Source: Oxyruncus cristatus
Taxonomy: Eukaryota > Chordata > Aves > Passeriformes > Cotingidae
Direction of reading: 5' to 3'
NCBI GenBank assembly: GCA_013399855.1
Contig: VXAY01005997.1
Location: 1 to 64,000 of the forward strand
DNA length: 64,000 nucleotides
The notes beneath the pieces are model-generated. The model saw only the letters and a program-made list of their open reading frames with translations. It was not told the DNA's origin and did not search any database. Shown here piece by piece: positions 1 through 64,000 of this stretch. Numbering within the stretch: position 1 is the first letter of the stretch; each line of letters begins with the position of its first letter. The translations under genes were made by a program, and so were the position numbers.

Positions 1-59
1 ATCTTTGTTCATGAAGTCTAGCCGTGAATAAATGAATGAATTGTCTTGAAGATCAGATT

Positions 60-830
60 TGCTTCCTTATTGCTTCAGTTTTGAAATCTAAACCAACTAC
101 TGGAAAAGTTTAAATTGTACTCTTTGGGTGTCAATCTCAAAAATGTAATGGATTTATCTACTTCCCATACAGACATCTGAAGGAGCATCCCTGCTTGTCT
201 CCACAGTGTCTCAACCCTTGCTCTATTTCCTCCTGTATCTCTAATCACACTTGATGTATCTGAATTATCCACATTAAAACATCTCCCTCTTGGAGTTTCT
301 AATGAAGTTAAGAATCTAATTAACTGCACTTTTGTTCCAAATAGAACTTCATAGGGCTGAATTCCATTTCCTAGTCTATACCTGCTTCTCAAAGCTGCTA
401 ATATGAAGGGTATTTTATCATCCTAATCCCTTTCATTACTACTTACTCCTGTTGACAATGCTCCTTTAATAGTCTTGTTCATGTGTGCTCCTTGTCCTGA
501 TGATTGAGGTAGATACAAACTGTGTAGCTTTTGCTTAATCTCTGGTCCTTTAAGCATAGCTGTAATCACTTCCTCCATGAAATGTTGACCTTTATCCAGA
601 TCACCAAGACTTCAGGAACCCCTCTGAGGCAAAAGGCTTCTTGATACTGTTGGGTTTGTTTCCTCTCCCTGCTGCTGTATTTTGTTGTATAGAAAACGCT
701 TAAAACCACTGTGAAAAGGAATCACACACTTTCAAGGCATTTCATTAGCCCAGACTGATTTGGGGGGCTAATGTATATAATCTATATGTAATCCCATCCA
801 CACTCTGACTTTTGCTGCAGCAAAGAGATG
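60..830 (-). pseudogene. Decayed endogenous retrovirus pol fragment (integrase region)
   Basis: Read on the minus strand, this stretch keeps several hallmarks of a retroviral integrase in the right order: a GVPEV-like segment (near 605-620), a G-Q-H-F stretch shortly after it, LPQSSGQ (near 496-515), and PYEVLFG at the C-terminal end of the catalytic domain (near 335-360). The frame is broken: the GVPEV and GQHF parts lie in different frames, and there is an in-frame TAG near 421-425, between the PQSSGQ and PYEVLFG parts. The longest open piece is 75-392. The spacing fits the gamma-/epsilon-like ERV class of bird genomes, but the class is a guess. No LTR or env is visible inside the window; the element may continue off the left edge. 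It is not functional. Confidence 0.72.
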
Positions 831-834
831 TTGA

Positions 835-1056
835 CTAGACTTTGTTCTTGCCCTTCCTAAGCATGACTTGGACAATTTTTGATCCATTTCCTAATCTGTG
901 TCTGTACCCTTCCACACTGCTATTTCCTTGTCCCTTGAGAGTATTTTTCTGATTTTCATGCAGTGCATTTAGCAATTCTTCTTTCTCCATTGTTTGTTTA
1001 CTCTTTTGTAGCAAAACTTCTGTTAGAGCCACTGGTGTCGGCAGCTGATCAAACAT
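835..1056 (-). pseudogene. Possible upstream part of the same retroviral fragment
   Basis: A 73-codon open stretch lies just upstream, in the minus-strand sense, of the integrase-like fragment and shares its orientation. It is rich in Lys, Glu and Gln and has no motif I recognise. Its position fits the RNase H-integrase linker of a decayed pol, but that rests only on position. It could equally be chance open sequence. Confidence 0.25.
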
Positions 1057-1060
1057 GAGA

Positions 1061-3617
1061 AGGTTTTATTGATTTTGGCACTTTTAGGGCTGAAGGCAGA
1101 AGACCAAAGACCCTGATGTATAGGTTCCCTGCCATTGTGTTCTCCGAAAGTTTATGTACCAAAGTTTTGTAAAATATCTGCTACAAATCCCTACTGAAAC
1201 TAATTTTTTCAAGTAGGACAATTGTATGAACTGGAGGCACTAACACTGTTATTAGCCACGAACTTGTTGCAGTAAATGTTGAACAAAGAGTAGGAGGAGA
1301 AGCTTGGTGAAAACCTCCGTACTGATGTAGAATAATTTAATGGATTAATTTGATCTTTCTTTGATAATTATGTGTTGCATGATCAGGGTGGTCTTTCAGC
1401 TATTTCTCAAGTACAGTTTGAACGTGCCTTCTTCCCATCCTGCCACTTCAGAATGAGGAAAGGGGCAAAGTTACTGATATCAACCCTTTTATCTTTATTG
1501 GTCCTTTATTTTCTTTCACTTCTCTGCTCTCATGCCTTTCAGCATAAACAGCCTGTATCTCCTGGTATTAGCTGGCTGAATGTTCGGTAGGCTGTGCAGT
1601 CTCAGTAAAAGCTCTCAGAACAGCTCAGGTAGATGAAATTCAGCTGTTAAAGGCAGATGAAATGTGTGTCTCAGCTGTGCTTAAGAACTGACAAGTCTCT
1701 CCTGGTGGCTCCAGTTCGGGTAGATTTGTGATGTCAGACTTAACCTCAAAGACTAAAGATACTGCATCAAAAACTTCCTTAGACAAATACATTCAAAATA
1801 TTAAGGTCTCTTTTTAAAAACATTATTAAGCATTTTAATATCAAATTAGGGTATGTTAGTTCAGTGGGTGTTAATTTGTTCTGTTATTTGTGGTGCTTTC
1901 ACCTTCAGGCTCCTGTCAGTTGAAATGAGGTGAATATTTGTATGGATTTGAAAACATAAAACATTTTATTCCAATTAAGATACCTACTACTGACTATCTA
2001 GTAATCAATATTTTACCAGTGGGAGGATGCTGTTAGGATGTTGCTCTTGACATGCAAAGTACAAGCAAATAATTTACTCATTATAACATCAGTATATTGC
2101 TAATTGGCAACTTAAGTTAGCTCTGTTTGTTTTTTTTTTAACTTCAAATTATTTTACTTTCTTCCCACTCTTAACAATATTAGAGATTTAGAGCAATTTT
2201 TCTGAAGCTTTGGGTGATTTTTTCCCAGTTTCATTAACTGGACACTCATGGTCATGTTTACATTTTACTTCTTTTGCCTTTTTTAATACACTGTACAAAA
2301 AAAAAAAGTGGGCTTTTTTTTTTTGTTTGTTTGCTTTTTTTTTTAATTAGTCCTCCCAGCCTGGAGTGGGGGGAGAAGATTCAAGAGAGGAGGGGAATAT
2401 GAATAGGATCTAAAAGATTAAATGAAATGCTGTAAAAGGGCAAATATGCTTTTTACTGTGTCTCAACTGTCCAGACTTCCTGTTCAATAATGGCAAAATC
2501 AACAGAGGTCAAGCAGTGACAAGAAGGAACCTGGGGACTGGTGAAGGAAGAGCAGCATGTGTGAGAGTGTTTGAAATGTGGGCTTTGCCTGGGTGGTTTG
2601 TTTTCTGCCACATCCTGAGTGTCAGGTAAAGCAGGCTGCAGGCTGACAAAGGGAGATGGTTGGATCACCCAAAAGAATCAAGTATTAGAGTTCCCTGTGC
2701 AAGTTCGTGACTGTCATACAGTCCTTTCAAACAGAAACAAAACAATGCTTGATAAGGGATTTTTTTGATTTTTTTTTCATTTTGTTTTTAGGATTTTTTT
2801 AATATGTAGGTTGTTTGCATGGGTTCTTACCGCAAGTTAGCTCAATGTATATAGGTATCAGGTATAGGACTTTGGCTCACTAGGTTAAAAAAAACCCTGT
2901 ACTCCCACCTTTAAAAATTGTTTCCATCTTCTGTACGAGCCCACGATTTAAAATGACAAAATAAATCCTCCAACCACCCAGTCCTATCCAAACTTTTCTG
3001 ACTTTTCTTTGCAATATAATTTATAACGCTTAGCTTTGAAATTCAAGGAGATGGTACCTGCTACAAAAAGTGGAGACTTTCAAAATCCCTGGTGAAGACA
3101 TAACCCATGAATAGCAATGGGCTTTATGCCATGTGAAAATTTCTCAGGAGTCCTAGACATTCAGTCTTTCATTTTGTTTTCCTTTGGTGACATTTTTTTT
3201 GTTGTTTTCTTTTTTGCAAGTAATAGAGGTAGTGTATATGTTAGAAATTATTTTGTCAGTATGAGTTTTTATTCTGAAGATTTTAGATTTAACATTTATG
3301 TCTTGTGGTTGTTCAAGCAAAGAATGGCGAGATTTTCTGAGGAAAAATATAAGATAGCAGAATGCATACTTTTGTTTTCCCTTGAAGCTTTTTATTGTAT
3401 TATATATGATGGCCAGATTAGTCCTGAAGTCAGTGACCTCCCATGTAGGTGTGTGAGGGTAAACATGAGTATGACACGAAGGACATGAAGGATTCTAAAA
3501 ATAGAGCAAATTTGTAAGACAAGTTTAGAGTACTTTGCTCTTGCTGTGGGGTTTCGTTGAATTGTTTTTTCTCACAGTGTATGTGAAATGTTGAAAAATA
3601 AAACTGAAGAAGGATAT
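1061..3617. other. Non-coding stretch, probably SPON1 intron
   Basis: AT-rich sequence with T-runs around 2128-2140 and 2316-2345. A 123-codon open stretch at 3117-3488 has no signal, domain or splice context that supports a gene. I recognise no repeat here. Confidence 0.5.
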
Positions 3618-3622
3618 TCTGG

Positions 3623-4656
3623 TGTCATGGGTTCACTTGTTCTAAAAGAACTAAACATGGAATTTTCCCTTCCCCCTACCCCACTGTGTGGGAGGGATGT
3701 TTGAATGGGCAGATGGGTTTTGCCTTGGGTATTTGACTAACACAAAAGAACTGGCCAGTAGATTGACATTCCAGGCTGATAGCCTGGGGAGGGGCCAGGA
3801 GACTCTTTTCTTCGTTTTTTTTTCCTTCTCCAGGAGTGGAGGGAATGAGACACAGTTCGACACACAGTTTGTGCTTGCGGGAACTGAGGGAAGGTGTGCG
3901 TTGGAAAAGTGGGAAGGCTGCTTTGTTCTCAGCCTGGCTGGTTTGGTTTTTTTCCTTTTTTCCTCTTGCCCTGGCTTGCTGGCACCCTATTTCTACCCCT
4001 TTTCCCCCTTCCCGCGTGGGTGGACCTGCTTGGACTTCATCAGAGAGGAAGTATTTGGAGAGAGAGTCACTTTTGCTTCTCCCTCTCTCACTCCCGTGTT
4101 TTTGGCAGTGTTTTTTTGCACATGAGCAAAGAAAGGGGGAGTCACATGGCCAGGAGCAGACACCATGAGTCCCCTTTGGGAAGAATCCTTCTTTCTTCTT
4201 TTTCCCCTTCCCCATGAGGGGGAGGGAAGGGCTCCATTTCAGCTCCCCCAGCACACCAAGGGCCTCCACGTGGTGATACAGGGAGCCCAACAGCACCCCC
4301 TGTCAGCCAACCCTGAGCACTGCAGCCTTTGCACCTCCAAAGATCCAACAGCGCCCCCTGCTGACTGTGGTTAGAATTGCACCAAAAAGCAAAAACTGAA
4401 CTGTTTACTTTTCATTGGAAGGGATTTTGGGGTATAGGATTATTGTTCGGTTGGGGTTTTGTTTTGTGTTCTTTTGTTGTTCTGCCAATACACATAGATC
4501 CTTTAATAAAGGGCTGTTATTTTTTTTTCTTTCTCCACATTTTCTCAATTGGAACCTCTTAATTTTGGATTTACAATTGCTTAGAGGGAGGAGTTTTGGT
4601 CTTCCTTATAACTCATCCTCCTTAGCAAAACACTTCTGTCTCATTAAACTGAGACA
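3623..4656 (+). mobile_element. Solo LTR, family A (about 1.03 kb)
   Basis: The element begins TGTC and ends GACA, the inverted TG...CA ends of a retroviral LTR. Its limits are confirmed by comparison with the inverted copy at 40329-41348, which matches it in reverse complement over nearly its whole length. An AATAAA signal lies at 4505-4510, consistent with a plus-strand R region. No primer-binding site follows the 3' end and no gag/pol is nearby, so this is a solo LTR left by recombination. Open stretches inside it on both strands (up to about 200 codons) are LTR sequence, not genes. It lies in the same orientation as SPON1. Confidence 0.85.
4505..4510 (+). promoter_or_regulatory. LTR polyadenylation signal AATAAA
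   Basis: AATAAA inside the family A LTR, followed by a T-rich stretch (4520-4535). The same hexamer is kept in the inverted copy (TTTATT at 40473-40478 on the + strand), which supports it as the family's poly(A) signal. Confidence 0.6.
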
Positions 4657-4661
4657 TCCGG

Positions 4662-6144
4662 TGTGTTTGTATGCCCTGAATTTTTTTGGAAGTGAACATC
4701 TTGTATTGTTTTTCATGTGGCTAATCTATTAAAGACCTTCATCCTGTACAGGGATGTAAATGTGGAATCATGGCAACATCGATAACTTCATGTTAATATT
4801 GCTGTGTTTTATCCAACACCAGTATCAAACCTGGTTGGTTTGTTCAAACTGTGTTAACATCATATTTAACAAACAAATGAACAAGGCCAACAAAATGACA
4901 GTAAAAAAAAGCACCGTCTGTATTAGCTTTTAAGTTAGGCATTAAGAAAGAAAGAATTTACTGCAAATTTTTAGTAGTATCGACACATCAATGATAGCTG
5001 ATGACAGACTTAGATTTTGGTGTAGATGGAGCCTGTCCTTGGGTGAGACAGCACACTTTCCTAACGGAAAGTTATTTTGAAGAATGTGGTTTTTCAAATA
5101 CACTACCAGTGTAAAAAGTGCTGGACATCTGTTGGCCAAAGGATTCTATATGCTTTCAGATGAATTTATGTATGTTTTTAATGAAAGTCTCTTAAATATT
5201 GGAAAAAGTAAATATTGTTGATAAACTATAGGTAGTTTGTTCATTTCCTGATATTGTAAGTGCTTGTCAGATACACAGGGTTGGCTTTTTTGTAAGACAA
5301 CACACAAGGAAATAAACTGAGAACATCCTAAATAACGCATTAGAATTATGAAACCTACTAGTACTAGCAAAATTACAGTAGATGTAAATATATGGTTTTC
5401 ACCTCACTTTCTAGTGCTAAAGAAAATGGTAGATTTAGAAATTCTTTCTTTCTAAAGTGATGGTAAGGATTTTTGAAGTGATGGGAAGGATTTTTGTAGA
5501 CTAAACAGAGATGTACCCTGTGTAAATTCTTAAAAGATTTCTTGCTTCACTGTAAAAGTTAGCCATTCCATTTTCAGCTGGTTTTGTAAGCCTCAAAACC
5601 AAAGGAAAGAATGTTTAGTCCAAAGATCAGAACTTTTCTAGAAGAATGAAAATTATGTCAAAATAAATTGTAGGGTAAAAGCTATCAAATACAAGGATCA
5701 GACGTTTTTGTCTGTTTCCAATCTAGAAGCTGATTATTAAAACAATTAATATTTTAAAATTATTTCTGACTGAGTATTTGTAAAGCTGTGTATCTGCTTT
5801 TGATATTTATGCAACCATCTAAGGTACCAAGCCCAGTCCATTTGAAATCAGTAACAAAACTCCCATTTAAATTATTGGCTTCCTATGTAGTTTCAAACAC
5901 AGCTGGAGAGACAATGACTCAGAAAACTGTGAAGCTTTTGTTATTAGAAAAGGAACTGTTCATTTGACATTTCACAGTGACAAGCTAACTGCAGCAAAAA
6001 GAATAATATAAGTACACTTCAGGCTTCAAACAACTTTTATATATTTTATTTCTAAAATAACTAAAAACTGCTTCTCAGGTTAAATACTGATGATGTCTTT
6101 GTTATCTGCAGAATAGAGAGCTGGTTTTTTGTTTGTTTTTATTA
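4662..6144. other. Non-coding stretch, probably SPON1 intron
   Basis: Unremarkable AT-rich sequence. A short imperfect direct duplication of about 20 bp occurs at 5457-5497. No gene or recognisable repeat was seen. Confidence 0.5.
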
Positions 6145-7110
6145 CGATCATGGAATAATTTAGATTGGAAGGGACTTCTGGATGTCATTTAGCCTGCTTG
6201 AAGTAGATGTCATTACATCAGTTAGTTTTTTACATCAGTAGGTGGCCAAGGCATGGATCTGATGAAGTTTTGAATATCTCCAGGAGTGGAGGTTGCACAA
6301 ACTCTCTAGGCAGCCTGTTCCAGTCTTTGATCACTTTGACCATCCTTGTGGTAAGAGAGAGATTTTCCTTGTTAACTGCATGGCATTTCTTGTGTCACCA
6401 CTGTTGCCTTGCATCCTGTCATCCTGCCACCATGCACTTCTGAGAAACAGCTGTCTCTAGGTCTTCTGTATCTTTTTGACAGGTAGTTGAAGACGACAAA
6501 GCAGTAAGATCCTTCCTTCGCATTTTCTTCTTTAGACTGAGTGAGCCCATTTTTCTCAGCCTCTGCTCAGACATCATGTGCCCCATTTGTCTAACTGTCT
6601 TGATGGCCCTTCACTGGAGTTTCTCTAGTAATGCAATGACTGTCTTTAAACAGACAGCCCAAACTGGCTGTAATATTCCAGTTGTGGTCTCACAAGTGCC
6701 TAAGGGAGGGGAAGAAGTAATGTTCCTTGACCAGACAGCTACACTTGTGCTGAAAGGAGGCTGGTGGCTGCCTTGGTGGCAATGGTCAGCTTGTCCACCA
6801 GAACCCCCAGAATTTTCCTGTAAAGCTGCTCTCTGGCTAGCAGGTGCCCTCTATTGTACTGTCATAACTGCATTACTCCATCCCACATGCAAGACGTTGC
6901 CTTTGACTTTTATTTGGATTGATGCCAAGCCATTTCTCAAATCTGTTGGTAATTTGCCTGTAAATAGTGGCCTTACCCTTCAACATGTCACCTGCTCCCC
7001 TGGATTAGTATCATCCACAAACTTGTTGAATTCCATCCCCTCATCCAGGACATCCGTAAAGGTGCCATTGGCCCTGGTAACTGGCCAGTGTGTCGGTAAT
7101 GAAAGCATGT
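6145..7110 (-). mobile_element. CR1 LINE, 3' portion
   Basis: The left end carries the reverse complement of the CR1 3' tail (GATCATGGAATAATTTAGATTGGAAGGGAC-like, 6145-6175, decayed from the ATTCTATG-type terminal repeat). Rightwards it runs into sequence typical of the avian CR1 3' region in antisense: cluster 'ggcagcctgttccagtc' near 6310, then 'cagcctctgctcagac' near 6558, then 'tgcccaaactgg'-like and 'catccacaaacttgttga'-like stretches to about 7105. It is a 5'-truncated, diverged insertion. The 184-codon open stretch at 6576-7130 on the + strand is antisense to it and is not a gene. Confidence 0.85.
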
Positions 7111-9014
7111 TGATGAGATGTGAGTTGTGAATTCATATGTGAATGTAGCTCGGTTTGCTGCTGATTTGCATTTTATTAATCACCCTAAATGACTGTTTTC
7201 CAGTTTCATGGTACAATGATTGAATATCCATGATTGATGGTGTATCAAAAATTGTATGTGTTTCACTGAGTCTGCACAAAAGTATTGCAGTGTAGCACCA
7301 AAAAAAGTCTTTGAAGTAGGCTTTGGTTTTCAGGGTTAAGGTTGGAAAAAAAAAGCATACTACTGTCCCAGGCTGGCCACTGGGCTCTTATTCTGTCTAG
7401 CAGTTGTTCAGGTAGTTATGGTTGTTTTATTTTTTCCCCCTTATATATTGTTAGAAACCCCGAAAATGGTTTATCAGAAAATTTTCGTTCTGCTTCTCAC
7501 ATCCTTGGTCAGTCTCTTCTGCCACCATTTCATTTAGGTTGTCCCATGCCAGTTCCTATATTAATAAAAGACATCTAACTCAAGGTTTCATTCACTTTTT
7601 GTGAATTTTTCCTACAGGCAAAATTTGCTACAGGCTCATATTTTTCCCTAACAGTTTACTTTTATCAAATACTGGTAGATTATGCCCTTGCTTTTAGTAA
7701 AAGTCAGTTTGCTCTACTGTGTTTCATGGTTGGTTGCCTGTACTGCTCTTTACCACACCTTCCTTTAGGAAGATGGCAGCCCTGTTAAGGATGACAGCAG
7801 GCTGTAGTTTTTGCACCCTTTACTGTTTAATCCATCTTTAAGATGTTAACAAAACCCAGTTACTCTTGTGGGTGAAAAGAAGGATTTCTTCCTCTCCTAC
7901 ACCAACCTTGCATCTTGGCAAAGAAAGCACAGTAAAATTGCATCTTATTTTTGATAATTTTATGGGTGGGTTGTTGTCAAAGAAAGGTTGCATGACTGTA
8001 ACAACATGTCAAGCATAATAGTCTTATTTTCTTCTTACTTGAGCTGTCATAAGTGAGGCATAATTCTAGAGAGATTAAGATAATTATTTAACTAAAGTTG
8101 AAGACAGACAATAAACTGGTCCTTGCTATTTAGAGCTTAAAATAAAGTAATGGTACACAATGTTCCTAGAAGAGTGTGCACTACTAGCGGTAAACAAAAA
8201 GAGTGCCTGTTCTCAACACATGTTGATAGGAAACTCTGTCTATAAAATTTCTTTGAATTTAACCAACATCTGTTTTCTTGTAGAAAGAAGATAAAGTTTA
8301 TGTGTGAATGAATTTTTACAGTTAAAAATGGTCAAAAAGCTAGTTAAAGTTTATTTAGGACTGAATATATCCCCCCCCCCCCCCGCCTCAGCTGAGGAAC
8401 TGAAGCACTGAGGCTTATAAATTTACAATTTTTCTCAACTCTAAACCTTAATAAAATACTCTAGATTTAATTAATTTTAAAGTAGCTTGTTTTCTGGAAC
8501 CTTTGAATTTCTTTTAAAGACCTTACCTTATGCTAGCTCTCTTTCTAAATTCTGTTTTCCATGATGTTTGCACTGAATTGCTGTCATATATCAGAAGTAC
8601 CTATGTCTTTAGAATGCCATGTGATTTCCTACAAACAGCTGCTTAATTTAGGTGTGCTATTCTTCTGAAATTGAATATAACTTCAGTATTTAATATCAGA
8701 TCTGATTGAATTATTGAATGTTTAGTTGACCATCATGCATTTTAAGAGCACAGGTTCTCCTCATACGACTATGATCACTTCTCTAAATGTAAATACAAAT
8801 AAAGTTTCTGTAAAATGTGACAAAATTCAAATGTTAGTTGAAAAAAAAAATAGTTTATCTGTAGTCTTGTGTTGTATATACGAGTTGTCAATACAGGTCT
8901 TAGTAGTCCAGTTCTCTCCTTTCTCCTTTTGGTGTTTTATCATGCATTTTCCTTTTGCTTTAAGGAATAAGCATATTTTAAACCTTTCCTTTTTTTTTTT
9001 TTCCCTCTCTATAG
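7111..9014. other. SPON1: SPON1 intron (3' end of the intron before the first exon seen)
   Basis: No Reelin-domain exon was found here or further left. The stretch holds a run of 14 C at 8371-8384 and, at its end, a strong polypyrimidine tract (8986-9012) followed by TATAG, the acceptor for the exon at 9015. Confidence 0.6.
8371..8384. repeat. C14 homopolymer
   Basis: Fourteen consecutive C on the + strand (G on the minus strand), in an AT-rich intron. It is a likely length-variable and sequencing-error-prone site. Confidence 0.9.
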
Positions 9015-9088
9015 AGCCAGTATTGTGCAGAAGCGCATAATTTATTTTCAAGATGAGGGTTCTCTCACCAAAAAAATTTGTGAACAAG
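9015..9088 (+). CDS. SPON1: SPON1 (F-spondin) internal exon, start of spondin domain
   Basis: F-spondin is a secreted extracellular-matrix glycoprotein with Reelin-N, spondin and thrombospondin type-1 domains; it is known for roles in axon guidance and cell adhesion. This 74-bp exon has a polypyrimidine/TATAG acceptor and an AAG|GTAAGG donor. The first base (A) completes a split codon. Then follow 24 codons whose peptide begins ASIVQKRIIYFQDEGS and ends KKICEQ; the final G starts the Asp codon finished in the next exon. This is the junction between the Reelin-N domain and the spondin domain, and the match to vertebrate F-spondin from memory is nearly identical. Incoming phase is 2 and outgoing phase is 1. 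The preceding exon is not in the window as far as I can see. Confidence 0.93.
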
Positions 9089-9616
9089 GTAAGGTAAAAT
9101 GTCTTTCTGACCTGTTCTGCATATTTCTCTTCACTCTTTGTATCAAAATAAAAATTTGAGGCCTTGAATAGTTTCCTCCAGGTTTAAATTTGGGATCTTC
9201 CATTCAGTTATATTCTTCCTTATCACATATACTGTTCCTCATACAGTCTTCCTTGCTTCCCTCCAAATGTAGTGCTTGCAACTTTTTACCTGGTCTTTTA
9301 TGATACCCATTTGTTTCTGGGGCACTTAGTTTATTGAATCCTGGCCTATTTCATCCTTTCCTAAACCTAAATGTTGCAGCTGGTTATTGCTTCCTTCTGG
9401 AAAAGTTATATGCTTTGGCTGTCCAGAAATTTCAAATATATTGTGTTTTGAGGTCAGCTGAGGTTTTTTCCTTATCAGATAACAACTAGAAACAATCCCC
9501 TTTTAAATCTGGAGATGACTGAAATAGTGCCTTATTTAAAATGTACATCCACTTCGTTGTCTTCTGTTTTCTTTGAGTCGTAGCCATTTTCAGTGGGTAC
9601 TTTACTGCTTTTTCAG
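9089..9616 (+). other. SPON1: SPON1 intron (528 bp)
   Basis: Short phase-1 intron, GTAAGG donor and TTTTTCAG acceptor. No repeat or other gene is visible in it. Confidence 0.9.
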
Positions 9617-9739
9617 ACTCAGCCTCGGAAGGTGTGACTGACAAACCAATTTTAGATTGTTGTGCCTGTGGAACTGCCAAATACAGGCTAACTTTTTATG
9701 GAAACTGGTCAGAAAAAACACATCCCAAAGATTTTCCAC
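9617..9739 (+). CDS. SPON1: SPON1 internal exon, spondin domain (DCCACG, NWS sequon)
   Basis: This 123-bp exon finishes the split Asp codon and gives 40 whole codons plus one base. The acceptor is CTTTTTCAG|AC and the donor is CCAC|GTGAGT. The peptide contains GVTDKPILDCCACGTAKY, with a Cys-Cys-x-Cys cluster, and LTFYGNWSEKTHPKDF, the core of the F-spondin domain. Asn-Trp-Ser is an N-glycosylation sequon. Phase 1 at both ends keeps the frame with the exons at 9015 and 14691. The reading frame is uninterrupted, so I infer a functional gene. Confidence 0.95.
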
Positions 9740-9876
9740 GTGAGTATCATTATTTTGCTTGCACCATGTAGGGATTGTGAAGAGGGTTGGAGCTTGTTGT
9801 GTGACACACCATTACTTATTTGCAGCTCTGCAGTGAAAATTATGACATGTATGGAATCCTGCTGACATTCAGTATT

Positions 9877-9931
9877 GCAAATCAATGGATCTTTCTGTGC
9901 TATATATTACAAATAAAGCCTATTGATTTGC
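9877..9931. repeat. 10-bp inverted repeat in SPON1 intron
   Basis: GCAAATCAAT at 9877-9886 and its exact reverse complement at 9922-9931 are separated by 35 bases. They could form a weak stem-loop. No function is known to me. Confidence 0.6.
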
Positions 9932-12650
9932 CTGACATTTTGAGCTGAGGTGTTTATGAGATCATATCTTTAAAATATCTTTGCGGTGAGAAAGGTTCCT
10001 TTCTTTTTTTTCTTATTGTAAGCTTAGGCTGGTTTATAATGTGCAGCTAGGAAATGAGATTTTAAGAAAAAAGTCACAAAGGATGGGCAACATCTTAACA
10101 TGTTGATTTTTCCACCATGTCAATATAGCCAGTTAGTTTTACCGTAAAGTCTTTTGAATTATTCCAGTTAGTTTTTGTGAATTTTGAGTCTTGCTGCCCA
10201 AGGGCATTAATTGTATATATATAATTTAGAATACTCCATCTTCTTTGTCTTTGTTGGTTGAATACAGAGATAAAAAAAACGCCTTCTGAACTTTTCCTGT
10301 CTGTGTTTTTTAAGTTTTTAAACTACAGAATAAATATTTTTGTTGCAAGTTTGCTTTTTACAGTTACTTAAGTAACTGTAAAGAGCTGAAGTTACAAAAA
10401 TGCGTGTTATGCATTTGGTTTTTCATTACTGACTCCACAGTCTGTGGCAAAAAAGTCTAAGAAACTATTTGAGAACATGAGTCACATTTATGTTTGTTGT
10501 GTTTTCTGTGGCTGATGTTTATTATATAGACCTTTTATGTAGATTTTAAAAAATTGTTATTATTGTCACAGCATCAGAAGATCCTTGTTAACTCAAATGT
10601 GGTTTGTAACAGCTCACAGTTTTAACAGCCTAAGCAATATTGCTTATGCTGAGTCTCATACATTTGAAGTTGTACATTGTTCAAATACTATTGGTCAGCA
10701 TAATACATGGGAGATAAAAGAAGCAAAGCCAGTAATTGCAGGATCGCTCTTTCAGGCTACTGGGTGATTTATATGTTTGCTGAGTGTGACATTTTAGGTG
10801 CACTATTTGTATGGATTCAGCTGGTGGTTAAAAACAGGGCATGAGAAAATGACTGAAAAGCATGAAATTACTGTGACTTAGTGATGTAATAGTGGGGATA
10901 AATGGCCTTTTCTTTTACATCCAAGTCAGTGAACTCATGAAGAGTATGGGTGCATGATGGAAAACAAGCGAGTTTCAATAGTTTGCTACAACAGCAGACT
11001 CTGCAGTCTGCTTTCCCCAGTTACAAAATGCTGAATTAGATTAATATTTTACTTAAACTGGAAAAGTGAAAAAAATACCTGTTTGATAATTACATGATTA
11101 ATCCTTGTAATAACAGCTAATAAGATTTTACATTGAAATTTCTAAAAGTTATTTAAAAGTTATTTCTCTTATCTGAAAAGATCTCATCCAGACGTAGTAA
11201 CGTTGAAAATGAAAACTAGTCATTGATATTATTCTTTAAAATGTTAAGCTTGTGCAGTAATTAGAATTAAAAAAAAAATATTTTTTATTATGGACAGTGG
11301 TAAATTACTAAGTGCTTGCTGAGCCATTACAGAAAATTCTACAGATCATAAAACTTATATTCTGCATCTTTTCCTTAAATAATCCTCTGATATCTGCTTT
11401 AAAAATCCCTAAAGGTCTATATAATAAATATCACTTTGTTGCTTAGCTTTTCTTCAAAGAACTGCTTTTTTTAAATGCTATTACACAGAAATATTTCTGG
11501 AACATACTGTGCAAAACTTTTAATTTTGGGAAGTTGTTTTGAGGTTTTTGCAGGTACAATGGCTTAGGAATAATTTTACATTTATTATACCAGTGCAATT
11601 AAAATACCTCTGTTCCATTAAATTTAAAAGTATATTGTCTGTTTAGGAGTTATCAAATGTACCCACTCTGTAAAGCATTGCTTAAAATAAAACCACTGCC
11701 ACACAGTCTAGTTCTGAGTGTGCCAACTGCAGACTGAAGGGAGGTGTGCCACAGCTGCAGATAGGGGTCAAAAACTAATTCTTAAAACAATTTTGGTTTT
11801 GTGGACCTCAAACTGAAAAGAAAAAAAATTAAACTGGTTTCCAAACTAAGGTTTAAATAAAATGGAGCACATTTTTCAGGTAACTTTTGCAAGTTGCCAC
11901 AACTCCTGATAATAGACAAATGGAAACTGAGTATTTAATTTGTTATGAAATCTGGCTCAAGGGGAACTGTTGAATTTCCTATCACATTTTCCAGTCAGAA
12001 AGATTTGTATTTACATATGCCTTGCGGCTTAAAAGTATATATTCTCTCTGGTTATCACCCATGTATGATAACAGGAATACTTAAGCTCTCCATCATGATT
12101 TGATATGGCACATCTGTGAAATGTGTCAGAGGATATATTCTCATGTTGTGATGACACCTTGATCTTTATGCAAAAACACCCGTATAAGTGAATAAACTGA
12201 GAAACTACTCAAAACTACAAAAATGTAGTGAAATAACAGCATTGGGAAGCTGTCAGTATTCTGTCTGCTATTCTAAGAACTGGATAGTGGCATTGGATGC
12301 AAAATAGCTCTGGCCTTGTACTGCTCACATTATCTCATGCAGAGAAGTTTCTTTGGTGCTTAAAGGAAAAATTTAAGAAATATCAAGTTGTCTCTTTGTT
12401 CTCATAAGAAATGGAAGGGTCAAGGTGAGGAGTGAAACATTTGCAAATGTAGCATAAATCTTGAGAAAAGTTTAGGGTAGATGTGGTATACTTCAAATAG
12501 CTCATTTGGGCAAGCAGGTGGGCCAGGTACTGCCTCTTCAGAGCCAATGTCTCTAGGGAGAGCTGGATGAAGCTCTGCTCTGGTTGCAAAGGCATTGAAT
12601 GTTCTTGTCCTGCTCAGAAAAGGGAGGGAGAGAAGCTTTGGAGCACATGG

Positions 12651-12694
12651 AACAATTCATTATCCATTATCCAACAATTCATTATCCCTTATCC
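12651..12694. repeat. 22-bp tandem duplication
   Basis: Two head-to-tail copies (12651-12672 and 12673-12694) differ at one base. Each copy itself contains a repeated TTATCC motif. This looks like replication slippage. Confidence 0.9.
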
Positions 12695-14690
12695 AAAAGA
12701 CTGAAAGGTAGTCTCGTTCCTGTCTGTAGTGATATATTTTTGTTTTGTAGGGACTACGTGGAACCTTCTCTTTCAATAAATTTCAGTGTCACTGTGTTTC
12801 AGGGTAAGCTGCTGTCTGTGGTTTTTGAGATAGTCAGACCTGTGTGCTAGGATGAAAGAGTGCGCAAAACTGGTGGTCCCATCACTGGAGCTGAGTGACG
12901 GTATCTCTCTGTGGTTTGACAAGGTGCCACCGTATATTTAAGGAACAATTGGTAGATCTTAGGTCAAGAAACCATCTTCTGTTGTTGTAGTCTCTTCAGC
13001 TATTAGCTGTGGAGGAGTTTTGGTTTTCTCCATTTAGGGCTCAATTAATGATGAGTTTTAATTGATTCTGAAAACATCAGGCCTGCTACAACTCAGAACT
13101 CAGTAAGTGTATTTTGGTCCAAGTTTAGGACTAAGGAACCTATGGAAGCTCTTTTTGCTGTGCTACTAGACCATCTCCCTCAACTGTCTATTCTGCTTGC
13201 TACACCTTTCTGGCTCTTTTCCCCTACCATTGGTATTCATTTTTTAATTTCTAATCTTTTTTCTACTCTCCCATGATTAGGTTCTTACATCTGACTTCAT
13301 AAAATTCTCTGCACTGTCTTTTTCAATTTCATTGTCCCATCTTTCACATTTTAAATTTGCATTCCTTTTATTTACTTCATTATTCATTTTTCATTAATTA
13401 TTCAGTTTCCAGCTGTTTTTACTGCTAGTCTCTACCTTTTGCATTGCAAAGAAAAACGTTAAATATTGTCTCACCCCATCACTCTGTCTCCCTCATCTCC
13501 TACAGCCTTTTCATTGTCACCAGACTGTTTATGTGAGCAGTTCATTTTTTCATCCTTTTCCTTATATCTTTGCAAAATGTTATTTGACACTTAAGTGAAT
13601 TCAGTTTTATTTTCAGGACTGTGGGACTTCTGTGACTCCTTATTTCCTCTCCATTCTCTTTTCAACTCCATCATGCTTCTCTAACTTTTTTCTTTAAACT
13701 TGTTTTTTTTTTTTGCTCAACAAGTCAAGAAACAAGAACAAGAATCCTTTTGCCTGGTTCTACAATTCTTATACTATGAGCAATCTGAGCAAGCAAACTT
13801 AGTGAATATAGAAGCAGCAAAATTCACTTCTTCGCTCCCTTCCTAAATTAAAGAGAATCCCTACTAATGGCAGGGAAAGGAGACATGGTAAATGTATAAT
13901 TTAAACATGCAGAAGTAGAAAGAATAGGGGTGTCAGTGCAAATAAGAGCAGTTCTTTACCATTATTTCAAAAGTTTCTTGGAAGAAATACTAGACACTGT
14001 TTGCCCATGGAAAATGTTTCTCCCCTGTTTCAGCAGAAAGCTGCTGGAGGAAGTTTCTGGCTGTAAGCCCTTTATAGCCCTGTGCCTGACAAGATTTGGT
14101 CACCAAGCTATAAAAAACCCCAAACCCTGTAGCATTTGATGATGCTTGTATTAATCATGCTTGTATCTACTTTTTGCTGGTAATCTGCTGTTGCCACTCA
14201 AACACAGATCTAGATGTGTTGTTACAAACCAGTATCTGTCAGCAAGAAAACAACTTGCTGTTAAATCCGAATGACCACTGCAGTCTTTCCTTGCAGGGTC
14301 TCTTCTCAGAACTATTTGATATGGAAATCTAAAATTAGAGGTTTCTTCAATTTCCTAAAGAAATGTGAGATCTTTAGTGAAGAAGATATATACTAAGGCT
14401 GTATGTTCTGAGGGGCTGCTTGATTAGCTGGAATACAATATTTCTTACCATGTCTGCCTGTGTTGTTATATTCAATAATTACTGACCCTTTATGCTCAAT
14501 TTCTGTAGGTCACCGGCTTGTTCTTACTACTCTAAATATGTGGGGTATTGATGTAGTGAGAACTGACAGCATGCAACACCTACAAAAGCTTGGTGCTGGT
14601 GAAGACTGGGGACTTCAAATCCTTAATAAAAATTAGGAACTGTGGTTCAAGGCTCTATTGATTGTTTGATTTTTGTTTTTCCCCTGAAAG

Positions 14691-14839
14691 GACGCACCAA
14701 CCACTGGTCTGCCATCATCGGTAGTTCTCACTCGAAGAACTACATCCTTTGGGAGTATGGAGGATATGCCAGCGAAGGGGTCAAACAAGTCGCAGAGTTG
14801 GGGTCTCCAGTAAAGATGGAAGAAGAGATTCGACAGCAA
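14691..14839 (+). CDS. SPON1: SPON1 internal exon, spondin domain (NHWSAIIG, YGGYASEGV)
   Basis: This 149-bp exon completes the split Arg codon (C|GA) and then gives 49 codons in all, ending in EEIRQQ directly before GTAAGT; the outgoing phase is 0. The peptide contains RTNHWSAIIGSSHSKN, then ILWEYGGYASEGVKQVAEL, then GSPVKMEEEIRQQ, all diagnostic of the F-spondin domain. The base composition is richer in G+C than the surrounding intron, as expected of coding sequence. The next exon in other vertebrates starts SDEVL...; I did not find it in the remaining 49 kb. Confidence 0.96.
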
Positions 14840-16749
14840 GTAAGTGTATTTTAGTGCGTACTTTAAAAAAAAAAATAATATCCTTCCTTGGCATGTGAAT
14901 GATTTGTCGTTGACGACGTCTGAATGTAATTTTGCTGACTAATCCTCAGTTAAGCGGATAAAGAGATCTGCCTGTCCTTCTAGGCTCATTCTTACTCTGG
15001 CAAGAGTTTTTGTCTGTGAAAGGACAAGGAAGTCACAGCATTCTGAACTTAGAAAATCTACATGCCTTAAATATCTGTGTGCATAAATCACAGATAGAAA
15101 AGTAAACCTCATGTTTCCTGGTGTAACTGTGAAGACACAGATTTTGTTAAAGGAAAACCTTGAAGGCACAAGAAATTGCCCTTGTTCTTTTTGAAGTGAT
15201 GGGTTTTAGCTTATAGTGAATTGTATTATTTTTATTTTCTGGTGAGCACCTTATGTTCAATTTTATGCAGATTCATTCAAGTCAGAAATTACAAGAGTGA
15301 GGGGATTTTGTTGATGAGCAGAAAGGCTTCACACAATGCACTAATGATATTTGATGAATTAGGATTATGATTTAAGGGCAAAAGAGCCTTGACAGTGTAT
15401 CATCTTATCAGGGATTGGTTCAGCCTCGCAGAAATCAATCTTTCGATATTTTATAGGTGATTTTCATTTTTTTACATCAAATAACAAGCAAATTAAATGT
15501 AGCAGGACACTGTGAGGGCTATTGTTAGGATGTCTTCTTTCCTCACTAGAAAGAAGTCATAAGAGCTTAGTTATAAAACAGAAAGAATATAAATACTGTT
15601 ACATATAACACACAGTTGTACTCACAGTGTCACATAGATGTATGTGCTCGTTCTTTTTATGAGGTACAATTTTTTAATGAAAAAAAGCAAAATAAATATT
15701 GTGGAAATGGAAAACAGTACTTTAGACTTCAGTAATGAACAAAAATATGTCTTAAAATAATGAATGATTATTTACTATGTAGATGCACTCTGCAGAATGT
15801 TTCATGTTTTGCTTCCTGATGAATCACCTCATTTTGTGTGTTATACAAATATATGAATATATAAATCTAAATACATATAAATATAATAATATATAATATA
15901 TAAAAATATATATGCTGTTTCCGTATTAACCATTATTTATGTATCACAAGCACGCTTTCCTTAATAATCTGCTTTTCAAATAAATTAATATATTCCTTAG
16001 TTTTGAACACATGTAAGAAACCCTCTGTACCTACAGTCATTTTTACTACATTTGTTTGGATCTTTCCTATATTTGATACTTCTGAGGGTAAAGTCAGCAA
16101 AGCTAAAAGCAGTGTTTAAAATGATATTGTTAATTAATCATTCTCTTTCTTGGTAAAGAGACAGTATTTTGAGAGCTCCAAGGTAACACTTATATCATAT
16201 GCTCTCTATACAGAGAGATACAAAAAAAAAGTATTTATATAAACAGTGTAAAACAACCTCAGACTGTTTTGCCCATGAGAAAACTTGTATAGCAAAAGGC
16301 TTTATGCACTAAATTTCATTCCCACTTCTGTGATGCTTAAGTTTATATAATCATGCTAAAAGAACAGCTGGTGTGTTGGACATGAAACTCCCAAGGCCAA
16401 GAAAAATAAAATCAGCTTATAACTTAATATGGAAAAGGGATATGAAAGGAATGTGAACAGGAAAAAACAATTTCAATGTGGAGGGAAATGTGATGATTGA
16501 TAATATTTAACCGATAATAAGCCTTGGTGTACCTGGAAATAGAAAGTAAGCCTTGATCCTTTGCACTTTTACAGAGAAATTAGCTGCATTTTGTTCCAGC
16601 AATATGATGCAAACCCAGATGGTTTAAAATTACAGCAGAGTATTCCATATCCCATATGTAACTTATCATTTTTGCTGCTTACTTGGGAAATCAAGATTTT
16701 CTCATAGTAGGCCTACATGAAATAAAGAAAATCAGAGACTGTCTTTGTA
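14840..16749 (+). other. SPON1: SPON1 intron, first part
   Basis: GTAAGT donor followed by AT-rich intron. A short AT-only microsatellite-like patch lies at about 15846-15912 (TATA/ATAA units). No exon or transposon is recognised. Confidence 0.7.
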
Positions 16750-16755
16750 CTTAAA

Positions 16756-17331
16756 TGTCATGCGCAGGTTGGAAGGACGCGACACACCAGGGTTCTTTGA
16801 GCAAGGGAGTGGTGGTAACCCTCCAATTTTATTAAGTGGGCGCAATGTCCCAGCACAGAAGCGAGGAGGGCCCTGAGCTCAAAGGTGTGTGTCCCCAAGG
16901 GAAGGTAGGGCTGGCCTTTTATAAGGTCGGTAAGGGAAGGTTCCAGAACTGGGGAGGAGTTTGACAAATAAGGGAATCCAGGGGAGGAGAGAAATACAAA
17001 CTTGGAAAGCAAGGGAGGAGACAACACCTTATATGCAAACAAGAGCGGAGAACGACAAAATAGGGAAAATGCTGCATTGCAGCAATATCTAACCAGTGGG
17101 AAATTGGGAATAAACTGAAGGAAATTAGAAGAGAAAATGATTTTTAAAACTGGGGGTACAATATATGAAAAGCATGCATTAACAATATGTTAAATTGTGA
17201 TAACTCTTAGAACTTGTGGTGAAACTTCTTCTTCTTTTCCTTGCAACACGAGTCTTCATATATTCTGCTTAGGATAGACAGTCTTTTTCCATAACTCGAA
17301 CTGTTCATAAAGTTCCTTGTTGCTCCCGACA
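16756..17331 (-). mobile_element. Solo LTR, 576 bp, with perfect 6-bp target duplication
   Basis: In the minus-strand sense it starts TGTCGGGAG and ends GCATGACA. A perfect 6-bp duplication CTTAAA flanks it (16750-16755 and 17332-17337). In the minus sense there is a TATAAAA box (TTTTATA on + at 16917-16923) and, about 85 bases downstream, AATAAA (TTTATT on + at 16828-16833), the usual LTR promoter and poly(A) order. There is no internal retroviral sequence, so it is a solo LTR. It is antisense to SPON1. A 6-bp duplication is typical of alpha- and beta-retroviral-like bird ERVs. The 94-codon open stretch inside it is not a gene. Confidence 0.93.
16917..16923 (-). promoter_or_regulatory. LTR TATA box
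   Basis: TATAAAA on the minus strand inside the 576-bp LTR, upstream in its sense of the AATAAA at 16828-16833. The spacing fits the U3/R boundary. Confidence 0.6.
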
Positions 17332-17337
17332 CTTAAA

Positions 17338-20300
17338 AAGTTAATTTCTTTGCACAGTTTTCACAAATACTTTATAAATAGGGGTTTGACACATCTCAGT
17401 TGTGTCTATACAAAGATTAGGTCTGCTTCTAAAGCAACAGGGTCATGGGAAGAGTATGGGATGAAGAGCAAGTAGAGGTGCAGTTGTGGAAGGTTGCTCT
17501 GAATACTGGAAGAAGAGGCAGTGAATTTGGAAAAGAATGAAAATCATGTCTCTCTCTGCCTTCCCAAATCTGGGTTCATTGTCACTATGTGCCACATATT
17601 TGCAAAAAGGGGATATATTTATACACTGGATTCAAATCAGAGGTGATTGTGAATTTTAAAGTACATCAAATAGATAACTGGCTACAATTTCAGGGGCTGC
17701 TAAAATTGGACATGAAATTAATGAACATCTAAGTTAATTTCAACATCAGGATGTCTGATTGCAACAATCCTGCAATAATTCCCCAGATTCTCCTCATTCA
17801 GACTATCCAAGCAATGAACCAGTGTTATAACTGGATATTACCTACAACAGTGCGGCATATCATCAAATGCCGTAACATTTTCATTGAGTTTATTTGACTT
17901 TTTATTTCCTTTTAACATGTGCTTAAGCTGCACTAATATTTTTGAGAGCTTTTGAGGTAAAAATCTGCAACCAAGACAGCAGAGCTAGTAATGCCAGGAG
18001 CTAATTTACTGACATTTAAGTCAGGTTTTGAGTTTTTTTGTTTTTAAATTGTACTTTGTGCCTTGCAATATCCTTGCCTACCTTGAAATTTGACAGTGTT
18101 GTTTCCTTCCCCTCATGTCCCAGTCTACCTCAGGATCTATTTGCCTCTTTTCCATTTCTTATTCTGCCTTTCTTTCCCATATCTCTTGTCCTACCAGCCT
18201 TCTGTTGTGGGTTGATGGGAGGATGGAATTCACTAAGATCACGCTCCAAGCAGCTTTGATGTTTCTGAAAACACAAGAAAGGCAATTTCTGTGCTTTATT
18301 CTGATGCCTGGAGTCGGAGCTCTGTGCAGCATTTTCACAGTGGGTAATGCCCTTCTTACAGGGCCAGACTTGGATTTGGGAATCTGCTGTGTGCTGTGTT
18401 TTATAGGCAGTTTCTAAGGTGAATACATAGACATGTGTAACCAGTATCTGTGTCATTGACATTATCCAAGGTTTTATTAAAGAGAAAGAAAATCTGTCTG
18501 GTGATTTTTATGATTTATTACCAAAATAATACTGTGTATGAAACAAAAAAAAAAAAAAAAAGGTCTTTCCTTAAAGGAGCTTTGTTAAGAAGTGTTCTAA
18601 CAATTATGTCATTAACTAAAGATTCTTAAGCGTGAACATTTCTGCTCCCCATATGACAGACTGCTACATCATCATCAGCTTTTCTTCCTGACTAGGCACC
18701 TTTGACTGCTCTGATTTGTGTTGTTACTGTAAAGAGCCTGTGTGGGATTTTTCCATGGATGACCCTGGGTATTGTAAACTTGCTTTGTAGTTTGTTTATC
18801 TGGGAGAACTTAAAGGAACTAATCAGCCTTTTTGTTAAACTCTTCCTGGCAGCCTGAAAGGAAAGTCACAGCACATAAGAGTTTTACTAAAACAATCTGT
18901 CAAGTGGTTGATGTGTACAATAGGATAATTCATGCGTTATACTTCAGGGGTTATAAATGAGCAAACAAAGGATGGAAAAGGAATTATGTAAGGAAAAGAA
19001 TGTGCACTGACCTTGCAAATCTCTGAAATATATTCACACTTTTGCTTTTATTTAGAGGGTCTGACATCTCCAGAACATGTTATTTGATAAAATTACTTGT
19101 CAGAAACAAATACAGAATCTGAAAGGAAAATCAAATTGTGACTGGTGTTTAAACAAATGAACAAATACAGTTAAAACATGAATCAGAAGAAATAAAGTCT
19201 AGATGTCATATCCTATGCAGATGAATCAAGATAAAAATAGAGATGTTGATTTAAATATCTCACACCTTAAGAGAACTCATTTAGTTTTTCCTAATTATTT
19301 TAGAATAAATATTAAGTCATTTTGCCACCTTTTTTTCTTAAAACCAAGATAAGTAGTATTCTCTGCCTTGCCACCTTCTCCAGCAAGTTCAGTTTGTACT
19401 CTCGGCTTGTTCCCTATGGATACACAGGTGACATTCTTTTGGGTTTGGTTTAATGCTCTCTGAAATGTCAGTAAGTGAGATGACTTTTTCGATTGTCTTT
19501 AGTGGCCTGAGATGAAAGCTGACTGTGCCTCCAGACCTTTCAGAAGAGCAAGTTCTGCTTTCCAGGAAGACACTTGTAAAGTTTTTGATAATTTATGTGT
19601 AAGAATTGAAGATGAAACCTGAAACATAAAAAATATTCTATAGTACAAAATGTATGATTGCTACAACTCCATCCAAATATGATTCCATCCAAGCATTTGT
19701 CTTTACAAAATAGCTCTGGTATGGATTTTTTTTAATATATCCACATAATTTAAAAAAAAAAAAAAGAGAGCGTAAAAATTACAGTAAATTCTTTGCTGGA
19801 TTGATCCNNNNNNNNNNNNNNNNNNNNNNNNNNNNNNNNNNNNNNNNNNNNNNNNNNNNNNNTTTTTTTAATGGAGAAAAGTAATTTCAGTATTTCAGTT
19901 GAATAGTTACCATTTTATTACCTGTTTGGTAACACAGTGCTATATTCTTCCACAGAAGAATGGAGTCATTAGAGTTTTCTGACTCTAATGGTAAATCATC
20001 TGCATGATAAAGAGGAACCTGCAGTATATTGATCACTTTTTGCTGTAGTGCTGGGCAAATTATCATATTTACTGAAACAAGCTCAAAATTTTGCTTTTTG
20101 AATCACCTGTTATTGTGTGATTAGAGAAGTTAAAATTAGCCAGCCAACCAGGGAGGTTCAACTCAGTGGCACTTGGCTTGGCAGAACAGCTGAAAATTCT
20201 CCCTGAACTCTTTTAAGCCTAGGAGACAAAGACACCCATAACAATGTCTGACAATAAGGCTGCTTTGCACTTAAAAGCTGCAACTCCTGTTGAAATAGTT

Positions 20301-23300
20301 TAGTCTGTGTTTGTTTAAAGTAGCTAAAAAACAAGTGACAACATGTTGGCTTGGCCTTCATTGCAGGAGGAGATTAAAACATGTGCAGGATCTTAGGTTA
20401 TTTTGCCATGTATTACTATTGGTATTTCTGCCTCTGTTGTTACTCAGGGAAATCACAAATTGATCAACTGGGATGTTTACCTTTGCTTAACCAAACCTTC
20501 AGTGAGTGGCATCAAAATATCCACAGAGCCCCCTTTCTCCTCAGTCTCTAAGGAGGGCGTTTTTGTTCCCTTCTGGATTTCAGAGGCACCTTGTTAAATG
20601 TCAGGAAATATTATTTTGGCCATAAAGTCGAACATAGAAAGTATGGTTGCTGTTCTTCCAAACAGTCCAAAAGCCCTTTGGGATTCTGTGCAAAGCCCAT
20701 AGAAATTTTCAGTAGTTCTGGACTTGGTCTAACAGTGAAGCAGCAGAACACTGTTCCAGCATTATTTCCTACTTAATTACAGCCTGACAGCATGGTTTTA
20801 ATGTGGTATTTATTCTAATTCTGGACAGATCAAGATGCTTGATTGTAAATTGGTATGTAGACTCCTGTTTGCTCAGTTAGACTCCTCTGCACTCTCTGCA
20901 TACCCCTCTGCTATGAATTATGGTATTTTTTATGCTTTTTGAAAATGTTAAGTGGTAGATTTTTCATCCTTTCCTTTTGGAAGGTATACCTTATATAATA
21001 TAATAATCTGACCTCTAAACCAAGAAAGAATTAAGAAAGTGTGATTGCATTTGTGCCTTATGACATTTTAGCTTGAATGATATGAGATGGGATTTTATTG
21101 CTCTGCAATCCCTACATTAGTTGACAGTGGAAGGCTAGTGGAAGAGAATGGATGATTTCTTGAAGAATAAAATTTTCAACATACAATATTCAGAACTGCA
21201 AATTTTAATTTCAAGTATGTTTATTAATCTGTTAACCATACCTACTTTTTCTTTTTCAGTTTGCAATAGGATTCTTAATATGAGGCTAAGGGGAATGAAG
21301 ACAGGGAAAACAAGGAGTCATGGGTTTACCCACAAAGGAAGATGATATAACTTTATTTTTCTTTTTCTTTTTTTTATCTATAATGAACTTATTGTTTATT
21401 TGGCTTTGTAGTCATCAAGGTTAGGGTCTACCAAATGATGGCTTATTATTTATGTTCAGCTTGCTGAGAGGAAAAAGCTGTGCTTTGGGCAAGAGGTTGA
21501 TGACAAACCCTTGTACTTCTAACAAGCACAATGTACTGTATAGCTAAAATTTTGTAAATATATCTGGTAACATATAGATGTAATACAATACTGACTCATG
21601 TCTATGGACTCTTTGCTTTTTCTTGTTGCTTACATTCATGCCTCAAAACATCAAAAATGTACATTTTCTTTTGGTGTTCTTCCCAAACAATTAGGTCAGT
21701 TCAAATACTCAGCTGCGTTATCACTGTTGCTCCATCCTCACAGCTTTAGTTTCTCACAGCAATTTTCCGAACATGTGTGATTTTTTTGCTTTCATTCCTC
21801 CAGCAGCTGAGAATGACCCTCTAAAAGTAGTTTTCCATAGCTGCGTGCAGTGCATTCTGCTGAAAACTTCACTATGTGACTTCTGCTTTTAAAATAAAAG
21901 CCAAAGGAGTAAATATATACAAAGGGGAATGTGTGTGTGTGTATAAAAAAGTGTATAATAGACAAACCCATATATGGCCATATAATATATATATAATGTT
22001 TAGATATGAGAAAACTGTTGATAATAATTTTCACATCCATGTAAACTACTTCCAAAGTCTGTATTTAACCATACATATGTAACAAGAGAGATATCCACTA
22101 TCTAAAATCTGCTTGAGCATCACTTGTTTTTCCACTTGAGACATTTTATCAAGGGGATAAGTTGTCATTGATTAATATACAGCCATGAATAGTAACAATC
22201 TGCTTTCTTAAACACAAGATGCACACATCTCTCCAGTCTTTAGATTAAGAAAGACATCCACATGTTTTTAAAAATAATTTGCAACTAAGGTCTGTTACTC
22301 TCTTGATTTCTCCTTGGCTTAAAAAAAATACAATGCTGCAAATAAATTAAATCTCTTGGTTGTTTAAACAATATGACAAGACTTTGCACTGCAATACTCG
22401 TGAAACAGCTTGTGATGATGGAAAAATGAAAACTGAAATTTCTTTTTACGCATGGGAATTTGAATCCCACACACCTCTTAGAATTGTAGTACAGAGGCCT
22501 TTTCATTTTGCAAATGGAAATGTAATTTTTCTACATCCCATATAAATTCACTTTAATAATCACTCCCTAAAATTATGGTTTATAAATTTTCTATGTTATT
22601 AGTCAAATAAAAATGTTTCATTTGAATTATATAGGCAAAGAAATACCCACCACCTATTCATAACAAAAAAGCTGTAAGTAGATTATCTGTCACCTGCCAC
22701 TTTGGATATTTCCCGTTTCTTTTTCTTTTCATAAAATGTTGGGCAGAATTAGTGCTTATGTGCACTGGCCTCATGCTGAGGTTTTTCTCCCTCTCTTTTT
22801 CTCTGTCCTTTTCATAGATGTTCATAGACAAAGAGGGAAGAGAGACCCAGGAAAGAACAAGCAGCCTTCATCACTTTTACCACAGAAATGTTAAATGCTA
22901 GAATATCATCTAAGGGTATTTATTTATGAATTTTTAGTTGATTTAAGTTACATAACTTGTAGAAGACTGTGTGCTTTACTACATTTGTACCTAATGTGGA
23001 TTTTACGGTCTGTTGTGTTGCCAGTCCTGTATTTCCACCTGGCTTTCCAGTGCTCTGCACAGGCAGAGCTTTAGCTCTTTTGCTGCCGATAGTGATGCTG
23101 TTGTCCCACAGCTCTGTATGATGTTCAAGATGGTTTGATCAGACACAAGCAATGCAATAAGTTCAGAGAGCCCAAGACCTGAGTTTTTGTAGGCATCCTT
23201 TTGAAGTGAGCATTTTTACAAATTACTGCTTATATTTTTTATGTGTGCACATGAGTGTCTGTAGGCAAATATATTCAGTTTGTTCTGAATTTTACTTCAT

Positions 23301-23679
23301 CTTAACAGTGTTAAAAGCAGATTACTCCTTCATTATTCATGTGATATAAATGATATTCTTGTTTCCTAATTCAGCCAGAAGCCTGCCTATGTAAGCCAGT
23401 GCATCTTGGCACCCTTGAGCCTCATTGGCCTGGGACAACCTTTGGATGTAGGGAATGATTTAACAGATAATAGTTGTGTTGCTTTAACTCCCCAGGGGGA
23501 AGCTTGCTCTGGAGAGGTGGCTTCCCTGTATTTTAGCTTAATAGTGTTCCAACACACTGAAAGACAGCAAACGAAGGAAGAAAAGTGCATAAAAGAATCC
23601 CCAGTGCAGAGTAACAGTTCTCATAGGTGCTTTGTTCTGCAGTAGCTCATTGGGGCTTTTGAAGTCAAATTTCAAGTAC
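17338..23679 (+). other. SPON1: SPON1 intron
   Basis: AT-rich intron. It holds an A-run at 18544-18561, a 55-base assembly gap at 19808-19862, and an AT dinucleotide patch around 21961-21996. Open stretches of 60-110 codons occur on both strands, but none has a recognisable domain, splice context or codon bias. No clear transposon was seen. Confidence 0.6.
19808..19862. other. Assembly gap (N)
   Basis: Fifty-five N followed by a T-run. Sequence before it is also A-rich, so the gap probably sits in a low-complexity tract. Confidence 0.99.
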
Positions 23680-23976
23680 GAAAAAGATGGAGAGAGACTC
23701 TTTGAAAGAGTCTCTGTAGTGACAGGACAAGGGGGAATGGCTTCAAACTGAGAGTAGGTTTCGATTAGATATTAGGAAGAAATTCTTTATTGTGACGATG
23801 GTGAGGCACTGGAACAGGTTGCCCAGAGAAGCTGTGACTGCCCCATCCCTGGAAATATTCAAAGCCAGGTTGAATGGGGGTTGGACCAACCTGTTGCAGT
23901 AGAAGGTGTCCCTTCCCAGGGCAGGGGGGTTGGAACTATATGGTCTTTAAGGTCTATTCTAACCAAAGCCATCCAT
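23680..23976 (+). mobile_element. CR1 LINE 3' fragment
   Basis: The plus-strand sequence follows the well-known avian CR1 3' region: 'gacaggacaagggggaatgg' near 23720, 'ttagatattaggaagaaatt' near 23765, 'tggaacaggttgcccagag' near 23810, 'ccccatccctggaaat' near 23842, 'ggttgga' repeats and 'aaggtctattctaacc' near 23949. The terminal ATTCTATG repeats are missing or decayed. It is a 5'-truncated insertion of about 300 bp. Confidence 0.92.
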
Positions 23977-24542
23977 AAAGAGAAGAATCCAGAGTTCCCT
24001 GTCCTGAGAGTTACTGAATAGGGGCATCTTTCCCTGAATTATTGTATGTAGTATCGATGCTCATCAGATTCAGTTGAAAGACTCCTCATCACTTTAACAG
24101 GACTTGAATCAGTTCTTCATGTCTTCCCAGCTTGGGCCCTTAGTTGGTTGCAGGCTCAGTGATTTCACTCAGAGAGTTCTATTACTTTCTTCTTGGAGCT
24201 CCTGTGTGGGTTTGGGGCATACAAGATCTTTTGGGCTGTGTCATTTTATGTCATCTGACAGGACAGAAGTCTAAATCAAAATTATTTGTAAGGCAAAAAC
24301 CTTCCTATGTAAAATCCAGATCTTTGTTTCAGGGTGAAATTGCACAGGAGACAGGTTTCCACTTCTATATGGGCTAGATAGTGTGTTTGTATTTAAGCAA
24401 AATTTTATTTATGTGTCTTCCTTTACTTATCTTGTTCCTTTGACAAACAAAAATCAGTGTCTATTTGTTTTGTGAAAGCACATTTATATTTTTACAATAC
24501 CTGAAGGAGACATTCCACTCCATCTCTGCACTTTTGCAGCAA
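23977..24542 (+). other. SPON1: SPON1 intron
   Basis: A short intronic stretch between a CR1 fragment and an LTR. Nothing further is recognised. Confidence 0.6.
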
Positions 24543-25039
24543 TGTTAAGGAAAGTGAAGCCCAAAAGGGCCGATACAGACTGCTTAGAGACAGAGTTTTA
24601 TGTCCTTAAACAGGAAGGTATTTATTCGCGATCGCGGGAAGCCCCCAGCTCGCGCTGGACAAAGAGCTTCGAAGTGGTCAGTGTAAGGGTAGGTAATTTA
24701 TACAAATTTTGAAGGTGATTACAACATCTTTGCATACATATTCATACTATTACATTATTAGATTACAATATTCATAGCAGGTGGAGTTAGGGCGGAGTCC
24801 GGGGCGTGATCTTATTTTGGGGAATAATTTGGTGGTACATCCTGTTACTTCATCGCTGAGTCTGGGGTCCCTGTAGTCTTCCTCACTATGACCTCTCTAA
24901 CTTTCCATTGTCTTTGCCCCAGTCACTGAAGCTTGGAGAAAGCTCTGGCTTCAGGCCTATTTTACCTATTCAGATGTCTACCCTAGCTTACTTTGCCTTA
25001 ATTTATTACCTTTAGGCCCTTTGTGTAGTGTTCCTAACA
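24543..25039 (-). mobile_element. Probable solo LTR, about 497 bp
   Basis: The two ends form an inverted repeat: TGTTAAGGAA at the left and TTCCTAACA at the right. In the minus sense the element therefore begins TGTTAGGAA and ends CCTTAACA. In that sense it has TATAAAT (24696-24702) followed about 70 bases later by AATAAA (24621-24626), and a GC-rich CGCGATCGCG palindrome (24627-24636) next to it. CpG content is far above the surrounding intron. No matching target duplication is visible at the chosen ends, so the boundaries are less certain than for the other LTRs. There is no internal retroviral part. Confidence 0.72.
24621..24626 (-). promoter_or_regulatory. LTR polyadenylation signal
   Basis: AATAAA on the minus strand, about 70 bases downstream of the TATA box at 24696-24702 in LTR sense. 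Confidence 0.55.
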
Positions 25040-26704
25040 TTCTTCTGTGAGTTTGGGTCTACTGAACTGAACAGAACAAGATTCCCTTGTACAGGATAGA
25101 TATGATAGATATGGAGGGGGTCTTCTTAGTACAAGATGTATTGATTAGCCCTTTGAAGCTTTACTTCGCTTCAAAAGTAGATGAAAAAAATCATTTTCAC
25201 TGAAAAAAATGAGGAGAAAGCCTACTGTGTTCCATAGAGCCACAGTTGTTTTAAATGCTCCCCTTTTCAAAAGTTAATTATGTGATTGCAACATTACTTA
25301 AGGGCTGAGAAGAACATATCTATAATCAGCAGAACCTGACTAGATTTTTAATGCATCTTTTTTAGCTCTCCCTTTGGCTAGGAGTGCTTATTGAGATGTT
25401 CATTTACAATAGATTACTGCTACATTTTTTAAGTACTTTTCCACTCTCCACAATTGATGTATCAGTATATCCCCTAAGCATATTTTCTTACTCATCTTTA
25501 CTCCATTAAGATTAAACAGAATGGTCATTAGATGATAAAGAAATAAAATATTCACTTTGCTACTTAGTGCAAAAAAGCTGCTATTATCTGTCGAATATAA
25601 AGATTAACTTTACCTTCAGGTACATTTTTAATGATCTTTTAAATATAGCCGTGAACCACCATAACACATAGTAATAGATGAAGAACTTTTTTCATCAGGG
25701 GGAAGTATATCTTAATTAGGTGTCAGGCCCAGAATTTCTTGCTCAGCCCATGTGCTTAGCTGTGAAAGATTTTTATCCATGGTTATCTGACTTCGTGACA
25801 CAGTTGCAATGCAGGCTGAAATTAGGGAGACAATTTGTACTTTTTTATTTGCTATAGACTTTTTAATAGGTTTTAATTAAAATGTCAAAGATCATATTCT
25901 ATATCTATTTTTTTGTTCAAGTAACAGCGGAGAATATGAGTTTGTAAAGATATGAAATAACCCAATTTTCAGTGTGCAAGCATTTAGTAAAGCATTTGCA
26001 AAGAGGTGTTCAATCATGAAACAAACCCAATATTTTATACTTAGAAATTTAGTCTTTCAGAATAGCGTGTTTCCCTCATTCACATCCCTCACTACTTTTC
26101 TCCACCGCTCTTTTCTTCTAAGGGAGAAAAAGAGAATGTTTCAAATGGTGAAAGTAATTTTCAAAGGACATAGGGAAGACAGAAGACACTTCTATTTTAT
26201 GATTTAATACTAACAAATATAAAATACATGAAATATATGTAGCAGCATAACTACTAAGCTGTTCTTGAAAGTAAGGGTCTTGTTTACTATCCGCTGAACT
26301 AGATAAACTTTGCAAAAGAAATGTAGTATTAATGAGTGAGTAATTATTATAAGGAAAAATTGCAGTCAGATTAATTTTATTGATTAGCTCTTTGTTAATG
26401 CTGTGACAGCTCCAATATTACAGTGTTCACAGACATTAAGAGAAGTATCAATATTACTAGTTTTGATTTTTACTGAGCGTGAGATCTGTCCTTCAGTGCT
26501 TTCTTCTGGGCCATTTTTCTGCCTGCTCTGAGATTACTGAAAAAATTTACATTTTGATATAATTCAAAATTGTAATGAAAACCTTTGGGATATGGTAGCT
26601 TATGTTTACTGTATTAGCTTTTTAAATGATGGTGCTAATGTCCATAATACTTAAGGGAAAAGTCCTCTTCCCAGGAAGTCTGGTGTACTATAATGGCATT
26701 CTGT
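25040..26704 (+). other. SPON1: SPON1 intron
   Basis: AT-rich. A short 10-bp repeat GATAGATATG occurs twice near 25096-25116. No gene or transposon is recognised. Confidence 0.6.
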
Positions 26705-27085
26705 GATTCCATTTGGTTGGATCTTGTCTTGGGCATGGTGATCACAAAATGATTTTTGATTCTCAGAGAAGGAGGGGTGTTAGCAGAAGGACAGACCTCG
26801 GCCTGTTTGGGAGACAGGTTGAAAGAGTTCCATAAGAGGCATTCCTAAAGGGCAAAGGAGTCCAAGAAGACTGGACATTCCTCAAGAAGGAAATCTTAAA
26901 AGGCTCAGGAACAGGCCATCCCCTGTGCTGAAAGACAAGCCAGAGGGGAACACCAGTGTGCCTGAACAGAGAGCTTTGGCTGGAACTCAGGAAAAAAAGG
27001 AGATTTTAAGATCTTTGAAAGAAGGGACAGACAACTTGGGAGGGCGCCATGAATGCTGTGAGGTTATGCAGGGTGAACTCAACCT
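26705..27085 (+). mobile_element. CR1 LINE fragment from within ORF2
   Basis: This piece resembles the CR1 ORF2 stretch between the endonuclease and reverse transcriptase domains, in plus sense. Markers are 'gatcacaaaatgatttt' near 26740, 'gaaggaggggtgttag' near 26768, 'aaagggcaaaggagtcca' near 26848, 'tggacattcctcaagaag' near 26870, and 'gagctttggctggaactcag' near 26970, ending near 'gtgaggttatgcaggg'. The frame is broken. An internal ORF2 piece without a CR1 3' end suggests an old insertion whose ends are no longer recognisable. Confidence 0.85.
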
Positions 27086-29322
27086 TTAAGGTAACAATTC
27101 TTTGCCATCAACGCAACCACTTACCTTCAGCAATGCTTTAGTTTTGTCAGCTGCAGAAACCTTTCTGAGTGCTCCCAGATCTCCAGGGTCAGCTCAGCTA
27201 CCCATAGTAGAGTTCAATTAGGTGCTGATCTGATCTCAGCACAGCTGCCTTCTCCCAGCCTGGGGAGGAAGGTGCTTGACTTGGTGTTTTGACACCTTTC
27301 TCTGAAGTTTGGTCTGCCTTGTCATCTGACTGGAAACACAGCCCCTGTGATGGTTGTGGCAGATATTGTTTCTTCTTTTTATCAGTTTTCCTTGGGTGAA
27401 AAAACATCCCTCACTCACTATGTAAACCAGATAATTAGCTGATTACATGTGTTCCATTTAGCTACATGACTGGATATGTGCCACTCCTGTCAACTTTATG
27501 GAATAATCTTTGGAAGAGGCAGTTTGCTCAGAAGATGCTCTTCCACTGTCACCTCCTGTACTCTGGAGGCCCTTCTCCCTCTCTGCTGGGCTCTTTGAGT
27601 GGATCCCACTGTCAGTGCCTGGCTCTTTTTTTTATGGCATAGGGCAATTACATCTACCTGACCCAAGCCTGTTGCTGTGCCCCTACCTCCCCTCCTAACC
27701 AAAGGCTCTGACAGAGCTGCAGTAAGTGCCCTTTATCCCCTCAGTGGAGCTCCACTGGAGACAAGTGCTGGAACTGAATCCACAATAAATAATCAAGATG
27801 ATTTTATCCTTTGACACTTATCTGTAAATATTTTCTGCCAACCTGTAAGCAGCACACAACAGTGCCATTTCTTGTGTTCTTGTTGTGCAAAGTAGAGGAA
27901 ATTAGTTCCTTATGCGTTCAGCCTTGCCTTTACTTTTGTCCTCACCTTGCCTTCTAGTCTTTCTATAACTGCACTGAAAAACACTTTAGTAAACATATAT
28001 CAACTTTTTTTGAAGCGGTTTTCCAGGCTTCTCTCAAAGAGCACCTGTGTTTCAACCTCTCCCATACTGCCATTACTTGGTCAATTCTTTTGTACTTAAT
28101 TGTAGGACTTTCCAGAGTTTATAGGGTATATATTCTTTTCTTTAAATAGCTGTTCAAATGAGGTGAAATAATTCAGTTGCAAGCCATTCATTCACCCGTA
28201 ATTCTACATAAGAAAATTTTTCACCCTCTTTTTCTTTCTGTGGAAGGTATAATAAACTAGCTTGTAAGCCCTTTGTCAGGTTTTTTTTTGTCTTTATGTC
28301 TTTCTAACATCTGCTCCAGGAAGACCAGGCTTTGTTTCAATTCTAGTTTGTTTTGTTCAGTGTATGCTGAAAAAAGATATTGTGAAGAATTGTTAAATTT
28401 ACAAATAAATTATATAAATTCCTGTATACTCATAATATGTTTTCACTGCCCAGATGATAGCTAAACCCTCTAAATTTTCCCATGTGCTGGTGACTTTAGA
28501 AAGAAACAAAAATAGCAATACAACCTGCCCAGCAAATAACACTTTAATGAATAGCTTTTCACAACCATGACATTGGTATGTTATCTTTTTGATAAAGCAG
28601 GAAAAATGTCTTGCTCTTTACAGAAAACATTAGAGCTTTGTTATCCTGTAAAGTTTAACTTTCTAGTAGCAGAGGAGATTGGTCTTGTCAACCTAATATA
28701 ACACTGCTTTGTGCTTGAAGCACCTAAAGTCAAATTTCAACGTAAGACAAAAAATTCTGGAATAAGGGGGTTTGAGAGGAGCAATAACCTGTGTATCTGA
28801 ATGCTTATAGCTGAAGATCTTTCTGTTTTTCTAACATTCTGCTGCTGGCATGGAATACCCTAAATTCCTGTGGATATTGTGAGACAGCAAACCTGATTGC
28901 TACCTGTTGTTTTCCTCTTCGATGAGCTCAGTACTTTTCCATTTGACTTTGTGTAGACCCAAGTTGTAATAAAGGATTAAGAAGAAAGAAATTAAAATAT
29001 AGAAAAATAAGGAGATATCCATTTTGGGATAAAGCCAGTAGCTTTGCACCTGACTGAGTCACCACTAGGCTTGACATTGTTTTTTCCATGGGATAGTCCC
29101 TTTTGTCCCCTGAAACTTATATTCCTTTTGGAAAAAAACCAAGTTATTTGTACTGCCTTTCTCATTATGGTGTTAGGAGAATAACTTAAAATATATTCAT
29201 TAGGACATGCTAGTGAAGCATATCAAAATGTGGGGGGAAGGACTGAATTATAATTTTTTATGCATTGTGCTTAACTGGTGACGTAATTCCTCAATGTCAC
29301 CATTAAGACAAGAATTCTTTTC
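27086..29322 (+). other. SPON1: SPON1 intron
   Basis: Intronic sequence with a slightly GC-richer part at 27200-27760 that has short open stretches on both strands. None has support as a gene. No repeat is recognised. Confidence 0.6.
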
Positions 29323-29327
29323 CCAGA

Positions 29328-30768
29328 TATCATGGTTTAGCCCATCCTCCTCAGTATTAGAGTAGAAGATGGTTGATTCCAGGTGCAATTCCAGCTAGGT
29401 AGCCAATTGGAGACTTCTCTGACGTCTCCACGAATTACATATTTAACACAAACTGGAAAAGAAGGTGTGGTTGTGTGTGTGGTGCAGAAAGAAATTCGGA
29501 GCCATGATGTGAGTGAGGCAGCAGGGCCTCCCTGAGGGGGGGCCAAGCCCCCCTCCTCCCCTGGCCTTGGGCCGGGGGCAGACATGGCACTGAACCTTCT
29601 GGCCGAGGCATGTAGCAGAGTAGAGAAGAAACTCCAGAGAAAAGCTGCGCGGCTGAGACGTTACAGAAGAAATTCCAGCCCTGAGAGGAGCGGTGGAGAA
29701 CAAGAGATAACGATGTAGTCTCCAAGGTCAGCGAAAAGGAGGGAGTGCAGAGGTGCGGGGGAGCCCCCCGCCTCTCCCTCCAGCAAGGGAAAAGACTTTA
29801 AAACTAAAACCCCTGCCACCTGTGGAAATGATTTGGAGTGAAGAGACTTTCATGTGGGTTTTTCCCCCAGAGGCCTGGATAGCCCGGGGAGGGCAGAGAT
29901 GGCTTGAGGCCAAGATTGGATCACCTGAAAGCTGTATGTAGCAAGCTGCAGAAAAATTGTAACCACAGAATTGTAGAGAAGCTGAGTGAATTCTCCTTGG
30001 AGGGGCTGAGCCTCTGATGACCTTGGGACTTTGTCCAAAAGATAAGCCTTAACACTAAGCCCCTGAACCCCAGGGACCCGGTGCGATTGGGGACCGGGTG
30101 TAATGGCAAGTGGGAGAGCGGTGGCCACTTGGAGTGCCAGCCGCGACCGAGAGCCAAGATTGGGCATCTGGCCAGAAGCAGAAAGTCAGAAGAATTCCAG
30201 AGGGCAAAAGAGAAGAAGCTACACAGCATCAGAGAGTGTTCTTGGGTGTGTACTGAGCCAAAAAAAACCCAGAACCCCTGTGATCCCAGTGACGGGTAGT
30301 GAGTCTAAGGAAACCCCCTGAAACTCCTCGTGGAAGAAACTCCACAGAGTCCTGGATCATGTGGTGATGACATGATAAAATCCTCAGCAGCTATGGACAA
30401 GCGGCTAGAGGTGGGAGGCAGACTTCTCTGCATTCCAATGAAGAGAGAGAGGTTCGAGCTACAGAGATATGGAACTGTTACCTTAAAGACTTTTTTTCCT
30501 CCCTTCTCTTTCTTCCTCTGGACTGTTTTTGAGGAAGAGAAGGGGGGGTGGTATTTGTAAATATGTAAGTTTGTTATTATGGGAAAACTAATTAGTTATT
30601 GTATATATAAGTATTTCCCTTAGTTCTTGTTGTGTGTAGCAATAAATCTACCCTATTAATCCCCATTTCAAGGAGATCTGTTTTGTCTGTGCAAACTTTT
30701 CCTACTTACTAGCAAAATTTATGGGTTGATAAGCACTGTGCAGAAAGCACAGGGGCTAAACCATCACA
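29328..30768 (+). mobile_element. Long LTR (1.44 kb) with 5-bp target duplication
   Basis: The left end reads TATCATGGTTTAGCCC and the right end GGGGCTAAACCATCACA, so the ends form an inverted repeat of about 12 bp; the left TG has become TA. The 5-bp duplication CCAGA flanks it at 29323-29327 and 30769-30773. Near the 3' end a TATA-like TATATATAA (30602-30610) precedes AATAAA (30641-30646), giving plus orientation, the same as SPON1. I see no primer-binding site, gag or pol, so it is a solo LTR or a short non-autonomous element. It contains G/C-rich perfect hairpins at 29537-29553 and 29755-29771. Open stretches of 60-105 codons inside are not supported as genes. Confidence 0.88.
30602..30646 (+). 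promoter_or_regulatory. LTR TATA box and AATAAA
   Basis: TATATATAA at 30602-30610 and AATAAA at 30641-30646, in the order and position expected of the U3/R part of an LTR. Confidence 0.5.
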
Positions 30769-30773
30769 CCAGA

Positions 30774-33700
30774 GTAATGTCCAACAATATTTTCTGTTCA
30801 CACAAGGTTCATCTAGTGGTTTCAGAGCATGTTAAAAATATTTAAGAAATTTCCTAATACTCAGACCAGTTGGCTAAAGGGTATCAGTGTAGAGTGGTTA
30901 AGTGCCTTGTATATGTTATAAATCAGTGACAAAACGGAATTAACTTTCAGACCAATTAAAGGACATTTGTAAAGCTTTTCATGGTTGCTATGGAGAAATA
31001 TTTCTTTATCTCCATCAATAAGTATTTTCATGTTGATGTCTCTCCATTGTGTATTATCTCTAAGGCTGAATTGTGAAAGGGGAACATTGTGTTCCACTTT
31101 AAAGCAAAAGCTAAGTCAAAGGGTCTTTTCTTTGGCCACTGCCTTTGAATAGTGTTTTTGACTGTACATGATTTTCAGGGTTGCTTGAAACTAAACTCTG
31201 ATTATGAGGTGACGCTGAAAGAGCTATTTTCAAAGTTTAGTTTGCATAAGAACTTGATGCTTAAGAGAGAATATTAACCAGTTACATAGCATGGGTAATG
31301 TACAATATATTTTCTTACTATTCAAGAAAAGTGTCTTGACGACTAAGGCAGAAAATTAACATTTTTAATTCCTTGGCTCTGGTCACGTTATCCCATGACA
31401 CTGGGCACTGCAGTCTATCCTCTGATACCTGTGACAGACAGTCAGTCTGTGAATTGACTGTGATGTCAGGCAGGACAAGTATATGATGAGACAGTTAATA
31501 TTGTGTGTGCTTTGTTCTTGTAAAAGTTCTTGTAAAACATTGTAAAACGCTTTTGATTTTTCAAGAAAGGGAATGTTTGTGCTGATACTCTTAATGACAC
31601 CATGCAGGTGGCTGACAGTGAAGGAGAGATGGATCATTTGAATGTTTCTAGGGCAAAAGGCAAACCATTTGATCACCATTTGAGGAGAAATATGAGATTC
31701 TGTAGGAATGAATTAAAATCCTATTAACAATTTTGCTCATCTGCAAGTGTGAATGAAAAGAATTTGACCTGTTCTTTACATGATGGCTAAGACTTGATAT
31801 TGCCTTTATTTCTCTCAGCTTGTGAGGCATGAGAAAATAAGATGTGTTCCAGGCAGTGGAATAATTCTGTTTTCTTCGCAGTGTATGAGAAGAGAAAGGC
31901 TGCCATGTGTTGATGGGATCATCACTTTAATAGCAGCCATTTATCTCTGAATGCTCTCTGGAGGTAAACACAACAATCACCTTTAAAGTTAAAAACCTAA
32001 TTCAACCTGGTTGCTTTCTTAATCCTGTTCTTACTGAGGTGGATTGGTTCAACTGATCTATTTAAATGGTGGTGAACTCAGAAGACTATCTTTTTCAAGA
32101 ATGCCTTTTATACTTGTTTTACCTTGATTTAGGATTCAACAGCAAATGGAAAAAAAAAAAAAAACAAACGATACCCACACAAACCCCCATTTTTTTAAGC
32201 AAAAAAGGCTGATTGGGCCAAGTGGAAATATACGGGGGGGACAAAACCATTCTTCTTTATGCTATATTTGGGAAATGCAAAGCTGGCAAAAAGTGATTTT
32301 GCAAATAACAAAAAAATCGTAAGTTCTTATCTGGAATGCCACAGATCACCGCAATCAGTTTTGATTCTAGAAATAGTGCTTTATACACGGAGTAAACTGG
32401 TTGCTAAGGAATAGGTAGGCTCAGTATTTTCACATTACCTCACAGGTTAATACCAGTGGGAGAATCTTATTAGAAGCTGGTTATAGATGAATTAAAATGA
32501 GTTTAGAGATAAAATTATTAGAAAAAGACTATATCCTCAAACTCAAGATCATAGTGGTGTTGCAAGAACTTAATCCAACAGTCTGTTTGATATAAACACT
32601 GATTATAAACTTTTCTACAGCTGTTTTGGTTGCTGGTAGAAGGGAACCTCCTGCTTCTGCATCCATAAGTTCCATTTTGTACTTGTCAGGATGAGTGTTT
32701 AATACCCCAGCTTTTGTTTCCCATTCCAATGAGATTTTTTACTTTCCCATGGTGTAGCAGCAAGGAGCCCATCTTGTTTCTTTCTCTTCCAAGAAAAGAG
32801 CAGAGCTGTTGTTCCCTCTCTTTTCCTTTTCTTTGGAACTCAGCTTACACAGAGCGGGATCTGAAAATGAGAATCATGGTGTGTTGCTCTGAGTTTTGTG
32901 GATGTTTGGGTGTTGTTTCATATGTACAATTTCATTGAGACCATGCAACTGAACACGGGTCATCTCAGTATTAAATTAAAGAGTTTCTCTCTTCAGGTGT
33001 GTTTATAAAAAAAGAACTGGTTTAAGGGACATTTTTCCCACAAAGAAGACACTTTCAGTCATGTAGGATAATAATTGCTTGTCCAAAGTTCAGATAAAGT
33101 TTTCAAGATAGCAGTTTGGGTTTTCTTATATGCAGTTTCACAAATTTCACCTGTAAATTTTGCAAACACGAAAAAGAATTTACCAGAAATTTTTCAATTA
33201 ATTAGTCATCCATTTGTATATTATTTCCATAATTATTTATTCCCTGATACCCTTTTGCTTAATAAATAGCTCTAGAAGTTCAAGCTGTTAAAGTTTTTTC
33301 CTCTGAAATAGAAATGCTGTTCAAAAATAGAAAGTATGTAATTATCTACTTATCACAGACTTTTCTTTAAGTTAAGTTCTTTTAAGTTCTTTTAAGTAAC
33401 TTGAGTTACTGAGTTTAATAATGGTCAAGAAGCAAGTATAGAGGTTAAAAAAAGGGATAGTTAACATTGAGGAGAAATGTATTGATTAATTAAATTTCTG
33501 TCATATGCCCTAGAAAGAAATGTCAAATTAAAGCCAGTTATATTGGTTAGATATTTCAGATCTGACACAAATGAAGTCTTTATTAATTCCTTGATTCGTA
33601 ATTGTTTTATTTGCACCATAGCACATCATAGCTCTTTGGTATGGTTCTGCTCTTGCTTCCACTGTAATTACTTAGGGCTTAGCCACAGGAAAGAGAAATT

Positions 33701-36700
33701 CAGGCCTGTCTCATTAATTGCTCAGTTTAATAGCCTGCAGGATTTGTTTGGTGACCATTGCTGCTTCTCTTATCTGAAGACTCAGTCCAAAATGTCTTTT
33801 ATCTTATGACACATCTTGAAGGCTAGGACATGCTCTCGTCCCCAGTGAATATACGAAGAACTGGGTACAGATAAAGTGGTTTGTTGAAAGGGCATGTGGG
33901 AAATCTTTGGTGGAACAGAAACTTGCTCCATTGCTTGATGTTTAATGCTACCTCTAAGAAATTGATTGTGCAGAGTAAAAGCCAAGACTCTGGCTGGAGG
34001 TCTTAGTTCTTACCCTGCACAGCTCTAACTTCATTGCTGCTGTATTTGTCTTTTTCTCCTTCTTGATTCCCTTCAAAGGACTCAATTTTCCCTTGTTTAC
34101 ATATTGTTGATTTGGTTTGGTGGGGTTTTTTCCCTTTTCTTTTTCCTTAATTTTATTTTCCTGTCTTCCTTGCACATTCGTGTCACTCACTTTTCTTCTT
34201 TCTTCCTTAGAATGTAATTATTCTCTGGAAAAAAAAAATAAAAGAATATAGTTGAATTGAGCTATTCCTGCCCTGCTGGAATTATGCAAATAGGGTGCTA
34301 TTTAAGTAGAAGAAGTTAGAAATGTGTGCATCCTGCAGTATTGTTTTTTCATCTCTTGACTTCTGATCCACAAAGCCAATATTGTTTCATAACTTCTCTC
34401 CAGTCTTTTCTGTGAAGATTTGCAATGCAAAGAGAACAGTTGTGTTAAAAGAAAAAAAAAATTAAAGAAAAGTGGTTTTTAGTGAATTTCAGCAAAATCT
34501 TAGACTTTTCCAGTTTTATGTGCAGGAAAATTCTTACTCTAACTCATCCTAGATTATTCATAAGATTTAATGTTGGTAAAATAGGTTGCTTTTTGTGGCT
34601 TTTTTTCCCCCCATAGTTTCACTGTTACATTGTACACTATAAGGTTCTCAAAGGAGCATTTGAAAACGTAACATCACTGCTGTGTGATGAAGTAATTTAT
34701 AGAATTAGCAATTTTCAACAAAACCACCCACTTGAAATAAAGAACATTTTATTTTATTTTAAAAAATTGAAATACGATGATTCCTATTAGAAACCTAAAC
34801 ACGTTCCTATTTTCTTCCTACATCAATTCTTGGCTAAACTGACATTTTTATTGTGATGGGACTAGAAAATCTATTTTGTGCATTGAAATGACCAACAGAA
34901 AGAATATGAATGAAAAATGTCATGCCTGCCCTGTATAGCCAACACTGGGAATCCAAAGAGTTAGTATGGGATAGAAGAGGAGCCAAAACAATTTAGCTTC
35001 TACAACAAAATTTCTGTTGAGGAAGATGAAGTCACCCTGACAGATGATGGAAGACAGTTAAGGACGAGTCTGGTTCTGCTGAAGCAGCATACTGCTGCAA
35101 TCATGTCACATTAATGGAAAATAAAATTACAATGGCAAACAGCATATTTCCCAACTTTGTGGAGGGAACTCATTTTGAGTCTTGATAGGTAGGATTCCCC
35201 CAAGAAAAAGTCCTGAATCATAGATCAACCTCCATCTACATGTTGATGCTCCCAAATCAAAGCTAATAGAAAATCATTTCTCTCTTACCTTGAAAGCTGT
35301 TCTTCTCTTGATTTTCCGATGCACACATTCTTTCCAAATCACAGTTTGAAACCCATGAGAAAAAAGAATGAAAAGAGTCTCATAAACACGACAGGAGCTC
35401 AGTTAGTCAAATGCTTTTGTTTTGTTTCAGAAAAGAAATAACTTCTAGAGTAGCAGGCACAATTTTAGATTAAGATCTCTGAAAATTTCAATAGATTTTT
35501 GTTTGAATCTCCTGTGGGAGCATTTCAGACATGATATCCTTGCCAATTTTAAAATAATAAAATCTGAAAAGAGCTATATGAGTGGAAGATTTTTTTTATT
35601 TATGTATTTGGCTATAAGAATGTTACAGTGCTTAACTGTGAATGTTGCACAGTGAAATTTTCTGTACACGTTTTCTCCTCCATCACCAGCTTTTTTTAGC
35701 TTTTGCGTTGACCTTGTTGAGTTGTGCCACTCCTGTTGCCCATTATCAAATAGGTGAGGCCAAGGCTGAGCCCTGTTTTCTCTTGGCATGCAAGGAAAAT
35801 ATGTACAGCAGTTCTGCATATAAATCTCTGTTTGACTGCTGCCTCACTGCGTATACAGCTCAGATCACTACAGGGGTCTAAGTGTGCGGAGCTGTAAGCA
35901 CAACATGTCAGCCTGTTTTTAGATCTGTATCATCTCACATTACAGACAGAAGAGTTTCTTATTTTTTCCATGGAAATGTTATTAGGGCATATCTGTCTTC
36001 TTATCAGCACTGATTTTGACCCTCAGAACCTTTGGCTTCCTGTGAAATTAGACTTTTGTTTAAATGTAATAACCTTTGAGTGGTTTAATGCCATTGGTAC
36101 CAGGCTTTCAAATGCAAAATTGTGTCAGTAAGGTGGAAATAAATTTAATAGGCTTAATGGCGCCTGTGGAATAAAGTAACTTGTCTGTGACCTTCTCATT
36201 AAGGTGTTTGCTGACAAAGCAGACTAACTTTAATACTACTGCGTGAGGAATTACTTTATTTTAAAAGACTTCAGCAAGTTTTCATGTCTTTATCCATTCC
36301 CATTCTGTCTGACTGCTAGAACCTGTCTACTTCAAATACCTTATCTTCCTCCTTGACAGGGAATTTCTAAACATGCATGAATCTGTGGCCCTAATTGCTG
36401 TTGAATATTTTCTTAAACATGTTTCTCAGGAAACAGTATGAATCATAAAAATATCGTAACTGTGAGGTTTAGGTATTTATGCTGTCTGTACCTTCAGTCT
36501 TTTCTTTAGATTTTGCTTTAGCCACCTTCTTTTTGAAAGAATTAGTATTTTGAATGTAAAAATAATGATCAGTTAGACTGAAGTTTAATCAGTAGGTTTC
36601 TTCTGAGTCAGCTCCTGCATTATCTCTAAATGGAGCGTGCCTTGATGCAGCAATGGAAGAACATTGTGCTGAAATGCAGTGTTTTGCATTATTAATATAC

Positions 36701-39700
36701 AACATAGCTTTGATTTCATACCTAAAATAGTTAAATAAGACAATGTAGTTGGTTGGTGCTTTGGGTGTGTCAGGATCATATGTGGATGAATTTCAGAGGT
36801 GTGAGCCTGGCTTAAGGCATTTCAACATGTAGTGGCCACAGTGATTTTCCAAATCGGACCTATTGGTGTGTATATCAGCTTTTTTACTGATTTTGTGCTT
36901 GGATGTTGCGAAATGCAGTTAATGCAATAATTTGCCAGAGACAATTGTAAAACTGGCTGAGAGTGAGTAACTTTCTGGGAATGATATTCTCATCATGTCA
37001 TGCTTCTTGCTGTTTTAACAGATGTTGGTAATTGTAGCAAGTTGAAATAATGTCTTTGGTAGACCTTAATATTTATTAATTTTGTCAAAAAGTGAAAACG
37101 GTGTCAATTAGAAGAAAAACCTATCACAGTATAAAAAACAGTTATAGATAGCTCTTCTTGATTTATCAAAATCATTTGAAGTCCACTTTAAGACAGTATA
37201 TAAAAAAAAAGTAGCTATAAGAATTTGTTACTTGATATTCACACATTGTAACTTGAGCAGGAGTATGATCAGCATTATTCAGGGAAATGCCTGTTGCCTT
37301 TTATTTTCCTCAAGAACTGCATCTTATATTTCAAAAGGAGTTCCCAGGTTCTTTACATAATCAGACTTTTTCTGCTGTTACACCTAGAAGTAGTGTTATT
37401 ATCTGTTTTTCTGTCACTGACCCTGCATTTGAGGAAATCACAACACACCCATTAACATTGACTACAAGGTGAAATGTGAGTGCTCAGCATTGGAGTATGT
37501 CTCATTTTAAAAAATACGTTTTATTTTACAAGTGGGTTTTTTACATGTAAATGAAAAGTAAATATTAAAAAAGTCTATTTCAGTTAAATAATTTATAATC
37601 AGATGTTTCTTATATCTAACTTGATTTTCTAATGGTAGTATGAGGTTAATACCCAGATAATTAGTAGGCAAATCTTAGGATTCCAAGTAAAACAAAAATA
37701 TTTTGAATACAGGTGAGATAGCTTGGAAACAGTGGAAATAGGTGTAGAAATTGTTGGCCACCAAATGTATATACAAAAATAGTGTGCAGTTCCCACGCAA
37801 TTTGAAAAATATAATTGCATGTATAATTAAGTTGATTTTTCTTCAGAAATTACACTTTTTAAGTTCTAAACCTAAAATATTTCTTCAGAGTAATTCACAG
37901 AGAAACAACCAAATGTCACCAGTCATGGAATATCAGTGTGCCATGAAATTTAGGAATATAACACCAGTATTGTAATTCCTTTATTATCTTCAATCATTGT
38001 AGGCATTTCTATCTGGTTTTACCTGATCATATGTAGTAGAAAAAACTGTTAATGGTCTGAAATGGAGCTGCTTGGAATAAATAGAACTTTCAATATGATT
38101 ATCAAATCATTTTCATCATTTAACTATCTTCCAAACCTATTTATTGTTTTGTATATTCCAGAACAAATTAGAGTTATCCCTTCATCATACAGTTTTAGTA
38201 GAATAATATACTTGTAGCCAGAACAAAAAAGGAAAAGAAAAAAATCAAACCCAATGAGATTCTCAACTTGAAAAGTTTTAAGAGTCAGTTTTCTTTGATG
38301 ATTAGTAAATATGTTTCCCTGGACAGATACTATGTCACAGAAAGTGATGAGCATTCTGTGAGAAAAATGGTATTTATTATTTCTGCCACTTGGAATTTGC
38401 AGAGCTTTGCTGTGATTTGAACAGACTGAAATGCTTCAGTCACTGCTGGCTTTTGCTTCTGCAAAATCCTGTCTCTGGTACTGAATCTGAGACTGAAACT
38501 TCCAACAGCTCACTGGTGGTGTTAAACTCTTCTTGATGTGGGATCAGATATGGTATTAGATAGGTCACTTTTCTTGTGCAGTTCAGACTGTGAACTTCCT
38601 AGTGGAGATTACCTGGACATTAAAGCACGATTTCTGTTGAGCCTGCCTCTGGAGAGCTGAAAAGCATGATCATGAAGTTGCTCCTGGCCTTTTGATGGCT
38701 TTCTCTCTGGGAGAGTCCATGTGTATCAACGTAAGACAGAAAAGAAAGGCAAATGGTGTACACTGCCAGGCATTGCGGACCCAACTTCTGTCCCACTGGA
38801 ATGCTGCATCCCCATGAGGTTTTCCGATGGAGTGGACCCTGCTCACATCATAATTGTCCTTCCAATTTTAAGAATGTAGGCATGTGATTACAAGATCATT
38901 TTGAATACCATTTTACTTTGTGTTACCTGGCTTAGGTGTGCCAATACCATGATGAAAACACTCAGCATCATGAAAGTAATTTTAAAATCAATGTATAAGA
39001 ACAGATTAAAATGAAGTTTAGTATAACTGAAATCTTCCTCTTTCTGTAAGTGCTCCTTTTTGATTATATTTCCAATTATTGGGCTAAACTAAATGAAGTG
39101 GCTTAAAAAAAAAGAAAAAAAGAAAGAAAATTTTCATTAGGTTTTGAGTAGAACCCTAAATGTTGTAATAGTTTTGATAAAAATACAAGAGTTTTAACTG
39201 CACATAATCTTCCATCTGTCCAAACTTTACACCCTTCTTTACTCTCTAAAATCCAAGAGTAATCCCTCTGTTCATCATAAAGTATTTTAGGATAAAATAT
39301 GACTAGAAAGCAGCTTGCTTCTGCTGGCTCCAATCTTATATATATATCTTCAGTGCACTGTGGCCCCTTCCCTAAGCTGTTGAATTTTATATTCCCTGCA
39401 GCATGTGTACTACTGTGTTCTGCATCCGTCAATTACAGATGCCAGGGCACATGAACATAAATGAGATCCCAGCTTCTCAAAGCACTTGAATGCTTGCTTT
39501 TCCTTGTCACGTGTATTCATTCTTCTTTAGCATGGATCTTGAATGGTGACAAATATCTGAAAAGCATAGATATTCATTTTTAGATTGGTTTCCTAAGAAA
39601 CTGCAGTTTACATGATTGTGCTGTTCCTCTGTCAGCTGTAGATCTGAAAACTACTGAGCAAACACGAACAAAAGGTAGAAACTGAAAATGAATTTGTATT

Positions 39701-40059
39701 AGAATAAGACAATTAGGGAAAATTGTCAGGAGGTTAGAGGGGAAAGATGCAGATGAATTATCTTCCTCTGAGAAGGGCAGACAGGCACGACACAGAACGA
39801 CTCTCCCTTTCAGGCTCTCTGCTTTGTGCAGAGCAACTAAGCACACTTCAAACTTGCCTTCTTGCTCTAGTCACACTTACCATCTTAATACTTCCTTAGA
39901 ACAATGTACAACTCTTCCCCAAAGTGCCAATGAAAGATTTCCTTCTTTTCCACCTCATACTTCTAAGTGGAGCTTGAGCAACAGGAACATCTTCCACTGC
40001 TCTCACTTTTCTGTACAAAGGAATGTGGAATCTCATTGTGAAATTTGCTAAAATACAGA
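30774..40059 (+). other. SPON1: SPON1 intron
   Basis: More than 9 kb of AT-rich intron. An A-run lies at about 32150-32165. No CR1 or LTR piece is recognised. The part around 36040-36240 has balanced composition and no simple repeats, and could be a conserved non-coding element, but this cannot be tested by reading one sequence. Confidence 0.55.
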
Positions 40060-40064
40060 CATGG

Positions 40065-40249
40065 TGTCATGGGTTCACTTGTTCTAAAAGCTAAACATGG
40101 AATTTTTTTCCCTTCCCCCTGCCCCACTGTGTGTGTAGGGGGGAGTAGCGATGTTTGAATGGGCAGACTGGTTTTGCTGGGAGGCGGCTTTGTTCTCAGC
40201 CTGGCAGCCTAGCTGGTTGGCACGCTGTTTTCTGCCCCCTGCCCCGCCC
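40065..40249 (+). mobile_element. Left arm: partial family A LTR, plus orientation
   Basis: Starts TGTCATGGGTTCACTTG exactly like the solo LTR at 3623 and follows it to GGGCAGACTGGTTTTGC (about 40181). It then skips roughly 250 bp relative to the other copies and resumes at TGGGAGGC, with a GC dinucleotide shared at the break. It continues to CTGCCCCGCCC, where it meets the tRNA sequence. Only the 5' (U3) part of the LTR is present; no poly(A) signal region. Bases 40246-40249 (GCCC) belong equally to the LTR and to the tRNA. Confidence 0.85.
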
Positions 40250-40322
40250 AAGCTAGGTCAGTCGGTAGAGCATGGGACTCTTAATCTCAGGGTCGTGGGT
40301 TCGTGCTCCAAGTTGGGCGCCA
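40246..40322 (+). pseudogene. tRNA-Lys(CTT)-derived sequence including CCA (retroviral primer fossil)
   Basis: The sequence follows eukaryotic tRNA-Lys(CTT) end to end. It has the GCCC start, an A-box-like TAGGTCAGTCGG, anticodon loop CTCTTAA with CTT, variable region AGGGTCG, T-loop GGTTCGTGC, and a 3' TTGGGCG followed by CCA. Differences from the usual sequence are one extra base near position 5 and a few substitutions (for example TAGG for TAGC, and TCTCA for TCCCA in the anticodon stem). Encoded CCA is not found in nuclear tRNA genes, so it was copied from a mature tRNA. The reverse complement of its 3' end (TGGCGCCCAAC...) is the primer-binding site of a tRNA-Lys1,2-primed element. It is not a working tRNA gene. 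Confidence 0.9.
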
Positions 40323-40328
40323 AAATTA

Positions 40329-41348
40329 TGTCTAAATTTAATGAGACAGAAGTATTTTGCTAAGGAGGATGAGTTATAAGGAAAGACCAAAACTTCTCCC
40401 TCTAAGCAATTGTAAATCCAAAATTAAGATGCTCCAATTGAGAAAGTGTGGAGAAAGGAAAAATAACAGCCCTTTATTAAAGGATCTATGTGTATTGGCA
40501 GAACAACAAAAGAACACAAAACAAAACCCCAACCAAACAATAACTCTATACGCAAAAATCCCTTTCAATGAAAAGTAAACAGTTCAGTTTGCACTTTTTG
40601 GTGCAATTGTAACCACAGTCAGCAGAAGGTGCTGTGGATCGCTGGAGGTGCAGAGCCTGCGGTGCTCGGGGTTGGCCGACAGGAGGCGCTGTTGGGTTCT
40701 TCGGTCACCACGTGGAGGCCCCGGTGTGCTGGGGGAGCAGAAATGGAGCCCTTCCCTCCCCCTCCCCAGGAAGGGGGAAAAAAAAGGAATGAAGGGTTCT
40801 TCCCAAAGGGAACTCATGGTGTCTGCTGCTGGCCGCGTGACTTCCCCTTTCTTCGCTGGTGTATACAAAAACTGCTGACAAAAAACATGGGAGCTGGGAG
40901 GAGGGAAAACAAAGGTGGCTCTCTCTCTTACAAAAAAAAAATATAGTTCCTCTCCGATGAAGTCCAAGCAGGTCCACCCCGGGCAGGGCAGGGGTCAGAA
41001 AACAGTGTGCCAACCAGCTAGGCAGCCAGGCTGAGAACAAAGTAGCCTCCCAGCTTTTGCAACGCACCTCCTTCCCTCCATTCCCGCAACCACAAACTGT
41101 TTCTCCTTCCCCCCTCTCTGGGAGAGAGGAAAAAANNNNNNNNNNNNNNNNNNNNNNNNNNNNNNNNNNNNNNNNNNNNNNNNNNNNNNNNNNNNNNNNN
41201 NNNNNNNNNAAAAAAAAAAAAAGAAAATCCTAGCCCCTCCCAAAGCCATTTGCCTGGAATGTCAATCTACCAGCCAGTCCTTTTGTGTGAGTCAAATGCC
41301 CAAGGCAAAACCAGTCTGCCCATTCAAACATTGTGTCCCCCCCACACA
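40329..41348 (-). mobile_element. Right arm: family A LTR, minus orientation
   Basis: In the minus sense it matches the solo LTR at 3623-4656 from about 65 bases inside U3 to the U5 end, finishing TTTAGACA. Landmarks shared with the solo copy are the GGCGCTG/CACGTGG region (about 40680-40720), the poly(A) signal (TTTATT on + at 40473-40478) and the CTCAGCCTGGCTG stretch (about 41020). The first 60-70 bases of U3 are missing; the arm starts TGTGTGGGGGGG instead of TGTCATGGG. An assembly gap interrupts it at 41136-41209. A six-base spacer (40323-40328) separates U5 from the tRNA CCA. Confidence 0.88.
41136..41209. other. Assembly gap (N) inside the inverted LTR
   Basis: Seventy-four N between AAAAA and a run of A. 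It falls in the homopolymer part of the LTR that is a T-run in the solo copy (about 3814-3824). Both the homopolymer and the inverted-repeat structure may have hindered assembly. Confidence 0.99.
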
Positions 41349-41353
41349 CATGG

Positions 41354-43647
41354 CATTATCCCTGTCCTTGCTGCTCAGCATCCCTTGCCCTGGGCTGTGA
41401 AACTTGTGAGAATAGTTCAGTTTGGGAGAACCTTGTGGTAAGAGTGTCTCTGGTGTTGTACTCTGTGTGGGAGAGCAGTCAGCATCTGTCAGCTCAGGAT
41501 GAATTTCCATCATGGAATTGGTGGATTTGGTATATATTGGACTGAGCTAAAACAAACTCATCTCCCAGCTAAATTGGAGGGGTCTTAGATGTTTATTTAG
41601 GTAATAAAGCCTGAATCTTTTAAAAGAAAATACTTGAACTTTGTTGAAGAACAGACCTGCTTCAGATTATGACTCTCATTAAATGGATATTGTCAGGTTT
41701 ATGTCAGAGAGCCTGTTAGATTGATATATAGATTCCTCAACTATCTCAAAACTAATAAAGCAAACTGGTGAGTATCTGATTTCATTACTTTTCCATGCAT
41801 GAGTTTGGACACCAACAAAAGTTTTCCTATTTTCCTTGCATATTCTGAAGAATTATGGAATATTGCTCTCTATCTCAAAAAATGCAGAATGGCAAAAGTA
41901 TGGAACCTGAACATTAATGCCATAGCTCAGCCTTCTATTATGCTTCTTGTGCTTTAGGTAACAGCTTTCAATTTCTTTAGTCAGCATGTTCAGGCCATCT
42001 TAGAATGCTCAGATATATCAGTATCATTTCTCAAGATTTAAGTCCCTCCAGTGGCTGGATTGTGGCTGTCCTCCAGATGATTGAGTTTAGGGATCAAACT
42101 TTCAGTGAGTACAAAAATAACTATAGCGGGTTATTGAAATAATGCTGATTTAAACCAGTCCACAATTTGCTTCAGTGGTTAAATTTAAAATGTTAATGGT
42201 CATTAAAATAGGCCTGTTAATTTCTGTATATATTACAATGCCATTTTCTCAGCTTTTTTAATTTTCTATTCTTGGTCATTAGAGTCAATGTAGAACCTCA
42301 GGTTTGCTACTGTTTTCTATTCTATTTGCTGAGTATGCCTAAAGTTATGTCACTCCTGCTACTGGGGCTTTCCTCATCATTTATGATCAAATAAACAAAT
42401 AAACATCTTGTCCCGCTATCTTTATTGCCATCATTCAAATCAGGCATTCTTTGAGAATGTAAAAGAAATATTCATTTTTTCTAGCATCATCACCTTATAC
42501 AGGCTTGAAAATTTTGGTTTTAAATAGTAATTTCACAGCCTAGTCATGCCCTAGGGAGTACATGCCACATTCAGACACCAGGTTTTCTAGTGCAGCATCT
42601 AATACCCATAAGGTCTCTATCAATCCTGTTTATTTTCACATTCTGTCCTTTAACAAATATTATTTTCTTAATTTTTTTTACCTACTCAAATATTGATAGG
42701 AATACTTACTATCTTGTTGCTAGTTTTATCAACTGTATTTTATGTTAATTGCTCCATTTTATTCTAAATCACACTGAAATTTTAATTCTTTATGAAATAA
42801 TTGACTAAAGCTCTATTGCTCTCTTCATAGTTCTTCTTTAGAAGTACATCTCATGAGATATATATGTTATATATATATATACACATATGACAATGATACA
42901 ATTCTTCATTTTGTCTCAGACTATAAATACAGGCTTTCTCATCTACTACAGTAAAGGTGTTTTTCTACAAGTGCTTTACTGAAAACGGGAGCCATCATTT
43001 TCTCTAGAAGAGAGAGCAGCGTCTTCATCTAACGAGATTATTGACTACCTGTAAATGCTGCTTTGGAAGTTATATGTACATTTAGACCTTTCCAACACAT
43101 TTAGTGTTGAAACTTCTTGTATTACAGAATTTTCTTTTCTTCAATGACTCAAACAGGATTAACCCAAGTGCCAAAAAATTATTTGTCTTTCTTTTAAGTG
43201 CTGTGGTCCGCAAGACTGATGTTCAGTGCATTGAGCATTCTACACAGGTTTTTTCAATGCAAAAAACCACTTACGGAAATAAATATTTGTAGCTTGCCTT
43301 TCTTCCTCAGTTCTTTCAAACAGGTCTGAGCAGGAGATCAAAAAGATAAAGAGAATCTGACACACTGGAGGTGTGAAAGAATACAAAGGGGAGCACTTCT
43401 AAGTTAGAAACCCAAGTTTATTTTCTCTACTTTATATTGTGCTGAAATAATTTATTTCCCTGATTTTATTTCCTTTTTGTAAGGTGGTGAGCATAAGAGT
43501 CATGCAAATTAACTAACTGAAGATCTTAATGCAGTCACATATGGTATTAGTGCAGCTATATGAGTTCTTCCTTCCATGACAAGAAATAGTCAAACCAGTG
43601 TAGAAGTCACAGTGTCATAGAAAAGGCACAGTAGGAATCCTTGCACC
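41354..43647 (+). other. SPON1: SPON1 intron
   Basis: AT-rich intron; a TA-repeat patch at about 42859-42887. Nothing else is recognised. Confidence 0.55.
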
Positions 43648-43649
43648 AT

Positions 43650-43684
<35 letters not shown>

Positions 43685-43687
43685 TTA
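43648..43687. repeat. (ATTT)n microsatellite
   Basis: About ten uninterrupted ATTT units followed by AAATTTAG. It is probably length-polymorphic. Confidence 0.97.
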
Positions 43688-43730
43688 AATTTAGCATGAA
43701 AAATTGACATATCTGTCCTGTTTTCTTGCT

Positions 43731-43787
43731 GAATATAGAATCATAGACTCATTTAGGTTGGAAAAGGCCTTTGAGTCCAACCATATA
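43731..43787 (-). mobile_element. CR1 3' tip
   Basis: GAATATAGAATCATAGACTC followed by ATTTAGGTTGGAAAAGGCC and TTGAGTCCAACC is the reverse complement of the CR1 3' end with its ATTCTATG-type terminal repeats. Only about 57 bp remain. Confidence 0.88.
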
Positions 43788-46700
43788 GTCTACTGTTTCT
43801 TCATTTGTCTTTAATCAATCTGGTAAATTAAATAATGATGAAAAAAAGTAGTCAAAACTCTTTTTAAGTCTGAACCAAATTATATTTCTTAAAACTTCAG
43901 TCCATAGAACTCACCAACTGCATAAAATGTAAAACTTTAATTGCAATAAGCTGGGAGGGAAAAAAAGCTGCCAATGATTCTGGTTTGGGATACTTGTTAC
44001 GCACTGAAGAATCCAATGATTAGGAAAAAAACCTGTGTAAAAGATCCTTAACCAAATATTAGGAAAATAGTATAGTTGGATGCTATTGATCAGGCTTTCT
44101 GATAAAAGAATTAATATATTTAGCTATATATTTAGGAATGACTTGAAGATATCAAATATTTGGTGTGGTAATTCATAAGAACTTAAACCCTTTGGATTAA
44201 CTAGTATTGATTACATTTTTACAGTGTAATGACTTAACTGTGCTTTTATTACCATATAATGGAATCAATGAAATTTTATAACATCTGTCAGGGGATATTC
44301 TAAGAAACCAAGAAATTGCTTTCTTTTTGAATGAAAAAGAAGGAAATTATGATCAAATTTTACAAGCATAAGATAAACCCTGTTCCTAATACAATGAAAA
44401 ACTGAATTTCTAATAGCAAAGCTGCTTAGTTCTGTAAGCTAAATATTTTGTAAAGCTGGTGTTTTATTATGTTAGTATTAGTGAAAATTTACTTTAGGGC
44501 TGAGGCGAAAATAACTGAGGAACACATTTTCATTATTCTTCAAATGAATGAAATATTTTTAAATATCATGAAGATTTTAATGAAAAGGGAAAATGAAAAT
44601 CTGATAAAAATAAGGGAGAGGAGAATCTTGCTGTGGCAGATCTGACAGTTTAAACCATTTTGTCTTGCCATGCAATTACAATTTTTAAATTATTAAAAAT
44701 ACATCAAAGCAAATGTACACACATTCTATAACATACCAGATACATGCTCAGAAGAAGGACAAAACCTTTTAATTTTATGGGTTTTCTTTTTCAAAGAATT
44801 ACTAGCCTTTGATTGCTATGAAAGGTACATTTTCTTGTTTTTAAAAATAAAAACCATCCCAGTCCAAGAGGTCTGTTCATAACTAGGTGAAAAGTACATT
44901 TCCAGATCATAACAAGGAGAGTGTTATGTATTGTCAACAGCTTCCTTTCAGTGAATGATAGCTCTAATCCTTGAGGTAAAGAAGATTTTTCTTTAACCTG
45001 AGTGCAGGAAGCTTAGTTGAAGAGCTTTATCCCAACAAAAGTACCTTAACTGAACGGTTATTTCTCTACTGTACCCTATTGTGTATTAGCATCAAGGAAG
45101 CTTCTCTGAATTTTCATGAAGAAAAATAGCAGCAGTGGCATAAATCAGCTCAAATGTGCCTAATGCATTTTGGCAGAACAAAGTAATATTAAACCCTGCA
45201 AGATAATGAATATATGGTATCCCTACATGATATTTCGGGGGCCTCTGCACTGCCTAGAGTGTGATAGCTCATTCTGTGAGATTCCCATACCTCTCCCCTA
45301 AACTGTTCTCGTCTCCATCACTTCTGCATCCCAAAAATCTTACTAATTATTTTTCATTCTTATTCATTCAATCCTCCTATCTACTCCTGAGCACACCATC
45401 CCTTTTCCTACAGCAGCTCAGCAAGGGTATTGCTAATGCTTACTCAGGGTTAGGAGGGAGGCAGATCCAGCATGACCAGCCCAATGAGGATTACTTTAGA
45501 GGGAATGTAAGGAAAGAGGATAAATGGGACCACAATGGAATGAAATAGAAATTGCCTGGGTAGATGTAGTCCCCTGGCCCCCACTGCACACCTCCCAGGA
45601 GTGGGGGAAAATCAGAAGAGTTGAATAGAAGAGCTAATTCAGCATCTTCAAACAGAGAAGGTTGATTCTCAAAGACTCTGAACAGGGGTGTGAGTGCTGG
45701 GTCATCCTGCCCGTGAGTGGTTAGACCTGCCCTGCAGCATCATGCAATCTACAGCCCCAGTCCTCTCTTCACCTTTTCCTCAATAAGTCATTTTTCCTGA
45801 TGGTTGGTCTATAAAACCAGCTCTGATAGGGAGTATCCAAAATTACTTCTTCCTGTCCAACATAAAAAATCACTTGTGATTTTTTAGGTTTTTTTTAGGG
45901 TATTTTAGGAGAGCTCTGCATGTGGCATGCAGCATCTCTCACCAGGAATGGAGGGGTATGTAGATGGTCAAGGTGGGTTTGCACCTGTACCTCAAGGAGT
46001 TCAAAACCTGAAGAACAGGTGGATATACAGTAAAATGTGCTACCTTGAGATCCTGGGTAGAGTAACTGCAGAGAACATCGCCTATTGCTTCTTCCCTTGC
46101 ATCACAAAACTAAAAGTGTAAAGCAAAATCTTATGTTTTATCCTTGTGGGTGGAAAAAATCTTGTGGTTTTATTCTGTCACAATGAATTTCTGCTCAAAC
46201 CAAAATTCACAGGAAACACAATAAAGTAGGAAAATCTGATGTTTCTGTGTAACAGGTTTTTTGAGGTCTGCTCATTTCGGGCTAATATGAGGTACTCTAT
46301 GGCAGATTGCAGATGGCACTGAAGACACTTCTTTGAGCTGTACTGCAGAGTTCTCTCAGGGACACATTGGGCTTTCTGCCAAGTGTGGATCTGCCAACCT
46401 GAAACTCTTGCTTGGTAGCTGAAGCTAGGGATAACCAACTGATGCTTCTATCTTCAAATGAGTTTTGAAAGTACCTGTTTGCTCATTCCTTTTAAATAAG
46501 GAATTATAATAAATATTATAATAAAACAGCACAGCTTCCTGATGTTTCCTGATGACATCTAGTCCACTTAATGTAATTACTGAGCACAAATACCCAGATT
46601 ACCCAGATCTGAAACTGGTGAAAAGTGCTGCGTGCCGCTGTAGTTCTGTCCAAATCCATTTGTTTGCACTACCTTGTGGGTTTTACCTTGAGCTGCAGAA

Positions 46701-49700
46701 GCAGTGTTTTACAGTCACAGAGGTTAATGCAGATGTTTTTGACGAGTCTTTACTTTTGTCACATTTTCTCATGCCATTCCCAAGAAGGCAGCACATCTTC
46801 ATTCCTGTGACAGGGCAAGTGCCAGCTGAATGGGAACAGAGCTTGTGCTTATCTGGTGATACCACAGGGGGAATAGAGCATTTGTGAAATTCTTCATGGT
46901 TGTCAGAGGAGTCGAGACATTTTCTTCCTCTTCTCAATTCACTTTTCAATCTCAATAGTTGTTGGAATGACAGGGTATCAAAACGTCTGGAAAACTAATA
47001 CCATACATCAAGCACCTGTGTATTGCAGAGGTCTGACAGTGCTAACAGAACAGATGGATTTTGTATAATCTCTGTCTCCTGAAAAGAATAAAAGAAAAAT
47101 TTTATTGACTTGACCTGTGATCTCAGAGAAATAGTCTGAGTTTTGGCTGGGTGGCTTGGCAGAATTGGATGCACTGAATGCTGTTCCACTTGGTATTTAA
47201 TAAGCAGAGCTGCCTCATGTAGAAGAGTAGCTGTGAACATTCTGTTAAATATGAAAGAAATCCTCAGAGCAATGGTCTCATTTCTTAGAGCTGGATATCA
47301 TTCCAGTTGCTGATCTCGTCTCAGGAATTTGAGTTTCATTACTACACTGACTCTGATGTGTTAAGCTGGGCATCTGAAAGAATCAAGATAACTTGCCTCA
47401 GCTCCCAGTTTTCACTGAGACTCAGAAGAGTTTCCCATGTTTCATATTCTCTCTTTTCCACTGAAGTGAATTATTTACTGTTTCTTTAACTCCATCCACC
47501 AGCTCAAAACCTCCAGTCAACAGGACAACGTGTAATATGGGTACCACCTGCCGAATTCTGGGGTGCTGCCCAGAAGTCCTCCCAGAGAAGGCAGGAAGTT
47601 CTCAGAAAGAACAAGAAAGCAGCCTTGCAGTGTGTGCCATGGAGAGTGGGCTTCTGGATAGCCAGTGGTTGCAGCAGGGAGAGAGACACACCGGGGTGCT
47701 GAGTGGGGGGACAAACTTGGGATAAGTCCAGGAACATGGAAACTAGAAGCAGAGATTGTGTTGAGGGCTGGAATTGACACTGGTGCCTTTCAGGGGGAAT
47801 CATATGATATTTTCCTTTTTTGTTTCCCCCACTACATTTGTTATTTCTGGGGGAATACAGCTGGAAAAATAGGTCCAGCATCCATGGTCTCAAAGGAGCT
47901 TATTGTCTCTGCTGCCTGCCTCTTCTCTACCACTTTATTCCAGGTGCATCACCAGTAATGGCAGATGGAATTTTGAGCTTACCCTGCAGGGATGGAGATG
48001 AGGGTGCATTTTTAAAGAGGACTAGGTTGTTCAAGCAGATCCATATTTTACCCCAGCTTCTAGTACTAGGGAAAGACCAGCTTGGTGTGAAATTTGTTTC
48101 AATATTGATTCAGTGTAAGGGTAGCTGGGAATTCAAAACTGCAAGTGGTAAGAACAGATCACCCAAATAAAAACACCCTAAGAAAAATGAGTGCTGAAAA
48201 TGTGTAAAAGATGTGTATGTGTAAATTGTAAATTTGAGTAGTAACACACTTTTCTATCAAAGATCCTCAGAGTTGAATTGAAGCAGAAACATGTGTAATG
48301 TGGCTGTGAACAAGAAAGTTTGGGGAGCTGTTGAATTATGCATTTTCTGCTTAAATTGTAACTTAGTGCTAGAGCTTGGCTTATGAAAGTTGTAAATATG
48401 TATCATCTATGTAAACTTTACTATGAAGGAAGCACGATGAAATGTGCAGGACATGTTGGAAATCAATTTATGGCACATACAGCGTAAAAAACTGATGCAC
48501 AACATAGTTTATCAAAATAGATTTCATACTTACTGCTAAGAAAGCTTGTTGCTAACTTTATTGTATAGCCATATTTAGGGAATATGATCATGAATGATTT
48601 GAGGGAAATCATGCTGTAAAGAGTTTACTATGCAGAGTACCAGTCTCAAATAGATGGAGCAAGCTATTAGTAATAAAATTTTCTTAATTATGTCAGCCCA
48701 GAGAATGAAGTGTTATTTTTGAAAGAAGAAGCCTGGTAGAGTTTTTCCATTTGATCTTTTGCCCTCAGGATGTTTTGTGCAGCTTGGCTCTGTTTCTTAT
48801 CTTACTGCCTTTCTTCACCTGCTCTGGTGGTACAGCACCCAGTTCTGGTAAACTGGCCTTAGTAGTTAAGTTTTTCTCAAGGCTGGACCACTACCAGAAT
48901 TGCTGTTGAAATAATATTTGGAAAGGCAGGAACAAACTGAGGGTATGTAGTAAAATCCAAAGTAGCGATTTCTGCTCACAGACAAATAAAGCATTGTAAA
49001 TAATCATGTGAGGATTTACTTAGGCTGAAAAACATTGACACTTCATAATAATCTGTTCCTTTGTTTCAGTTACCACAAGCATTCAAGGACTGGCATTAAT
49101 TAAAGTACTTCTTAAATGGGATATTACTACTGATTTTGATAGTAATAGGCTTATTTTTCTGCATTGCTGTTCCATTCATCCTATATGTGCTTTGCCTTTT
49201 ACAAACTAATTTGATATCTAATACTCCTTTTCTATATATAGTTCCTTAAATGATTTGCAGAGCAGTATAAACAATTTATGCATATTGTGTTGTCTAAAGT
49301 ATCATAGTTGAACCTATTAGGAAGATGAAAATACAGTACCTTTTATAGGAATATATCACATCATAATAGGATCCCTTGAGATCTCAGAATTCACTTTTCA
49401 AGGTTGTTTACATTTATTGCTTTAAAAAAAAAGGAAGTTTTCCCCGCAAGGTGCCATACTGATAAATATAGGTGTTTCTTTTGTCCCACCAAATTCATAA
49501 GTGATCTTTCCTGAGCTTGAGACTTCCCCAAGCTCTCAGTTAAACTAAGGTCTTTCCTAATCCTAAACAAATGCTGATCTTGACTTCTTCATTCTTCTGA
49601 AAGAACAATAAGAAATGAGGAAGAGAATGGGAGAGAATTTAAATGTCCTCTTTTGCAGGGCCACATGTTGATTTGCTAATATTTTAAATAGTTGCTCACC

Positions 49701-52350
49701 TAACTAGCTATTGTTTTCAAGTACTTCCCATTCTTGTTGCGCACTCGTGGTTACTTGGGTTTTGTTTTCATCTTGCAGAGGGGAGGTTGCAGGGAGGTTC
49801 TGCTTGTAGAGCCTGGAGCTATTTCAATAAATGAATTTAACAATGCCAATATAAAATGGGCTTGTTGTTAGCAGACAGTACTCTCAGAGCCAGAGATGAA
49901 TTTCTGTGGTTTCTAAATAAGCAAAGTCTGTTCCAACAAATAGACCACCATAGCTGCCCCATGGAGGCAGATTTCAGTGTGCTGCAGGATTTTCTTACAG
50001 CACAGTAGAAATGTATCTGTCTATGTGAACACACACACACACATATGAGAAGTAAAAAAACCTCTCATTTGTTTGGAATTTATGGATTCCTAATTACAAA
50101 TCAGGAGACACTGTGATTTACTACTTTCTTACTTTGTAGCACACTAACTTGTATCTATATAAAATAGAACTCTCAGCTCTTAGCAACAGTTTTGGTGGAA
50201 CAGGTGAACTGTGAAGAATTAAAAACATAATGGAAAGATACAAAGAAGCAGGACAGAATTTGTAATAACATTTTATGTCTTTTTTTATTCAGAAGTATCC
50301 TGCTTTATATTAGGCATTTCCTACCTCTAAATTTTAGGGTTAGGATTTGATCTTATATACCAAAAGAGGTTTTGATCTTATATACCAAAACATTTTTTAA
50401 ACTAATAGATTTTATCTCTACCATCTTTAAGCGGGAAAAGGAAATAAGACAGAATTTACTGAAAAGTTATGTTCATGAATCGAAAAAAACACATCTGCTT
50501 GTGGATCAGTTTTACTGATTTAATGATCAGTATCTCATGTCTGGTAGACTTTCTGATCCCCATCTTCAGTGCAACATGTTCAATTTAGAGGAGAAAATAT
50601 CCATCTCTAATGAGAAAACTAACAGTGATTTAGTAAGGTTTTGAAAGTATTTTGGAATTAAACAAGAACCCGTGGTAGACAAGAGAGTGAGTTAAAGGAG
50701 TATTGAATCTCTAAGTCCTTTATAAAAAGATTCAGAGAAAAAAATATATGGTGGGTGGTTTTTTTCCAGTGATTTATGATTATGACTGTCATTTTGGATA
50801 CAAAATTATTTTTCAGAGGTTTATGAGATACAACATATATATTATGGGAAAATATTATCCAAATAGAATTCTGAAATTTTGTCTTCAGCTTTGAAAAATT
50901 AAATACTTTGTAATGAAACTGGATGAAAGACTGAGTAAGTTGTATACCTGGCACACTTCTTTTATTAGCAAAATAATAAAATATGTATAGATCTACCTAG
51001 AAATGCATGCTCCCACAGTTTTCTAAACTTCTAATTTTGAAAACTAGTACCAAGCTCAAAAAATCCGTCAAGGCTTATTCAGAATGTTAGTATCATCACT
51101 TCATGTCATCATGTGCAAAACAGCAGCAGTAGTAGACTTTACTAAGAATAGCATTGGTATGTGAGATAAAGTAAAATATTTGTCATTTCCTAAAGTAGCA
51201 TTGCAGTGTTAACAGCATGGAGAAGCAATAAAAATCAGTTTATTGCAAAATGCTACTCTGAACACACCCAATAGAACTTCAGATGAAAAATAGATCTTGT
51301 TTTTATATATATTAAAAATACTCATCAAAACTACACATAAAAAAGTTATATTGGCTCATATGGCCCTTACTGTTCCCTAGTAAAACCTTAAATTTTTGGT
51401 CATTCTAGATTCAATAAGTGCTCTCTCAACTGCTCCTTTGTTTCTTGACATAAAGGCTTCAAAAAAAAAAGGAAAATCAACTGCAGCAATCTTCTTTTCT
51501 TTGCCCTGCTTGTTTAATTTTTTCCATATTTCTTTGAGCCTTACCATATTGATTCACTGTTAGTGACAAAGATTCAAATTAAGGAATTAAATAAAAACAC
51601 TATTGGAATAGCCAATGTCTTCACAAAGTTAAGGATGTTTCCTTTAACGTTTATTCAGATTTGCATAATCTTGCATTATTTTGAATCTTTGTTACACATA
51701 ATTTTCTTAAAGTAAGTAATGAGATGCTTGGTCCATATACAGATAGACCTAAACTTAATACCTATATTTATTTGATTCCCAAATCTGAGAATGCACTCCT
51801 GTTGTTTAGTTAAAAATGCTGGTTTTAGCTTTCCATTTGCAAAGAAATGTTTTCAGAGTTGGCATAGTTTGCTTCTGCTATATATCTTTCTTGTACTCTC
51901 TGTTTTATATGCCTACTGAGATCCTGTACTGCAATTACTGCCATATGGGAAAGAAAGTTTAATTTTACAGTGGAAATTCAACATTGGGTAATCACATTGC
52001 CTGTCTAGGAGCAGATATGCACTAAGAGTAAAATCATCCTATTAGATCTATCAAGCAAATCTCAGGTAAGTATCAGAGACTATGATTTATCTGAGATTAT
52101 CCACAGAAATACTAATGTTATCCCCTGGATTCTTTCATGCTAGATATGTCTTTTTGAATTTGCTGTCCTTTATGGCCTAGGACCAAGGAACTAAAAGAAA
52201 AACAGGAGAGGGGAATAGGGTGGGCATTTTAGACCTTCTTGCATCTACCCAATTTCAAGTTTTCCATTCTTAAACTGGGTAAAACTAGGGTCAGGTCTGG
52301 TGCAAATGGGAGGTGGCCAGTTTTAGGCTTGGTTGCTGGTTTAGATAAGG
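43788..52350 (+). other. SPON1: SPON1 intron
   Basis: AT-rich intron. A pyrimidine-biased patch lies at 45280-45420, and a short CA run at 50028-50042. The part 47500-48000 is GC-richer, with open stretches up to 129 codons on the minus strand (47504-47893); I recognise nothing in it. No transposon family is recognised. Confidence 0.5.
50346..50390. repeat. 20-bp direct duplication
   Basis: An exact 20-bp sequence starting TTTGATCTTATATACC occurs at 50346-50365 and again at 50371-50390, five bases apart. Confidence 0.95.
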
Positions 52351-52690
52351 AACAACATCTGTGCTGCCTGTGCTGGAAGGCTAGTGGTCGGGGACTGGGA
52401 GAGCATAAACTGCTGTGTCTCCGAGGACTGCAGTGAGCAGCAGCTGGCCCTCAGCAGATGGAGTGAGGTGTGGGTCTGCTGGGAGGTGGATGGACAGCAG
52501 CCTTTTAATGTGATCTGACATTCTGTGCACACCTCTGGTGCTGTGGCAATCACACAATAAGCGCGAGCGCTGCAGGAGATCCAGCAAGCACTCCCTGTAG
52601 AATTCAGCTGATACCTTCTCCGACTTAACATGGCAGCTTGTGACAGGTACAGTCTAACAGCCATATGTTTCTTGCCTAATTACAGGAAAA
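52351..52690. other. GC-richer block of unknown nature
   Basis: In a long AT-rich intron this block is notably richer in G+C, has CpGs including GCGCGAGCGC (52561-52570), and is open for 107 codons on the minus strand (52341-52664). The peptide has no domain I know and no clear splice sites. It could be a conserved regulatory element or an old unrecognised repeat. Confidence 0.3.
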
Positions 52691-55600
52691 GTTGCCTGCA
52701 TGCCGAAAATTAGTCAGAGGAATAAACTCTCAATGTGGGGATGCTCAGCAGCACAGAAGTGAAACGCTGGTGAACCAGGGAAAGCAGCACCTTAGTGCTG
52801 CATGAAATGGCTGAGCACCCACAGTATCTGCCAGTGAGTGAAGACTACAAAATCCCTCTTTTGCAGAACTAAGGAGCTTGTCCACAGGAGTTAATGTTCA
52901 ACAGCTCTGCTTGGGTGGAAGTTTCCTCTCTCAGGTTCCTTCACACTAATTGCATCTATTCTTTCCACGTACCTGAGTGGAAGCCGGTTTACACAGCTGA
53001 AAGCAGAGTGAGCATCTCTGGTAATACACCAGCCCTTGATACTCACTCTTAAACGTATGCCACTGTTCTAAGGAGATCAGCTACTGAACAGATACTAAGA
53101 GCTTAAAGTAATTCTTCAAAACCAAGCTCCTACCCTGGTGGAGGCAGTAATTCATAGAGTTTTCAAAATAGTATTTTTTCTTATATAATTTTATAACAAT
53201 TATGTATTTATTGTATATATATAGTCATATATATAATAATAATTTTTCTTATATCATTGTAAGTAGCTTTGCGTATCTTTCCTTTTGCTGAAATTGTATA
53301 CATGCAGGCAAGCAGCAGGTCTTACTCATGTAATACATATATACATATATCATGTGGGAATAACTTAAAATTACTTTTTTTCCTTTTTAAAGTGTTTCAA
53401 TTATTTGACTTATGTTATGACTTATTATGGCAACTTATGTTACCAGCATATAGGATTTCAAAATGGGTCTAAGGTCCTCTGCAGACATATGCTTTGCTTT
53501 ACCACAGGCAAAACTGGAGAACCAAGTATCTTGAGAATAGCTCCAAGTGGTAACTGTTTGTGCAGTGAAGTATTTTGTTGAACTTTTCACTCCAAAGCCA
53601 CAAGTCCAAAATTTCAGTCAAACCAGGAGTGATCTTATCCTTGAGGAGCTTTCAAAACAGCTGCCGTTTGACCAAATTGGCAGCCTCTACTCAGGGTTGA
53701 TACTGCAGACAGCTACAGCAGTGATGTGGAAATGTCTTGCACAGCAACTACCCCTACTATGCAAGGTTAACATTAACCTTTGGTTTTAAGAACGTTTATG
53801 GTGGTTTGAACAAACTAAGTATATTGTAGACTGTGAGAAGGAATACATTTCATGTAACTTCAAAAATAAGCTTTAAATGCTCTTAGTGCAGCTCAGAGAA
53901 GTGGCTTAGTGTCTGTCTAATATGTTTATTCAGACTTGTAGAGGGGAACAGTTTAGGGTGAGAGAGACATTTTTTAAGGCTTCTGAAGGAAATAATCAAA
54001 GCTAGATAATGTTTTCTGCATTACTGAAGAAAAGAGATAATTTTTTCCTGGTTGTGTCAATATTCTTTCTGCCTAATTTTAAGGACATCAGTAAGACATT
54101 GACGTTTGGAGAGATGTGTCCGATGCCTGCATAATACCATAAGAGAACAGGCATCTTCACAGGATTAATTCATATTTTAAAGGGAAATGGACAGATTGAG
54201 GAAATACACAGTTAGAATGTCTTTCTTTATAAGAAAGTACAAGACAGATCATGAAAAATGGAGGAAAATAGCTTTTCTGTAAGGAAAGCTCTTAGGGTGT
54301 TAAATTATCTTGCATAATCTGAGAAGAAAAATGTTGTAACCTGTTTCTTTGAGCTTTCAATGTTGGGGGTTTTTTTTCTAATTTTCTGTGTCATGTAGGT
54401 GCCACCCAAGACACATGAAAACACCTATATAAACATTTAATACTGCAGTTTGAATGAATTTCATTACTTAACAGGACAGATGCCAAAAAAGCTTGCCAAC
54501 TAGCTTTTGCTTAATTACAATTCTGCAATTTCCAATAGAAAAAGATGGCACAGAAAAGGTTTTTATTGCCTGAAAATAATAGAACAATCTGAAATTTGCT
54601 ACTATTATGCAAACATTTTTTTAAAATAAATTATCTTACTAGTCTGCTCCAAGTTACCTTCCAGTGGTTAATTTCCACACAATAGAAAATCAATTCTCTT
54701 CATTCCTTTCCTCAGTTTATGTTTAACCTGTTAATGACTTAAGCTTCTAGATCAATGTTTACACACAGCACCCCAGTTCTTTTGGAAATCATTAAAAGCT
54801 GTTAAAACCTGTAAACATATTGCAATGTAGAGATAGGAAGTTGACTAGGAGAGCTGCAAGTACTTGTGAGTAAAAAAGACAATGTTTCAGTAATATTTTC
54901 ACTGAAAATCAGATGATTTGTTTCTGATTATGATGCCTCTTGTTTCTAGTATTTTCAAGATTAGAGTTCTTTCCATTTTAAATTTGACTTTTTGTCTGTT
55001 TGTTTGCAGATTTTTGTCATAAGTTTATATACAGTGATAAACTGAGGTTGCAAATTTTATTTTCCATTTAGTGGAGCACTCATCCTTTCTCTAGCTTGGG
55101 GTCTGTGACAATTTCTTGTCAGGAACATAGTCTCAAAGTGCTCTTTAGCCCTTCAGGGTCCTCAACCAACCTGTTTTCCACCTCTTGATCTGCAACAGCA
55201 GTGGTGGCTGTGGGGCTGTGTCAGTCTGCTCAGCAAGAGAGGGGCAGATAAAGGCTGTGAATGGCACAGAGGGTATTTAGGATCTTGGGTTGCGGACAAA
55301 GTGCCACAGGTTGGAGCTGCTTCTGCATTGAACTGAAGAGGCTTTTCCTGACCTGTTGTGGAGAATGATTCTGTGATCCACTGCAGAATTGCCCAGAGGG
55401 AGTCTGCTTCGTGTGTGGGCTGGTCTGGGAGCATTGCAGTCAAAATTGTGAGTGTGAGATTTGAGCTCAGTGACACCTGCGATGTTGAGGGGCCATTCTT
55501 TCATGAACCCAAGAATATTTGATTCTCTTACATTTAGAATTGTAACACACAGGAAATTAAAAACTTTGATGCCAAAGTTATAATATTGCCAGGGACCATA

Positions 55601-58600
55601 CATTTTAAAAATGTGTGTATGCATGCAGTACTCAAGTTTTCCCCCTTGCTTGTTTTGAAAGTAGCTGGGTTTTGTTCATACTGAAGGCAGTGGGTAAGGT
55701 ACTGCTCTGTGTAAATAATGGGGGTAAAATGTGGTCTTTAAAGTTTTGGAACTCATTTTCCTGTACTATTTTCCCTCTTTATTATATTCAAGCTTTAGAG
55801 ATTTATGCTGGAGACTAGGAAGCCCTACAGGAGACTGAATCATGCATGAACTTTTACACAACTTTCTGTTTGAACCTGGTTGGTTTTTTCACCTTTCTAA
55901 TCAGATCAGTGTTTTACTGAAATGTTGGCAGATGGGGAGTAGAAAGTGTGTCAACTGATGCTAACGTTTCAACAACAACAGGAGGAAAAAAAAAGAAAAG
56001 AAAGAATATCTAGAGAGTATACTGTTTTTCTAGAATAACATCCTTTCTCAGAGCACTCGATTCTCCTTGAGCTCTGGCTGCTTCTAGTTATTTCCTAATG
56101 TGTAAGTACATCCTGGCTTGAAACTCTTTTGGTCTTCAGTTTCCAACTGTTCCATTTATCTCCAGTCTGACAAGGTAGCATAGTAACCATTGTATTAAGC
56201 CACAAAAGGAAAAGTCATGAGATAAATTATGGCTTTTCCCTCTGTTCTTTATTCTTTTTTTCTTCTGTAACCATGCAGAGCAGACATTGTACCAAGTTTG
56301 ATGAAGGTAGTAATTCTCAGTGTATGAGGATGATGAAGTGATGTCAGTTACAGTTTGATGTCACAAATATTTGTATTAGTGCAGTTTTTTCATTTGTCCC
56401 TGAAGCTCATAAAAAGCAAATATTAAGGTAATGTTCATGGTTTGCAATAAGTAGATTAAAGATTCAGCCCATGGAGGGTTATATAGAGACTGAGAATTTT
56501 ACTAGTGATGCTTCTTCCCTTACTGAACCTATGCCTTTCCCCTTAATAAAACCTCACTACATTTGTTTCCTTTTTTTGTCATGAAGTCTGTTACTTCCTG
56601 AGCATGTTCAGAGTCACACATTTTGAATTAAGATCTCTCCATACAAGCCCAGTCTGCTTAAAAGGTGAAAGTGTAAGCTGGTGCTATGTTACAAAGATCA
56701 CTCCTGCCACGTCTATTACAACAATATATCTTTATAAATGGTCCTGAGTCATAACGCATCGTTTATCAGTCATTGAATTTCTGGTCTCCAGATAGATGAA
56801 GTTATCATTTTTGTTTTGGGCTTTCCCTGATGTGCAATTCTCAGGTATTCCAAGTAAATCTGACCCATTCATATTTAACTGTTGCAGACTAAAGCCTGAA
56901 TTTGTTATGGATATTGGACTGGGTTTTTTAATGAACTTTTTTTTACACATTGAGTGATATGTGATAATAAGTGAATATGTGCATTAATCTTACAGTTAGG
57001 CAATCAGGATATGAACAATGCTTGCTTATCTTCCTGATCCCAAATAAGATTAAACAAAATTTGCTTCCTGCTATGTCTTGCTCTCTGTTGCTCAAGTGAG
57101 GGTATTTTTATTTGCACTTGCCTTTAGTTCCTCCTTTGAAAATTTAAAAGTTCATCAGTCAAAATTTTGCAATCTAAATCCGGGAGACTTTCATCAGCTC
57201 TGTAATGAGAAACTAACCTAGTACTTATATGGTCAGCAAATAGGATCTGTTAAATAAATATGCACTTAAAAGAAAAAAAAAAAAGAGTTAGGATATGCTT
57301 TATTTCTTATTGACTTATGAGGGAGGTATCTTTAAAGATTTGATCATTTACAGGAAGATTCAGGAAACTTCTGTAACAGTTCTTTGACATCAAGGACAAT
57401 TTTATGCAAATCTTACATGAGCAAAGTTCTAGTTACATGGCAATTTTGAGCGATGAATAAAGAATGAGAATGGATCCACCTATAAAAAACTTACCAATAA
57501 AAAGGGGAAAATGTCTGTTCATATTGCATAGCAGATTCATGGTAGAGTTGAGTTTTGTGGGATCAATAGATTCTTCCACTGTATCACCTGCTTTTACACT
57601 GAGATCAGTAACTTCTGTGTGGCTAAAACATAGTCTCTCCTTGACAAAGTCTTATCTTCTGAGAAGAAATCCAAGCTGAACTTGGAGAAAAGGTGTGGGG
57701 AAGCCAGTGGGTTCCTTGGTAGGTTACCTTAGTGATTAATCAGTGGTGGACTTCTGGAAATGTAGCAGGTTTCTCTAAGTCTCCTTAAGAGCTACACCTG
57801 GAAAGACTGCAGTGCTTGACAGTGCTAGTAAATCAGACCTGATAGTCGTGAACATGCTCAGTTATTGGCTCAAGATCAGGCATAAATGAAACGTCAGTTT
57901 ACAGTGTCAGATTTTATTTAAAACTATTTAGAATTCTCCACTGAATTCCCGCTAATCTTTCAAGAGATTTAGTTTGAAAAAATTAGGATGCAACATCTAA
58001 TTTTTTTCATAGTCCATCTAAAAGGTTTTCTTCCAAAATCATTCTGAAAACATGTGTTTAAACTCCAATGTATTTTTTCAACAAGACCTAAGTTTACCAC
58101 TTGCAGAAAGGAAAGGAAAGGCCAGGAACACAAGTATGTTAAATGATGAAATGCAGTTCTCAAAGAGTTTAAGTGAACCAAAATGAAATCTGAATTGGAA
58201 GGAAAAAGAATGGCTCTCCATGGAAACATTAACTGAGGTAAATGAAATGGACAAAAAATTAGGGGGATTAGTAAGGAATTTTACAAACAAGTAAAGCACA
58301 TGGGGAGAAAAAAAGGTAAACATGTTTTTGTAAAAGAAATCTCTGAATATTACTAGACAGCTAAACTGTAATGGATCCAAATTTCTTTATTGGTTTTCAC
58401 TACACGTAAGATGAAGACAGCTATCTGTCATGTGTTCTTGACAAGTATTTTAAGTGAAACTTTATATTAAGTGTTATGTCCTGGAGATTGGACTGATTGA
58501 TATGTCTAAATTACAGCGTCATCATACCGCAACACAGTAATTTATAACTGAGAAGGGTTATGAATGGAGTCACTAGGATGCTAACAAAATGGGTATGAGG

Positions 58601-61600
58601 TGTCAGTGTCAGTTATCTTTGTGGAATAAAACCACTGAAATGGTCACATTTATACATAATGTAACATTTTTTGTTAATTTGAGAAGTTAATCTGTTAATG
58701 AGTGATATCTAAGAAAGCCTGCAAGTAGTGTTAAAAATAAGTCATAGTTCTTGTACAAACATATTCTTGTGGTGAAAACCCAGCTCGGGTGATTGCAACA
58801 GGGAAACATCAGCATTGTGAGAGATACGGTTGTCAGAGGTGTTCTGTTTGAGACAAAGTTTCACAAGACATACTGCGTAGAAAGCTGAGAGGAAATAGAA
58901 GAAATTTGAACTACTGAAAAACTTTTTATGGCTTCAAATTCATAGGGAACACATAAGTAAACATTTGATTTGTATACTGCTTCATGAAATTACAGGGAAT
59001 CCTATTTTTTTTTACAATATATTTTGGCACCAATTACTTTCTTATAGTCCTTTATCTTTCAGCTACTGTTAGGGTCTCTTGGCCTTAGCTGCCTCTGAAA
59101 TGCCTTTTTTGTGTGGAATATGAATTAAAGAATAGTATATAAAACTTATTCAGGAGTTTCTACTTACTATTTTCCCCAGATTATATGAATAATGGATTAA
59201 ATTAAAGGTCTTAAGAAACAAAATGATAAGAAGCAATATTTATTCAGTATAGTTTTGGCTATGGAATTCATGGTCCTTTCTAAGTCCTGTTCTAAACATT
59301 TATTCCAAAAGCTGTGATTAATATTTATTTTTATATACACATTTGTCTCAAATAAACTCTAGAGTATAAAATAAGCATACTGAGATTTGAACTCTAATTG
59401 CCTGGGCTTATGAAGAAAAACTGTCTCATAGAGACTGCGTAATTATCCCTCCTGGGTTTGTTATGTGTTTTTGTGAAGGATCAGGATCTCATCTCACAGG
59501 TCTGGGTATTTTAGAACGTCTGTTTAAGTGATCTTGGCAGTAATTACTTAGAGACACTGAAAGACTTTGAAGTTTCATAAAGTAAGGGACCTTCTTGGCA
59601 TTAGCACTGGTGGTGATTGGTGACAAGTCAAATGACTGAAATCTGCATACTTTTTTTGTGATCACCTTGAAGCTTCTGAAATATAGGCAGTTTCCCTTTT
59701 TCTGATGCCATGTCTAACACAAAAGAGCTGCTTACCTGTGCACACTTACTGTGTTTTTCCTATTGCTACATTTCAGTTTTATGGCTCATGTCCATTTTTG
59801 TGCAACACCCTGGCAGGCAGTTTTCAACTTCATTTTGAACATCTGTATTCAAATTCAGATTTTTGTAGCTGGGACCAAGTGGAAGGCATCTTTGAAGAAA
59901 TTTTAATAAGAGTGCTGTGGTAAGGCACTGCTTCTTAGACATACCTTCCTTCTTAAGAACATTTCTTTGCAATCTGGACTAAAAAAATACACCATTTTGC
60001 TCTTATCAACATTGCTTTAATGTGCTCAGAATAGCATGACTGTATAAAACAGAAAAATTGATAGATGATAGTGAGCTATTCCTTTACTATGCTGGATGAG
60101 GGAGGGTCTGCTTTATTGCAATCTATAAGAGGATTTTGGAAGAAACAGCTATTATGTTCCTTTTCTTCTTTATAATTTAGCTGATTAACACCTGCACTTG
60201 CTGAAATGTCACATCAGCCCTGAGCACACGATAAACAATTGTGAAACCTGGTTTATCATCTGTAAGGTAGAGACACAGGATGCAGAATCAAAGAAATTAC
60301 TTGGATGAGAAATGCTATCAGGGTAGCTGGAAATCTAATGCATAGAAATTTTTTTTAAAAAAGGATAAGAAGGAAAAAATGACAAACCTGTAAATGACAC
60401 TCTTGGATGAAATTTGAGAGAACCTAAAAAATTGCAGATCCTGAAAGATTCTGTCTCTGTAAGACAGAGAGAAAATTTTCTTCATTGAGAAAAGATCACT
60501 GAAAAGAGAAATGTCACGTAGAAGTCTGATCACAAGATACTCTGTCATTTGCTACATTTATCAAGTTACGCTCAACAATTGCAAGACAGCTTTAAGGTGC
60601 AAGAAAATTCCTGATAACTTTATTATTCTCTCTTTAAAGCAGGTAGAGGCCTTTCAAATGCATTTGGTATCATTTTTCATAAGGGCCCATTAGAGTTAAA
60701 TTAATGTATTTGTAGAGATAGCTCAGTCATCCCAAACCATTTTCTGTCTGATGTTTAAGCCTTTGATAGGGTACTTTGAGTTTGAATTGAATCTTGGAGA
60801 GACACTAAGCACATTAATGAGATTCTCTTTGGGCTGTAAGAGGAAGGAAAAGCAGAAGGGATAATTTTTAATGTTTCAGTTGAGCACTATTTGCAGTGCA
60901 TGTATCTCTTTCCTACAATATTATATTCAATCAGAAATAGAAATTTCTAGCATTGGCATGTTCATTATGTAATCTGAATTTGCTAAAGGTATATGTGGCT
61001 ATTGGATAATATGCATTGAGTACAAAGTAATTTTTTAAAATTAAATTTTTAAAAATATTAGCCTGAACATCTTATTTAAATGTTAATGTATTCAGTTACT
61101 ACACCACTGTTTTGTAACACTGAATCTGCATGGATACTTGACTGGAACAAAAGTACAGCACACATCAGCTAAACAGGGCAAATATTTATGTTAATTGATC
61201 ATCGTTTGCACAACCACGATAGTCTTTTTTCAAAATAATTTTTTACAGACGGGGCAACAGCATTTGTGTTCTCAGTAATGACAAGGGCAAAGGGCTTTGT
61301 CTGCTTTACTCACAGTCACTGGAGAGCGTGAGTAGGGCCAATGCCAGCAGGCATCATTGCTGTCAGCACTCCTGTGATTCAGGGCAGCACTCGGTGCATC
61401 AGTAGATGCACCTGAGGAGATGAGGACAAACACTTTCTTCTACAAACATGTTTCTGTGGCCAAGAGTAAAGCCATAAAGACCTTCCTCCATCTCCTTGTC
61501 TGTGCTCCTAATTCTGCTGCCAAGAGAAGAAATGAGGTAGAACAAAACAAATCTCCTCATTTCTGATCTAAAGAAAAATGAAATATAGCCTGTGAAAGAA

Positions 61601-64000
61601 ACAAAAGTGGAATTTATTGTCATGCAGGTAAAGCATGCCAACAAGTTCAATTTGCAGTTGTTGGTAACATTTTAAGGTATGAGGAAAGCATAACAGAAGT
61701 GCAGGGAGGAAATAGAGAGCAAGTTGTAATCTCTGTAACTTGCCCACACTGTCAAGGTTTGGGAGTAAGGAGCTGGGTGAAGGAGGTGGGACAGCTGACC
61801 AGGGGCTTCCTGAGTCTTGCCTTCTCCTACCACATCAGGAGAGGGAGTCCAGGCACTTACCACAAACAGAAAGATTATGGATCTGTTGGAGAGAAGGGAT
61901 CTGACAGCTATGAGAAGGTTCGGCAGTAGGAAGACACAGAAAAATTAAGCCCCAGATGAGAAAGAATTGAGGTCAAAACAGGAACAGATGTGCATTAAAA
62001 ATAGAAGGACTAGAAAAAGATAAATGCAAAGGTCCTTCCAAGTAGACAGGTGCCAGGGAGGAGGGAGAGACATCTTATTAAAGAAAAGATGGAAAAGCAA
62101 TGGTAATGCAAAAGGAAGAAAAAATTACAGAACAAATTAAGAAGCCTCTTATTTTAATTCAAGTCATTCTTATTTAGCTCCAACTAAATCACCCTTTGAA
62201 TCCTCAGCCTGGGTTATTACTTGGAAAAGCAATGAACCTTTTGTAAAGGGCAGCAATGTAGACATTACTGAATACCTCTGCAAACTTGAGATAATGACAT
62301 TAAGGGAATTAATAGAGTTAAAGTACAGCCTACATTTAGTTCTAATTAGACAAAAGATAGCAGCCAAATTGCCACATAAAATTTATATAGGGAATTCAAA
62401 CAAGTTACTGAAACTGTGGAAATATATAGCTTCTGGGTGTAGTATGATCCGCTGGAAGTTCCATAATGTATCTGCTCCATTCTGCTGTTTGTCCCCAATA
62501 ATTTCAGACGGTCTGGGGAACCAGATCCAATCTCGGTGGTAGGCCAGAGCCTCAGCTCAGTCATACCTGCATCTGAGCCCCCAGCAAGTACCTGATTGAC
62601 AGTTTTCATGTGGTAGTTTTGGGAGTAGGAAGTTGTTTCTGGAAAAGGGACAGGGAATGAGAGCAAAGTTTCCTTCCAACAGTAGCAGAAAGAAAGGACT
62701 ATAACCAACCCTGTCAGACCTCTTTAGCCTTTCTCTCCCAAAACCACAAAAGTGTGTAGGAGGAAAAATATCAATTCTGGACATTTCCTTTTTGTGTTAC
62801 TAAGTGGAGTAACTGCATTCAACAACTTGGTTGTTTGACCTCCAAGTATTGGTATGCAGTAAATATTTATCTTGGCCTTTCCAATTAATTCCTCGAAAAC
62901 AGTCCTGTGATTCCCAAATATCTAATTTTCTTGTTTCACTCAGGTTGGTTTTTAAAACAGACCAACTGCTCTCTGAGGTACAGCCCCAAGAACATTCCTA
63001 CAGTGCTGGGCTGTAATGGCAGCAAAATGACCCTGGGAATCGATTGTTGTTGCTTGTGGAAAAACAGCAATTTGAAATGATGCTTTGCATACATGCAGAG
63101 GTAAACCATCTGTAATGGCAGGAAGAACAAATTTTTTTTCCTCTGTCTTGATGAAAGATCACAAAGGATTCAATTTTTTGTTCCTGTTGCTACCATTACT
63201 ATTTTTACTCCATGCTTGATTTTCTAAGAGCCAGGCGACAGTAGTCTTACATGATTTTTTATATTCTTTTTTCATTATATTCTCATGTTTACAGCAGACT
63301 TTCTCCTGTTCTTCCCTCTAGCAGTTTTGTTATTATTCTGCTTTTGAATTTCTTCAAGTGATTTTCAGCAAGCTGGCTGCATGGTCTTTCATCAGGTACA
63401 AATAGAGCAGTTGGCAGACTATCTACACGTAAAAATAACATTTTATTTTTATGGCAGTGCTATAAAAAAAATAGTACGTTGGTACCAATTAACAAAATTA
63501 CCTTGGTAGTTATCTCACCCAAATGGTTTGTCTGCATATATGTTCTACATGGCAAGGTTTTCATTATTAATTTATCTGAATTTGTAGCAATCCATTACCA
63601 CTCAATCCGTAAGCACTTATCCATTTGATGAACCTCATCTTAAAGGGAGGGGTGGACCACAGAAAAGACTGTTTTAGGAGTTATCTCTGTTCTTTTGCCT
63701 GAATTTATAATCCCCCTTTTACTTGCCTCTGAGCCCACATGTCATTTCCCCTATATTTATGATTGCATGGCTTCTTTTAGCTGCTACAGTATTGTTGATA
63801 TGGAAAAGTATGTGTGGGTGTAATTATAGGCAGCTCTCAAAAGTGGCTAGTGAAAAAGTTAGTGTTATTATCCTTTTTCAGAATTTTTACCTCCTATAAG
63901 AGTCCACACTTGTCCCTGAACAATGCACTGATTATAGAGAGGGAGGACAGGAGACAGGACAACTTTGAGACTATGATAGAGGGAGGGTAAAGACCATTAG
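52691..64000 (+). other. SPON1 intron or intergenic sequence, no gene seen
   Basis: AT-rich sequence; an AT-only patch at about 53180-53255. A GC-richer patch at 55160-55480 is open on the minus strand for 104 codons but has no recognisable motif. No LTR, CR1 or exon is recognised. That it is still SPON1 intron is inferred from the absence of later SPON1 exons. Confidence 0.45.

Follow-up and report, generated by a model that had tools for sequence, protein, structure and literature searches.

Layout of the composite insertion

At positions 40065–41348 of the window, i.e. the whole stretch of 64,000 nucleotides analysed here, lies a composite insertion that forms a single unit of 1.28 kb between identical 5-bp repeats (CATGG). 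A partial U3 in plus orientation is followed by a complete tRNA-Lys(CTT) with its CCA, a 6-nt spacer and an LTR in minus orientation (Table 1), and the unit itself is devoid of an internal region. Comparison of the flanks revealed a match at n = 5 only among the lengths n = 3 to 8 tried, and random 5-mer pairs drawn from the window flanks matched in 0.16% of the draws.

Both arms have two inverted blocks in common, of 74 nt (92%) and 46 nt (85%), and each carries deletions private to it, as judged against the solo LTR at 3623–4656 and eight family copies. In the left arm, whose final four bases GCCC are common to the tRNA, an internal U3 block of about 160–250 nt is absent, the size of which varies with the family copy compared, while the right arm is additionally interrupted by a gap of 74 N; the only other N run in the window is found at 19808–19862. 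The sequence-only reading of this stretch had described two inverted LTRs joined through a full-length primer tRNA. The arms are indeed inverted and of the same family, but the left one is 185 bp of U3 and the right one is short of 63 nt of U3. Its placement of a complete tRNA-Lys(CTT) with CCA at the primer-binding position of the right LTR was borne out by the ARAGORN call and by alignment with the primer-binding site (PBS) of a normal provirus of the family at C880 (L012/L017). This provirus reads GAGACA-TAATTT-TGGCACCCAACGTGGGGC-CCGAGAGAGG, with the same spacer as in the window and a tRNA match limited to the 18-nt PBS, in agreement with the further claim that normal proviral DNA keeps about 18 primer bases. 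An ordinary provirus would comprise two direct LTRs with an 18-nt PBS, and a solo LTR just one LTR; with its inverted arms and a tRNA of 76–77 nt, the insertion is neither.

Table 1 Features of the composite insertion, the yardstick LTR and further tRNA-Lys loci. Positions refer to the window unless another location is given.
Feature	Location	Strand	Basis
Solo LTR of the same family, yardstick; target-site duplication TCTGG/TCCGG (one mismatch)	3623..4656	+	similarity to right arm
Left target-site duplication CATGG	40060..40064	.	flank comparison
Left U3 arm, 185 bp, from the first base of U3 (TGTCATGG) to the tRNA junction	40065..40249	+	family comparison
Complete tRNA-Lys(CTT) including 3' CCA, 77 nt, one extra base	40246..40322	+	ARAGORN
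tRNA position 58, T in place of A	40304..40304	+	comparison with reference tRNA
Spacer of 6 nt separating PBS from U5, TAATTT when read in LTR sense	40323..40328	-	same spacer in the C880 normal provirus
Right LTR (U5, R, U3), without the first 63 nt of U3	40329..41348	-	solo-LTR and family comparison
Acceptor-equivalent site GCCCGG in right-LTR U3 (LTR sense)	40980..40985	-	calculated from LTR position 365, counted from 41348
74-N assembly gap within right LTR	41136..41209	.	window sequence
Right target-site duplication CATGG	41349..41353	.	flank comparison
L047: LTR with U5, spacer, complete tRNA-Lys (2914-2989), inverted U3	C987:318500-324500, feature 2543-3538		
L092: tRNA-Lys copy where a third LTR family has its PBS	C1155, 130-380		
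L048: tRNA-Lys, CCA included, fused to leader sequence from a fourth LTR family	C1622, 2366-3620		

The LTR family and the origin of the tRNA

The LTR family is multicopy, as a search of the genome (1.04 Gb, 2279 contigs) returned 652 first-look candidates, 40 of which were scored. Its members are TG...CA LTRs that end in GAGACA and, where the start is readable, open with TGTCATGG or a near variant. The solo LTR used as yardstick, located 36 kb from the composite insertion, is 81% identical to the right arm over 863 aligned positions. Among seven family copies with both flanks read, the target-site duplication (TSD) was an exact 5 bp in five, 6 bp in one and 5 bp with a mismatch in one; the exact 5-bp TSD of the composite insertion is hence of the usual length in its LTR family.

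A genome-wide pattern search with up to three mismatches located three U5-spacer-PBS sites of the family, namely in the window, at C880 and at C1902. The last of these (L093, C1902:1184200-1184400) consists of a family LTR with spacer that breaks off within the first bases of the PBS and gives way to unrelated DNA. The genome has 11 sites that match TTTTGGCGCCCAACNTGG with at most one mismatch; the tRNA continues in the window alone, and all ten other sites depart from the tRNA sequence directly after the PBS. The C880 provirus contains an open frame of 350 aa with 29 homologues, several of which are named Gag-like and one Fv1-like, exhibiting 79% identity to an uncharacterised Manacus candei protein and 72–82% identity over parts of several Pitangus sulphuratus proteins. 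The host is presumably a suboscine passerine. Five frames, this one included, gave no Pfam match. The element is a passerine endogenous retrovirus (ERV) LTR element, for which the 5-bp TSD together with the one homologue named Fv1-like suggests a probable ERVL-like affinity.

The tRNA ends in GGGCG-CCA and is linked to the U5 of the minus-strand LTR via the family spacer, i.e. at the place of the PBS. Neither a pattern search nor a DNA query turned up a genuine tRNA-Lys(CTT) gene in the assembly, where tRNA-Lys(TTT) genes do exist, and a generic vertebrate tRNA-Lys(CTT) with CCA therefore served as reference; the window tRNA departs from it by six substitutions and one extra base, not all of which may be mutations, given that the reference is not from this genome. 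Rfam returned no match in the window at the gathering threshold, indicating that the decayed tRNA is visible to ARAGORN but falls below the Rfam cut-off. Inspection of 30 tRNA genes fetched from the genome revealed an appended CCA in none of them, the four CCA flags raised by the script being three tRNA-Ala ends and one off-register tRNA-Val rather than additions. In contrast, CCA follows the discriminator base in the window, and judged from this difference the tRNA segment is derived from a mature tRNA.

Further tRNA-Lys copies in the genome

A word-based search, which sets a lower bound, yielded at least four tRNA-Lys copies in the genome, namely the one in the window and those at L047, L092 and L048. 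Two of these four are complete at the 5' end, three are at a PBS place and two are joined to an inverted U3.

The LTR of L047 resembles that of L046, and its tRNA occupies the position of the PBS in L023, a similar element. The inverted U3 stems from a related LTR type, so that the arms of L047 belong to two LTR types; similarity to this second type starts at the last two tRNA bases and, by inspection, the arm extends to within about 20 nt of the start of that type. Ten subject loci were compared with L047, and in seven of them its U5 and U3 pieces fall within one LTR, in the opposite relative orientation. No TSD was seen at this locus. By its order of parts, L047 is a second case of the architecture found in the window, in another ERV group, and the architecture is apparently not unique in the genome.

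At the two remaining loci, the tRNA copies join other DNA and no inverted LTR was shown. The tRNA of L092 lacks the five 5' nucleotides, contains small gaps and now has ACA in place of CCA. Family copies match up to the end of the LTR, with three continuing through the PBS, while the DNA beyond the tRNA was matched, except by its own locus, by none of the 44 matches listed (40 of 109 candidates scored). In L048, the five 5' nucleotides of the tRNA are not recognisable and the copy is located 65 nt beyond the LTR end, off the PBS; three relatives run on with leader sequence in its place. An inverted pair of RF00005 matches at L091 (C925:589600-590900) was considered as a further case and rejected, as it comprises only a pseudogene of tRNA-Phe and, inversely oriented at a distance of about 1 kb, a tRNA-like repeat, which presumably resembles a passerine tRNA-derived SINE.

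Formation of the composite and comparison with known systems

The tRNA 5' end and U3 have GCCCGG in common exactly at the junction. Two prefix matches of at least 4 nt to the tRNA 5' end are present in the right LTR, of which GCCCGG is the longest and the one used. Since 302 of 2000 shuffled LTRs also contained a prefix match of at least 6 nt somewhere, the homology by itself is weak and becomes informative through its position where tRNA and arm meet. At its other side, the left arm runs to the first base of U3 (LTR terminal TG). Both arms are of one subfamily, whose marker CCTAGCTGGTTGGCAC they have in common with L005 alone among the eight family copies. By inspection, they differ at 6 of 74 sites, and relative to L005 the left arm has four private changes and the right arm two. 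As each difference is private to one arm, the arms may have been identical at birth; however, a common template is unproved, because the arm-to-arm distance (6/74) is no smaller than that of each arm to L005 (about 5).

During reverse transcription, minus-strand DNA carries its tRNA primer and plus-strand strong-stop synthesis copies U3, R and U5; plus-strand DNA primed at the polypurine tract (PPT) starts at the first base of U3, which genomic RNA does not. According to PMC13191261, plus-strand copying normally takes 18 nt of the tRNA and halts before m1A58, a stop for which most knowledge comes from in vitro and cell-culture experiments, and unmodified tRNA-Lys,3 was copied to its 5' end in vitro. 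We consider it likely that the composite was made by read-through of the primer tRNA, a template jump into plus-strand U3 DNA and subsequent integration. Minus-strand DNA still carrying its tRNA would have served as the template, which would account for the order U5, spacer and whole tRNA. Plus-strand strong-stop synthesis would have reached the tRNA 5' end, either past m1A58 or on an unmethylated tRNA, and the nascent 3' end CCGGGC could then have annealed at GCCCGG in U3. The acceptor template was presumably PPT-primed plus-strand DNA copied to its end, because the arm stops at the first base of U3 and a genomic RNA template would have continued upstream. After a putative completion of the second strand, integrase would have joined the product by two U3-type ends, as the 5-bp TSD argues for joining at both of them. 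The absence of 63 nt from the right end may be explained by an internal TGTGTGG end having been used or by deletion between TGT repeats at a later time; the observed sequence is predicted by either.

The essential steps had been anticipated by the sequence-only reading and found support in each case: read-through of the whole tRNA by the presence of all its bases, CCA included, at the position of the PBS, the template switch by the GCCCGG homology exactly where copying of the tRNA would run off, and integration in the form of a single DNA by an arm ending at the LTR terminal TG and by the TSD around the unit. A normal provirus with the same left junction, which it had named as counter-evidence, did not turn up in the genome. 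The possibility it raised of a one-off event holds for the window structure, found once in the genome (four candidates) with a 110-nt query covering the tRNA and both junctions, but not for the architecture, in view of the locus at C987.

The acceptor U3 could have been part of the same molecule (snap-back) or of a sister molecule. In the first case, plus-strand strong-stop DNA would have primed itself on its own U3, and viral or host enzymes would later have opened the hairpin and copied it. A homologous acceptor in the same LTR subfamily and the common subfamily of both arms are in line with such an intramolecular read-through, which we nevertheless regard as rather unlikely, as a hairpin has one U3 end while the TSD implies two joined ends, and the two LTR types of L047 would need two molecules. 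A sister molecule is preferred on the same grounds and also because the tRNA-bearing minus strand then remains as partner strand.

Later fusion of a normal minus-strand provirus with a plus-strand LTR by genomic deletion or inversion would account for the deletions in both arms, and a family solo LTR in the opposite orientation is found 36 kb away. However, the junction is placed exactly at the tRNA 5' end and CATGG flanks the composite as a whole. No normal provirus examined exceeds the 18-nt PBS, with ten of ten other sites diverging after it, and fusion could therefore not supply the other 58 nt of the tRNA, rendering this origin quite improbable. An assembly chimera, in which LTR copies and a tRNA were falsely joined near the N gap, might be suspected from the gap in the right LTR and from the multicopy nature of the family (652 first-look candidates). 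Yet both tRNA junctions are more than 800 bp from the gap (814 from the tRNA end), the LTR is collinear across it, the TSD matches on both sides, genome queries found this tRNA on no other assembly sequence, and the same plan recurs at a second locus; we thus judge an artefact highly improbable. Finally, a tRNA gene, pseudogene or tRNA-headed SINE beside, or hit by, two LTR insertions is hardly conceivable, for although other tRNA-derived repeats exist in the genome (the tRNA-like repeat of L091 and partial RF00005 matches at positions 6-65), the CCA adjoins U5 via the family spacer at the PBS place and the 5' end abuts U3, the tRNA genes of the genome are without CCA, a single TSD outside the LTRs encloses the whole unit, and genome queries revealed neither a tail nor a repeat family for this tRNA, with tRNA-Lys-like places elsewhere amounting to three distinct loci and one normal PBS. 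A head-to-tail circle type was also considered and rejected.

Position 40304, which is tRNA position 58 and the site of m1A58 in primer tRNAs, is a T in the window and an A in the tRNA copies of L047, L048 and L092; 29 of 30 tRNA genes of the genome contain the TTCRA motif. With 6 of 76 positions differing, the chance of a random change at position 58 is about 8%, and that of an A-to-T change about 2% by transversion count. m1A before G is reportedly misread with a low share of C, leaving T or G (PMC4787781), and T58 is suggestive of a misread scar of m1A58. We first of all note that, because three of the four tRNA copies keep A, T58 is consistent with copying past m1A58 but no demonstration of it, and the case for a scar is weakened accordingly. 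In addition, the ERVs covered by PMC7472051 are reported to carry PBS changes that do not coincide with modified tRNA positions, a mild argument against frequent misread scars.

More broadly, we tentatively propose, with some doubt, that read-through followed by a jump into a second plus-strand U3 could recur in birds as an alternative way for retroviral reverse transcription to end. It would yield linear DNA with two U3 ends that integrase accepts, and leave datable LTR-tRNA-inverted-LTR fossils, some of them with a misread m1A58 in the germline. As a germline fossil of a failed m1A58 stop, the composite would indicate that integration and inheritance of the failed product are possible; it would also represent an unusual integrase substrate with two U3-type ends. 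Should such fossils prove common, the failure rate of the stop could be counted across host lineages and ERV groups, and the fossils could serve as unique, hard-to-reverse markers for bird phylogeny and as a DNA record of the chemical modification of ancient tRNA.

An earlier description of a germline LTR-tRNA-inverted-LTR insertion was not found in the literature, covered mostly at the level of titles and abstracts and with subscription papers largely outside, which is weak evidence of absence. With this proviso, the integrated inverted form is new, while its outline is well explained by read-through and template switching. The step proposed for the window, copying to the tRNA 5' end, is seen in plus-strand products that extend past A58 in the absence of m1A58, as presented in PMC13191261; in contrast to the integrated and inherited window product, these are laboratory HIV-1 cDNAs, described there as unusable for normal transfer. 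The primer over-extension sequence of lentiviruses and spumaviruses described there constitutes a virus-side trace of copying past the PBS, but comprises a few nucleotides instead of a whole tRNA and no inverted arm.

Two cases of reverse-transcribed tRNA are closer in kind, both as described in PMC12220202. In a circular MMLV DNA reported by Colicelli and Goff in 1986 (J Virol 57:674), tRNA-Gly is placed between the LTRs and, as in the window, reverse-transcribed tRNA is joined to LTR ends; however, that circle was unintegrated and its tRNA-Gly, not the normal primer, is without the first four bases, whereas the tRNA in the window is that of the primer and comes with an inverted U3 arm and a germline integration with TSD. 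In 2025, Gurgo and Franchini reported an HIV provirus with reverse-transcribed tRNA-Gly and deletions, which likewise carries tRNA cDNA at the provirus end. By the same account, this tRNA is not the viral primer and was self-primed in the authors' model, with neither direct repeats at the tRNA ends nor an inverted LTR. Lacking the first four tRNA bases, the MMLV and HIV cases are nearer to L048 and L092, where five nucleotides are missing, than to the composite in the window (PMC12220202).
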